Below are positions 1 to 50,563 of a stretch of DNA of 50,563 nucleotides, one piece after another. The position numbers were made by a program, and so were the translations under genes. This DNA comes from a bacterium (GTDB lineage Bacteria; Electryoneota; RPQS01), in assembly GCA_026394155.1 (NCBI GenBank), contig JAPKYT010000089.1, forward strand, positions 1 through 50,563. Reading direction: 5' to 3'. Below the pieces are notes generated by a model. That model did no database searches. It worked only from the letters and a program-made list of their open reading frames with translations, and was not told the DNA's origin. The first letter of the stretch is position 1. Every line of letters starts with the position of its first letter.

Positions 1-1983
1 CGCCGCATCAACCCCTTCGACTGGCAGGACGAGTTCAAGGAGGTCTTCAGCGAAAGGAGCCGGACTTTCTGGCTGGTCACGTTTGTCACTCACAACGCCC
101 GCGTCTCGGATCGGATGGTCGAATTCGGCGTACAGAAGGGAGAGCCGCTGATCTTCACCGCTGAAGAACGCGAGCGCGTGGCGGACATCCTGAGCGCGCT
201 GTGGAAGGAGTACGGAATTCCGGTTGTCGCCGGCAACGTCCTGAGCGACCACGTGCATCTGGTGATGGCGGCGGAAAACGAGACCGAGCTTGACGAGCAC
301 GTGCGAAAACTCAAGGGAGCAAGCTCCTACAGGTTTTCGCGCGAAGTGCGGCCAAGCGAGGGAGGCCACGTCTGGCAGCAGAAGTTCAATCGCAAGCCCT
401 TGACCACTGAGCGGGCTCTGCACGACGCGCAGGAGTATGTCTGGAATAATCACCTCAAGCATGACAGCGCCCCACCCGACAAGGGGTTAAAACCCCCTTG
501 CCTCTCCAGCAAGTTAGGCAAGGGGCTTCAGCCCCTTGTCCCTCAGCCCCTTGTCCCACAGCCCCTTGTCCCTCAGCCCCTTGTCCCTCAGCCCCTTGTC
601 CTTCAGCCCCTTGTCCTTCAGCCCCTTGTCCCTCAGCCCCTTGAAGCCGACAAGGGGTTAAAACCCCTTGCCTCACCATTATCACCCTTTGTTTCGCCAT
701 CTCCGCCGTATTTGGAGCGCTTGCGCGCGGCCTGCACCAGTGTCGAGGATGCCGCCACGATCCGCGGCGGCTTCGACGCGGTTATCGGAAATCCGCCCTA
801 TGGAATGGTCGCGAATGAGACGCACAAGTCCTACTATGAGGCGGCCTATGCAACTGTGGAAGGTAGGTATGATACGTTTGAACTGTTCATTGAACGTGGA
901 CTTGATCTTGTGTTGACCTCCGGATTCCTTAGCTTCATTGTTCCGAGTCCTCTTCTTACGAACCTGTATAGCCGGAAACTCCGCGCACATCTTCTTGCGA
1001 AAACCACGATAAGACAGATCACAAATTTCGGGGTGGATGTATTCAGCGTGCCTACCGTGCACACATGCATCATTGTGGTATCCAAGGACGCACCGCAGGG
1101 GGCTCCTGTTTCTGTGCGAAAGCGGGTGATGACGCAAGAACAGCTGCGAGGAGAGTTCGACTACTCGATCTCACAAGTCAGGCTGGGCAATGCACCGAAT
1201 CACGCTATAGATATCTTTGTTGATCCATCAACGTCATTGCTCTTGTCGAAGGTCGCCGAGAACGCAGTACCGCTTGGCCAGATCTGCCACATCCGTCAGT
1301 GTATCAAGACCGGCAATGACGATGAGTATGTGAAGACGTCCGCTCGAACTCCCGGAAAGACATGGAAACCGACTCTACGCGGCCGTTCAATAGGCAGGTA
1401 TGACACCCGTGAAGCTAACCTGTACGTCAAGTACGGTCCTTGGCTGGCTCGGAACTGGCAGAATACGTCTTTTTACGAGACACCCAAGTTGGCTGTACGG
1501 GAAACAGGTGCCCGAATAATCGCAACGCTTGACCTTGAGAACCGCTACTTTCTCAGTTCACTCTATGCAGTCTACCCCAAGGCGCAAGCGCGTGCCGAAA
1601 CGCTTTCCTACTTGCTCGCTATCGTCAATTGCAGATTGGCTACATACTTCCTTAAGGTGATCGCGCTTGATCTCACCAAAGGCGCATTCACCAAGTTCCG
1701 AACCAACCAGCTTGCGCGGCTTCCTATCCGGACGATCAACTTTTCTGACAAAGCTGACAAGGCCCGTCACGACAAGATGGTGTCTCTGGTGGAGAAGATG
1801 CTGGAGCTGAACAAGGACTTGCAGAAGGCGCGGACGGACACGGAGCAGACGCGGCTCAAGCGGCAGATCGCGGCCACCGACAAGCAGATTGACCAGCTTG
1901 TCTATGAACTGTACGGCCTGACTGAAGAAGAGATTCGGATCGTGGAGGGGACCGAAGGAAAAGACTTGAGACCTGAGACTTGA
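1..1983 (+). CDS. Type IIG (Eco57I/TaqI-like) adenine methylase with in-frame RAYT insertion, 5'-partial
   Basis: The frame is open from base 1, so the gene starts before the window. Residues 4-17 (NPFDWQDEFKEVF) match the segment that normally lies directly before motif IV in Eco57I-type N6-adenine methylases, and motif IV itself (GGFDAVIGNPPY; NPPY at 790-801) follows only about 240 residues later. Between them lies a REP-associated tyrosine transposase-like (Y1/HUH) domain: HVH at 250-258, a candidate catalytic Tyr at 436-438 (EYVWNN), then a low-complexity QPLVP stretch made of REP repeats. The C-terminal half has the target-recognition region and a coiled tail ending LTEEEIRIVEG, typical of this family. 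These enzymes methylate and usually also cut DNA; the nuclease part would be upstream. Whether the chimera is active is unknown. Family assignment is firm; the insertion is read directly from the frame. Confidence 0.85.
   Translation, partial: RRINPFDWQDEFKEVFSERSRTFWLVTFVTHNARVSDRMVEFGVQKGEPLIFTAEERERVADILSALWKEYGIPVVAGNVLSDHVHLVMAAENETELDEHVRKLKGASSYRFSREVRPSEGGHVWQQKFNRKPLTTERALHDAQEYVWNNHLKHDSAPPDKGLKPPCLSSKLGKGLQPLVPQPLVPQPLVPQPLVPQPLVLQPLVLQPLVPQPLEADKGLKPLASPLSPFVSPSPPYLERLRAACTSVEDAATIRGGFDAVIGNPPYGMVANETHKSYYEAAYATVEGRYDTFELFIERGLDLVLTSGFLSFIVPSPLLTNLYSRKLRAHLLAKTTIRQITNFGVDVFSVPTVHTCIIVVSKDAPQGAPVSVRKRVMTQEQLRGEFDYSISQVRLGNAPNHAIDIFVDPSTSLLLSKVAENAVPLGQICHIRQCIKTGNDDEYVKTSARTPGKTWKPTLRGRSIGRYDTREANLYVKYGPWLARNWQNTSFYETPKLAVRETGARIIATLDLENRYFLSSLYAVYPKAQARAETLSYLLAIVNCRLATYFLKVIALDLTKGAFTKFRTNQLARLPIRTINFSDKADKARHDKMVSLVEKMLELNKDLQKARTDTEQTRLKRQIAATDKQIDQLVYELYGLTEEEIRIVEGTEGKDLRPET
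43..675 (+). mobile_element. REP-associated tyrosine transposase (RAYT)-like insert within the methylase frame
   Basis: The segment between the methylase motifs encodes an IS200/Y1-like transposase domain (SDHVHLVM, WQQKFNRKPL, EYVWNNHLKHD) followed directly by REP-type palindromes. RAYTs are single-copy HUH transposases known to be linked to REP sequences, so transposase plus palindromes fits one element. Both junctions keep the methylase reading frame. Edges are approximate: left edge after EVFSE, right edge after the last palindrome; a further stretch to about 762 before GGFD is of unclear origin. Confidence 0.7.
480..670 (+). repeat. REP palindromes flanking a 15-bp tandem repeat
   Basis: Near-perfect palindrome at 480-500 (CAAGGGGTT/AACCCCCTTG), perfect palindromes at 519-538 (CAAGGGGCT/AGCCCCTTG around TC) and 651-670 (CAAGGGGTT/AACCCCTTG around AA). 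Between the last two lie eight copies of CAGCCCCTTG at 15-bp spacing (about 529-643), read in frame as repeated QPLVP/QPLVL. The tandem unit is the right arm of the second palindrome, so the array probably grew by slippage from a REP element. Confidence 0.85.
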
Positions 1984-2415
1984 GACATGAAAGGAGCTAA
2001 GATGGACGTGCGCAAAGAAGTGATGCGGTCACGCACGAGACAATTTGCCCTGCGTATCATCCGTCTGTGCGCCTCTCTGCCCAAATCTGCTGCCGCACAG
2101 GTCATCGCCAAACAGATCTTGCGCTCCGGAACGTCGGTTGGCGCACACTATGCGGAATCCTGTCGTGCTAAGTCGCGCGCGGATTTCGTGAACAAGGTTG
2201 AGGGCGCCATGCAGGAGTTGGAGGAAACGTCTTACTGGTTGGAATTGCTCGCGGACAGCAATCTTCTCAAATCCGCCCGGCTTGCTTTGCTGCAGCAGGA
2301 GGCATCTGAGCTGATGTCCATCTTCGTCTCTATGGTCAAGAACACCAAGTCCCACATGGAGCCGAGATGAAGGATTCCCTCCTCATTTCAAGTTTCAAGT
2401 CTCACGTCTCAAGTC
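1963..2415. repeat. 19-bp inverted repeats flanking the four-helix-bundle gene
   Basis: Left copy 1963-1981 (GACTTGAGACCTGAGACTT) and right copy 2397-2415, whose reverse complement is GACTTGAGACGTGAGACTT, match at 18 of 19 positions. The left copy overlaps the last codons of the methylase. Each copy also contains internal GAGACTTGA-type direct repeats that continue outward. The pair frames a 415-bp interval holding just one gene, which suggests a small mobilised cassette; no transposase is inside. Confidence 0.75.
2002..2370 (+). CDS. Four-helix-bundle protein (S23/IVP family)
   Basis: 122-residue, mostly helical protein matching the four-helix-bundle family first seen encoded in 23S rRNA intervening sequences (TIGR02436 type): helix 1 RTRQFALRIIRLCASL, then the signature QILRSGTSVGAHYAES, the KVEGAMQELEETSYWLELL helix and a last helix LLQQEASELMSIFVSMVK. 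Start chosen at the ATG 2002 with AAAGGAG at 1990-1996; an in-frame ATG at 1987 lies before that ribosome site. Function is unknown for free-standing members; relatives include Avd of diversity-generating retroelements, but no reverse transcriptase is seen here. The gene is framed by inverted repeats. Confidence 0.85.
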   Translation: MDVRKEVMRSRTRQFALRIIRLCASLPKSAAAQVIAKQILRSGTSVGAHYAESCRAKSRADFVNKVEGAMQELEETSYWLELLADSNLLKSARLALLQQEASELMSIFVSMVKNTKSHMEPR

Positions 2416-2431
2416 TTCTTCACCCCCTGCC

Positions 2432-4261
2432 ATGACCACTTATCTGAAATACATCAATCCCTTCCAGCGCTACCCGCTCAAGCTCGTGGGCACGGCGGTC
2501 TGCACGCTCTTCTATGTGGCTTTCAACGCGCTCGCGCTGTGGCTGATCGCGCCCGTTCTGAAAGTCATCTTCCTTCCCGGCAAGACCGAAGCGCTGCCCG
2601 TGCCCGCCGCCGGCCTTGAAGGGGTGTACGAGACGATGAAGGCGTGGACGTGGCAAGTTCTCGGCGGCGGCGACCCGGCGAACATGCTGCCGCGCCTGTG
2701 CATTGCGCTCATCGTCGTCTTCACCCTCAAGAACATCTTCGCCTACGGCCAGATGCACTTCGTCTCGTTCGTCGAGCAGCGCATGATCCGCGATCTGCGG
2801 CAGCGAGTATTCGAGCATTTGGCGGCGCAGCCTTACACGTTCTACGATCAGCGGCCCACCGGCGAACTGATGTCCAACGTGATGAACGACGTCAACGTCA
2901 TCAGCGTCGCTTTCCAGCGCGTCTTCACGCAGGTGGTGCGCGATCCACTGACTGTCCTCACGCTGCTGGTGTTGCTCATTTCCGTCTCGTGGCAGCTTAC
3001 GCTCTTGGCCGCCGTCATCGTCCCGCTCTTCGGAGTGATCTATCGCTACACGGGCCAGAGCCTGAAGCGCAAGAGCGGCCGCATTCAGCAGCATCTGGGC
3101 GAGATGAGTTCTCATTTGCAGGAAGCCATCTCCGGCGCGCGCGTGGTGAAAGCCTTCGGCACCGAGTCGCATGAAGTGCGCCGTTTCGATCTGCGCAATG
3201 CCGAAGTCTTCCGGCACTCTCTGCGGTTGGTGCGGCTCGACCGCCTGGCGCAGCCGCTTTCGGAAACCATCGGCGTCGTCATCATCGCGCTGGTGCTGCT
3301 CATCGGCGGCCGGCAAGTGCTCTCCGGCCAGCTGCTCGACGCCGAGGACTTCATGCGCTTCATCGTCGTGCTGTTCGCCATTCTTGCTCCGATTCGCGGC
3401 GTGGGCGGCATCCATAACAATCTGCAAATGGGCGCCGCCGCCGGCGCGCGGCTCGATACGATCTTCCGTGCGCCTCCTGAAGTGCTGGACAAGGGCAGGC
3501 GCGAAGTCCGCACGCTCGAGCGCGAGGTGGTCTTCGATCACGTTTCGTTCCGCTATCCCGCTTCGCCCGATTTCGTGCTCAAGGACGTTTCGCTCACCAT
3601 CCGCCGCCACGAAAAAATCGCCCTGGTAGGCCGCAGTGGATCGGGCAAGAGCACCCTCGCCAATCTCATTCCGCGTTTCTACGATCCGCAGCAGGGCCGT
3701 ATTCTGCTCGACGGCGTGTCGGCTGCCGAAATCACGTTGCGCTCGCTGCGCCGTTTGGTGAGCACGGTGAGCCAAGACGTGTTTCTCTTCAACGACACGG
3801 TGCGCTACAACATCGCCTACGGTCTCGATCAAATGGACGATGCGCGTCTGCGCGAGGTTCTTGAGCGCGCACAGGCGGCCGATTTCGTGGCCTCCATGCC
3901 GCAGGGCCTCGACGCGGTGGTGGGCGAGCGCGGCACGCAGCTTTCGGGCGGACAGCGGCAGCGCATCGCCATCGCGCGCGCCCTGCTGCGCGATGCGCCG
4001 ATTCTCATTTTCGATGAGGCCACCTCCTCTCTGGATTCCGAGTCCGAGCGGCTCATCCAGCGCGCGCTGGACGTTCTTTTCCGCGACCGCACGGTCATCA
4101 TCATCGCCCACCGCTTGAGTTCCATCCGCTTCGCCGACCGCGTGGTGCTGCTCGACAGGGGCCGCATCGTGGGCGAGGGAACGCACCACGGGCTGCTCGA
4201 AAAGAGCCCGCTCTATAAGGCGCTCATGCCGCTCTATGAAGAGGACGGCTCGCTCTCGTGA
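2432..4261 (+). CDS. msbA: ABC exporter, MsbA-like (lipid A / lipid flippase)
   Basis: 609-residue half-transporter with an N-terminal six-helix membrane domain (about 20-330) fused to an ABC ATPase. Walker A GRSGSGKST near residue 400, signature LSGGQRQRIAIARALL near 504, Walker B ILIFDEATSSLD near 523 and the H-loop IIIAHRLSS are all intact. Length and architecture are those of MsbA-type exporters that flip lipid A-core across the inner membrane. It is first in an operon with two glycosyltransferases and a phosphatase, and its stop overlaps the next start (GTGA at 4258-4261), which favours an LPS/lipid role over drug export. Substrate is inferred. Confidence 0.85.
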   Translation: MTTYLKYINPFQRYPLKLVGTAVCTLFYVAFNALALWLIAPVLKVIFLPGKTEALPVPAAGLEGVYETMKAWTWQVLGGGDPANMLPRLCIALIVVFTLKNIFAYGQMHFVSFVEQRMIRDLRQRVFEHLAAQPYTFYDQRPTGELMSNVMNDVNVISVAFQRVFTQVVRDPLTVLTLLVLLISVSWQLTLLAAVIVPLFGVIYRYTGQSLKRKSGRIQQHLGEMSSHLQEAISGARVVKAFGTESHEVRRFDLRNAEVFRHSLRLVRLDRLAQPLSETIGVVIIALVLLIGGRQVLSGQLLDAEDFMRFIVVLFAILAPIRGVGGIHNNLQMGAAAGARLDTIFRAPPEVLDKGRREVRTLEREVVFDHVSFRYPASPDFVLKDVSLTIRRHEKIALVGRSGSGKSTLANLIPRFYDPQQGRILLDGVSAAEITLRSLRRLVSTVSQDVFLFNDTVRYNIAYGLDQMDDARLREVLERAQAADFVASMPQGLDAVVGERGTQLSGGQRQRIAIARALLRDAPILIFDEATSSLDSESERLIQRALDVLFRDRTVIIIAHRLSSIRFADRVVLLDRGRIVGEGTHHGLLEKSPLYKALMPLYEEDGSLS

Positions 4262-5340
4262 GACTCTTGCTGGTCAATTCCGCGTGGCCGCCGAGTTGGG
4301 GCGGCGGCGAAAAATGGTTCGTGGAAGCCTCTGTCTGGTTCGCGAACAACGGGCATAAGGTGCGCCTCGCGGGAAGACCGGACTCCCGATTGGTGCGCGC
4401 CGCGCGCGCGCGCGGTGTGGACGCCGTCGAGACTCCTTTCGGCGGCGATTTCGATCCGCGCGCGGTGGCCCGCGCCCGCAAAATCATCTCGGCGTTTGAA
4501 CCCGAGATCATTCTCGTCAATTTCAACAAGGAAGCGTTCCACTTCGGACTGGCCGCGCGCAAGATGAGCATTCCGGTGGCGGCGCGCCACGGGCTGCCGC
4601 TCTGGAAAGCGCGGGTGCATCACCGCTGGCTGGCGCGGCGGTTGCTGGCCGGTGTGATCGTCAATGCGGCCTCGCTGTGGGAGGAGTATCGCTCGCTCGG
4701 CATCGCCCCGCGTTACGTGGCCGTGATTCCCAACGGTGTGGAGATCACAGAGCAGAAGCAGGGCGAACTGCGCCGCCGCTGTGGCGTTGCCCACGACCGC
4801 CGTCTTATCGTTGCCGCGGGCCGCCTCGAATCGCAGAAGCGGTTGGATCGCGTCATCGAAATTGTTGTGCGACTTGTGCCCACTCGGCCTGACGTGATCT
4901 GTCTGATCGCCGGTGAAGGCCCGCTGCGAAGTGAACTCGAAGAGCAGATTCGCGCGCGATCGCTCGAAGGCCACATTCACCTCGCCGGATTCGTCGAGGA
5001 TTTCGCGTCCCTTTGCGGGGACGCCGATCTTTTTCTCCTGACTTCCGATCAGGAAGGCATGCCCAACGTGCTGCTCGAAGCGATGGCGGCGGGCGTGGCC
5101 TGCGTGTCGTTGGCGGTGGGATCGGTGCCGCAAATGTTCAGCGGCGAATTAGCGGCCAATCTGGTGCCAACTGGTGACGTGGACGGCATGTGTGCGCGCG
5201 TTGCGGCTCTGATGGATGATCCCGCTCTGCGCTGCGAGGTGGGCCGCCAAATGCAGATGCGCGCCGCGGACTACAGCCTTGAATCCTCTCTGCGCCGCTA
5301 TGAAGAGGTTTTGCAGCAGATGATTGGTCTCGCTTCATGA
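4258..5340 (+). CDS. Glycosyltransferase family 4 (GT-B)
   Basis: 360-residue retaining glycosyltransferase. N-terminal Gly-rich loop (NSAWPPSWGGGEKWFVEAS), inter-domain VIPNGVEI near residue 160, and the C-terminal donor-site motif EGMPNVLLEAMAAG near 264 with the family's paired Glu residues. No signal peptide, so it acts on the cytoplasmic face of the inner membrane. GTG start overlaps the stop of the ABC exporter, and its own stop overlaps the next start (ATGA 5337-5340), so translational coupling is likely. Probably adds a sugar to LPS core or a related glycolipid; the donor cannot be told. Confidence 0.85.
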   Translation: MRLLLVNSAWPPSWGGGEKWFVEASVWFANNGHKVRLAGRPDSRLVRAARARGVDAVETPFGGDFDPRAVARARKIISAFEPEIILVNFNKEAFHFGLAARKMSIPVAARHGLPLWKARVHHRWLARRLLAGVIVNAASLWEEYRSLGIAPRYVAVIPNGVEITEQKQGELRRRCGVAHDRRLIVAAGRLESQKRLDRVIEIVVRLVPTRPDVICLIAGEGPLRSELEEQIRARSLEGHIHLAGFVEDFASLCGDADLFLLTSDQEGMPNVLLEAMAAGVACVSLAVGSVPQMFSGELAANLVPTGDVDGMCARVAALMDDPALRCEVGRQMQMRAADYSLESSLRRYEEVLQQMIGLAS

Positions 5341-7397
5341 CCAAGCCGCGCCAAATCGAACAGGCGATTTCCGCGCTGGTGCTGGTTGCCATCGCGATCC
5401 TCGCTTGGTTTCCACTCATCGTTCAGTCACAGGGACGGCCCTACACGGCGTGGATGCTCGTGCCGATGTCTCTGGCGATGGTTTTGTTCGCGTTGGCGCT
5501 GGTCTATGATGTTGCCGAGCGGATGCTGGGACCGGGCCGCGGGATTTATGCCGTGGCGGTCTTTTGCACGGTGCCCGCGGTGGGTCTTGCGGCCTGTGAT
5601 CCGGCGGCGATGCAACTGGCCGCTTTTCTTGTTTTCAACGCCGCAGCCGTCTTTCTCGCGTCGCGCGCCCGCGGCGAAGAGCGCCCGTTCTTCCTCGGAA
5701 TGCTCGCGCTCTTGCTGCTCGTGGCCGGCGCGTTCTTCGGTTTTCCCGCGGCCGCAATGGTCTTCGCCTTTGCGATTGTGCTGGCCGTGGGTGAAATCAG
5801 CAAACGACCGGCGCGGGTGCTGCTGGGAATGTGTCTCCTGCTGCTCTATGTGGTGAGCGCGAATATTCGCTTCCTGATAGACCTTCCGCTTCCGCACTTC
5901 ACTCTCGGCAGATCCGCCTTTACACTCACTTCTGTGCTCTCGCTTCTGCCCTGGACTCTGTGGATCATCCCCGCGCTGCTTCGGTTCCGCTCTCGCTCTT
6001 CGGCTGAGCATCGTTGGCGGACGGCGGCTGCGCTGTTCGCGCTTGTCGCACCACCGTTCGCCGTCTTGTTCGGGGATAACGTAACGGCGGTCTCCGTTGC
6101 GTTCGCACCCGCGCTCGCTTTGCTGGCGACTCATCTCTTGCACGAGGATCTCGCCGCCGGTCGCGCCGCGCGGAACATTCCCGCTGTGACGTTGCCCGCA
6201 TTGCTGACGGCGCTCGCCTTGCTTACCGTTGCGTTCTTCTCGGTAATCGGTGTGCTCGCGAAACCTGTCATGGGAGCGACTCACATCGCCGCCGGAGTGA
6301 TTCTTGCCGTGGCCCTCGCATGGGCGGCCTTTTCCCGCCTCCATCGCTGGGCATTTTTTCTGCTGGCCATCGCGGGCGTCTATTTCGGATTGCTGGTCAC
6401 GCAGCGCGAACCGCTTTTTCCGTCGGTGGAAACGGCGGCCGCGCCAGTCCCGCTGTCATTCTTCTTGCTAATTCTTGCCGCCAGTCTGGCCGCCGCCGTC
6501 ACCGCCACGCTGGTCAAGCGAAAACTCTTTTCAGGTGAGGTGAAAGAGCCGGACGAAGCGCGCCTTTTTGCGGCGGACAGCTTCCGCAGTTTCGCGGGGT
6601 CCGAGCCGCGTCCGGTCTCGCTGGCCGATCTGCACGCGCCGTTTTCCTTCGCCGTTTTCGGTGATGTAGCAGGGGCCGAATCGCTTTTTGCCACGCGCCG
6701 GGGCGGCTTTTTCATGTTTCGCGCGCTGGCCCGCACACTGAACGAGTCTTCTCCGACTTTCGCCGTGTCGCTAGGAGATCTGGCGCGCGAGGCGTCGCCC
6801 TTCGCCTATCGGCGGCTGCGCCGTTTGCTGCGCAAGATTTCCGCGCCGCTCACCGTCACGCCCGGAAATCACGACGTGTTCCTCGGCGACACGTACGACG
6901 CGGCGCATTTTCACCGGCTGTTCGGAGCGGATAACGGCGCGTTCGACGCCGGCCCGGTGCGTTTCGTGCTGCTCAACAACGCCTTCGGCTTCGTGAGCGA
7001 GGCCCAATTCGAGTGGCTGGATCGGGTCCTTTCCGAGGGGAGACCGTTCACTGTGGTTTTCTGCCACAAGCCCGTCTTCGAGCAGCGTTCTGACGTTTTC
7101 TACGCGATGGAAACGCGCGAGCACGCTCAAAGATTGCATGAACTCTTCTGCGCGCGCGGCGTGACGGCGGTCTTTTCCGGCCACATCCATTCGCTCTTGC
7201 ACGAACGGCGCGACGGCGTGACCTACATTATTTCCGGCGGCGGCGGTTCGAAACTCACGTCGGCCGATGACCGCTACCATTATTTGCTGGTGGCCGTGCG
7301 CGCGCAGGAAATTGTCGTGCGTGCGCTGCCGCTCGGCTGGAAGCGCTTGCCCGGCGTCTCGCCGCTGCTCGAATTGCATTTCGCACCCCGCCCATGA
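5337..7397 (+). CDS. Polytopic membrane protein fused to calcineurin-like metallophosphatase
   Basis: 686 residues. The first 400 or so hold about ten hydrophobic segments resembling the membrane portion of lipid-linked sugar transferases, though I see no catalytic acidic motif at the N-terminus. The C-terminal part is a full metallophosphoesterase: FGD near 440, SLGDL near 478, GNHD near 510, CHKPVF near 576 and SGHIHS near 615, which supply the usual Asp/His/Asn metal ligands. The fusion puts the phosphatase at the membrane. Operon position between GT4 and GT9 suggests dephosphorylation of a lipid-linked or LPS intermediate; this is inference. Overlapping starts and stops with both neighbours. 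Confidence 0.75.
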   Translation: MTKPRQIEQAISALVLVAIAILAWFPLIVQSQGRPYTAWMLVPMSLAMVLFALALVYDVAERMLGPGRGIYAVAVFCTVPAVGLAACDPAAMQLAAFLVFNAAAVFLASRARGEERPFFLGMLALLLLVAGAFFGFPAAAMVFAFAIVLAVGEISKRPARVLLGMCLLLLYVVSANIRFLIDLPLPHFTLGRSAFTLTSVLSLLPWTLWIIPALLRFRSRSSAEHRWRTAAALFALVAPPFAVLFGDNVTAVSVAFAPALALLATHLLHEDLAAGRAARNIPAVTLPALLTALALLTVAFFSVIGVLAKPVMGATHIAAGVILAVALAWAAFSRLHRWAFFLLAIAGVYFGLLVTQREPLFPSVETAAAPVPLSFFLLILAASLAAAVTATLVKRKLFSGEVKEPDEARLFAADSFRSFAGSEPRPVSLADLHAPFSFAVFGDVAGAESLFATRRGGFFMFRALARTLNESSPTFAVSLGDLAREASPFAYRRLRRLLRKISAPLTVTPGNHDVFLGDTYDAAHFHRLFGADNGAFDAGPVRFVLLNNAFGFVSEAQFEWLDRVLSEGRPFTVVFCHKPVFEQRSDVFYAMETREHAQRLHELFCARGVTAVFSGHIHSLLHERRDGVTYIISGGGGSKLTSADDRYHYLLVAVRAQEIVVRALPLGWKRLPGVSPLLELHFAPRP

Positions 7398-8431
7398 TCC
7401 TTCGCGGCCCGGCTCGATTGCCCGACCCTCAGCGCGTGCTCTTCATTCAGCTGCGCCGCATTGGCGACGTGCTGCTCGGCACACCGGCTCTGCGCGCGGT
7501 GGCGAGGCGTTTTCCCGATGCCAAAGTGGATTTTCTGGTGGAGCCGCCGGCCGATGAGGTGCTGCTCGGCCATCCTTTGGTGGATCGCGTGCTGGTGGCT
7601 GCGCGCGACAAATCGCTGCGCTCGTTTGCACGCGTGGCGCGCGAGCTGCGGCGCGTGCGCTACGACTGGGTGATAGATTTCTTCTCCAATCCGCGCAGCG
7701 CGCAGTTTGCCTTCGTCACGGGTGCGCCGGTACGCGTGGGCCTTGACCGCCGCGGCCGCCGCTGGGCCTACACCCATCACATTGTCGAAGAAGAACAGGA
7801 TCGCGACGCCTATGCCGTGGACCTCAGGCTCGATGCTCTGGCACGCTTGGGTGTGCCGGCTCAGGGACGCGAACTCGAGATTTACGCCGATCGCGCTGAT
7901 CTCGCCGAATGCGCTCGCGTAATTGAACTCCTGACAGATGTTCCGCCGGACAAGCCGTTAGTGGCCATCGCCACCGGCAGCGCCAATCCCGCCAAGCGCT
8001 ACCCCGCCGATCTGACGGCCGAGGTGATCACGCGCCTGTCCGAGAGCGGCTGCGCGGTCGTGCTCACCGCCGGGCCCGGCGAGACGGATTTGGCCGAAGA
8101 GATTCTCAGGCGGTTGCCGCGGCGCGTTCCGCTTCTGAGCGACGCGCGAGTGCCCACGCTGGCCGCGCTCTATCGCCGTGCGCAACTCTATCTCGGTCCC
8201 GATTCCGGCCCCAAACACGTGGCCGTGGCCTGCGGGCTGTCGGCCGTCACCATTTTCGGTCCGGGGCGCCCCTTCAACTGGAATGATCCTTTGAATACGC
8301 GCAATGTGGTGCTGCTCGCGCCGTGCGATGTGCGGCCGCACTGCATCGAAGCGGAGTGCGCGCGCCGACAGTGCCTGCGCAAAATTCCTCCCGACGACGT
8401 GGTACAGGCGGCCCTTTCGCTCCTGAAATGA
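7394..8431 (+). CDS. Glycosyltransferase family 9 (ADP-heptose:LPS heptosyltransferase-like)
   Basis: 345 residues, the usual length of WaaC/WaaF-type enzymes. N-terminal FIQLRRIGDVLLGTPALRAVARRFP is the acceptor-domain signature, and GPDSGPKHVAVACG near residue 268 followed by FGPGRPFNW is the ADP-heptose binding region. It transfers heptose (or a related sugar) to the LPS inner core on the cytoplasmic side. It ends the operon begun at 2432, with ATG overlapping the phosphatase stop, and is followed by a hairpin terminator. Which heptose position it serves is not determinable. Confidence 0.87.
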   Translation: MILRGPARLPDPQRVLFIQLRRIGDVLLGTPALRAVARRFPDAKVDFLVEPPADEVLLGHPLVDRVLVAARDKSLRSFARVARELRRVRYDWVIDFFSNPRSAQFAFVTGAPVRVGLDRRGRRWAYTHHIVEEEQDRDAYAVDLRLDALARLGVPAQGRELEIYADRADLAECARVIELLTDVPPDKPLVAIATGSANPAKRYPADLTAEVITRLSESGCAVVLTAGPGETDLAEEILRRLPRRVPLLSDARVPTLAALYRRAQLYLGPDSGPKHVAVACGLSAVTIFGPGRPFNWNDPLNTRNVVLLAPCDVRPHCIEAECARRQCLRKIPPDDVVQAALSLLK

Positions 8432-8432
8432 A

Positions 8433-8459
8433 AAACGCGGCTCTCTTCGAGTCGCGTTT
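8433..8459 (+). terminator. Hairpin terminator of the LPS operon
   Basis: Eleven-bp stem (AAACGCGGCTC pairing with GAGTCGCGTTT, one G-T pair) with loop TCTTC, starting 2 nt after the heptosyltransferase stop. The T-run after it is weak (TTTCAGTT), so termination strength is uncertain. Confidence 0.6.
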
Positions 8460-8495
8460 CAGTTCCTTGTTCCGAAACAGCGGGAAATTTTGGAG

Positions 8496-8611
8496 TGTCA
8501 TCCTGAAGGCCGCTCTTTTTGGCTTGCGGCCTGAAGGATCACTCAGAGTATCCGGACTTGACTTTCTGTGATCCTTCACCCCCTTCGAAGACTTGGGGGT
8601 TCAGGATGACA
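8496..8611 (+). repeat. 116-bp cloverleaf-like dispersed element, copy A
   Basis: Bounded by perfect 12-bp inverted ends (TGTCATCCTGAA / TTCAGGATGACA). Inside are three further stems: AGGCCGC/GCGGCCT, GAAGGATCAC/GTGATCCTTC and CCCCC/GGGGG. Copies B (29676-29791) and C (47567-47683) are nearly identical and in the same orientation. Non-coding, MITE/REP-like. The rest of the 8432-8686 gap holds the operon terminator and nothing else I recognise. Confidence 0.9.
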
Positions 8612-8686
8612 GTCAAAAGTCAACGACACACGGTTTGGGGATAGAGCGGAAAGGCGGGTCTTCTCAGAGCGCACGGCCATGCGGCG

Positions 8687-9070
8687 CTAACGCTTGCGGA
8701 TTTTGTCCAAATCGCGCCGCGTCTTTTTGCCGGGGCGCGGCCCGCTCTCTTTTCGGGTTCCCATCCGCCACTCGCGCGCGGCGGTTTCCACCTGCCGGAA
8801 TTTCTCCAGAGCCTCGGGCGCGGTCACTTCCTCGTACATGCGCTTCGCTTCTTGTTTGGAGAGGTTGATGTCGGCCGCTTCGAGCACGCGAAAGGCACGG
8901 TACAACCCCCTCATGCGGATTTTCACCGTGTCGCCTTCGCCGACGTGGTCTCCCGCGTCGGCGAACTTGTCATTGACCATGATCTTGCCTTCGCGGCAGG
9001 CGGAGGTGGCCTGCGTGCGCGACTTGAAAAGCCGGGCGCGGTGCAGCCAGATGTCAATGCGAATTTTCAT
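8687..9070 (-). CDS. hslR: S4-domain RNA-binding protein, Hsp15 (HslR)-like
   Basis: 127 residues opening MKIRIDIWLHRARLFKSRTQA, a canonical S4 RNA-binding fold (about 1-70), followed by a basic tail ending KKTRRDLDKIRKR, as in Hsp15. Hsp15 binds stalled 50S subunits carrying nascent chains after heat shock. Its start overlaps the stop of the upstream gene (9067-9070), so they are co-transcribed. The Hsp15 subfamily call rests on length and basic tail; another small S4 protein is possible. Confidence 0.82.
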   Translation of the reverse strand: MKIRIDIWLHRARLFKSRTQATSACREGKIMVNDKFADAGDHVGEGDTVKIRMRGLYRAFRVLEAADINLSKQEAKRMYEEVTAPEALEKFRQVETAAREWRMGTRKESGPRPGKKTRRDLDKIRKR

Positions 9071-9831
9071 CGCCGGACTTGCTTGCCGGTCCGTTCCGGC
9101 GCGGCGAAGCGCAGCAACAGCGAGTCGGCGAAGCGGATGCCGCGCGCCTGTGTCTCGGCGGGAATTTCCGGAATAACCATCAGCGTGGCCAGCGTGGCCA
9201 CGACGGCCGTGGGGCTGATGGCTCGCGCGGGCGGCTGGTCGTCGGTGATGGCTTGGTAAAACTCCGGGTACTCATGGATGGCCGTGCTCACCCGCTCGAT
9301 CTCGCCTTTGGCCGCGCCCAAAGCCTTGAGGTCTTTGCCCACTCGCAGCGCCCATGATGCCGCCGGCTCATCGCCCGAGAGCAGCAGCGTCGCCAGCCCG
9401 GTGAGCGCCCAGCCGCCGAGGCGGCCGTCGGCTCTTTGATCCTGATACACGCACAGCCAGTCGAACGCGCTCTCGCTCAGTCCATTGGCCCAGTGTTCGA
9501 GATGAACTTCATCCACCGCCCGCAGCCGCAGCGACTGACGGAAATAGTCGCCGCTCCACGAGGGAATGATCTCTTCCAATAGTCCGGCTCGCTCCAACCA
9601 AGTCAGAGAGCGGGCGCGCTCGGGAAACGAGAGCACGCCCCAGAAAGCCGCGCGCGTGAGGGCGGGATTGGAGATCAGCGGTCGCGGCAATTCGCGCAGC
9701 CACGCTTCATGTTCCGCTGTCGGTGCAGGCCCGCCCGCGGCCCACGCATGCGCCAGCTCCACAAAGAGCGTCGGATCCTCGCGGAAGTCCGACTCGGGCC
9801 GGTTAAGAATATTCATAGATACGGGTTCCAC
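9067..9831 (-). CDS. Hypothetical protein
   Basis: 254 residues from a GTG at 9831; an in-frame ATG at 9816 is equally likely. Soluble, Leu- and Trp-rich (FVELAHAWAAGG, AAFWGVLSFPERARSL, LTGLATLLLSGDEPAASW), probably all-helical, without signal peptide or membrane segment. I do not recognise a family. It is translationally coupled to the downstream S4-domain gene. The 192-bp gap to the divergent peptidase gene must hold both promoters, but I see no clear consensus there. Confidence 0.6.
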   Translation of the reverse strand: MEPVSMNILNRPESDFREDPTLFVELAHAWAAGGPAPTAEHEAWLRELPRPLISNPALTRAAFWGVLSFPERARSLTWLERAGLLEEIIPSWSGDYFRQSLRLRAVDEVHLEHWANGLSESAFDWLCVYQDQRADGRLGGWALTGLATLLLSGDEPAASWALRVGKDLKALGAAKGEIERVSTAIHEYPEFYQAITDDQPPARAISPTAVVATLATLMVIPEIPAETQARGIRFADSLLLRFAAPERTGKQVRR

Positions 9832-10023
9832 GGATGGGGATCAGCGTTAGATGTTGCCTTGCGCCGTGAAGTGCAAATTCCCGTCGAGCCGCGAAAAGGG
9901 CGGCAGATTTCGTCGCGCGGCCCGATGGCTAATATAGCAACTTTTCGCAGATTGGCAACTGCACTTGCAACTCTCCTAAATCCTTGCCAAATTGTGCCCT
10001 GAACAACAGGAAACGCTCAACTC

Positions 10024-11790
10024 ATGAAGAAAACACTTCTCTGCGCCCTACTTCTCTTTGCGTGTTCCGTTTCGGTCGTCAAGGCCGCCGCTGTCGAGGA
10101 CAGTCTCCGCCGTCACGTGCAGTTTCTGGCCGACGATGCCCGCGAAGGCCGAGGCATCGGCACGCGCGGACTTGATCAGGCCGCCGATTACATCGCGGCC
10201 GCTTTGCAGCGCATCGGACTCGAACCCGCCTTCGACAGCAGCTATTTTCAGCCCTTCGACATGGGCTGGGGCGTGACGCTTGGGCCGGGCAACGCCGTCA
10301 GCTTGCGCGATCTGCGGCTCGATACCGCCTCGGGCATCATGCCTCTCGGTTTTTCGAGTGCGGGCATGGTGCGCGGCCCGGTGGTGTTCGCCGGTTACGG
10401 CATCACCGCGCCCGAATACAACTATGACGATTTCGCCGCCACCGAAACGAGCGGGGCCATCGTGCTCTGCCTGACCGGCGAGCCGGGCGAGTTCGACACC
10501 AACAGCGTCTTCGAAGGCGTGAATTACACCACGCATGCCGCGTTGCGCGCCAAGGCCACCAACGCGCGGCTGCACGGCGCGGCCGCGCTGCTGATGGTGG
10601 AAGGCCCGATTTACGCGGGAAAAGGCGCTGAAACACTGCGGGCGCCGCGCTCCGATGAACCGTACTCCGATTGCGGCATTCCCGCTGTGCGCATCACCCG
10701 CGAGGCGGTGGGCAGGCTCTTCGCCGATTTCGATCTCGAAGCGCTGCAAAAGTTCATTGACGAGCACACCGCTCCGCGCAGCCTGACTTTGAAAAGCGAC
10801 ACGCTGGCCGTGAGCGTGGACCTCGCGCGCCGCACGGTGCAGGTGAAAAACGTGGGCGCGATCATCCCCGGCGATAGCGAGATCATTCTCATCGGCGCGC
10901 ACTACGATCATCTCGGCTACGGCCAGAGCGGCAGTCTCGAAAAAGAGCCCGGCCTGATTCACAACGGGGCCGACGACAATGCCAGCGGCGTGGCCTCCAT
11001 TCTTGAAGTCGCGCGGCTACTCAAGAAAAATCCGGTGCGCTCCACAGTCTTCATCGCCGCCTTCACCGCCGAGGAGACCGGCCTCAACGGCTCCAATCAT
11101 CTGGTGAAGTTCTTCCCCCACGGTGTCTACCGCGTGCGCGCCATGATTAATCTTGACATGGTGGGCCGCGTGCGCAACAACAAGCTCACCGTGATGGGCT
11201 GCAACACCGCCGCCGAGTTCGAGCAGATCGTGCGGAAAGCCGACGAACCCGTCGGCCTGCAAATCACCTGCAAGGGCGGCGGCTATGGGCCCTCGGATCA
11301 CATGGCCTTCTTCACCGCCGACCGCCCGGTGCTCTTCCTCTTTTCCGGCGCGCACGAGGATTATCACCGCGCTTCCGACGACGCCGACAAAATCAACTAC
11401 GCAGATATGGCCCGGGTGGTGGAACTCGCATCCAATGTCGCTCGCGGTGTGGACGAAATTTCTCCGGCCCTCACCTTTGTGCGCGCGCTCGAGCCGCCGC
11501 CGCAGGCCAGCCGCTTCCGCTCATCGTTCGGTTCCATTCCTGATTTTTCGCAGGCCGATTCGGTGAAGGGCGTGCTCCTCGGCGGCGTGCGCGAAGGGGG
11601 AGCCGCTCAGCGGGCGGGATTGGATCGCGGCGATCTTCTGGTGCGTCTGGGCAAAGTGAGCATCGGCAACCTCTACGATCTGGTGTATGCGCTGCAAATC
11701 TACGCCCCCGGCGACACGGTCGAGGCGCGCTACATCCGCGCCGGAGAAGAGAGAACCGCGCAGACCGTTCTCCAGCAATCCACGCGATAG
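10024..11790 (+). CDS. Secreted M28 zinc aminopeptidase with PA insert and C-terminal PDZ domain
   Basis: 588 residues with signal peptide (MKKTLLCALLLFACSVSVVKA). Zinc-ligand motifs of family M28 are present in order: IGAHYDHLG near 288, NGADDNASG near 314, FTAEETGLNGS near 347 (catalytic Glu pair), INLDMVG near 374 and HEDYHRASDD near 444. A protease-associated (PA) insert precedes them (about 100-250). The C-terminus (about 500-588; DSVKGVLLGGVREGGAAQRAGLDRGDLLV) is a PDZ domain. It probably trims N-terminal residues from peptides in the periplasm or outside. Followed after 12 bp by a membrane-protein gene. Confidence 0.88.
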   Translation: MKKTLLCALLLFACSVSVVKAAAVEDSLRRHVQFLADDAREGRGIGTRGLDQAADYIAAALQRIGLEPAFDSSYFQPFDMGWGVTLGPGNAVSLRDLRLDTASGIMPLGFSSAGMVRGPVVFAGYGITAPEYNYDDFAATETSGAIVLCLTGEPGEFDTNSVFEGVNYTTHAALRAKATNARLHGAAALLMVEGPIYAGKGAETLRAPRSDEPYSDCGIPAVRITREAVGRLFADFDLEALQKFIDEHTAPRSLTLKSDTLAVSVDLARRTVQVKNVGAIIPGDSEIILIGAHYDHLGYGQSGSLEKEPGLIHNGADDNASGVASILEVARLLKKNPVRSTVFIAAFTAEETGLNGSNHLVKFFPHGVYRVRAMINLDMVGRVRNNKLTVMGCNTAAEFEQIVRKADEPVGLQITCKGGGYGPSDHMAFFTADRPVLFLFSGAHEDYHRASDDADKINYADMARVVELASNVARGVDEISPALTFVRALEPPPQASRFRSSFGSIPDFSQADSVKGVLLGGVREGGAAQRAGLDRGDLLVRLGKVSIGNLYDLVYALQIYAPGDTVEARYIRAGEERTAQTVLQQSTR

Positions 11791-11802
11791 AGAGCAAGGC
11801 AC

Positions 11803-12618
11803 ATGAAGAGACTTTCCCTGAAGGTTACGGTGTGGCTCTGGATTCTGGCCACGGTGATTACTCTAATAGCGGTGGTGTATCAGCGCGCGACCGGGCCGAG
11901 CTATCCGGTGCGCGGCCGAGTGCACGTCGGTGATACGGCCGTGCGCTTCCGCCTGCTGCGCTCGGCCGACGCGACGGGTGACGCGCTGGTGCAACTGTCC
12001 GTTCGCGATGCGGCGGTGACGGGCGAGATGCGCTGGAAGAGATACAAGAGCCACGATGACTGGATGCTGCGGCCTCTCGAACGCGTGGGAGACAAGTTGG
12101 TGGCTACTATTCCGCGGCAGCCGCCCGCCGGAAAGGTGATGTATCAGATCAGTCTCGCGGGTGCCGACGGGCGCAAGGTCGCGCTCACGGCCGAGCCGGT
12201 CATCATCCGCTTCAAAGGCGAGGTGCCGTTCTACGTTCTGCACCCGCACATTCTGCTCATGTTCTTCTCCATGCTCATCGCAACGCGCTGCGGCTTGGAG
12301 GCTCTTTTCAACGGAGATCGCACCCGCCGGCTGGCCATCGAATGCGCGGCCATGCTCTTCGTCGGTGGCTTGATTCTCGGACCCGTCGTGCAGAAATTCG
12401 CCTTCGGCCAGTTTTGGACCGGCTGGCCTTTCGGTCACGATCTCACCGACAACAAAACCGCCGTGGCCATGCTCTTCTGGCTGATTGCACTGTGGCGGGA
12501 TATCAAGGGAGGCAAGGGCCGCGGCTGGTACATGGCCGCCGCCGTCATGCAGCTCATCGTGTACTCCATCCCGCACAGCGTCCTCGGCTCCGAACTCGAC
12601 TACACGCAGAAGGGCTGA
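11803..12618 (+). CDS. Conserved-looking membrane protein of unknown function
   Basis: 271 residues: one N-terminal transmembrane helix (VTVWLWILATVITLIAVVY), a periplasmic beta-rich domain (about 35-140, with YPVRGRVHVGDTAVRF and PPAGKVMYQISLAG), then four predicted membrane helices (HILLMFFSMLIATRC, AMLFVGGLILGPVVQ, AVAMLFWLIALW, AAVMQLIVYSIP). No enzymatic motif seen. Probably co-transcribed with the M28 peptidase 12 bp upstream. A terminator hairpin lies 35 bp downstream. Confidence 0.75.
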   Translation: MKRLSLKVTVWLWILATVITLIAVVYQRATGPSYPVRGRVHVGDTAVRFRLLRSADATGDALVQLSVRDAAVTGEMRWKRYKSHDDWMLRPLERVGDKLVATIPRQPPAGKVMYQISLAGADGRKVALTAEPVIIRFKGEVPFYVLHPHILLMFFSMLIATRCGLEALFNGDRTRRLAIECAAMLFVGGLILGPVVQKFAFGQFWTGWPFGHDLTDNKTAVAMLFWLIALWRDIKGGKGRGWYMAAAVMQLIVYSIPHSVLGSELDYTQKG

Positions 12619-12652
12619 GGGATGAGGGATGAATCCTGAGTCAGAGCGTAGC

Positions 12653-12672
12653 GCCCAGCTTGCTGGGCTTTT
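12653..12672 (+). terminator. Rho-independent terminator
   Basis: Seven-bp stem GCCCAGC/GCTGGGC (12653-12659 with 12662-12668) followed by TTTT, shortly after the membrane-protein stop. Confidence 0.7.
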
Positions 12673-12794
12673 CTCTCGGTAGTGCCGCACGGCCGTGCGC
12701 TCTTTCTCTCGCGGCGGCACTCGTCTTCGCCTGCCCCGCTTCGTCCGCCGAGCCGGGTTCAGTCTTCGTAACCCGGCCGGAATCGGGATCGAGT

Positions 12795-12880
12795 TTCCCC
12801 CTGCTTGCGGGGGGACAAAGGGGGTTCTTCTCGCGAGCATGTCATTCTGGACACCGCCGTCTTCGGCGGGCGTCCAGAAT
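12795..12880. repeat. C/G-run hairpin repeat and TTCTGGAC palindrome
   Basis: 12795-12833 is a copy of the dispersed C/G-run repeat (CCCCCTGCTTGCGGGGGG then AAAGGGGGTTCTTC). 12844-12880 is a hairpin with arms ATTCTGGAC/GTCCAGAAT, seen again inverted at 26145-26192. Together they fill most of the 310-bp gap before the OLD gene; 12690-12790 contains further pieces (GCCGAGCCGGGTT, CCGGCCGGAATCGG) also found near 43110 and 25850. Confidence 0.75.
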
Positions 12881-12929
12881 CTCCCAGATAGCGTTTTACT
12901 ATTCAACCTAGACAAACACAGGAGGCAAT

Positions 12930-14633
12930 ATGATAAGCAAAATGAGTCTTAAGTTTGGCTCTGATCCCGATTCCTCCGCGCTTGAATTTTCTCCAGGGCC
13001 GGTAACTATATTTGTGGGACCTAACAATTCGGGCAAGAGCCTTGTGCTACGGGAGTGTGAGAATTTGTGTGTTGGAAAAGGAGAAGGTGAGCGACTCATA
13101 CTTGACAAATGTGAGTTTGATTGGCCGAAACCCGATGAAGCGCGGCGCCTGTTGGATTCCCGCAAAACGGAACCAGATCGCCATGAGAGACTACAGTCCG
13201 GGGAGATGATGGTCTGGGGAGCACAGCCCGGGGAAGAGAGATTTGCAAAGCAGCGTATCCATGTAGAAAAAGTCGTTAGACTCTTGACAGAGAATCGTCA
13301 CGAGATATCGCTCTTTAGGAATTTCCTGAGTCTTTTTACAATTCGTCTCGATGGGAGGACACGCTTTGCTTTAACCTTAAGGCGTGAATCGGGCAACCTC
13401 AAAGGCGCTCCTCAAAACCATATCATGGCTCTGTTCATGAACGACGAAGCGAGGGAAAGGGTTTCCAATATCACATATGATGCCTTTGATAGGTACCTTG
13501 TCATTGATCCTACAGAAATGACACATTTTGGGTTTCGGTTATCGGCTCGAAAGCCATCCGAAGTACGCGAGGAACAAGCTCTTGATGCGCGCGCACGTGA
13601 CTTTCACTCCGCTGCTCTCGATATTGCCCAAGCCAGTGACGGTGTAAAAGCGTTTGTAGGACTCCTCACTGCCGTAATGAGTGCCGAGTACCGGATAATG
13701 CTAATTGACGAGCCCGAAGCATTTTTGCATCCGACACTTGTTCGCAAGCTTGGACGACAACTATCCGAGTTGGTCAGCGAAAGGCAGGGCAACATCCTCG
13801 CTTCGACACATAGCGCAGACTTTCTTATGGGCTGCATTCAGTCGGGCAAGCGAGTCAATGTGGTTCGTCTGACCTACCAATCGCAGGTGGCGACAGCACG
13901 TATTCTGCCATCAGAGTCACTTCAACCAATGATGCGAGACCCTTTGCTGCGGTCAACTAACGTGCTCAGCGCACTTTTCCACAGCGGAGCGGTAGTCTGT
14001 GAAGGTGACACCGACCGCGCGTTCTATCAGGAAATCAACGAGCGACTTCTACATGCTGAGCCAAACGCCGGAGCAAGAGACACTGTATTTCTGAACGCTC
14101 AAAACAAGCAGACGTTGACACGGATCGCGAAACCATTACGACAGATGGGAATCCCAGCCGCCATGATCGTGGACTTGGACGGAATCGAGTCGGGACAAGG
14201 TTATGACTTCGAGCAATTCCTGAGAGACTGCTTCGTGCCTGATGCGAGGGTCGGCTCTCTGTCGAAACTTCGGCAGGACGTACGAAAGGCTTTCACGGAG
14301 AGATCTCTCAAGCCAAAAGTAACGGGCATTAATGCGCTTTCAAACGGGGAACAGGAGACTGCGCGCAGCCTACTCGCACAACTTGGCGAATTCGGCATAT
14401 TTGTTGTGCCTTGCGGAGAACTTGAGAAATGGATGCCCCTGCTTGCGGTCTCTGGGCACGGACCGCAATGGTTGGTAGAAATCTTCACAAAGATGGGCGA
14501 CGACCCGTTGTCGCCGAATTATCTGAGGCCCCAAGCGAACGATGTATGGCAATTCATTGAAGGCGTAGCTGCGTGGATCGCGAACCCTAAACGAACGGGC
14601 ATGCCACCGGGAGCAGCGCAAAGTAACCTGTAG
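12930..14633 (+). CDS. OLD-family endonuclease (ABC-type ATPase + TOPRIM), candidate defence gene
   Basis: 567 residues. Walker A GPNNSGKS at 30-37, the ABC/SMC-type IMLIDEPEAFLHP near 256, a switch histidine in ILASTHSADFL near 289, then a TOPRIM nuclease region with VVCEGDTDRAFY near 354 and IVDLDGIESG near 412. That order defines OLD nucleases, which act in phage defence, alone (class 1) or with a helicase (class 2, Gabija). No helicase is beside it, so class 1 is likely. AGGAGG lies just before the ATG. Base composition is visibly AT-richer than the neighbours and repeats lie on the left, suggesting acquisition. Confidence 0.85.
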   Translation: MISKMSLKFGSDPDSSALEFSPGPVTIFVGPNNSGKSLVLRECENLCVGKGEGERLILDKCEFDWPKPDEARRLLDSRKTEPDRHERLQSGEMMVWGAQPGEERFAKQRIHVEKVVRLLTENRHEISLFRNFLSLFTIRLDGRTRFALTLRRESGNLKGAPQNHIMALFMNDEARERVSNITYDAFDRYLVIDPTEMTHFGFRLSARKPSEVREEQALDARARDFHSAALDIAQASDGVKAFVGLLTAVMSAEYRIMLIDEPEAFLHPTLVRKLGRQLSELVSERQGNILASTHSADFLMGCIQSGKRVNVVRLTYQSQVATARILPSESLQPMMRDPLLRSTNVLSALFHSGAVVCEGDTDRAFYQEINERLLHAEPNAGARDTVFLNAQNKQTLTRIAKPLRQMGIPAAMIVDLDGIESGQGYDFEQFLRDCFVPDARVGSLSKLRQDVRKAFTERSLKPKVTGINALSNGEQETARSLLAQLGEFGIFVVPCGELEKWMPLLAVSGHGPQWLVEIFTKMGDDPLSPNYLRPQANDVWQFIEGVAAWIANPKRTGMPPGAAQSNL

Positions 14634-14663
14634 CCCTGAACACCGCGTGTTCTCCCGACGTAC

Positions 14664-14696
14664 AAGAAGAGGCGGCCCGACAGGCCGCCTCTTCTT
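14664..14696. terminator. Bidirectional terminator between convergent genes
   Basis: Fourteen-bp stem (AAGAAGAGGCGGCC-type left arm 14664-14677; right arm 14683-14696) with loop CGACA. It stands between the plus-strand OLD gene and the minus-strand secreted protein and could end both transcripts. Confidence 0.8.
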
Positions 14697-14721
14697 TGCA
14701 AGGGAGGAGAAGACAAGAGGG

Positions 14722-17700
14722 TCAGCGAATCAACACGACTTTGCGAATATACGATCGTCCGGACGATTCCAGACGCACGAGGTAGAGTCCGCTCGCCAGC
14801 GATTTGCCGCCCGCGTCGCGCGCATCCCACATCACCTGGTGCACGCCTGCCGGCAACTCGCGATCCACTAACTTGGCCACTTCCTGACCGAGCACGTTGA
14901 ACACCTTAAGCGAGGTCTTGCCGGCGCCGCTGAGATTGAGCGTGAACACCGTGTTCGCATTGAACGGATTCGGATAGGGCGCGCTCAGGCTGAATTCGTC
15001 GGGGATGGTCTGCACGTCCACGCGACCGCCTTCACCCGCGGCCAGCACCTCGTTGCGCTGGTCGCGCAGCTCATAGACCAGCCGCAGCACGGGCGGCTCA
15101 TCGCCGGGCAGCGCTATATCCACCACCGCCAACACGCCGCTGCCGCTCACACATGGGTTCTCGCGGTTCAAGCGGCCCATGCTGATGTCCACCGCCGGTC
15201 CCTGCACGGTTTGCAGGAACAATGTGCAGCCCGCGCCGAGGAAATCGCCCGCTCGCGCCGCTAACACCGTGCCGCCCGCGGTCACGACTTCGAGATAGAG
15301 GTGAGCCGAGGTCAGTTCGTTCACGTCGCGCGCCTGCAATTCCACCGTCCACAGGTTGCCGTCGTGCCGCACCGCCGCCACCATCGGCGTGGCCGCGTCC
15401 AGCCCCTCGTCGTGGCGCGGAGGGGGCGGAGCGAGGAGCGGCACGTTGCCGTTGTACCAGTTGTACATGGTGCTCAGGGCCAGCAGGTCGTAAGCATCCA
15501 GTCGCTTGTCGGGGTCGGCTACCAGCCGCGGCACGGCCGTTCCCGAATAAGGCCCGATGTCCGCAATGGGATCGAACACCAAGCCGTTGCCGTTCCAGCC
15601 CTGCGTGAACACGTTTACGTCGGCGAAGTTGATGCGCCCGTCGGGCTGCGGAATCATGACCGGCGGCCGGCCGGGATTGCCGCCGTTGGTGGCGATGTCC
15701 GCCAGATAACCGCCGCGCAGGTAGAAGAGCGGGCGGTTGTAGGTGGTGATGCGCGTGTTGCTCGCCTTGCGCAGCTCGGTCGAATCGGTGAGCTGAATCT
15801 GTCCCGATGACGGCGAAGCGAGCGCCGAGTCGGCGCGCACCAGCAGCGTGGCCACCACCCGCGAGCCGCTGCTCGATAAGCCGTCGTTGTCACCCACCAT
15901 GGCCGCGTTCACTTCCAAGCGGCCGGCGGTATTGTCAAAGTCGTAGAGGAACACCTTGTTGGTGTAGCGCTCGCCGCTCCACAGGTTGCCCTCGTTGATG
16001 CTCAGAATGTCCATCATGTTGGCGGGGAAGGTCACGTAGGCCCGCAAGGCCACCAGCGAATCGGTGCGCGCCACTCGCAACTCGAGGGTGCGTACGGCTC
16101 CCGGCTGCAAGAGCAGGTAGCCGTCGCCGTCCAGCGCGTCCGTCAGGCTGAGCGTCAGCACGTTGGTGGTGGGGCCCCCGGTGCCGGAGGTGTCTTGCAC
16201 GGCCGGGGTCACCCAGTCGCGCCGCATGAGCTTGGCCACCACGTCGCGATCCGCATCGGCCGCCAAAATCACCAAGCCGCTGTCTTCGGCCATGACCGAC
16301 AGACCGCGCGGATCCATGAAGCCGTTCAGACTCATTCCCAATCCACCCACCGCCTCCACGAACGTCGGCGGAGCGTTCCCGCCGGTGCCCGCCGCCTCGT
16401 CGTCGCGATAGATGAGCAGACGCGAGTGGTCGTTGTCCGACGCCACCAGATAAACGCTGTTGTTCAGCTCCACGACCTCGACGTCTTCGGGACTGCTGAT
16501 GAAATCCGTATCCGAAGCGGCCGTGTTCCAAGAGGTCACCGCGCTCGTCCAATTGGCGGGGTCCACCGCGGAGTTGGGACGATAGGCCCACTTCTGCAGG
16601 CGGTTGTTGCCCGCGTCGCAGGTGTACACGTCGTACTGGCCCAGCGAGCTGTTGTAGCGCACGGCTAAACCGCGCGGGAAGTTCATCTGACCGGGGCCGC
16701 TTCCCAATCGTCCGAATTCGGCCTCGTCCACCGATTCCAGATAGCGCACGCGAGTGAGCGTTCCCGCCGGGGGAACCAGTCCGTGCACGTTGTCGCCGAA
16801 GCGCAGCTCCTTGGTGTAGCGGTTGATCTCGCACACTCGCGCGGTCGGTCCGGCGATGAGCAGATTGTCCACCACCGTCCAGGCCGTCGAATCGGGGCTG
16901 GCCCACACGCGGAACGAGCCTTCGCCGCCCACGGTGGCCAGTTTGTAGGTCTGCGACGGCGAACCGTCCGACCGGCCCGGAACGTCCCAGCGCTCGTCTC
17001 CGGCGAAGCAGTTGTCAATGTCCTCATAGGCGCGAATCACCTTCACCCGGTGGCCGTCGCTGTCGGTCAGGAACAGCAAGTCGCTCTTCACCGCCGGCGT
17101 GCCGTCCAGTTCGAAGTAGTCGCCCACGTTGAACTCGCTGCCGTCCACGTCGTCGGTGTTGGAGACGGTGATGGCGCTGTTGGCGATAGTGAAACTCAGA
17201 CCGGGAATGGCGCTCGCATCGTCGGCGTTGTGCGTCCACACCCGCCACTGGTTGAACTCGGAAAGCGTGGTCTGATCGGTGAGGGTCAGCGCGCCGTCAA
17301 TCAGCTTGAAGAGAATGCGCGGCGAGCCTCCGCCCAAACCGGTGTAGGCTTTGGCGCAAACCAGCATGGGAGCGATCTGACCGGCAATGGTGGGCGTGAT
17401 CAGCCGCGGTTCATAGGCCCAGATGGTCGCGGCCGCGCCCGCATTGTAGATGTGACGGCCGGTGGTGGTGGTGAGCGGAAACCACGTATCCGTAGCCGCC
17501 GTCCACGTCTTGTAGCGCAGACCTTCCCGGTCCACCGTCGTGCCGTAAGGGTAAACGATATGCAGGTTGTGCTGCGCGTCGGTGGAAACCGTAAAGCGCA
17601 GCGGCGCGCCATCGTCGCCGCTGGTGACCGCCGTGCCCGCTCCCGCCGTGAAGTCGCCGTCGGTGGAGCTCACGCGGTTATAAAAGAGCTGCGCCTGATC

Positions 17701-19536
17701 GGTGCCGTAAGTCTCGGTTCCCGTTCCGATCCAGAAAATCCAGATGCTGTCGCCGGTGAGGGCGATCTGCGGGAAGGGAAAGACCTCGCCGCGGCCGCTG
17801 CCGTCGTCGGCGAAACCGGCCGCCGCGGTCACCGGATCGGGGGTGCCTGAGGTAAACCCTCCGCCGTCATAGCTGCCCCAGACCGCGCCGTTGAAATGCA
17901 AATAGCTGATCGCGCACGGCGGAGTGGCGTTGCTCACATAGGCGCAGTACAAGCGGCCCACGGCATCCATGACCACGTGCGGAGCGCTGAAACCCGTGCC
18001 CGCACCGCTGGCGGCCAGCACCGTGCCGCCCCATGAGGTGGTGAAGACGCGGTGATAGACGTCATCATCGCCCGCCCACACCAGATGCACGGCATCGGTG
18101 ACCGGGTCAATGAGCAAGTTGGTATAGCGGTTCTCGTTCACAAAGACCGGAGTGAGCGCGGTGGTCAGTTCGGTGGTGGTGGCCCAGCTCACGCCGTCCA
18201 AGGAATAGGTGTGATAGAGGTGGCGCTCGCCTCCGCCGTTCACCGCTTCGTACACCACGTGAACCTCGCCCGTCCGGCGCACGGCAACGCGCGGCCGGTC
18301 ATGGGCAGCGGTCAGCGTCGCCGGCGAAATCGTCAGCGCCGCCGACCACGTGCGGCCGTAGTCGTCACTGTAGCTGTAGGCCGTCCCTTCTGCCGCGTTG
18401 TCCCGGCAGAACACCAGATGCAGCCGTCCGGTCACCGGATCGAAAGCGACGTCCGATTCTTGGTTGTCCGGCGTGGACGACTGGTTCATGGTGCTCGAGG
18501 TGTCGAAGCTGTAGGTGATCCGGTAGTCATGGCCGAGGAAGGTGCTCTGATTGATCACGCTCTCGGTCAGCCGGGCGTTGTTGCAACCCGAAGGCACTGC
18601 CTCGGCTATTGAACCCGCCACGTCGATGCCCCGGTCCACGATTTCCACGTCGTAGGGCCGGTTGAGCAGACCCGGATAGGTGTCCACGTGATTGAACACG
18701 CCGCCCGCGCCCGTGGCGGTCAGATCATACGAAGCCAGACTTCCCGCGCCGCCGGGCAGCGCGTTCACCAGATAGAGGTCCACCGCCGTGCCCGGGCGCA
18801 CCGATCCGTTGACGGCAATGGCGCTCAGGTCGCTCATGCCCGGGTCGGTGGCGCAGCTTCCTTCGTGGAGCTGCAAGGGAATGTCGGTGGGAGTGGTCTG
18901 ATAGAGCACATAGTCAATTTCGCCCATGCCGGGCGTTCCGGGCGGGGTGGAGTAGGCATATTCCACGCGCACCGAATCGAACGGGCCGAGGTTCCAGCCG
19001 GCGGCCAAGGTGGCCACTCCGCCGGTATTCGGCACGCCGTCATAGACGATGCTGTACACCGAGTCGGCCAGCGTATAGCCCGTCAGCGAGCTCACCCGCG
19101 TGAACGGGCGGCTGTTGATGAGAATCTGCTCGCTGCCCGGCAGGACTTGACCATAACTGAACTTCATCGCCCGCACGCCGAAGTTGCCCTGCACCGGCGT
19201 GGCGCTGTAGGCCAGCGCCTCGACTTTCCAGTTGGCGCTCACGTTGAACACCTGCACCCGCCGGTGATCGTGATCCACCACGAAGGCCATCGGCGAGACC
19301 ACCGAGCCGTACATGACCACGGCCGTGGGCGAGGAAAAGGGCGATCCGTAAAGCGGCAGCGGGTTGTTCACCAGATAGTTCAGGTAGGCGCTGCTGTCCG
19401 CGTTGAGGGCGTGCCGCACGTGATAGTACGGCCCGTTCCACTCGATGAACGAGCGGTAAGCGGGCGCCGCTCCGGCCAGGCCGCCGACCAGCAGCAGCAA
19501 AGCCAGAACCGGCACCAGAGTGTTGCGAAGTCTCAT
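14722..19536 (-). CDS. Large secreted T9SS protein with NHL, cohesin and dockerin-like modules
   Basis: 1604 residues from ATG 19536 (MRLRNTLVPVLALLLLVGGLAGA signal peptide, preceded by a GAGAGGAACC ribosome site); the frame is open further upstream but without start support. The middle carries exo-sialidase/propeller-like repeats (YSDDYGRTWS, YSLDGVSWA) and an NHL-like repeat (FGRLGSGPGQMNFPRGLAV). Then comes a cohesin-like domain (LRVARTDSLVALRAYVTFP ...), two EF-hand-like dockerin segments (PDGRINFADVNVFTQGW; PDKRLDAYDLLALSTMY) and a T9SS C-terminal domain (SAPYPNPFNANTVFTL ... SGLYLVRL ... RKVVLIR). Last gene of a four-gene minus-strand operon. Probably a cell-surface adhesion or scaffold protein; no catalytic site seen. 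Confidence 0.87.
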   Translation of the reverse strand: MRLRNTLVPVLALLLLVGGLAGAAPAYRSFIEWNGPYYHVRHALNADSSAYLNYLVNNPLPLYGSPFSSPTAVVMYGSVVSPMAFVVDHDHRRVQVFNVSANWKVEALAYSATPVQGNFGVRAMKFSYGQVLPGSEQILINSRPFTRVSSLTGYTLADSVYSIVYDGVPNTGGVATLAAGWNLGPFDSVRVEYAYSTPPGTPGMGEIDYVLYQTTPTDIPLQLHEGSCATDPGMSDLSAIAVNGSVRPGTAVDLYLVNALPGGAGSLASYDLTATGAGGVFNHVDTYPGLLNRPYDVEIVDRGIDVAGSIAEAVPSGCNNARLTESVINQSTFLGHDYRITYSFDTSSTMNQSSTPDNQESDVAFDPVTGRLHLVFCRDNAAEGTAYSYSDDYGRTWSAALTISPATLTAAHDRPRVAVRRTGEVHVVYEAVNGGGERHLYHTYSLDGVSWATTTELTTALTPVFVNENRYTNLLIDPVTDAVHLVWAGDDDVYHRVFTTSWGGTVLAASGAGTGFSAPHVVMDAVGRLYCAYVSNATPPCAISYLHFNGAVWGSYDGGGFTSGTPDPVTAAAGFADDGSGRGEVFPFPQIALTGDSIWIFWIGTGTETYGTDQAQLFYNRVSSTDGDFTAGAGTAVTSGDDGAPLRFTVSTDAQHNLHIVYPYGTTVDREGLRYKTWTAATDTWFPLTTTTGRHIYNAGAAATIWAYEPRLITPTIAGQIAPMLVCAKAYTGLGGGSPRILFKLIDGALTLTDQTTLSEFNQWRVWTHNADDASAIPGLSFTIANSAITVSNTDDVDGSEFNVGDYFELDGTPAVKSDLLFLTDSDGHRVKVIRAYEDIDNCFAGDERWDVPGRSDGSPSQTYKLATVGGEGSFRVWASPDSTAWTVVDNLLIAGPTARVCEINRYTKELRFGDNVHGLVPPAGTLTRVRYLESVDEAEFGRLGSGPGQMNFPRGLAVRYNSSLGQYDVYTCDAGNNRLQKWAYRPNSAVDPANWTSAVTSWNTAASDTDFISSPEDVEVVELNNSVYLVASDNDHSRLLIYRDDEAAGTGGNAPPTFVEAVGGLGMSLNGFMDPRGLSVMAEDSGLVILAADADRDVVAKLMRRDWVTPAVQDTSGTGGPTTNVLTLSLTDALDGDGYLLLQPGAVRTLELRVARTDSLVALRAYVTFPANMMDILSINEGNLWSGERYTNKVFLYDFDNTAGRLEVNAAMVGDNDGLSSSGSRVVATLLVRADSALASPSSGQIQLTDSTELRKASNTRITTYNRPLFYLRGGYLADIATNGGNPGRPPVMIPQPDGRINFADVNVFTQGWNGNGLVFDPIADIGPYSGTAVPRLVADPDKRLDAYDLLALSTMYNWYNGNVPLLAPPPPRHDEGLDAATPMVAAVRHDGNLWTVELQARDVNELTSAHLYLEVVTAGGTVLAARAGDFLGAGCTLFLQTVQGPAVDISMGRLNRENPCVSGSGVLAVVDIALPGDEPPVLRLVYELRDQRNEVLAAGEGGRVDVQTIPDEFSLSAPYPNPFNANTVFTLNLSGAGKTSLKVFNVLGQEVAKLVDRELPAGVHQVMWDARDAGGKSLASGLYLVRLESSGRSYIRKVVLIR

Positions 19537-19610
19537 GGTTCCTCTCCGATCATGAGGGACATTTGTGCCCCTCGGTCTATGTGAATTTGTTGCGGTCTTC
19601 TTCATGGGCA

Positions 19611-20696
19611 TTAGGGCTGTACCTCGATCTCTCCCGCCCGCAGGCTGCACGCGCGCATATTGGCGAACATATCCAGGCCGAAGGTGCTGTCCGCGTCGAA
19701 CTGGGCCTGAACCGCGCCCGCGTCCACTCCGCGCAGAGCTGCGAAAGCGACGATGCCGCCGCCGTCGGCCTGCGTTCCCACGCGCTCGTTGCCGTTGTAT
19801 TCCACGCTCCAGGTCAGGTCGGCCAGAAACCGGCCCTCGCTGTTGCGAATCGTGCTGAAGAAAATGAACCCGCCGAGATCGCTGTAGAACGGCCCGGCTT
19901 CCACCGACACCACTTCCACCGTACCCGGCGTGAAGTGAACCGCCAGCCGCAGCGCCGCCAAATCCTGCGCGTCCGCCAGATAAATGGGCACGCGCACCGT
20001 GTCGCCCAGAGCGATCACCGTGTCCGGGAACCACAACGCCATCTGCGTGGCGGTGACGAACAGCGTGTCGCGCCCGTAACCGCGCAGGTTAGTGCTGTCC
20101 ACCGCTTCCGGCCGCAGCTGATAGTTGGTGGACGGATGAAGATTGTTCAACACAAATCCGTGCTGGAAAGCCAGACTGTCCCGCACCAGAGAATCGCTGG
20201 CGCTGCTCTCTCCATAATAGAGAATGGAGGTGGCGGGCTCATCCGTGCGCCATGTCACCTGCGCCGAGGTCTCCGTGATGTTGCTGATGCTGATTCCGCT
20301 GATGATCGGTTCGGGCGTGCTCTTCTCGGGAGTGGTGAAATCGCCCGAGCACTGGGCCTCGCGGTCGAGGCTGTCGAATACCGTCAGACGGTAGACATAG
20401 TGCACCGAAAACTCCAGCCCGGCCAGCACCACGTCCTGACTGTCGCGCCGCACCGGGATGGTGACGAGATTCGTGTAGCCGCTGCGTCCATAGCGGATTT
20501 CGCCGCGGGTGGGCTGGTCCGCCGACCACTGCACATGCATTTCACCCTGCTGCTCGATGGCGCGGCAGTAGAGAAGCGAAAGCTCCTCCGGCGGCACCGG
20601 CCCCGAAGGCCCGTTCGATCCGCCGCTGCCGCAGCTCGACCACAGGGCGGCCGCCGAGAGTAAGGTGAGAATAAGAAGCGTACGATTCATCGGCAT
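19611..20696 (-). CDS. Lipoprotein with fibronectin III and cohesin domains
   Basis: 361 residues. N-terminus MPMNRTLLILTLLSAAALWSSCGSGG is a lipoprotein signal (L-W-S-S-C). Two FnIII-like domains follow (about 40-125, with EMHVQWSADQPTRGEIRYG, and 130-215, with SAQVTWRTDEPATSILYYG), then a cohesin-like domain (VRVPIYLADAQDLAALRLAVHFTP to the end). Cohesins bind dockerins, and the next gene carries dockerin-like loops, so the two products may interact at the surface; this is inference. It begins 4 bp after the upstream lipoprotein gene. ATG 20696 or 20690. Confidence 0.8.
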   Translation of the reverse strand: MPMNRTLLILTLLSAAALWSSCGSGGSNGPSGPVPPEELSLLYCRAIEQQGEMHVQWSADQPTRGEIRYGRSGYTNLVTIPVRRDSQDVVLAGLEFSVHYVYRLTVFDSLDREAQCSGDFTTPEKSTPEPIISGISISNITETSAQVTWRTDEPATSILYYGESSASDSLVRDSLAFQHGFVLNNLHPSTNYQLRPEAVDSTNLRGYGRDTLFVTATQMALWFPDTVIALGDTVRVPIYLADAQDLAALRLAVHFTPGTVEVVSVEAGPFYSDLGGFIFFSTIRNSEGRFLADLTWSVEYNGNERVGTQADGGGIVAFAALRGVDAGAVQAQFDADSTFGLDMFANMRACSLRAGEIEVQP

Positions 20697-20700
20697 CGTT

Positions 20701-21240
20701 TTACGGGCTGAGGGTGAACATGATTTCCGTCGAGTCGCGCCGGCCCTGCGCGTAGGCGATGAGCCAGCCCGATCCGGCAGTCGTATCCGAGGTCAGGGTA
20801 TCGAGCGCCACGCCGTTGCGCGTGTAAACCACGCCGCGCCCCAGCGTGCCGATGGTATTCAGCAGAATGACTTCCGTGGAATCGCTCACCGGCTCCGCGC
20901 CTCGCAGCAGTTCCACGAAGACGACCAGATGGCTGCTGCCGTTGGCGGGAATGGCCGACGGCTGCGCTTCCACCGAAAGACTCAGTTCCGGCCCCGGCCC
21001 CGTCGTGTTATTGTCATCCGCAGGCGATGTGCAGCCGGACACCACGAGCATCACTGCGGCAAAGACAACAATCGCGGCGGTGAGTCCTCCGTTCCATTCT
21101 CCCTCCTTCGCAGAAGGGGGGACAAAAGGGGGGTTCTTCTCTTCTCTCCCCCTGCTTGCGGGGGGACAAAAGGGGGGTTCTTCTTTTCCCTCCCTCTGCT
21201 TCAGCGGGGGGATGAAAGGGGGGTTCTGATTATGGCGCAT
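20701..21240 (-). CDS. Small lipoprotein with repeat-encoded N-terminal extension
   Basis: The conserved part is a lipoprotein (GGLTAAIVVFAAVMLVVSGCTSPADD) with an Ig/invasin-like domain (AQPSAIPANGSSHLVVFVELL ... SDSTEVILLNT). No good start codon exists next to the signal sequence; the only in-frame ATG with a proper n-region is at 21240, which overlaps the stop of the preceding gene. The intervening 45 or so residues (NPPFIPPLKQ..., EEPPFCPPASRG, KNPPFVPPSAKEG) are translated C/G-run repeats. Either the extension is made or a non-standard start is used. Predicted exported and lipid-anchored; function unknown. Confidence 0.65.
   Translation of the reverse strand: MRHNQNPPFIPPLKQREGKEEPPFCPPASRGREEKNPPFVPPSAKEGEWNGGLTAAIVVFAAVMLVVSGCTSPADDNNTTGPGPELSLSVEAQPSAIPANGSSHLVVFVELLRGAEPVSDSTEVILLNTIGTLGRGVVYTRNGVALDTLTSDTTAGSGWLIAYAQGRRDSTEIMFTLSP
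21099..21227. repeat. Three tandem C/G-run hairpin repeats inside a reading frame
   Basis: Three successive copies of a hairpin repeat of the form CTCCCyC-loop-GGGGGG followed by A/GAAAGGGGGGTTCTTC, differing mainly in the loop (CTTCGCAG, TGCTTGC, TGCTTCAG). They encode PPF(I/C/V)PP peptides in the minus-strand lipoprotein frame. Same family at 12795, 22793, 25881-26089, 42167, 43066 and 50151. Confidence 0.85.
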
Positions 21241-22606
21241 AACTGAGTTCGCGGGCGATTACTCGTCCGGCCTCGCGGTAAACTTCAAAGGTCAGCTCGC
21301 GGCTGGCGCTCATGCTCAGCACTTCCTTGTCGGCGGCAGCCACGGCGGTCAGCCGGGCTTCACCCCGGTGTGTGGTGCGCGCTTCCACCGTGTCCTGAAA
21401 GTGAGTCTCTCCGCTGCGCAGATTGATGAGCCGCACCCGCAGGCGGCACTGCGCCGTCCAGGCGGGCTGTTCCCAGAGCAGCGGAATTTTCAGCCCGCGC
21501 CCGCGCGAGACATCTTCGCGCTCCACGCGCGAGATGAGCACCCAGTCGGCCTCGGGATGAGCGCTGGCCAGCGCGCGCACCGAGCGCTGCGTGCTTTCCT
21601 CGGACTCATCGTTGAAGGGCACTCCCGGCACGTCCAAAGTCGGCAACGCGGAAACTTGATCGAAAGTCTCCACCAAACTTCCTTGAATGCACTGCCAGAG
21701 TTCGTTTCCGTCGGCCAGATCACGCGCCGACGTCGGCGGCGGAACCAAGACCGTGCCGCCCAGCCGCGGCAGGGGAGAAGCCGGTGCCGTGACGTTGTCT
21801 TTTCCGGTCGTCATGCGAGCCACCGGTGTGCAAAGCCGCAGGCCGAGAGATGCGCCGTAGAGCGGGTCATCGCTGAGGTCGGCCCACACACCCGGCGCCA
21901 ACGAGAAGCCGCGCACCACTTTCAGCACCAGTGCGGCGGCAAAGGTCTCAGTGGTCGGAAAATCGCCGGTTCGGGTGAGCGACTGGCCGTAGCCGAATTC
22001 CGCCGTCACCCGTGGGCCGAAAGGCGCGACAGCCGCGCCCAGTCCCCAGCGGAAGGCTTGCTGAACTTTGTCCGATGTGCTGAAGTAGCCGGCAAACGCG
22101 CTGACTTCCGCCGCCGGCGCCAGAGACCATGCCGCTCCGGTGTAGAGTTCACCGGCCGTCTGCTCAAGGCTGAAGGCGGGCAAAGTGCGCGTGGTGTTGC
22201 CCGCTTCGTCGTAGTAGCTCTCTTGCGTGCGGTAGCCGGTGGGAATCGCGAAGAAACCGTTCACACCTGTGGAAAGACCGGGCACAAGTTTCGGCCAATA
22301 CGAGAGGCCCACTCGCATATCCTCGATTCCGCGTTGGTAGGCTCCGTGGCCGGAAAGATCTCTGAAGGAACTGGCCGCTGAAATCCCCAGACCTCTACCC
22401 AATGCCATGCAAATGCTGAACTTTGAGCGGTTGTCGGTCCAGACCTCATTGCTCAGCATGGCACTTGACACCCGCAGCGAGAGCGTGCCGGCGGGCGGGC
22501 AAGGCAGGCCCGCGTCGGGGTCGGAAATGGCCCCGGACGGCCACGTTTGCGCCCCTGCCAGACCGGCAAGCGCAAGAATAATTAATGTGTTAAACAGGAC
22601 TCTCAT
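21230..22606 (-). CDS. Exported protein of unknown function, barrel-like N-terminal half
   Basis: 458 residues from ATG 22606 (MRVLFNTLIILALAGLAGAQ signal peptide). The first half (about 30-260) has alternating, aromatic-ended strands (GVNGFFAIPTGYRTQESYYD, SAFAGYFSTSDKVQQAFRWGLGAAVAPF, RVTAEFGYGQSLTR) like an outer-membrane beta-barrel. The second half is a soluble domain (PEADWVLISRVEREDVSRG ... AQCRLRVRLINLRSGETHFQDTV) reminiscent of lipoproteins that summarise transport of surface fibres, but I cannot name the family. First gene of the operon ending at 14722, so it may help assemble or anchor the cohesin/dockerin proteins. Confidence 0.7.
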   Translation of the reverse strand: MRVLFNTLIILALAGLAGAQTWPSGAISDPDAGLPCPPAGTLSLRVSSAMLSNEVWTDNRSKFSICMALGRGLGISAASSFRDLSGHGAYQRGIEDMRVGLSYWPKLVPGLSTGVNGFFAIPTGYRTQESYYDEAGNTTRTLPAFSLEQTAGELYTGAAWSLAPAAEVSAFAGYFSTSDKVQQAFRWGLGAAVAPFGPRVTAEFGYGQSLTRTGDFPTTETFAAALVLKVVRGFSLAPGVWADLSDDPLYGASLGLRLCTPVARMTTGKDNVTAPASPLPRLGGTVLVPPPTSARDLADGNELWQCIQGSLVETFDQVSALPTLDVPGVPFNDESEESTQRSVRALASAHPEADWVLISRVEREDVSRGRGLKIPLLWEQPAWTAQCRLRVRLINLRSGETHFQDTVEARTTHRGEARLTAVAAADKEVLSMSASRELTFEVYREAGRVIARELSYAP

Positions 22607-22750
22607 GCGGATAGAGCCTACTTTTCCGATCTTCAACCTCGCAAGCCACATGCCATATAGAATTATCAGGATGTTAGGCCAGCAACTTGAAGGAAATTGA
22701 CAGCACTGAGGCAACTTTTGCCGCAGCATTCTCTCCCCCCGGCCACAAAC

Positions 22751-22778
22751 AAAACCCCCGCGCATTCCGCGCGGGGTT
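22751..22778 (-). terminator. Hairpin terminator, minus strand
   Basis: Eight-bp GC stem CCCCGCGC/GCGCGGGG (22756-22763 with 22769-22776); read on the minus strand it is followed by TTTTGTTT. It lies beyond the secreted-protein gene at 22907 and would end read-through. The 22607-22906 gap also contains a C/G-run repeat (22793-22830) and presumably the promoter of the operon at 22606. Confidence 0.6.
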
Positions 22779-22838
22779 ATCTGTTTTCGGGTCTCCCTCC
22801 ACTTCAGTGGGGGGAATAAGGGGGGTGGTATCGTAAAA

Positions 22839-22902
22839 GGCTGAAAAACTGAAATCCTGAAAATCTGAAATTTCAGCCTTTCAGCATTTCAGTCTTTCAG
22901 CT
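22839..22902. terminator. Long imperfect hairpin after the secreted-protein gene
   Basis: GGCTGAAAAACTGAAAT on the left and ATTTCAGTCTTTCAGC on the right pair over most of their length; inside are more CTGAAA/TTTCAG units. It starts 5 nt after the minus-strand stop at 22907 and is built of repeated CTGAAA words. T-runs on both strands fit a two-way terminator. Confidence 0.6.
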
Positions 22903-22906
22903 TTTT

Positions 22907-24721
22907 CTATTTGATGAGCACCATCTTCCTCGTCTGCGCCATCCCGCCCGCTTCGAGCCGGCACAAATACACTCCCGACGGCAAACCGGAAGCATCAAAC
23001 GTGAGCCGGTGCCGCCCCGCGTTCTGGATTTCATTCATCATCACCGCCACTTCCCGCCCCAAGACATCATAGAGCCTCAGCGACACGCGTTCTGTGGAAG
23101 GCAGCGTGAACTCGATCTGCGTCGTGCTGTTGAAGGGATTCGGGGAAACGGAAAAGCTGAGGGATGAGGGATGAGGGATGAAATTCCCCGCCGCGCTCCA
23201 GCCCTCGGTGACGAAGCTCAGCCAGCCGCTGTCGGGATAGGTACTGATATTCTCCCAGAAGTCCTCCGCCTCTCCCCGATAGCGAAATTGACCGGCAGAA
23301 GGGACAATAAAGCTCCCTTCGAACACGTGGTTTCCCATATAGGCAAGAGCAACTACAGAGCGCTGCTCCGCGCTGTCCAGTACCACAAGCCGCACTTCCG
23401 AAAGCGTGTCATTGTCGAAAACAGCACCATCAAAACGCAACGTGTCCCCGACGCGAATGGTATCCGGCCCCACCAAAGTCACGGCCACCACCGGAGGTAC
23501 CGTGTCCGGCGTGATCGTGCCGCTGACCATGCGGTAATCAAGGGGACCTTGCACCTGACAGTACTGGGTCCAGTACAGATCCACCACATTGCCCCGAATT
23601 TGTCCGCTGAACACGTTGGAACTAAGAGAGCTGAACAGGCTGTCTGCGGCCATCTGGATCGGATACCAGTTCTTGCCGCGGTTGGCGCTGAAGCGAATCG
23701 CAAGGTAGTCACCCCATTGCGGTTGCACATGCGACCAACCTACGAGCCACAACTTTCCCGCACCGATGTTGAGAGGGACATCCGTCGTGAATATTGGTAC
23801 TGTGCGTGCGGGAGCCATTTGGACGCAGGACTCCCAGCTTTGGCCGCCATCAGTGGTCCGGAAAAAGAATGGAGTCATCGGCGCAAAGGCGTCCCAATCG
23901 CCAAAGATGCCCAGCACTCCCGACGCCTCAGACGCGGTGTCAGCAATGATGGCGGCTCGATGCTGACACGCATAATCATCATAGTATTCGCAAGGTAGAA
24001 CTTGAAACGGTGTCCAGTTCTGACCCGTGCTGTCTCCCCGCGCCACGTACAGCCAGTAAGGTCGCGTGAGCGACTCGACCGGCATTTCCAGAATCAAGCG
24101 GTGGCCTGCGGTAAAGGCGATGGTCTGATCGAAGGAGTACATGTAGAAGTCGGCGGTATCAATCACCACCGGATCCGACCAGCTTTGCCCCCTGTCGGTG
24201 CTGTGAATGACAATGGCGCTCGGGTTGCCGTTCACGGGACCGGCATACTTGGCCAGCACTTCGTTGCCACTCGCGAAACCGCGAAATATGGACGCGTTCT
24301 CCCGATATTGCTGCGGCGGACCCCAATTGCGCCCGCCGTCATCGCTCGTCACCAACCATATGGCTGATGGAGAAGGGTCGTGGCGGTTGACAAAGCAGTA
24401 AAGACGGCCCGCAGAAGCCGCAAACTGTGCGGAGACTGCTTCATTTCCTTGCGTGATACCGTGCCACGGCGTGAACGTCTGGCCGTTGTCGAAGCTTGAG
24501 CTGACCAGAATCGTGTCGCTGACCGGACTGGCCGCATTCAGGGCCGTGTACAGCAGCGTGTCCCCCATCGGGATCACCCGCAACGTCGTGATCTGCGGCA
24601 GCCCCGGCCAGCCCGCCAAATGCGCCCACCTCGCCTCCCCCCACGTCACCGGCGCCTGCGGCTGAGCATGGACAGCCACACTAAGCGACACAATCACCAG
24701 CATCACAAGAAACGCTTTCAT
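22907..24721 (-). CDS. Secreted exo-sialidase-fold (Asp-box) protein with T9SS sorting domain
   Basis: 604 residues from ATG 24721 (MKAFLVMLVIVSLSVAVHAQ signal peptide; GGGAAGGGGG ribosome site upstream). At least five Asp-box motifs of the S-x-D-x-G-x-T-W type are visible: SSFDNGQTF, TSDDGGRNWG, STDRGQSWS, TTDGGQSWE, SANRGKNWYP, giving a sialidase/BNR propeller (about 40-430). A C-terminal Ig-like region precedes the T9SS domain (VSPNPFNSTTQIEFTLP ... SGVYLCRLEAGG ... KMVLIK). No sialidase Arg triad is obvious, so it is more likely a binding or structural propeller than a glycosidase. Single-gene unit. Confidence 0.85.
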   Translation of the reverse strand: MKAFLVMLVIVSLSVAVHAQPQAPVTWGEARWAHLAGWPGLPQITTLRVIPMGDTLLYTALNAASPVSDTILVSSSFDNGQTFTPWHGITQGNEAVSAQFAASAGRLYCFVNRHDPSPSAIWLVTSDDGGRNWGPPQQYRENASIFRGFASGNEVLAKYAGPVNGNPSAIVIHSTDRGQSWSDPVVIDTADFYMYSFDQTIAFTAGHRLILEMPVESLTRPYWLYVARGDSTGQNWTPFQVLPCEYYDDYACQHRAAIIADTASEASGVLGIFGDWDAFAPMTPFFFRTTDGGQSWESCVQMAPARTVPIFTTDVPLNIGAGKLWLVGWSHVQPQWGDYLAIRFSANRGKNWYPIQMAADSLFSSLSSNVFSGQIRGNVVDLYWTQYCQVQGPLDYRMVSGTITPDTVPPVVAVTLVGPDTIRVGDTLRFDGAVFDNDTLSEVRLVVLDSAEQRSVVALAYMGNHVFEGSFIVPSAGQFRYRGEAEDFWENISTYPDSGWLSFVTEGWSAAGNFIPHPSSLSFSVSPNPFNSTTQIEFTLPSTERVSLRLYDVLGREVAVMMNEIQNAGRHRLTFDASGLPSGVYLCRLEAGGMAQTRKMVLIK

Positions 24722-24822
24722 GAGCACCCCCTTCCCAAAAGACAAGACGTTGCCGCCTGCATGACGACAAGGTCCGAAGGGCTTTCTTGCGGATGATGCG
24801 AACATCTTCCCGGTCTCTGCAG

Positions 24823-25536
24823 CTACCCTCGTTCTCTGTCCAGCGTTCTCACCAGCAAGATGGCCTGCCGCAAATACTCGTGCAGGAGCTGCTCAAGTTC
24901 GGCCGCGTTCGCCTTTGTCTGCCTTTTGGCGATGCTGCGCAGCCGCCACCAGACTTCGGGCTTCAGCCACGGTTCGCGCTTGACAAGCTCGCTCATCACC
25001 GCTTCCAAAGTTGCGGTTTCCGCCGTGCGCTTCAGATAGAGCAGCGTCATCCTCAGCAGGGCCAGATAACCCGGCACGGTTTCGGCAAAGATGAGCGGAT
25101 AGACTTTCGAGTTTCCTCCTGACGCTAACCAGCGGCGGGTAAGGGCGATGCGTTTCTGCCGCGCTTCGCGCTCCAACTCGCGGCGCACCACGCTCCAGTC
25201 GGGCGCGAAATCCTTGAACGGATCTTCGCCCCACAGCACGCGGCGCGCGGCCGCCATTTCCGCAAACTCCACCGCAAATGAATCGAGGCTGCGCGGCACC
25301 TGATCCGCGCGGAAAATCACCGGCGCAGCGACCCCCTTCTTCATCCACGCGGGAACGAGTTTGAAAAGTCCTGCAAGCGCGCTCGGCCCGTGATCGCGCA
25401 CCACGATGAACAGATTGACGTCGCTGCCCGCCGTGGCGTCGCCCCGCGCATGTGAACCGTAGAGCACCAGCGACACCAGATTCTCGCCCAGTGCGGCTCG
25501 CGTTTGAGAGGTGATTGTGTCAAGGTCTATCTTCAT
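24823..25536 (-). CDS. MNT-type nucleotidyltransferase domain protein
   Basis: 237 residues. N-terminal nucleotidyltransferase signature VLYGSHARGDATAGSDVNLFIVV (about 24-45): GS is intact, but the metal-binding D-x-D reads D-V-N, an unusual second position. The rest is helical with many Arg/Lys (about 110-237) and contains a HEPN-like helical look, without an obvious RX4-6H motif. It is not paired with a separate HEPN gene. Such proteins can be minimal nucleotidyltransferases of toxin-antitoxin modules or AMPylators; function here is open. Start ATG 25536 after GGGATGAACA. Confidence 0.75.
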   Translation of the reverse strand: MKIDLDTITSQTRAALGENLVSLVLYGSHARGDATAGSDVNLFIVVRDHGPSALAGLFKLVPAWMKKGVAAPVIFRADQVPRSLDSFAVEFAEMAAARRVLWGEDPFKDFAPDWSVVRRELEREARQKRIALTRRWLASGGNSKVYPLIFAETVPGYLALLRMTLLYLKRTAETATLEAVMSELVKREPWLKPEVWWRLRSIAKRQTKANAAELEQLLHEYLRQAILLVRTLDRERG

Positions 25537-25687
25537 TGTTCATCCCTTATCCTGACGATAGTGGGAGACCGCTGCCAAGCTCTTGGATTAGTTTAAGCTG
25601 GGCGCTGCAAGGGCGGAAATTTTTTTGACCAAACGAACTGCCTTACTTCAGAAGGCGCAGACGTTTGAACGGGTTCTTGCGGAGCAG

Positions 25688-25713
25688 AAAGGCGCGTTGA
25701 ACAGCCTTTTTTT
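25688..25713 (+). terminator. Possible orphan terminator
   Basis: Six-bp stem AAAGGC/GCCTTT with a 10-nt loop and a run of seven T. No plus-strand gene ends nearby, so it either ends an unseen small RNA or is fortuitous. Confidence 0.35.
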
Positions 25714-25880
25714 GTATAGGTGATTATCATATCCATCGAGGAGAATTAGGGAGTTTTTCGGGGCAGGACTGACACGCGCGGACTGCTGATTCGTTCCCCG
25801 AGGATTATTGGGGAGTTAGCGGGGCCGCCGTAGCCGCGCACGGCCGTGCGATCCGATTCCGGCAGGGTCGGCGACCCCTG

Positions 25881-26089
25881 CTCGGCGGAAGAACTCCCCC
25901 CTTTGATCCCCCCACGAAGTGGGGGGAGAATCGAGTAGCGATCACCCGGCTCGGCGGAAGAACTCCCCCTTTGATCCCCCCACGAAGTGGGGGGGGGAGA
26001 ATCGAGTACCGATCACCCGGCTCGGCGGAAGAACTCCCCCCTTTGATCCCCCCACGACGTGGGGGGAGAATCGAGTACCGATCACCCTG
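25881..26089. repeat. Three tandem 69-71-bp hairpin-containing repeats
   Basis: Units begin CTCGGCGGAAGAACTCCCCC at 25881, 25950 and 26021 and the next partial unit begins at 26090. Each holds the palindrome CCCCCCACGAAGTGGGGGG (ACGACGT in the third) followed by AGAATCGAGTA-CGATCACCC. Units are head to tail with no unique spacers. Confidence 0.9.
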
Positions 26090-26144
26090 CTCGGCGGAAG
26101 AAGCGGGGCAGGCGAAGACGCCTGCCGCCGCGTGCTCCCGAGAG

Positions 26145-26192
26145 ATTCTGGACGCCCGCGCGCAAGACCCAAGAGCGCACGGTGTCCAGAAT
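26145..26192. repeat. TTCTGGAC palindrome, second copy
   Basis: Arms ATTCTGGAC (26145-26153) and GTCCAGAAT (26184-26192), with GCGC inner pairing. Same element as 12844-12880 in opposite orientation, with a different central loop. Confidence 0.75.
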
Positions 26193-26232
26193 GACAAATG
26201 GGCGATTTCGGGCTTCATCCTTCATCCTATCT

Positions 26233-27024
26233 TCAGTATCCTCCGATGCTGCCGCCGCCGCCCGACATGCCGCCGCCGAAGCCTCCGAAGCCGCCGCCGC
26301 CTCCCCCGAAACCCCCGCCGAAGCCGCCTCCGATCCACGGCCCGCCGCCGCCCCAGATTCCGCCGCCACGGTTGCGGCGCTTGGACATAGCCCCCCCGAT
26401 CAGCGCAAGGACCAGGAAGGCGACAAACGGAATGAAGTTTGAATTGCGCCCTCTATTTGCACCCCTCGACACTTCCGGCACGTTCACGCCAGCCAGCGAT
26501 TTCAGAGTCACGTTTTCGTTCTTGGCGATGAGCCCGGCCAGCGCCGCCACTCCCGCCAGATAGGCCTCTCCGTATTTGCCCTCCGCGAGCAGCGGGGTCA
26601 TCACGTCGCGCCTCACGCGTCCGGCTACGGCATCGGGAAGGATCGGTTCGAGGCCGTAGCCGATTTCGATGCGGATCTGGCGCTCGGCAATCGCGTTCAC
26701 CATCAGAATGCCGTTGTTGACCCCCTTCTGGCCCGGCATCCACTGTTCGAAGAGCCGGTTGGTGAACCCGTCAATCTCGTCGCCTCCCATATCGGGAAAG
26801 CTGGCCACGCCGATCTGCGCACCCGTCTTCTCGTCCAACTCTCGACAGATGCTGGTGATCTTCTGCGCCAGTCCCTGATCTACCACATGGGCGAAGTCAC
26901 TTACGTAGCCGGGCGGGTCCGGGAAGCGAGTCTCTCTGGCAAGAGTGGCTGCCCCGGTGGCCAAGACGGTCGCCACAAGCAGCGGAACGAGACAGGTAAG
27001 TCTTTTGAGGAGCAAAATTTGCAT
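26233..27024 (-). CDS. TPM-domain (YgcG-like) exported membrane protein
   Basis: 263 residues. Signal peptide (LTCLVPLLVATVLATGAATLA), then the TPM domain (about 35-165: GYVSDFAHVVDQGLAQKI, EKTGAQIGVASFPDMGG, VNNGILMVNAIAERQIRIEIGYGLE), a transmembrane helix (FIPFVAFLVLALIGGAM) and a very Gly-rich tail ending SGGGGSIGGY. TPM domains have been linked to phosphatase activity and photosystem or membrane-protein maintenance. The Gly tail is normal for this family. Divergent from the HAD gene; the gap 27025-27184 must hold both promoters. Confidence 0.85.
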   Translation of the reverse strand: MQILLLKRLTCLVPLLVATVLATGAATLARETRFPDPPGYVSDFAHVVDQGLAQKITSICRELDEKTGAQIGVASFPDMGGDEIDGFTNRLFEQWMPGQKGVNNGILMVNAIAERQIRIEIGYGLEPILPDAVAGRVRRDVMTPLLAEGKYGEAYLAGVAALAGLIAKNENVTLKSLAGVNVPEVSRGANRGRNSNFIPFVAFLVLALIGGAMSKRRNRGGGIWGGGGPWIGGGFGGGFGGGGGGFGGFGGGMSGGGGSIGGY

Positions 27025-27184
27025 TGCAAGTCAATATACGAATGCGTCTGCGCAATGTCAACGCAGCGGGCTGGGGCGCCTGTTTGAAAGACTCACGGCG
27101 AAGTGGCGCAGCGGAGTTGCTTTTCGGGCCAACAGGTAGTAAATTTAAGGTTTGGTTGACCTAACCGGGCGGGCACAGGCGTTT

Positions 27185-27901
27185 ATGATTCGCGGCATTC
27201 TCTTCGATCTCGACAATACCCTGCTCGACTTCATGCACATGAAGCGGGTCGCGATTGATGCGGCGGTGTCGGCCATGGTGGATACCGGCATGCCGGTGCC
27301 GCACGAGGAGGCTTTCCGGGAGATCTATCAACTCTACGAGCAGGTGGGCATCGAGCATCAGGAGATCTTTCAGCTCTTTCTGAAACAGCGCTTCGGCGAA
27401 GTTCAGTACAAATGGCTGGCCGCGGCCATCATCGCCTACCGGCGCGCGCGCGACGGCGTGATGGTCACCTATCCTCACGTGCGCGCCACGCTGGTGGAAC
27501 TTTTGCGGCGCGGACTCAAGTTGGCGGTTATCAGCGATGCGCCGCGATTGAACGCGTGGCTCAGGCTCTGCCAACTCGATTTGCATCACAGCTTCGATCC
27601 GGTGGTGACTTTCGAAGACACCGGCCACCGCAAGCCTTCGCCCATGCCCTTTGAGCGCGCGCTCGAAAGGATGGCCCTGAAGCCCAGCGAAGTCATCATG
27701 GTGGGCGATTGGCCGGAGCGCGACATGGTGGGAGCAAAGCAGCTCGGCATCCGAACAGTCTTCGCCCGCTACGGCGATGTCAAAGGAGTCACCAAGAGCG
27801 GCGCGGATTTCGAAATTGACGACATCGGCCAATTGGTGCAAGTGCTTGACCGCATCGAGTTCGGTCAGCCTTTGGCCGATCAATTTGAACCCATCGTGTA
27901 G
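27185..27901 (+). CDS. HAD-superfamily phosphatase
   Basis: 238 residues from ATG 27185; the frame extends upstream to 27152 without better support. Motif I FDLDNTLLD (Asp8, Asp10), motif II VISDAP near 108, motif III Lys in HRKPSPMPF near 142, motif IV VGDWPERDMVGA near 166. The helical cap between motifs I and II is C1 type. Likely a small-molecule phosphatase; substrate unknown. Confidence 0.85.
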   Translation: MIRGILFDLDNTLLDFMHMKRVAIDAAVSAMVDTGMPVPHEEAFREIYQLYEQVGIEHQEIFQLFLKQRFGEVQYKWLAAAIIAYRRARDGVMVTYPHVRATLVELLRRGLKLAVISDAPRLNAWLRLCQLDLHHSFDPVVTFEDTGHRKPSPMPFERALERMALKPSEVIMVGDWPERDMVGAKQLGIRTVFARYGDVKGVTKSGADFEIDDIGQLVQVLDRIEFGQPLADQFEPIV

Positions 27902-27966
27902 CGCACCTGCGGCGCGCGGCGCCGCGTTTCGAAACCGCATCCGATCCATCCACCAACCTGTGGTTC

Positions 27967-29658
27967 ATGATGTTTTGCCCGCACGCAACCTTAGCACAGC
28001 TTCCCCGGACTCGCCGGGATTCGGCGCCGCTGCGGCTGGTGACCGTACTCGTGCTCGCCTTCATGCTCTCCGTGACCGCTGCCCGGGCCGACAGCACCTT
28101 CGTGGATGCCGGCCGGGTCAGCGGCCACTGGGCGCTCGACGGCAGCCCGTACGTTCTTCGCGGCGTCATCGAAATCCCCGCCCGGGACACTCTGCGGATC
28201 AGCCCCGGAGTTCGGATTCTCTTTGCCGGTCCGGCCCGCGTGGAGGTGTCGGGCGCACTGATCGCCATCGGCACGGACCGGGACAGTATCGTCTTTACCA
28301 CCGACACTATCGTCAATCCCGATGGCTGGTCGGGACTGCGCATTTTCGGCCCGGGGTCCTATGCCCGGCTGGAGTGCTGCGTGCTGGAGCATGCCCGCTC
28401 ATTGGGCGTGAATGACTACGGGTTGGGCGGCGCGGTTTTCTGCGACGGCGCGCTGCTGGTGATGTCCAAGAGCACGATTCGCTGCTGCCGCGCCCTCTCC
28501 GGGTCGGGCATCTTCGCGCGCAACGGCAGCGTGCTCACCGTGTCGGAATCCGTGATTCGAGACAATGGCAACTTCAGCGGCTGCGGCGGGGCGGTTTGTC
28601 TGCGCAGCGGCAGCACGCTCACCATGACCGACAGCGACGTCGCCTTCAACGTTTCCCTCTACGGCGGCGGACTGTGCGTGGACGGCTGCACCGCGATCAT
28701 CGAGAACAGCGCCATTCGGAAGAACACGGCCTCGGTGTGGGGCGGGGGACTCTTTTGCTCGGCCGCCACCGTCACTTTGCGCAATTGCCTCATCTCCGGA
28801 AACGCGTCCGTGGGCGGCGGCGGTCTGGACGGCCGCTGGGAAGTCTGGCTCACCATGGACCGTTGCGTGGTCGAGGGCAACACCGGCGTGCGTCCGGGAT
28901 CCGAAGGGCCGGGCGGCGGCCTGCTCTTGCAGGGCGGCGAGCAGTGGATCAGCAATTGCACGTTCGCCGGCAACTACGCCTCGCAGGGCGGCGCGGTCTA
29001 CGGCGGCAACAGCATGCATCTTGTGAACTCCATCGTGGCCGATCATCCGCTGGGCCGCGGCCTCTATTTCACCTCCGGCGGGGCCGACGTCCGCTATTGC
29101 TGCTTCGCAAGGAATGCGGGCGGAGATTTCGGCGGGCTGAACCTTCCCTATATGCTGGGTCAGGTGATGCGTGTCAATGCCGGCGGCGATTCCTGCGACA
29201 GTTACTTCAACGTCTATCTCGATCCGGCCTTTGAGGATTCCGCCGAGGCGCCTTACTCCCTGACGGCCGCTTCGCCCTGCATTGATGCCGGCAATCCGCT
29301 CTCGCCGCGCGATCCCGACAGCACCATAGCCGACATCGGCGCTTACCCCTTCGATCAGGCCAGCGGCGGCGAAGAAGCTCCGCCCGCCTTGCCTCATCAG
29401 CTCGTGCTTTATCCGGCCTATCCGAATCCTTTCAATCCCCGGACGGCGCTCACCTTCGATCTTTCGCAGGCGGGCCGGGTTTTGCTGAGAGTTTTCGATC
29501 TTCTTGGCCGTGAAGTGGCGGTGCTGGCCGATGGTCATTTGACCGCGGGCCGCCACGTCATCGAGTGGAATGCGGCGGCACAGAGCACAGGCACCTACCT
29601 TGCGGTTCTCGAAAGCGGGCCGTCGCGCTGTGTTCAAAAGCTGCTCCTGCTGAAGTAG
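27967..29658 (+). CDS. Secreted right-handed beta-helix protein with T9SS sorting domain
   Basis: 563 residues. Signal peptide LRLVTVLVLAFMLSVTAARA lies about 30 residues in, so a shorter N-terminus is possible. The body (about 60-420) has parallel beta-helix repeats rich in GG and N/S turns (GGAVFCDGALLVMSKSTI, GGGLCVDGCTAIIENSAI, GGGLFCSAATVTLRNCLI, GGAVYGGNSMHLVNSIV), the polymorphic-outer-membrane/pectate-lyase-like style. C-terminal T9SS domain: YPAYPNPFNPRTALTFDLS ... TGTYLAVLE ... QKLLLLK. No lyase catalytic residues assigned. Followed 18 bp later by a cloverleaf-like repeat. Confidence 0.85.
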   Translation: MMFCPHATLAQLPRTRRDSAPLRLVTVLVLAFMLSVTAARADSTFVDAGRVSGHWALDGSPYVLRGVIEIPARDTLRISPGVRILFAGPARVEVSGALIAIGTDRDSIVFTTDTIVNPDGWSGLRIFGPGSYARLECCVLEHARSLGVNDYGLGGAVFCDGALLVMSKSTIRCCRALSGSGIFARNGSVLTVSESVIRDNGNFSGCGGAVCLRSGSTLTMTDSDVAFNVSLYGGGLCVDGCTAIIENSAIRKNTASVWGGGLFCSAATVTLRNCLISGNASVGGGGLDGRWEVWLTMDRCVVEGNTGVRPGSEGPGGGLLLQGGEQWISNCTFAGNYASQGGAVYGGNSMHLVNSIVADHPLGRGLYFTSGGADVRYCCFARNAGGDFGGLNLPYMLGQVMRVNAGGDSCDSYFNVYLDPAFEDSAEAPYSLTAASPCIDAGNPLSPRDPDSTIADIGAYPFDQASGGEEAPPALPHQLVLYPAYPNPFNPRTALTFDLSQAGRVLLRVFDLLGREVAVLADGHLTAGRHVIEWNAAAQSTGTYLAVLESGPSRCVQKLLLLK

Positions 29659-29675
29659 TCGGGAGGGTCTGGATG

Positions 29676-29791
29676 TGTCATCCTGAAGGCCGCTCTTCGT
29701 GTCTTGCGGCCTGAAGGATCACTCAGAGTATCGGGATTTGACTTTCTGTGATCCTTCACCCCCTTCGAAGACTTGGGGGTTCAGGATGACA
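29676..29791 (+). repeat. 116-bp cloverleaf-like dispersed element, copy B
   Basis: Same inverted ends and three inner stems as copy A (8496-8611), differing in the first loop (CTCTTCGTGTCTT) and a few bases. Lies in the gap between the beta-helix gene and acpS. Confidence 0.9.
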
Positions 29792-29894
29792 ACCCAAAGT
29801 CCACCGCTCTTAGTTCGGAATAGCCTCAAAAGCCGGTTCTCCTTCGCACTCTAACCGGAATCGTCTCATCACCACTCATCCCCCTAAGCCGATT

Positions 29895-30254
29895 TTGCCC
29901 TCTTGCGGCGTGGATTTGATCGAGGTGGATCGCATCCGCAAGAAGCTGGAGGATGCGGCCTTCCTCGAGCGCATTTTCACCAAGCGCGAGCGCGACGAGT
30001 GTCTCCGGCGTGCCAAGCCCGAAGAGTGTCTGGCGGCGCGCTGGGCGGCCAAGGAAGCCGTGGCCAAGGCGCTCGGCGTGGGCATCGGAAAGTATCTGAC
30101 CTTTCAGAATGTGGAAGTGATTTCCGGCAAGGGCAAGGCTCCGCGCATCCATCTGACCGGCCCTTACGCCAAGTATCCCATGCGCATCGCCCTCAGCTTC
30201 ACCCACACCCACATCACCGCCGCCGCCGTGGTGATGATCTACCCGGATGTCTGA
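29895..30254 (+). CDS. acpS: Holo-[acyl-carrier-protein] synthase
   Basis: 119 residues, the normal AcpS length. Mg-binding GVDLIEVDRI at 5-14, FTKRERDECLRR near 29, and AARWAAKEAVAKALG near 46 with the catalytic Glu; C-terminal LSFTHTHITAAAVVM. It transfers 4'-phosphopantetheine from CoA to apo-ACP in fatty-acid synthesis. The start is a TTG at 29895, needed to include the N-terminal strand; no strong ribosome site is visible. In many bacteria acpS is directly followed by the NAD(P)HX repair gene; here a three-gene cassette lies between them. Confidence 0.9.
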   Translation: MPSCGVDLIEVDRIRKKLEDAAFLERIFTKRERDECLRRAKPEECLAARWAAKEAVAKALGVGIGKYLTFQNVEVISGKGKAPRIHLTGPYAKYPMRIALSFTHTHITAAAVVMIYPDV

Positions 30255-30347
30255 TGCCCCCGCGAGGAGAGTCCTTGCCCCTCGCGCAAGATTGAGGGAA
30301 ATTCAGGGGACTACCTCGGCGAAACAACACTCTCACAAGGAGTAATT

Positions 30348-31100
30348 GTGAGCAGTCAGCTTCCTCGAAAACAAGAAAAAATGCTCGCACTAAAAAGTGG
30401 CGGACGCTGCGCTTTTGAAGGCTGCAACAGATATCTTGTCGAACCAGGAACAGATTCGGACGATGCTTCGATAATTGGCCAGGCCGCGCACATTTGCGGT
30501 GAAAAACCCGGAGCCCCAAGATACGATCAAAACATGACTGACAAGGAACGAAACCATGAAAGCAATTTAATCTACATGTGTTGCAACCATCACAAAATCA
30601 TTGATGATCAGTGGAATACTTATACAGTCGAGTACTTGCGGGAACTAAAGAGAAAGCACGAAGAGAGAGTTTACAGCGATCTTCAGACAGACATGATTGA
30701 TGTATCTCAGACTGAGCTTGAAGCAGTGTGTGACGCTATGATCGGAGGATCATTGACACCTGACGATGATTTTGCGCTAATCAGTCCCGAACAAAAAATG
30801 AGCAGGAACGAGTTGAGTGAGAATATCAGGGAGTATGTTGAACTTGGCACGGCCAAGGCTCCAGAAGTAAGCAAGTACATCAGGGAAGAAGATAAGCTCA
30901 ATGCTGGCTATTTAGACAGACTTACATCTGCTTTCAAGGCGGAATACAAGCGGCTTGTTAAGGAGGGTCTTGTCGGTGATGAGCTTTTCATTGGAATGAT
31001 GCACTTCGCTCAAGGCAATGACCGTGACAATCTGCGTGAAGCGGCTGGCTTGGCAGTCCTGATCTACTTCTTTGAGATCTACGACATTTTCGAAAAATGA
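30348..31100 (+). CDS. ABC-3C system effector: HNH-like nuclease with C-terminal ABC-3C domain
   Basis: 250 residues from GTG 30348, with AAGGAG just upstream. The N-terminal 95 residues look like an HNH-type zinc-finger nuclease: GGRCAFEGCNRYL (Cys pair), AAHICGEKPGAPRYD, SNLIYMCCNHHKIIDDQWNTYTVEYLRELKRKHE. After a linker with MIGGSLTPDDDF, the C-terminal half (about 145-250) is a helical domain of the kind fused to effectors in ABC-three-component systems. Gene order effector - small middle component - DUF2326 ATPase matches that system. Presumably the nuclease is unleashed on infection. Coupled to the next gene (ATGA overlap). AT-richer than flanking genes. Confidence 0.8.
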   Translation: MSSQLPRKQEKMLALKSGGRCAFEGCNRYLVEPGTDSDDASIIGQAAHICGEKPGAPRYDQNMTDKERNHESNLIYMCCNHHKIIDDQWNTYTVEYLRELKRKHEERVYSDLQTDMIDVSQTELEAVCDAMIGGSLTPDDDFALISPEQKMSRNELSENIREYVELGTAKAPEVSKYIREEDKLNAGYLDRLTSAFKAEYKRLVKEGLVGDELFIGMMHFAQGNDRDNLREAAGLAVLIYFFEIYDIFEK

Positions 31101-31324
31101 TTTTGCCAAACAAACATCTTTCGGTCAATGAGACCGTGTTAGGCGCAGCTTCCGAATTACTCCCCTTGATGTCTCGGTCCACAACGATGTCTTCTCTGTG
31201 GGAACGCGCCCAAACGCTAGATGCCGTAAACAACCTGGAACGCTTCGTGTTGGCCCTCGATTTCTTGTATGTGTTAGGTGCAATAGAGTGGGATGAAGGG
31301 CTTCTTAGGAGGTCCGACTTGTGA
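31097..31324 (+). CDS. ABC-3C system middle component (MC6-like)
   Basis: 75-residue helical protein (MILPNKHLSVNETVLGAASELLPLM ... NLERFVLALDFLYVLGAIEWDEGLLRR). The opening ILPxKHL and the closing FVLALDFLY-x-GAI match my memory of the middle-component-6 family of ABC-three-component systems, which bridges ATPase and effector. Start overlaps the effector stop and its stop overlaps the ATPase start (31321-31324). Confidence 0.78.
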   Translation: MILPNKHLSVNETVLGAASELLPLMSRSTTMSSLWERAQTLDAVNNLERFVLALDFLYVLGAIEWDEGLLRRSDL

Positions 31325-33069
31325 TACACAGCCTTAGTGCAAACAAACCAAGTTTTCGAACCTTGAGTTTCACTAGAGGGCTCAATGTCATTACTGCAGA
31401 CAAGACCGAGAAATCGAGTGACAGAGACAGCCGCAACGGCTTGGGCAAGTCGCTCCTTATTGATATCATACATTTCTGTCTTGGCGGCAGCATCCGAAGC
31501 TCTTCGCCTCTCAGTAACCCTATTCTTCGCGACTGGGCATTCACCCTAGACTTGTCTCTTGCGGGCAGAAGAATCACAATAACCAGGAATGTGGAAAATC
31601 ACCGATCCGTGATTCTCCGCGGCGCCGCTTCAGACCTTCAACAACTGACGGGAGCCGTCAGTTCGGGAGATCGAACCGAGATCAGAACATCAGAATTGAA
31701 GGAGATTCTGGGTGAATTCATGTTCGACTTGCCTAGAGCAGGATATGACCATGCACACAAGCCGACGTTTAGATCACTCATTTCCTTCTTCTCACGCAGG
31801 GAAGCACAAGCCTATCTGAATCCTTTCAGGACGGTTTCGCAACAGACGGAAATCGACTGCCAAGTCAACAATGCATATTTGTTAGATCTCGCGTGGGAAT
31901 ATGATGCAAGACTTCGCGCGCTCTTGGACAAGGAAAAGAGCTTCCGAAAGCTACTGGACGCACAAAACATCTCCGTCTTTGGCGAAGCCTTCGGTCGTCA
32001 GGGCGAATTGGAGGCCCACAGAATTCGCCTCGAAGAGGAGACAAGAAGCGAGTTCCGAGCTCTCAAAGAATTCAGGGTCCACCCAACCTACAAGAATATC
32101 GAGGAGAACTCAAACACAGTTACGGCACGCATTCATGAGCTGAACAACCTAAATATCGTGGATGGTCGACGACTTAGGTTCTATGAGAATTCGACTGCAA
32201 CCGAACAACTCCCCGACGGTTCGAAGGTGCTGGCGTTGTTTGCTGAGATTGAAAGGACAATGCCAGACTTCATTGCGCGGCGTCTTGAAGACTTGAAGGC
32301 GTTTCACAGGCAACTGATTTCAAACAGAAAGGCTTTTCTTGCAAATGAGATAGAACGCCTTCGCGACCGTATAGAAAGGAGGACAGCAGAGATTCAAGGA
32401 CTAGACGCTGAACGCGCTCTTGCCTTGGAGATTCTGAGCACTCACGGTGCCCTGGAAGAATACACCACTCTGCAGGAGCGACATTCTGCCAAGGTCAGCC
32501 AGCTGCACGAGATTGAGGAGAAAATCAAGACAATTCGAAATGTTCAAGAGTGGCAGAGCCGCATTCGCATAGATAAGGAGCATTTAATAAGAGCAGCGCG
32601 GCAGGACCTCGAAGAGAGACACCATCAGAGAGAAGCGGCCATTAGCCTTTTTAATTCGAACAGCCAGAGGCTTTATGATGCGCCGGGAAACCTCGTTGTT
32701 GACTACAGTGATACCGGGATCCGCTATGATGTTGTTATTGACCGTTCCGGTAGCCAAGGAATTCAGAACATGAAGATATTCTGTTACGATCTTATGTTGG
32801 CCCAACTTTGGTCATCTCGCACAAGGAGCCCGGGTTTTCTGATTCATGACAGCTTCATTTTTGATGGCGTCGATGGACGACAAGTAGCGCGGGCGCTTGA
32901 ACTTGCTGAAGAAGAGAGTTCCAAGAAAGGATTCCAGTATATTTGCACCATGAATACGGACCGCATACCGAGAGACGAATTTCGTGCTGCCTTCGATCTT
33001 GATCGCTACGTAATAATGACACTTCGAGATGTGAGGGAGACCGAGACGCTTCTCGGTATTCGATTCTGA
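31321..33069 (+). CDS. ABC-3C system ATPase (SMC-like, DUF2326)
   Basis: 582 residues from GTG 31321. N-terminal ATPase half with a Walker A variant SRNGLGKSLLIDIIHFCLGG at about 38-57, long coiled-coil arms (about 190-455) and a C-terminal ATPase half of DUF2326 type (QNMKIFCYDLMLAQLW ... PGFLIHDSFIFDGVDGRQVARAL near 506) where the Walker B region reads FLIHDS rather than the usual hydrophobic-DE. This is the DNA- or damage-sensing motor of ABC-three-component systems. Last gene of the cassette; codon use and composition resemble the two partners and differ from acpS and nnr. Confidence 0.85.
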   Translation: MIHSLSANKPSFRTLSFTRGLNVITADKTEKSSDRDSRNGLGKSLLIDIIHFCLGGSIRSSSPLSNPILRDWAFTLDLSLAGRRITITRNVENHRSVILRGAASDLQQLTGAVSSGDRTEIRTSELKEILGEFMFDLPRAGYDHAHKPTFRSLISFFSRREAQAYLNPFRTVSQQTEIDCQVNNAYLLDLAWEYDARLRALLDKEKSFRKLLDAQNISVFGEAFGRQGELEAHRIRLEEETRSEFRALKEFRVHPTYKNIEENSNTVTARIHELNNLNIVDGRRLRFYENSTATEQLPDGSKVLALFAEIERTMPDFIARRLEDLKAFHRQLISNRKAFLANEIERLRDRIERRTAEIQGLDAERALALEILSTHGALEEYTTLQERHSAKVSQLHEIEEKIKTIRNVQEWQSRIRIDKEHLIRAARQDLEERHHQREAAISLFNSNSQRLYDAPGNLVVDYSDTGIRYDVVIDRSGSQGIQNMKIFCYDLMLAQLWSSRTRSPGFLIHDSFIFDGVDGRQVARALELAEEESSKKGFQYICTMNTDRIPRDEFRAAFDLDRYVIMTLRDVRETETLLGIRF

Positions 33070-33145
33070 ACACGTCCTCATGGCGCAGAACAGCCCCGCA
33101 GAAGGCAATGAACAAGCGGGCTGGTTGAGAGAAAGACAGAAGAAT

Positions 33146-34735
33146 ATGATTCCTTTACTGACTTCTTCCCAGATGCGCGCGCTGGATAAGCACGCCATTG
33201 ACGAGATCGGCATTCCCGGCATGGTGCTGATGGAGAATGCCGCCCGCAGCGTCATTGAAGAGATTGAAGACCGCTGCGAGGACGTGGAGTTGCTCACCGT
33301 GGCCGTGCTATGCGGACCGGGCAACAACGGCGGGGACGGTTTCGCTATTGCCCGCCATCTGCATCTGCGCGGGGCGGACGTGGACGTCTTTCTCGTCTGC
33401 GATCCCAAGGAACTCAAGGGCGATGCGCTGACGAATTACAAGCTGCTTGAGCCCATCGGTCTTGATCCAATTCCGTGGAATGAGGGCGAGGAAGCCTCGC
33501 TTGCCGAATACGATCTGGTCATAGACGCGCTTTTCGGAACGGGAACCGTTCACAAGCCGCAAGGCCAATATTTGCGCGCCATCGCCGCCATCAATGACTG
33601 CCCCGCCTTCGTCATCGCGGTGGACGTGCCTTCAGGAGTGGACGCCACCACCGGCGAAGTTCCCGGCGCGGCCGTGTTCGCCGACGTAACCGTAACTTTT
33701 CAGTACGCGAAATCCGGCCTTGTTCTGCCGCCCGGCCGCGATTATGTGGGCGATTTGGTGGTCGCGCCGATTTCCATTCCGGAAAAAGAGGACGTGCTGG
33801 CGGCTGCGCCTTTCGGCATGCCCGAGGATGACGATGTTTTCGGACTGCTTCCCGCAAGGCCGCGCGATGCTCACAAGGGCGATTTCGGAAACCTGCTCGT
33901 CATCGCCGGTTCGCGCGGCATGAGCGGCGCCGCCCGCCTGGTGGGCATGGCCGCCCTGCGGACGGGTGCGGGTTTGGTGAAGGTGGCTGTGCCCGAAAGC
34001 GTGCGCGCCGAAGTCGCGTCATACAGTCCCGAGATCATGACCATCGGTTTTCCCGAGACAGAAGCGGGAACTATTTCGGCCGCCGCGCTTGAAACCTTCA
34101 AGGAGTACCTTGCTTGGGCGGATGTTGTTGCCATTGGGCCGGGGCTGGGGCAAGATGAAGAGACGGCTCAGTTCCTTAAGGATGTGCTGCGCATGTGCCG
34201 CGCGACGCCGACCGTTATTGACGCGGATGCCTTAAATCTGATTGCCGCTCACAAGCTCGTGAAGAATGTGCCCAAAGATGCGATTCTCACTCCGCATCCC
34301 GGCGAATTTGCCCGCCTGGCCGCCGCCCAGTCAGAGAGTGTTCAGAATCGTGCGCGGAGCGCGCGGGATTTTGCCAAAGACCATCATCTCACTCTGCTGC
34401 TCAAGGGCGCGCCGACCATCTGCTTTGACGCGAGCGGTTTCGGCATGATTAATCCCACCGGCAATCCGGGACTGGCCACCGCCGGAACCGGCGATGTGCT
34501 CACCGGAATCGTGGCCGCCTTGCGCGCGCAGGGTCTGAGTTCGCATGCCTCGGCTTGGGTGGGGGCTTACTTGCACGGCCGGGCCGCCGATCTGGCCGTA
34601 GAGGACGTGGGCGAGGCGTCGCTGGTGGCCGGCGACGTCATCGAATACCTCCCCGATGCGTTTGCCTCTCTGGAGGAAGCGGAAGACGACGAGGACGAAG
34701 GCGGCGGCCCGTGCTCGTGTGAGTGCTGCTCGTGA
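33146..34735 (+). CDS. nnr: Bifunctional NAD(P)HX epimerase / ADP-dependent NAD(P)HX dehydratase
   Basis: 529 residues from ATG 33146 (MIPLLTSSQMRALDKHAI, the conserved beginning); an in-frame ATG at 33080 would add 22 unconserved residues. N-terminal YjeF epimerase domain: GPGNNGGDGFAIARHL near 58, DALFGTG, VDVPSGVD. C-terminal ribokinase-like dehydratase: HKGDFGNLLVIAGSRGMSGAA near 246, IGPGLGQDEET, DADALN, LTPHPGEFARL, ATAGTGDVLTGIVAALRAQG near 447. Repairs hydrated NADH/NADPH. The tail is Asp/Glu-rich and ends CSCECCS, a cysteine cluster I do not expect in this family. Confidence 0.92.
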   Translation: MIPLLTSSQMRALDKHAIDEIGIPGMVLMENAARSVIEEIEDRCEDVELLTVAVLCGPGNNGGDGFAIARHLHLRGADVDVFLVCDPKELKGDALTNYKLLEPIGLDPIPWNEGEEASLAEYDLVIDALFGTGTVHKPQGQYLRAIAAINDCPAFVIAVDVPSGVDATTGEVPGAAVFADVTVTFQYAKSGLVLPPGRDYVGDLVVAPISIPEKEDVLAAAPFGMPEDDDVFGLLPARPRDAHKGDFGNLLVIAGSRGMSGAARLVGMAALRTGAGLVKVAVPESVRAEVASYSPEIMTIGFPETEAGTISAAALETFKEYLAWADVVAIGPGLGQDEETAQFLKDVLRMCRATPTVIDADALNLIAAHKLVKNVPKDAILTPHPGEFARLAAAQSESVQNRARSARDFAKDHHLTLLLKGAPTICFDASGFGMINPTGNPGLATAGTGDVLTGIVAALRAQGLSSHASAWVGAYLHGRAADLAVEDVGEASLVAGDVIEYLPDAFASLEEAEDDEDEGGGPCSCECCS

Positions 34736-35142
34736 ATCAAACGGCATCGGGCGGTCTCGGATTCCTCTCCTCGCGTTTTTGGCCGGCCGCCGCCGCGGTG
34801 TGGACCGCATCTGTTCTGGCTCTGGCCCTCAGCCCGCAGGTGGAACCGGGCTGGCTGATGAAAACCTTCGGTGACAAGCTGCTGCACGGCGCGGCCTTCG
34901 CGGCCGGTGCGGTGGTGTGGATTCGGACCATTGGGCTTTCGTCGCGCTTCTCTCTTTGGGGGGCCGTCGCCGCCGGCTCCGCTGCCGCTTTGATGGTGGG
35001 CGCGGCCATCGAGGTTTTGCAGAGCTACGTTCCCGGCCGCAAGGCGGACGTGCGCGATTTGGCCGCGGACGTGGCAGGAATCCTCTTCGGGCTGGCGCTT
35101 CTGTCCTTGCGTCCGCGCCTGAGGCCCCGCATTTCCGCCTGA
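34732..35142 (+). CDS. VanZ-like membrane protein
   Basis: 136 residues with about four hydrophobic segments (VWTASVLALALSP, LLHGAAFAAGAVVWI, AVAAGSAAALMVGAAIEVLQ, ADVAGILFGLALLSL). The pattern DKLLHGAAF ... EVLQSYVPGRKADVRDLAADVAG is the VanZ-family signature. Role outside glycopeptide resistance is unknown. GTG start overlaps the nnr stop (GTGA), so coupled translation is likely. Confidence 0.8.
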   Translation: MNQTASGGLGFLSSRFWPAAAAVWTASVLALALSPQVEPGWLMKTFGDKLLHGAAFAAGAVVWIRTIGLSSRFSLWGAVAAGSAAALMVGAAIEVLQSYVPGRKADVRDLAADVAGILFGLALLSLRPRLRPRISA

Positions 35143-35223
35143 GGCGCTGATTTCGCGGGATTTGTGTACCTATTCGCCGTTCAGTCGTGATCTGGAAAGA
35201 ACCGAAGACTAAGGAGAACTAAC

Positions 35224-35664
35224 TTGGCAGGCACCGTAAATCGGGTTATCTTGGTGGGGAGGTTGGGGAAGGATCCGGAAATCAAGTACACGCCTTCCGG
35301 CACGGCGATGGCCTCATTCTCTCTGGCCACCGACGAATCCCGCAAAGACGCCCAAGGCAACAAGACCCAGCAGACCGAGTGGCACAACATCATCCTCTGG
35401 GGTAAGCAGGCCGAGATTGCGGGTGAGTACCTCAAGAAGGGCCGCCTCATCTACGTGGAGGGCCGCCTCCAGACTCGCACGTGGGAAGATTCCTCCGGCG
35501 GCGGTCAGAAACACCGCACGGAGGTCATCGGCGACCGCTTTGTGATGTTGGGTGCACGCCCGGAGGGAGCGGAAGGAGCTGAGCCTGGCCGCACTTCGGC
35601 AGTAGTGCAGACCCCGCCCGAAACGCCCGCGCGTCTGGAGGATGAAGAAGACCTCCCGTTCTGA
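35224..35664 (+). CDS. ssb: Single-stranded DNA-binding protein
   Basis: 146 residues from a TTG at 35224 with AAGGAG at the proper distance. OB fold: VNRVILVGRLGKDPEIKYT, FSLATDE, EWHNIILWGKQAEIAGEYLKKG, YVEGRLQTRTWED. The tail is Pro/Glu-rich and ends EDEEDLPF, the acidic tip that recruits replication and repair partners. Complete and typical. Confidence 0.95.
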   Translation: MAGTVNRVILVGRLGKDPEIKYTPSGTAMASFSLATDESRKDAQGNKTQQTEWHNIILWGKQAEIAGEYLKKGRLIYVEGRLQTRTWEDSSGGGQKHRTEVIGDRFVMLGARPEGAEGAEPGRTSAVVQTPPETPARLEDEEDLPF

Positions 35665-35702
35665 GAGGCGTTGGAAAATCTCAACGGATAGTGGAAAAAG
35701 CC

Positions 35703-35731
35703 TTGACATCCGGCCATTTTTTAGTTATCCT
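35703..35731 (+). promoter_or_regulatory. Sigma70-type promoter
   Basis: TTGACA at 35703-35708, a 17-bp spacer and TATCCT at 35726-35731. It lies 38 bp after ssb and would start a transcript with a leader of about 350 nt ahead of the secreted-protein gene at 36087. Confidence 0.75.
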
Positions 35732-35737
35732 ACACTG

Positions 35738-36086
35738 GCTGCAAACGGTCAAGGCTGCACCGACTCTCGGGCAGTTCCAATAGGCAGGAAAACCAAGTTC
35801 TTGCCGGACTACTGACCCGGTGGTTCACGCGGGAAACGGGCGCCGGGTCGAGAGGTGACAGTAGAGCAGCCAATGCGTACATCCGGGTCCTGTATGGCCC
35901 GGAAAAAAAGGGATCTTGGCCAAACTATATTAAGGCGACTTTCTGTGGGGGATAGGGTAGGGGAAAACAACCGCTTAGCAGATTCTCGGGGCGAAAGCCC
36001 AGTGTTCATAGGGTGAATGAAGTACAGCTAAAGGAGTCTGGCCAACGGGATTTTTTCAGGAAATCGTTGTGTCAAGGAGGATGATG
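35738..36086 (+). promoter_or_regulatory. Long structured 5' leader, possible regulatory RNA
   Basis: No reading frame is supported here. Hairpins: 35783-35805 (GGCAGGAA/TTCTTGCC), 35814-35849 (outer stem GACCCGG/CCGGGTC), about 35881-35901 (CCGGGTC/GGCCCGG), and 35989-36000 (GGGC-GAAA-GCCC, a GNRA tetraloop). Several purine-rich single-stranded stretches separate them. I compared it by eye with c-di-GMP, cobalamin, SAM and ydaO-type riboswitch cores, tmRNA and RNase P and found no match. Could be an uncharacterised riboswitch-like leader or a stand-alone RNA. Confidence 0.4.
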
Positions 36087-36977
36087 ATGAAGAATGTATT
36101 GGTTGTGGTGGTTTGCCTGTTGCTGGTCGCGTCCGCGTTCGCGCTGGAGTCCGGCCCGTCCAACAAGGTCGGCTATGTCAAGGTCACGATCCAGGCCAAC
36201 ACGCCGGGTACCACGACGTCCGTTCCCTTCGGATTGCCGTTCATCTTCTGGAGCGTTCCGACCGGGAACATTCCGAGCTATGGCGACACCACCAAGCTGC
36301 CCTCGATGATCGTGGGTACGCAGGCGAAGTGCAGCTCCAGTTCATCGGTCGCCGACAACATCGTGCGGCAGACGGGTGGTGCCTCGGCTTGGCGCAACTC
36401 GAATGTATCGTGCGCCTGGACAGGGAGCTTGCAGACCAGCGGAACCGGGCAGATGATTCCGGGTCATGCCTACTGGTATCGGAACCGCTCCGGCGTGCTG
36501 CGCTATTTGGTGCTCGCCGGGGAGGCGGATACCACGGCGGTCGGCATACCGTCGCGAGTCATCAATGCCCCTACCCCACCGGCCACCAGCGCGAACACAG
36601 CGTACTCGTGGCGGGAGCCACGGGCGGTGGCGCGTAACCAGCTCAACCTGCGGGCGCAAGGCTTCACCGGTGATATCTCGGCCTCCTCCAGCGATCAGGT
36701 GGCCGCGCAGACCGGTGGCACTTCGTGCTATTACCGCACGACCGATGCTACCTGGCAGGGCTCCCTGACCGCTCTGACCCCCGGGTGGGCCTACTGGATC
36801 CGTAATAGGCATCCGGCGGCGTGGACTTACACCTATCTTGCCAATGGGCAGCAGCTCACCATGCCGGAAGGCGGCGGCGATGCGGTCAAGCAGCCGGCGG
36901 CCCGCACCAGCGTGATCGAAAGGACGGCTCCGCCGGCCCAAAAGGTTCCATCCGGCACCGTCATCAACCGGAAATAA
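36087..36977 (+). CDS. Secreted protein with two internal repeats, unknown function
   Basis: 296 residues from ATG 36087; three ATGs follow AAGGAGG (36074-36080) and the third has the best spacing. Signal peptide MKNVLVVVVCLLLVASAFA. Two homologous units are visible: about 88-148 (ADNIVRQTGGASAWRN ... WTGSLQ ... PGHAYWYRNRSGVLRYLVLAGEAD) and about 202-257 (SDQVAAQTGGTSCYYR ... WQGSLTALTPGWAYWIRNRHP ... YLANGQQ). Each ends in an aromatic/Arg W-x-Y-W-x-RNR motif. The tail is Pro/Lys-rich. No T9SS domain. No family recognised. First gene after a strong promoter and long leader. Confidence 0.75.
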   Translation: MKNVLVVVVCLLLVASAFALESGPSNKVGYVKVTIQANTPGTTTSVPFGLPFIFWSVPTGNIPSYGDTTKLPSMIVGTQAKCSSSSSVADNIVRQTGGASAWRNSNVSCAWTGSLQTSGTGQMIPGHAYWYRNRSGVLRYLVLAGEADTTAVGIPSRVINAPTPPATSANTAYSWREPRAVARNQLNLRAQGFTGDISASSSDQVAAQTGGTSCYYRTTDATWQGSLTALTPGWAYWIRNRHPAAWTYTYLANGQQLTMPEGGGDAVKQPAARTSVIERTAPPAQKVPSGTVINRK

Positions 36978-37040
36978 CACGTCACGATGAACAAGGTTTT
37001 GTCTTGGACTGTCTGAGACGATAAGCTAAGGAGAAGGAAA

Positions 37041-38498
37041 ATGAAGGTCAAGTTGTTAGTTCTCGCGGTCGCCGTTCTGGCCATGGCTTCGCTCACCTTC
37101 GCGCAAGGTCTCGTCTTCTACAATGAGACTTGGGTGATGACCAAGAACTGCGATAGCACAGGCGGCCCCATTCCGTTGGACTGGCCGGTCTGGATCATGA
37201 ATGACTGTGATGCCGATGGTTATGGCACGTGCACTGCACCGGACGATGATCCCTTGGCCGTGCTGTGTGATGTGCCGTACGACTGTGAAACGGGACCGCA
37301 AGGCACGGTCAGTCGTCAGCAGTTCCCGATGGGCGAGGGGACCGGAACTGCGGGCACGTTCGCCACTGACCCCGCACTCATGGGGTCGGGCGGCGTAGCC
37401 ACCTGCCCGAAATTCTACCTCAAGGTGGAGTACGTCGAGACCACCTACGTGCCGCCGATTCACAACATTCACCACATCAGGTATCTCAGTAAAGTTTCCA
37501 CCATGCCGGCGGACATCGCTGACGTGGATCTGGCTGGAGCGGCTAACTGGACCCGGTGCTGTTGGGACAGCACGTGGTCCGATATCCAAGAATGCGTCCC
37601 GGACCTGTACACGCAGTTCAGCCCCATTCCCCCTCCGGGCGGTGACCAGCCGCTGAATTTCCATGACTGCGCGGCGGTCTGCATCAACCGTCCGCACGTG
37701 GTGAGCGTCGGCCCGGTGGCTGCCGCGAACCGCCTTCCTCACGGCTTCGTTCTCCCCGGCTGCGATCCGTTCAGCACGCCGTGCGATTCCGATTGTGTCC
37801 CGGCTGCCGGTTGGACGTTTGGCCCGCTGGTGTGGGTGTTCCGCACAGATGAGACCGGCTTGTGGTATGACGCCATCATCACCTCGCTGCCGGGCGCAAC
37901 CGACGGTTGCATCTGCATCGTTGTGGACTTCATCGAGGCGGTGGAGATCGGCGAAGTGGCCGTTGTTCCGCTGAGCAATTCGGTGAAGATCACGTGGCGG
38001 ACGCGGTCGGAGGACGCGAATTTGGATGGGTTCGCCATCTATCGTGACGGCAGCCGGCTCACAACCCTGGACGCGACCAACACGCCCAGCGGCGCTTCGT
38101 ATGTGTACGTGGACAACAACGTCGAGAACGGCCGCACGTACAACTACGATCTGCGCTCGGTGGACATCAACGGCGCGGAGAGCTCGTTCCACACGGCGAG
38201 TGTGACCCCGAGCTTCGAGAATGCGGCGGTGACCCAGTATGCGCTGCATCAGAACTACCCGAACCCGTTCAACCCGAGCACGAAGATTGCGTTCGACGTG
38301 GTCGGCACCGAACCCGTCACGGTGACGATCTACAATGCAACGGGTCAGTTGGTCAAGACGCTGCTCAATGGCGAGCAACGCACGAATCGTAGTTTCGTCA
38401 TGTTTGATTCCGGCAACCTCACGAGCGGTCTGTACTTCTACACGGTGAAGATCGGCAACGAGTTCACCGCCACCAAGAAGATGCTGCTGGTGAAGTAA
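37041..38498 (+). CDS. Secreted T9SS protein with N-terminal cluster-specific domain and FnIII
   Basis: 485 residues, signal peptide MKVKLLVLAVAVLAMASLTFAQ, AAGGAGAAGG ribosome site. The N-terminal domain (about 23-200) shares CDVPxxCETGPxxTVxxxQF ... G-x-FATDP with the gene at 38642 and is Cys-rich. A fibronectin III domain follows (about 300-392: VEIGEVAVVPLSNSVKITW ... AIYRDGS), then a T9SS sorting domain (LHQNYPNPFNPSTKIAFDVV ... SGLYFYTVKIG ... KMLLVK). Probably exported and attached to the cell surface. It belongs to a group of four paralogous domains surrounding two selenoprotein genes. Followed by a strong terminator. Confidence 0.85.
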   Translation: MKVKLLVLAVAVLAMASLTFAQGLVFYNETWVMTKNCDSTGGPIPLDWPVWIMNDCDADGYGTCTAPDDDPLAVLCDVPYDCETGPQGTVSRQQFPMGEGTGTAGTFATDPALMGSGGVATCPKFYLKVEYVETTYVPPIHNIHHIRYLSKVSTMPADIADVDLAGAANWTRCCWDSTWSDIQECVPDLYTQFSPIPPPGGDQPLNFHDCAAVCINRPHVVSVGPVAAANRLPHGFVLPGCDPFSTPCDSDCVPAAGWTFGPLVWVFRTDETGLWYDAIITSLPGATDGCICIVVDFIEAVEIGEVAVVPLSNSVKITWRTRSEDANLDGFAIYRDGSRLTTLDATNTPSGASYVYVDNNVENGRTYNYDLRSVDINGAESSFHTASVTPSFENAAVTQYALHQNYPNPFNPSTKIAFDVVGTEPVTVTIYNATGQLVKTLLNGEQRTNRSFVMFDSGNLTSGLYFYTVKIGNEFTATKKMLLVK

Positions 38499-38520
38499 GC
38501 CATCGGTTTAGGCCTGTTGC

Positions 38521-38550
38521 AAAGCGGGGTCTGCCTCCAGACCCCGCTTT
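38521..38550 (+). terminator. Rho-independent terminator
   Basis: Thirteen-bp stem (left arm 38521-38533, right arm 38538-38550; AAAGCGGGGTCTG paired) with loop CCTC, 22 bp after the stop. The T-run is short (TTTGT). Confidence 0.8.
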
Positions 38551-38641
38551 GTCTACAGGGACGGCCGCCGGCCGGGGTAACGCACGACGCGGAGCGAGTT
38601 CCACCCCCCGGCAGACCCACTTAACGGAGATTTGACGCCCT

Positions 38642-39175
38642 ATGATTCGCCGTCTTGTTCTTGCCGCTGCCCTGCCTCTGATGCTGAGCGTTTCGGCTTG
38701 GGCTCAGGGGTTCACCGCGCAACTTATCTATGAGCCCGTGGACGGGTTGCCCTTGTACACCACCTGCATCGGAAGCACGCCGATTCCGGACGGCCGAACG
38801 ATCAAGATTTTCTGGGACGTGGATAGCGACGGGCCCGATCTGACCGATCCGCAACCCACCGTTTGCGACGTGCCGCCGGAGTGCGAAACGGGGCCGCCGA
38901 ATACGGTGAATTACAATCAGTTCTCGTTCAATGGCGTCGAAATGGGCTACGGCGCGGGTTACTTCGCGACGGATCCTCTTTTCCAGATGGTCGCCAACAT
39001 GCCCGATCCTCCGCGCTACTACCTGCGCGTTTATGAGTCCGACGGCGTGACTCTGCTCTGGACCAGCGCGGTCAAGGTGGTGGAGTCGGGCGTGCAGGAT
39101 ATCCATTTCCCGCGCAACGAGTGGACGTGCGGCACGGGGGGCCCGCAGTGTCTGGTGCGGGATGAGCATGAATGA
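38642..39175 (+). CDS. Secreted single-domain protein of the selenoprotein-cluster family
   Basis: 177 residues: signal peptide (LVLAAALPLMLSVSAWAQ) plus one domain. Landmarks are IPDGRTIKIFWDVDSDGPD near 62, CDVPPECETGPPNTVNYNQF near 79, GYFATDP, PPRYYLRVYESDG near 124 and GVQDIHFPRNEWTCG near 152. The same landmarks recur, with divergence, in the products at 37041, 41482 and 42228. The D-x-D-x-D-G segment could bind calcium. No catalytic motif is evident. Stand-alone unit ended by a strong terminator, directly before the selenoprotein genes. Confidence 0.8.
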   Translation: MIRRLVLAAALPLMLSVSAWAQGFTAQLIYEPVDGLPLYTTCIGSTPIPDGRTIKIFWDVDSDGPDLTDPQPTVCDVPPECETGPPNTVNYNQFSFNGVEMGYGAGYFATDPLFQMVANMPDPPRYYLRVYESDGVTLLWTSAVKVVESGVQDIHFPRNEWTCGTGGPQCLVRDEHE

Positions 39176-39200
39176 CCGCCGATCGCTGTGAATAGACTTG

Positions 39201-39233
39201 AGAGGGCGCCGAGCAAAGCGCCCTCTTTTTTTT
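39201..39233 (+). terminator. Strong rho-independent terminator
   Basis: Stem GAGGGCGC/GCGCCCTC (39202-39209 with 39218-39225) followed by eight T (39226-39233). It isolates the selenoprotein genes from upstream transcription. Confidence 0.92.
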
Positions 39234-39374
39234 CGCGGCGATGGCGAGGTTCGTCCCGTCGAACCTCTTTCGGTCTGCGAGCCACGCACGGGAGTTGAAA
39301 TGTAATCAAGATGTTGACTCGGCCGTGCGGGCAGCGAAGCCAGCACGGCGAGCCGCTTCTGAGTGACCGGCCTG

Positions 39375-39403
39375 TTGCGCCTTATGCGGAAACTTGCTAC
39401 CTT
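39375..39403 (+). promoter_or_regulatory. Possible promoter of the selenoprotein operon
   Basis: TTGCGC (39375-39380), 17-bp spacer, TACCTT (39398-39403). Weak match to consensus, but placed between the upstream terminator and the first selenoprotein gene, and similar in its -10 to the promoter at 35703. Confidence 0.35.
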
Positions 39404-39460
39404 TTATGTCCGTTAAAAGATATACGCTTACCCGAATTCCGGTATAAACCAAGGTGTGGG

Positions 39461-40483
39461 ATGCCAATGCAGAAACGTGCGACTATCTGGCTGCTGATCG
39501 CCCTCATGGCCGGCGCGGCCGGGCTATACAGCAGCTGCGGGCGGGGCAAGCCCTCCGGCAAGCTGCAAATCATGTACAGCGGCAACATCAAGGGCAACGT
39601 CAGCCCCTGCGGCTGACACGACAAAAAAGGCGGGGTGGCCCGGTGGGCTACCTTCATACATCGTCAGGGTGATCCGGACGCCGCATGGCTGGTGGTGGAC
39701 GCCGGCAATTATGTGGATCGCCAGGGCACGGGCGGATGCTCGAACAAATGCCAGTTCATGGTCACCAGCTACAAGGACCTCCACTATGACGTGCTGAACC
39801 TCGGCCGTCAGGAGGCGTGGATGGGCTACGAGACGCTGAGGGCCATGCTCGACACGATCAAGGGCACCCAGTTCGTTTCCGCCAATCTTCTCGATCTGAA
39901 AACCAAGAAGCCGTTGGCCAAGCCGTACGTCATCAAGAATTACGGCACGATGCGGGTGGCGGTGATCGGGCTTCTGAACGAGGGCGATTTCCCGAAGGGC
40001 ACGACGCTGCTCGACACGACCCGGCTGATGATCCAGCCTCACTTGCAGGCGGCCAAGAAGTACATCCCCGCGCTGGCGCGCAAGGTGGATGCGGTGGTGT
40101 TGATTTGCGAGCTGCCCTCGGCGGCGCTCGACACGCTGTTGAAAGTGGTGCCCGACATTGATCTGGTGATCTCCACCGGCGCGCTGCGCAGCGGCGAGAC
40201 TCCCACGATGGTGGGCAAGACGCGCATTGTGGGCAGTGGATCGTCGGGCTACGCCGGCCACTATGCGATGCTCGAGTTCAACCCGTCTTGGGGAGACAGC
40301 ATCGGCTTCCGCCAGTATCAGGATGCGCTGTCGGATACCTATGACGAGAAAGGCGAGTGGGCCGACCGTCAGGCCGCATTCAATGCCGCGCCCCCGCCCA
40401 GCCCCAAACCGGCGAGCACGGCGCCCAAGCCACTGAACGTAAAGACGCCGCCGCCGACAACCCGAAACTCCAAACAAGGCTGA
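39461..40483 (+). CDS. Predicted selenoprotein 1: Sec-containing UshA/5'-nucleotidase-like exported protein
   Basis: 340 residues if TGA 39614-39616 is read as selenocysteine (residue 52); otherwise a 51-residue fragment. ATG 39461 follows AAGGTGTGGG. N-terminus KRATIWLLIALMAGAAGLYSSCG is a signal peptide with a possible lipobox. Motif SGNIKGNVSPCG-U-HDKKGGVARWATFI matches the PCGC motif of UshA-related proteins with Sec in place of the last Cys. Downstream landmarks of the metallophosphatase fold are degenerate: VVDAGNYVD (GD changed to GN), LNLGRQEA (GNHE changed to GRQE), VSANLL, VAVIGLL, DLVIST. Frame and homology continue across the TGA to 40483. A hairpin follows the TGA. The paralogue is 31 bp downstream. 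Redox or metal-related role inferred; catalysis as a phosphatase looks unlikely. Confidence 0.88.
39614..39654 (+). promoter_or_regulatory. Predicted bacterial SECIS element 1 (UGA plus hairpin)
   Basis: TGA at 39614-39616. Stem GGTGGCCC (39634-39641) with GGGCTACC (39645-39652), apical loop GGT (39642-39644), extended outward by two G-T pairs. The first loop G is 28 nt after the T of TGA, within the range for bacterial SECIS hairpins, which carry a G in the first loop positions. Confidence 0.82.
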
Positions 40484-40514
40484 CGGCCGTCACTGAAGAG
40501 GATTTGGCAGGCGT

Positions 40515-41447
40515 ATGAAAGCGAAATTCGTACTGGCTCTGGTGCTCGCGTTGGTGTTGGGCTTCGGCTCGCTCTGGGCCGCCAACCCGAAGCACAAGGG
40601 CGCGGTCAAGGTTCCGGCGCGCATCTACGTGTCCGGCAACTTCGAGGGCGAACTCGAGCCCTGCGGGTGAAAGGCCAAGAAAGGCGGACTGGCCCGGAGG
40701 GCCGGTTTCTTGACCCAAACTCGCGCGGACACGGTGGCCAGTCTCACTGTGGAGGCCGGGAATTTTGCGCCCGCCAGCAAGAGCCGCGCGGACTCTCTCA
40801 AGGTGCGCACGCTGGCGGACTTTTACCGCACGTCCCACTATGATGCGGTGGGGCTTTCTTCGCGCGAGCTGTCTTTCGGCGTGGGCATGTGGAAGGAAGC
40901 GGCGGAGCACGGCATGCCGGTGCTGGCCGCTAATCTCTTCAAGGACAAGCGCGGCAAGAAGCCCGTCTTCAAGCCGTTCGTCATCAAGGACGATCACGGC
41001 AGCCGCTTCGGCGTCATCGGCTTCGTGTCCGAATCGGCGTGGCGCGCCCACGCCGACACCACCGACCGGATTTTCTTCCGCTCGCCGTTCACGCAGGCCA
41101 AGTTGATCCGCAAGGTGGCCAAGAAGTGCGATCATCTCACCGTGCTTGGCGAGTTCACCTCGCTTGAGGCGGATTCGCTCATCCGCCTGTTTCCCGACAT
41201 CAATGTGGTGGTGGCGTCGGGCGTGCGCGCGGATCAGGTTTCGCGGGTCGGCAATTCGCTGATCGTGGGTTCCTCCACGCGCGGCAACTACGCCACCTAT
41301 GTGGACTGGAAGTACACCCCCGCCGACACCGCGCTCACCTATGAGAACAAACAGCAAGTGCTCGACGAAAGCGTTCCCCTGGACACGACGGTCGTGCGGA
41401 TGCTGGGGCAAATGAACGACAAGATCAAGGCTCCGGCCGGTCACTGA
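40515..41447 (+). CDS. Predicted selenoprotein 2: Sec-containing UshA/5'-nucleotidase-like exported protein
   Basis: 310 residues with TGA 40668-40670 read as selenocysteine, again residue 52. ATG 40515 after GAAGAGGAT. Signal peptide FVLALVLALVLGFGSLWAA, no lipobox. Motif YVSGNFEGELEPCG-U-KAKKGGLARRAGF aligns position for position with selenoprotein 1 and keeps the canonical GGLARRA. Later landmarks: TVEAGNF, YDAVGLSSRELSFG, PVLAANLF, RFGVIGFVSES, INVVVASG, LIVGSSTRGNYATYVD. Metal ligands of true metallophosphatases are missing here as well. Without read-through only a 51-residue fragment is made. Co-directional with selenoprotein 1 and probably in one operon with the secreted protein at 41482. 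Confidence 0.88.
40668..40708 (+). promoter_or_regulatory. Predicted bacterial SECIS element 2 (UGA plus hairpin)
   Basis: TGA at 40668-40670. Stem ACTGGCCC (40688-40695) with GGGCCGGT (40699-40706), loop GGA (40696-40698), two outer G-T pairs. Loop distance from TGA is 28 nt, identical to element 1. Relative to element 1, two base pairs change on both sides (G-C to C-G and G-C to A-T). Confidence 0.82.
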
Positions 41448-41481
41448 GCCCGGCTTTACAGGCGAGGAGGGAAGTCAGATC

Positions 41482-42129
41482 GTGGGATCCCTGCGCTATC
41501 TTGCTATGCACTTTCTTGCGGCGCTATCGCTTCTGGCCATGCCGCCGGCGGTTCGCGCTCAGGAGAACCTGCCCGCCGACAGCCAGCAGGCGGGCAGCGA
41601 GTGGCGGAACATCATTCTCTATGACGTGGATGATTTTCCACCCGGATTTCCGGTGATTAATCCCTACAACGTTCTGGCGCTGATGATGACGCAGACCCCG
41701 ATCCCGGATCACACCGGAAACCCCCACGCGCACGGGCACCTGATTCAGGTGATCGTGGACGGCGGCAACTACTTTCAAGACCCGCCCAATCCTGACGGCA
41801 CGCCCGGCGGAGATGATTCGCTGGCCTACGGCAACTTCAACATGATTCTGCTGCGCGGAGAACAGGAACCGTGGGATCCCAAGGGCCGCAGCGGCAAATT
41901 CGTGTCGTGGAAATACTTCATCCCCTATTTGCCCGACCGGGCATATTATTTGCGGATCTGGGAAGGTGATAAGATCACCACGGCTCCCTACTATCAGGAT
42001 ACGGTCGAGTATTACGCCGAGGTGGACCGAGGCGGAGCCATGATCCGCTTCCATGAAGGCCCGCCCGTTGACGTGGACTGGAAGTTCGGTCCGTCCAAGC
42101 CGCGACCCAAGCCCGCTCCGCAGAAGTGA
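41482..42129 (+). CDS. Secreted protein of the selenoprotein-cluster family
   Basis: 215 residues from GTG 41482, 34 bp after selenoprotein 2, with GAGGAGG at 41464-41470; ATG 41506 is an alternative. Signal peptide (LAALSLLAMPPAVRAQ). Landmarks shared with the proteins at 38642 and 42228: TPIPD...GHLIQVIVDGGN, PDGTPGGDD, YYLRIWEGDK near 152 and YYQDTVEY. Ends in a Lys/Pro-rich tail. No sorting domain, so probably periplasmic or freely secreted. Likely co-transcribed with the selenoproteins. Confidence 0.75.
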   Translation: MGSLRYLAMHFLAALSLLAMPPAVRAQENLPADSQQAGSEWRNIILYDVDDFPPGFPVINPYNVLALMMTQTPIPDHTGNPHAHGHLIQVIVDGGNYFQDPPNPDGTPGGDDSLAYGNFNMILLRGEQEPWDPKGRSGKFVSWKYFIPYLPDRAYYLRIWEGDKITTAPYYQDTVEYYAEVDRGGAMIRFHEGPPVDVDWKFGPSKPRPKPAPQK

Positions 42130-42166
42130 TTCGTGATGCGATGAAACCTTCACGGAAAAAGCAGAG

Positions 42167-42245
42167 ACCCCCCCTATGCCCCCCCGCAAGCAGGGGGGGA
42201 CTTCAGTCTCCCTCCGTTCACGGGGGGATGAAAGGGGGGTTCTTT
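42167..42245. repeat. Two C/G-run hairpin repeats upstream of and into a coding region
   Basis: Copy 1 CCCCCC-GCAAGCA-GGGGGGG (about 42178-42199) and copy 2 CTCCCTCCGTTCACGGGGGG then ATGAAAGGGGGGTTC (about 42208-42240). The last arm contains the probable ATG of the following secreted protein. Confidence 0.85.
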
Positions 42246-43055
42246 GTGTGCGCGCTCGCCGTGCTGCTGATGCTCTCCGCTGCGCAGGCCGCCGAGTTTC
42301 GCGTGGAGGTCGCCTACTTTGATCTCCAAGGCGGTCCACTCACCATAGATGAGAACAGCCAAGCTCCTTTGCCTGACGGCTGTCTGGCGCAGGTGCTGCT
42401 TCAAGCCGACAGCGCCGGCAAGGCTTCCCGGCCGAAGGCGGAAGGGGTGGAGCAGACGGAGAGAAGTTTCCCCGTCGAGGCGCGACGGCAGATGCTTGGC
42501 GATTTTGCGCTGAACGGCGGAGCGCGCTTGCGCACGCCCGGGTTCTTTCTCAGCGACGCTCAGATCACCGGCCGCGAGTTGCCGCCGCGTCCGCTCTTCG
42601 TCCGCGTGTGGAACGCCGCCGATTCGGCACAGGCCAGCGGCTACTGGGATTCTCCGCTCTATGACGCGTTGCCGGGTTTTCAGCAGGTGAGTTTCCTGCG
42701 CGAGGAGTGGACGTATCATGCGCGGGAACGAGCCGCCGCCGCGCCCGATTTCGCAACCGCGGGATCGTCTGCCGGAGCCAGTCTGGCGGAGCGTCACGAG
42801 CTGCTCACGGCGGGTCCCAATCCGTTCAATTCCTCGGCGCGCATCTCATTCGTGGTGAAGGAGGCGGGCGGCGTGCGTCTGCAGGTGTTCGATCTGCAAG
42901 GGCGATTGACAGCGACTCTGGTGGACGGCCCGCTCACCGCCGGGTCGCATGATCTCGTCTTCGACGGTTCGCCCCTTCCCAGCGGTCTTTACTTCCTGTC
43001 GCTTGAACAGGAGGGTGCGGCGCCCGTGGTGCGCAAGCTCATCCTCATGCGCTGA
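42228..43055 (+). CDS. Secreted T9SS protein of the selenoprotein-cluster family
   Basis: 275 residues from ATG 42228, whose ribosome site (GGGGGG) and first codons (MKGGFF) come from a dispersed repeat; the frame is open back to a GTG at 42126 that overlaps the previous stop, and GTG 42246 is a third option. Signal peptide VCALAVLLMLSAAQA. Domain landmarks PLPDGCLAQVLLQADSAGK, LNGGARLRTPGFF, PPRPLFVRVWNAADS, YWDSPLY and FQQVSFLREEWT align with the 177-residue protein at 38642. T9SS domain: LTAGPNPFNSSARISFVV ... SGLYFLSLEQEG ... RKLILMR. Surface-anchored member of the cluster. Confidence 0.82.
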   Translation: MKGGFFVCALAVLLMLSAAQAAEFRVEVAYFDLQGGPLTIDENSQAPLPDGCLAQVLLQADSAGKASRPKAEGVEQTERSFPVEARRQMLGDFALNGGARLRTPGFFLSDAQITGRELPPRPLFVRVWNAADSAQASGYWDSPLYDALPGFQQVSFLREEWTYHARERAAAAPDFATAGSSAGASLAERHELLTAGPNPFNSSARISFVVKEAGGVRLQVFDLQGRLTATLVDGPLTAGSHDLVFDGSPLPSGLYFLSLEQEGAAPVVRKLILMR

Positions 43056-43065
43056 AATGGCTGTC

Positions 43066-43144
43066 TCCCCCCTTTGCAAAAGGGGGGATCAAAGGGGGGT
43101 TCTTCTCCGCCGAGCCGCTAACCAACACGCTCCAGCGTGTTGGT
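43066..43144. repeat. C/G-run repeat plus perfect 11-bp palindrome
   Basis: 43066-43106 is another C/G-run hairpin repeat. 43121-43144 is the palindrome ACCAACACGCT-CC-AGCGTGTTGGT, flanked by GCCGAGC and CCGGCCGGAATCGG, which also flank variable hairpins at 12750-12785. Confidence 0.8.
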
Positions 43145-43171
43145 CGCAACCCGGCCGGAATCGGAAATTCA

Positions 43172-43207
43172 AAGGGCGGCCTGCACGGGCCGCCCTTCAT
43201 TTTTTTT
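43172..43207 (+). terminator. Rho-independent terminator between convergent genes
   Basis: Ten-bp stem AAGGGCGGCC/GGCCGCCCTT (43172-43181 with 43188-43197) and a T-run at 43200-43207. Ends plus-strand transcription from the secreted cluster. Confidence 0.88.
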
Positions 43208-43235
43208 CCATCACGCCGAATCAGGCACCGGAGTC

Positions 43236-46200
43236 TCATCGAATCAGCGCCAGTTTGATGACCGAGACACCGTCCGGCGCATCCAGCCGCGCAAAGTAGA
43301 TTCCCGTTCCCACCGCCAAGCCGCGCCTATCCGTGCCTTCCCAGCAGACGACGTGCGAGCCGCTCGCCATCATCCCGTCTCTCAAGACCGCCACTTCCTG
43401 CCCCAACAGGTTGTAGATTGCCAGCCGCGTCCTCCCGCTGCGTTGCAGATCAAAATGAATCGTGGTCCAGGGATTGAACGGATTCGGATAGTTGGGATGC
43501 AGCCGCGACGTCTGCGGCACGATCCGTCCGGGCTTGGGTTCCGTGCTCTCGATCACTTGTGCCCGTAGCGTGTCAATGCAGGCTTCGAGCAGCATGCGCG
43601 CCGTGTCGCGATCCATGAAATACAGCGGAAAGGCCAGCACAATCATCTGCGGCCCGATCACCGCGCAGGGTTCGTTCTCAAACCCTGAACTGTCCGTGGG
43701 CAGCATCACCGTGCGATACAGCGGCTGCGTGGGCAGGCGCGGCCAAAACAAATCCACGTCCATCAGAAACGGAATGTGCCGTCCCGACCAGTACAAACTG
43801 CCAACCCGCGCCGTGTCCAGCATGAAGCTCGGAAACCCCGTGATGGCCGGCGCCGCGCCGGCGAATTTCATCCACGGCGGCGACAACGACACCCGTGAGA
43901 CGTATGCCGAGTCGAACGTCAGCGGCTCAAACCACGTAAATGGGCCGTAATAGTCGCCCTGTGGATAGCCCAGATTGTTGTACATCAGACTACGGGTGAT
44001 GCGGATCATTTTTCCACCCGCCCGGCGGTACTGCAAGAATGCTTCCTCCCGCGGAGTCGACAAGTTGGACCGCGGATTCTCCGCCACCCAGATCACCAGA
44101 TCATACTGCGCCAGCGTGTCCAGACTTGTCAACGTGGTGCTGGCATAGTAAAGGTAGTCCTCCCCGATTTCATCCATCATCCATTCATAGAGTTCCCGCA
44201 CGCTGTCGGTGGGCATACAGCCGACCTGATACCACTGCGTCTGATCCAACAGCAGAATCCGCCGCTGCGGTCCGAAGGGCGCGAGTTCCACCGTCAAGTC
44301 CCAAAGGCTCTGCACTCCCCAGTCATTCATTGCCGCCACCCGGTAGGTGTTCACCCATCCTCCGCGCGCAGTGGAGTCCGTAAAGGAATTGGTCGTGACC
44401 GTGAACAACGAAGAATCCGTGACCTCCGTCACGCGCAGCACGCGGTAGCCCGTGATGTTCGACTCAGGATTGGGATTCCACTGCAAGGTCACGATGCCAT
44501 CGTGTGTCTCGCCGCTCAGTCCCGTTACCGGCTGCGGTGCCGCCACGCGCACCAGAAGCTCCGCGTACGGACTCACCCAGCCGCTGTCGTCCACCGTCTG
44601 TACCTGCATCAGCCAGTCGCTGCCGGTCTGGAGAGCGTTGATCGTGAAAGTCGTGTCGGTGACGAGCGAAGTATTGAAATGTTCCTGTTGACCAAGCCCT
44701 GCCGAATCCCGTCCGAACACATGGTAGCCCTGCACACCTCCGGCGAGCGGCGGACTCCAGCCCAACTGCACCATCCCCGGCGACGTGCTGAGCAGCCGCA
44801 GATTCATGGGCGGAGCCGCCTGCTGCCGAATGTACTCGGCATAGTAGGTCTGCAGGGCGCGGTCCGCCGTCGTGTTGACCGCCACCGTGTCGGCCGCCCC
44901 GATGTAGGCCAACGCGAACTCCAGCTCTCCGCCCGGTGGAATGTGGAAGCCGCCGTGAGCAGCATCTCCGAAGGCCATCAGAAATCGTACGTCGCCAAGA
45001 TTGGGTGATGGCGGAGAGATGAACCCGGAAGATATCATCTGATACTTGGCTGCGTCGAACTCGGGATCGCCGCCCGTAAGGCGGTCGAAGATCGCGAAAG
45101 AGAAACGCAAATTCGACAGCGGCACGGGCGTCTTCAGCACGCGACAGGCAAAAACCCCGGGCCCCCAGCCGTCAGCGTCCGTCGGGTCGTCATACTGCAC
45201 GGCCATTTGTCGAGCCGCGCTGTAATAGTTCGCGTCATCCAAGGAACCGGCATCCCCGCCTTCGCCCGCTGCACAGATATCGGGATCAGCGAAGAACGCA
45301 ATGTACACACTGTCCAGAGGCGTCGCACCCACGTTGCGAACCGTGTATTCTGCAAGGATGAAGTCCTGTGCTGTTCCGCCCACCCACGCCCGTGAACGCT
45401 GCACGATTTCAATCTCCAGCGGCGTGTGCGGATCATTTGGACTGCCGACGTAGGATGCCTGAATGCTGTCTTGATAAACGGTGACATACTCCTGCAGGCC
45501 CCACGCGCTACCGTCCTCGTCCCACTGCCCGTCCCCGTCATCGTCGTTCGATCCCACCGCCAAATCGCCATCATAATCCGGGTCGTCCATGTCCACCAAG
45601 CCGTCATGGTCATTGTCCACCCAGTCGTGAGAGATGTCCCCCACCGGATCTTCATCCATGTGCGGTTCCGGATCGTAGCCGCATAGCCCGTCATGGTTCG
45701 CATCGCCACTCGAGTCGGTGTCTTCATCTATGCGGCCGTCTCCGTCATCATCGAGGTTGTTCGCGATCTCTTCGTCCACCAGACCGTCTCCGTCGTCATC
45801 GTAGCCGATGGTGCCGTGGCCGCCATCATAATTCGCCGAGGGCAGGCCGTCGCCGTTGAGATCATTGGCCAGCGTCCAGTCTCCGTCCTCATCTATGCCG
45901 CGCGATCCGCACACATATTGCCGCCCTCCGAAATCGTTCAAGAATGTCGAAGTGAGAAACCAATCATGGATGGTCACGTTGCTGGCCGGCAGTGTTCCAA
46001 TGTGCCGCGGCCAGAACTCATTCGTGCCGTTGTCTCCGTCCGTGGTCGTGGACACCAAGCGCATCCCGTTCCGCACCGCACCCACCCAGACTCCCGCCGA
46101 AAACAGAAAATCATTCCCCGAGTTCTTGGGATACTCGAATCCCTTGAATCCCGGCGTTCCGTCCGGATTGCCCATCTCTCCGCGATTGCCTATCGTCATG

Positions 46201-46370
46201 CGAACATTCCCGACGTCATGTGCGACCAGCGACACCGTCGCATTCGGATCCGCATCGTCCAACGAGCTGCGGACAGGACCGCGCGGCCCGTCCCACGTCC
46301 GAGCAATACCCACCGAGGCAAAGGCAGCCGTCAGCAACAGCGCGGTAAGGCAGCGGCATGCAATAGTCAT
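43236..46370 (-). CDS. Large secreted T9SS protein with Asp-rich calcium repeats and FnIII domains
   Basis: 1044 residues from ATG 46370 with GAGGAG at good spacing (TTG 46376 is too close to it). Signal peptide TIACRCLTALLLTAAFASVGIA. Residues about 155-270 are a dense array of D-x-D-G-D-G loops (DDDGDGLVDEEIANN, DDDGDGRIDEDTD, DNDHDGLVDMDDPDYDGD, DDDGDGQWDEDG) like thrombospondin type 3 calcium repeats. Two FnIII domains follow (about 520-700), then a domain with LLLDQTQWYQVG, and the T9SS domain (LHPNYPNPFNPWTTIHFDL ... GTGIYFARLDAP ... KLALIR). Probably an adhesin or surface structural protein. Single-gene unit. Confidence 0.87.
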   Translation of the reverse strand: MTIACRCLTALLLTAAFASVGIARTWDGPRGPVRSSLDDADPNATVSLVAHDVGNVRMTIGNRGEMGNPDGTPGFKGFEYPKNSGNDFLFSAGVWVGAVRNGMRLVSTTTDGDNGTNEFWPRHIGTLPASNVTIHDWFLTSTFLNDFGGRQYVCGSRGIDEDGDWTLANDLNGDGLPSANYDGGHGTIGYDDDGDGLVDEEIANNLDDDGDGRIDEDTDSSGDANHDGLCGYDPEPHMDEDPVGDISHDWVDNDHDGLVDMDDPDYDGDLAVGSNDDDGDGQWDEDGSAWGLQEYVTVYQDSIQASYVGSPNDPHTPLEIEIVQRSRAWVGGTAQDFILAEYTVRNVGATPLDSVYIAFFADPDICAAGEGGDAGSLDDANYYSAARQMAVQYDDPTDADGWGPGVFACRVLKTPVPLSNLRFSFAIFDRLTGGDPEFDAAKYQMISSGFISPPSPNLGDVRFLMAFGDAAHGGFHIPPGGELEFALAYIGAADTVAVNTTADRALQTYYAEYIRQQAAPPMNLRLLSTSPGMVQLGWSPPLAGGVQGYHVFGRDSAGLGQQEHFNTSLVTDTTFTINALQTGSDWLMQVQTVDDSGWVSPYAELLVRVAAPQPVTGLSGETHDGIVTLQWNPNPESNITGYRVLRVTEVTDSSLFTVTTNSFTDSTARGGWVNTYRVAAMNDWGVQSLWDLTVELAPFGPQRRILLLDQTQWYQVGCMPTDSVRELYEWMMDEIGEDYLYYASTTLTSLDTLAQYDLVIWVAENPRSNLSTPREEAFLQYRRAGGKMIRITRSLMYNNLGYPQGDYYGPFTWFEPLTFDSAYVSRVSLSPPWMKFAGAAPAITGFPSFMLDTARVGSLYWSGRHIPFLMDVDLFWPRLPTQPLYRTVMLPTDSSGFENEPCAVIGPQMIVLAFPLYFMDRDTARMLLEACIDTLRAQVIESTEPKPGRIVPQTSRLHPNYPNPFNPWTTIHFDLQRSGRTRLAIYNLLGQEVAVLRDGMMASGSHVVCWEGTDRRGLAVGTGIYFARLDAPDGVSVIKLALIR

Positions 46371-46499
46371 GGCCAATCTCCTCGCATGAATGACAGAAAA
46401 GCATGGGCAGTAAGGGATGCTCTACAACATAACACTTTTCCTAACATTGTCCACAACAACCTCAAAACTACTTAAAGTTTTGTTTTCACTGAAAGAGTC

Positions 46500-46528
46500 T
46501 TGACTTTCGGGCGGGACGGCTCTATATT
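46500..46528 (+). promoter_or_regulatory. Sigma70-type promoter
   Basis: TTGACT at 46500-46505, 17-bp spacer, TATATT at 46523-46528. It would give a leader of about 75 nt for the gene at 46610. Confidence 0.75.
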
Positions 46529-46609
46529 GTGAGTGTGGTATAGGAAGTCTATTGAGACGGATGAGTAGCCTCTGACCCTTGCGAGTCTTCGCCCTAAGTT
46601 CGTGATTCC

Positions 46610-47425
46610 ATGAACAGCAGCCGCCTGTTTCGGGCACTCATAACCGGGCTGACCCTTTTGGCCTGCCTCTGGTTTTTGAATCTGGTGAGCGGTCACCACG
46701 GTCGCGCCTCGCAGATGGAACCGGTGTGCCAGGACGTCACCGTGGCTATCACTTCGTCCGCGCCGCCGCTTCCCGATTCGTGTCCACCGGTCGAAATTCT
46801 CAGTCTGCCGCTGGCCGCCATGGACAACACCTGCATGGATGGCGTGCCCACTGATCTTTCCTGCTACACCGGCATGCTCTCGGGCGGGGCTGCGCGCGAA
46901 TATGCGCTCCGCCTGAAGGCGCGTTGCGCGTTGCGCGTGGCCGTCGAGCCGCGCAGCGAGTATTTCGACGTGAGCTTCGTGCTCTTCGCGGGCGGAACGC
47001 GATGCGTGCTGGCCCGCGACGAAAACGGCGCGGGGCAAAATGAGAGCGCCGTCATTCCGAATCTCGAGGCGGGCGTCTATCGTCTCATCGTGGGCGGCTA
47101 CGGCGAGGACTGCGGTCCCTATCTGCTGAGCGTGCGCGATCAGACTCCGCCGGTGGCGCAGGTCTCCGCCGCCGAGGCCTTTCGCGGCCGCAATGGCACG
47201 GTGATCCACTGGCGCAGCTTTGCCGAAGTGGACCTTGCGCATTTCGCCCTCTACCGGATGGACGAGCTGGGCCGCCGCCGCATCGCCGTCTTGCGCGCGC
47301 ATGGATCGCCCGCCGCTTTCGCCGATTATCGCTTTACCGATCGTGATCTCGAAGGCCGTGCCACATACTCGCTGGAAGCGGTCTCCCTCGACGGCCGCAT
47401 TGAAGTGGTGCCGGTGAATTCCTGA
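46610..47425 (+). CDS. Exported protein of unknown function
   Basis: 271 residues with an N-terminal hydrophobic helix (ALITGLTLLACLWFLNLVSG). The middle (about 60-165) is Cys-containing and beta-rich (EYALRLKARCALRVAVEPRSEYFDVSFVLFAGG ... NLEAGVYRLIVGGY), like pre-peptidase C-terminal (PPC) domains. The last 80 residues look FnIII-like (NGTVIHWRSFAEVDLAHFALYRMDELG). No sorting domain. Own promoter and own terminator, so a single-gene unit. Confidence 0.75.
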   Translation: MNSSRLFRALITGLTLLACLWFLNLVSGHHGRASQMEPVCQDVTVAITSSAPPLPDSCPPVEILSLPLAAMDNTCMDGVPTDLSCYTGMLSGGAAREYALRLKARCALRVAVEPRSEYFDVSFVLFAGGTRCVLARDENGAGQNESAVIPNLEAGVYRLIVGGYGEDCGPYLLSVRDQTPPVAQVSAAEAFRGRNGTVIHWRSFAEVDLAHFALYRMDELGRRRIAVLRAHGSPAAFADYRFTDRDLEGRATYSLEAVSLDGRIEVVPVNS

Positions 47426-47445
47426 ACGGGCTTTTCGGTTACAAC

Positions 47446-47483
47446 AAAGGCCGGACGCAGATGCGTTCCGGCCTTTCTTTTTT
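47446..47483 (+). terminator. Rho-independent terminator
   Basis: Stem AAAGGCCGGA with TCCGGCCTTT, closed by ACGCA/TGCGT, followed by CTTTTTT. Twenty bp after the stop at 47425. Confidence 0.9.
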
Positions 47484-47566
47484 GGTCGCGGCGGTGAATC
47501 TCCAGATTAACCCCTTGGGAACTGTCCGATTCCGGGCACCCGGGAACGGGCGCCTCGGCGAACACT

Positions 47567-47683
47567 TGTCATCCTGAAGACCGCTCCTCGTGTCTTGCGG
47601 CCTGAAGGATCACTCAGAGTATCCAGATTTGACTTTTAGTGATCCTTCACCCCCCTCGAAGACTTGGGGGGTTCAGGATGACA
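47567..47683 (+). repeat. Cloverleaf-like dispersed element, copy C
   Basis: Third copy of the 116-bp element. Its last inner stem is CCCCCC/GGGGGG instead of CCCCC/GGGGG, so both arms lengthened together. It ends 5 bp before the stop of the minus-strand DUF502 gene. Confidence 0.9.
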
Positions 47684-47688
47684 CTCTG

Positions 47689-48360
47689 CTATGACTCGGC
47701 GAGTCTGTCGGGCGTGAGCGTGCCGCCGGTGACGATCAGTTTGACGGCCTCATCCACCGACAGCGAGAGCGGGATGACGTCTTCGGGTGCGTAGAAAATG
47801 AGAAAACCGCTGGTGGGGTTGGGAGTGCCGGGGACGAAGACCGCCACGTGCGCAGCGCCGCTCTCTTCGGGGAAGCGCCAATCGCGTTCGCTGGTCACGA
47901 AGCCGATGCGCCACGCGCGCTCGTACGGAAAGCGCACGGCCACTACCCGCTTGAGATTGCTCTTGTCACCGAGCAGCATACTGCCGAATTTGCGAACGCC
48001 GGTGTAGACTTCGCGCACCACCGGGATGCGGCCGAGCAGCGCGCTGACGAGTTCCACCACCCGCTGTCCCACCACCCGGCCCACCGCCAAACCGACGAGA
48101 GTGATGAGCAGAACGGTGATGAGGAAGCCGACCACGTCGGCGGAGAGCGTGACCAATCCCGGCCAGTGGCCTTCGCCCAAGAGGCGCACGGCCGCGGCGC
48201 GCAAGTAAGGGGAGAGAAAGCCGCCCAGCGTGCGCACCACCAGCACCACGATGTAGCCGGTTATCCAGAGGGGAGTGAGCACCAAAAGGCCGGTGACGAA
48301 GTTCTGACGGAAACGCGAGGCTCGCGAAAGCGCCGCATCCGGAGAAGGCGTGCCGTTCAT
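47689..48360 (-). CDS. DUF502 membrane protein
   Basis: 223 residues from ATG 48360, preceded by GGAG at 6 nt; the frame reaches a TTG at 48399. Two hydrophobic helices (FVTGLLVLTPLWITGYIVVLVV and LSADVVGFLITVLLITLVGLAVG) and then the conserved soluble part (IPVVREVYTGVRKFGSMLLG, VVAVRFPYERAWRIGFVTSE, VAVFVPGTPNPTSGFLIFYAPEDVIPL), which is diagnostic of DUF502. Role unknown; homologues are inner-membrane proteins, one required for plant plastid/vascular trafficking. Minus strand, after the ftsB-like gene. Confidence 0.9.
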   Translation of the reverse strand: MNGTPSPDAALSRASRFRQNFVTGLLVLTPLWITGYIVVLVVRTLGGFLSPYLRAAAVRLLGEGHWPGLVTLSADVVGFLITVLLITLVGLAVGRVVGQRVVELVSALLGRIPVVREVYTGVRKFGSMLLGDKSNLKRVVAVRFPYERAWRIGFVTSERDWRFPEESGAAHVAVFVPGTPNPTSGFLIFYAPEDVIPLSLSVDEAVKLIVTGGTLTPDRLAES

Positions 48361-48428
48361 AACTTGCTCCAAGAGAGAACCCGACTTGCGCTGCGTCAAG
48401 CCGGGTTCAGTTGTGCCTGAGCTTCAGG

Positions 48429-48746
48429 CTAAGGTTTGGACGGTTCAACGCGGATTTCGTAAATCGTTTCTCCCGGACCAACGAAATCCTGTTCGCGCGC
48501 GGCGCGTTCGAGCGCCTGCTCGTCGCCTTTCTTGAGCGCGGCGAGGCAGCTTTCGAGCCGCTGCTTCTTCGCTTCGAGCAGCCGGATCTTCTCGGTCTGG
48601 GCGCGCTTCTTAGCTTGCAGCCGCCCGCTGTCCCACACGCCGGTGCGGCCGAAGACAAACCACGGCGTGAACAGCAGGCCGGCCAGAATCGCCAGAATGG
48701 GGAGCGGGCGCAAATACCACGTGCGTTTCTTCCTGAGAGCCGTCAT
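48429..48746 (-). CDS. ftsB: FtsB/DivIC-like septum formation initiator
   Basis: 105 residues from ATG 48746; ATG 48761, inside the enolase end, is an alternative. Short basic cytoplasmic tail, one transmembrane helix (LPILAILAGLLFTPWFVFG), a coiled coil (LQAKKRAQTEKIRLLEAKKQRLESCLAAL) and a periplasmic end with ERAAREQDFVGPGETIYEI, the hallmark REELGYVKPGE-like motif. FtsB links FtsL and FtsQ in the divisome. Lying directly after enolase is a common bacterial arrangement and supports the call. Confidence 0.88.
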   Translation of the reverse strand: MTALRKKRTWYLRPLPILAILAGLLFTPWFVFGRTGVWDSGRLQAKKRAQTEKIRLLEAKKQRLESCLAALKKGDEQALERAAREQDFVGPGETIYEIRVEPSKP

Positions 48747-48751
48747 CGTTC

Positions 48752-50485
<1,734 letters not shown>

Positions 50486-50489
<4 letters not shown>

Positions 50490-50563
50490 GAGTCCTCCGC
50501 TGCAGCTGGTTCGATGGACTTGAGATAGAAGAAGCGTTCCATGAGCTTCACGTAATCCGAAAA
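50486..50563 (-). CDS. C-terminal end of an unidentified gene (partial)
   Basis: The minus-strand frame is open from the window edge and ends at TGA 50486-50488, giving ...SDYVKLMERFFYLKSIEP...EDS. The stop overlaps the GTG of the next gene, as in a real coupled pair. Too short to name. Confidence 0.6.

Follow-up and report, generated by a model that had tools for sequence, protein, structure and literature searches.

Known UshA-like selenoproteins and the locus under study

Selenoproteins related to UshA (COG0737) and carrying a CxU motif were reported from ocean metagenomes in 2008 (PMC2398784), and the UshA-like CxU family also figures in the selenoprotein lists of PMC9312934 and PMC13188914, although no characterised CxU member was found in the literature. 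Two curated models describe proteins of this type: NCBIfam NF041198 (UshA_like_PCGU, 'UshA-like (seleno)protein'), defined by a PCG-[UC] motif in an UshA-like domain, and NF049981 (UshA_like_Sel_2, 'UshA-like (seleno)protein family 2'), which is listed with a CxxU selenocysteine (Sec) motif (PMC13188914). The pair of genes considered here, termed A and B, lies in a stretch of 50,563 nucleotides from the metagenome-assembled genome (MAG) of an uncultured bacterium of the KSB1 group, hereafter the window, and is laid out as follows, with Sec as the predicted reading of codon 52.

39461..40483, + strand: gene A, predicted UshA-like selenoprotein of 340 residues counting Sec, Sec at codon 52; ATG at 39461, final TGA at 40481-40483; NF041198 132 bits, E 1.8e-38
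39614..39616, + strand: in-frame UGA of gene A (putative Sec52); A orthologues keep the TGA, and homologues without it have Cys
40515..41447, + strand: gene B, predicted UshA-like selenoprotein with a signal peptide and 310 residues, Sec at codon 52; ATG at 40515, final TGA at 41445-41447; NF041198 125 bits, E 2.3e-36
40668..40670, + strand: in-frame UGA of gene B (putative Sec52), placed by direct reading and by its alignment column

Reading and translating the sequence confirmed what an earlier note on this DNA had described, namely two adjacent genes with one in-frame TGA each, at codon 52, in a shared PCG-U motif and downstream of signal-peptide-like N-termini; the motif itself, SGN-x2-G-x3-PCG-U-x2-KKGG-x-AR, differs from the earlier spelling only in the spacing between U and KKGG, which is two residues and not three. 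Apart from the TGA at codon 52, neither gene contains an internal stop. A is probably a lipoprotein, judging by the canonical lipoboxes of its orthologues (e.g., LVGC, LTGC, and VQGC), and B is probably a soluble exported protein; A has, in addition, a CSNKC motif. Of 24 ORFs checked in the window, 14 terminate with TGA, among them A and B, and the rest with TAA or TAG, so the genetic code of the window is standard, as had been supposed.

The link to UshA proposed in the earlier note also holds, NF041198 being the nearest family, whereas the novelty it implied was overstated, UshA-like selenoproteins with CxU having been described by 2008 at the latest. A and B share with NF041198 the domain and the PCG-U/C motif, but their scores lie below its curated cut-off of 275 bits, they cover only positions 20-293 of the 519 in the model, and they form a conserved tandem pair. 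The other UGA homologues tested reach 97-174 bits against the same model in open frames of about 340-370 codons, indicating that short forms are widespread. With NF049981, the likeness is restricted to a related N-terminal stretch (35.5 and 39.6 bits for A and B, far under the cut-off of 140), and the CxxU motif of that family differs from the CG-U of A and B. Neither protein has a match in Pfam. The family is, in short, already known, and A and B represent a shorter variant of it, duplicated in tandem, rather than a new kind. A standard gene caller would cut such proteins at codon 52, and the curated models score A and B below their cut-offs. PCG-U genes also form a tandem pair in a Candidatus Eisenbacteria MAG (L133:6797 and 7939), and tandem pairs of this type may, given that case, have arisen more than once.

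Conservation of the UGA codon and its cysteine counterparts

When 61 genomes were searched with B as the query, homologues with a single TGA were recovered from a genome of the same genus (G001, both genes) and from nine others of the same family and order (G003-G011). Aligned with one another, 21 genes have their TGA in a single shared column, and they represent 11 genomes, eight genera, and two families; besides A and B themselves, these are 19 genes from ten related genomes. Cys stands at the site in all the TGA-less homologues that cover it, with the exception of one (L055), in which the ordinary motif of nucleotidases is retained; a fragment that falls short of the site (G004_2A) was left out of this count. 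The Cys forms include a third family copy in the source genome itself (C65, L083) and three tandem copies of the A type (in G007, G008, and G009). A conserved in-frame UGA with Cys homologues at that position is what is seen in bacterial selenoproteins, in agreement with the proposal of the earlier note that Sec replaces Cys, and its argument that the coincidence of two TGAs was improbable by chance is borne out by the 21 genes. The possibility it had raised of a sequencing error in both genes is ruled out by the recurrence of the same TGA in independently assembled genomes.

In the tree, A and B fall into separate supported clades, each of which includes a sequence from the other family (G011), so the duplication predates the split of the two families, and the UGA has been retained in both paralogue clades since then. 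A and B are accordingly ancient tandem paralogues, both of them very probably exported selenoproteins. The three Cys copies of A are nested within the A clade and are therefore read as three Sec-to-Cys changes; these tandem arrays, with Sec copies beside Cys copies of the same clade, constitute natural experiments on the benefit of Sec over Cys. Downstream of the UGA, the dN/dS values against the sister genome G001 are 0.19 for A and 0.23 for B, rough figures given the high number of synonymous differences, yet clearly below 1, and these ratios indicate purifying selection on that part of the frame in both genes.

A SECIS-like hairpin downstream of both codons

Just 3' of each UGA, the sequence can fold into a hairpin with the core GCCC-GGN-GGGC, in identical register in the two genes and with its loop about 25 nt past the UGA; this placement is typical of a bacterial SECIS.

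39632..39654, + strand: SECIS-like hairpin in gene A with a stem of 10 bp and the apical loop GGT (39642-39644)
40686..40708, + strand: SECIS-like hairpin in gene B with a stem of 10 bp and the apical loop GGA (40696-40698)

Covariation was assessed across 31 UGA genes aligned without gaps, a set in which ten genes are from Eisenbacteria, Desulfobacterota, Chloroflexi, and one unassigned proteobacterium; the distant genes came from a DNA pattern containing the TGA, which retrieved 70 stretches, mostly unrelated, that were sorted by tblastn. Across this set, 92.7% of the pair cells pair, with one sequence (L157) having a broken closing pair, and the covariation score is 0.276 compared with 0.185 in shuffles, none of the 500 shuffles being as high. 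When the register is shifted, pairing falls to 30-55%, and RNAalifold recovers the inner six pairs unaided. The SECIS-type hairpin just 3' of the UGA is thus both covarying and register-specific. Taken gene by gene, the hairpins are unexceptional against synonymous shuffles (P 0.01-0.26), folding energy per gene being a weak test, and the claim for the hairpin therefore rests on the whole set. No in-register stem was found in the Cys homologues except for the Cys copy of A in G008 (L076:5804-6570); this copy keeps the hairpin, its frame seems broken near 6289-6316, and it is possibly a relic of a recent Sec-to-Cys change.

Selenocysteine machinery in the source genome and its relatives

The source MAG comprises 2.41 Mb in 155 contigs and is 88% complete. 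The search for selA, selB, selC, and selD that the earlier note had proposed gave a divided result. selD is present, with a UGA of its own at the classic site (HCAG-U-ASK) and a GGA-loop hairpin as in relatives; SelA was not found in the MAG, nothing scored above the cut-off for SelB, and the RF01852 search of the MAG for tRNA-SeC returned only ordinary Ser, Leu, Gly, and His tRNAs. In the same-genus genome G001, all four sel genes are present, selC being a tRNA-SeC gene with the anticodon tca, and selA, selB, and selC lie in the order plsX-fabH-fabD-fabG-fabF-rnc-...-selA-nfeD-slipin-...-rluB-selB-...-folD-...-mpl-selC-...-leuS (gene names other than those of the sel genes were read from translations), and in relatives these three genes sit in one region. 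In the source genome, a composite search yielded no plsX, rnc, slipin, rluB, or folD, and for mpl only distant paralogues, while leuS was found with 86% identity over the stretch searched, on a contig of 3,982 bases that stops within that gene, at the end facing the expected position of selC. Since plsX, rnc, rluB, folD, and mpl, the neighbours of the sel genes in G001, are absent as well, the simplest reading is that one unassembled block accounts for the missing selA, selB, and selC together with their neighbours.

A tRNA-SeC with the anticodon tca was confirmed in six relatives (L066, L067, L068, L069, L070, and L071). selC had been reported absent from KSB1 genomes in a survey of that group (PMC9012183), and the published impression of a selC-less KSB1 is corrected by these six genes.

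Alternative explanations for the in-frame UGA

Taken together, the conservation of the UGA, the Cys homologues, the SECIS-like hairpin, the machinery of relatives, and the UGA-bearing selD of the source genome make it very probable, on comparative grounds, that codon 52 of A and B is read as Sec, and they would establish the use of Sec in exported proteins of a candidate phylum. The missing selA, selB, and selC speak for two of the competing readings, of which the recent loss of Sec decoding in the source species, leaving A, B, and selD as truncated relics, is improbable: near-universal genes are not lost jointly, so that an assembly gap is simpler when plsX, rnc, rluB, folD, and mpl, located among or beside the sel genes of G001, are missing too and the leuS contig breaks on the expected selC side, and the frames and hairpins of A, B, and selD are intact. 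The same absence could also suggest that the UGA specifies another amino acid, through code reassignment or a suppressor tRNA, but this reading deserves still less credence and was rejected, as ordinary genes of the window terminate with TGA, close relatives have selA, selB, and tRNA-SeC, a SECIS-like hairpin follows both UGAs, selD has its UGA at a classic Sec site, and homologues have Cys at the residue. The draft state of the MAG, with its many contigs and incomplete content, would in turn be compatible with A and B being pseudogenes or with the TGAs being sequencing or assembly errors; this is the least credible explanation, with hardly any probability left to it, and was likewise rejected, because the same TGA is conserved in independently assembled genomes of eight genera, and A and B are otherwise undisrupted, with a dN/dS of about 0.2 after the TGA. 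Under Sec decoding, SelB would recognise the hairpin just 3' of the UGA and deliver Sec-tRNA(Sec), so that codon 52 would be decoded as Sec and the full-length protein made; without selenium, the ribosome would be expected to stop at codon 52.

Fold, metal-ligand motifs, and possible function

The AlphaFold2 models have a pLDDT of 90 for B and of 82.5 for A, in which residues 50-54 are poorly predicted. The best PDB matches of the B model in Foldseek are 5'-nucleotidases (E 1e-18, TM-score 0.7-0.8 on the query), and the predicted model thus has the metallophosphatase fold that forms the N-terminal part of UshA, CD73, and E. coli c4898 (PDB 1ush, 6ye2, and 3ivd). A and B differ from these enzymes in lacking the C-terminal domain and the motifs for the dinuclear metal (DxH, GD, GNHE, H, and GHxH), with a CG-U motif instead: the position of the DxH motif reads SGN-x2-G, the second Asp motif has become AGN, and GNHE and GHAH of 3ivd correspond to GRQE/SSRE and TGAL/SGVR in A/B. 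The SoxB thiosulfohydrolase model (TIGR04486) gives a weak match with A (47 bits), far below its cut-off of 550, limited to the first domain and with the metal motifs changed. The C50/U52 pair and the KGG that follows are invariant.

The changed ligand motifs, together with the invariance of C50/U52 and KGG, suggest an inactive phosphatase scaffold that carries a Cys-Gly-Sec redox centre, that is, the N-terminal metallophosphatase fold of UshA and SoxB relatives would have lost the residues for its two metals, and the conserved centre would instead be the pair Cys50-Gly-Sec52. A redox or metal-handling function, as suggested in the earlier note, is conjectural. The likeliest role, put forward tentatively, is that C50/U52 form a selenenylsulfide redox centre acting, in the cell envelope, on the thiols or disulfides of exported proteins, although C50-G-U52 could also be a metal binder. 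More doubtful is the complete scenario in which a dead metallophosphatase domain became an extracytoplasmic selenol redox protein, kept as a pair of one probable lipoprotein and one soluble protein in a conserved secretion-linked cluster. It is unlikely, but to a lesser degree than any of the alternatives to Sec decoding, that these are selenoproteins in which CG-U serves as a metal or substrate ligand of a phosphatase- or SoxB-like hydrolase that is still active, with no redox pair. The 5'-nucleotidase fold, the weak SoxB match of A and its additional CSNKC motif, and the retention of some ligands (LDSGD and VGHG in L151) by distant Desulfobacterota UGA homologues are in favor of such a hydrolase; against it, every recognisable dinuclear-metal motif is changed in A and B, and thiol chemistry would fit the five invariant Cys of their immediate neighbour Z1.

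Gene neighbourhood

The pair belongs to a cluster with the conserved order Z1-A-(A copies)-B-Z2-Z3, whose other members in the window are the following.

38642..39175, + strand: Z1, secreted, five invariant Cys, no known family; conserved immediate upstream neighbour of A
41482..42129, + strand: Z2, secreted, no known family; conserved immediate downstream neighbour of B
42126..43055, + strand: Z3, secreted, C-terminal T9SS-type sorting domain (PF18962); conserved in the same cluster

The five invariant Cys of Z1 would be compatible with thiol chemistry. A T9SS-type C-terminal sorting domain (PF18962) is likewise found in an upstream protein (37041-38498), and a secreted protein of no assigned family (36069-36977) recurs in several relatives, encoded between ssb and the cluster.
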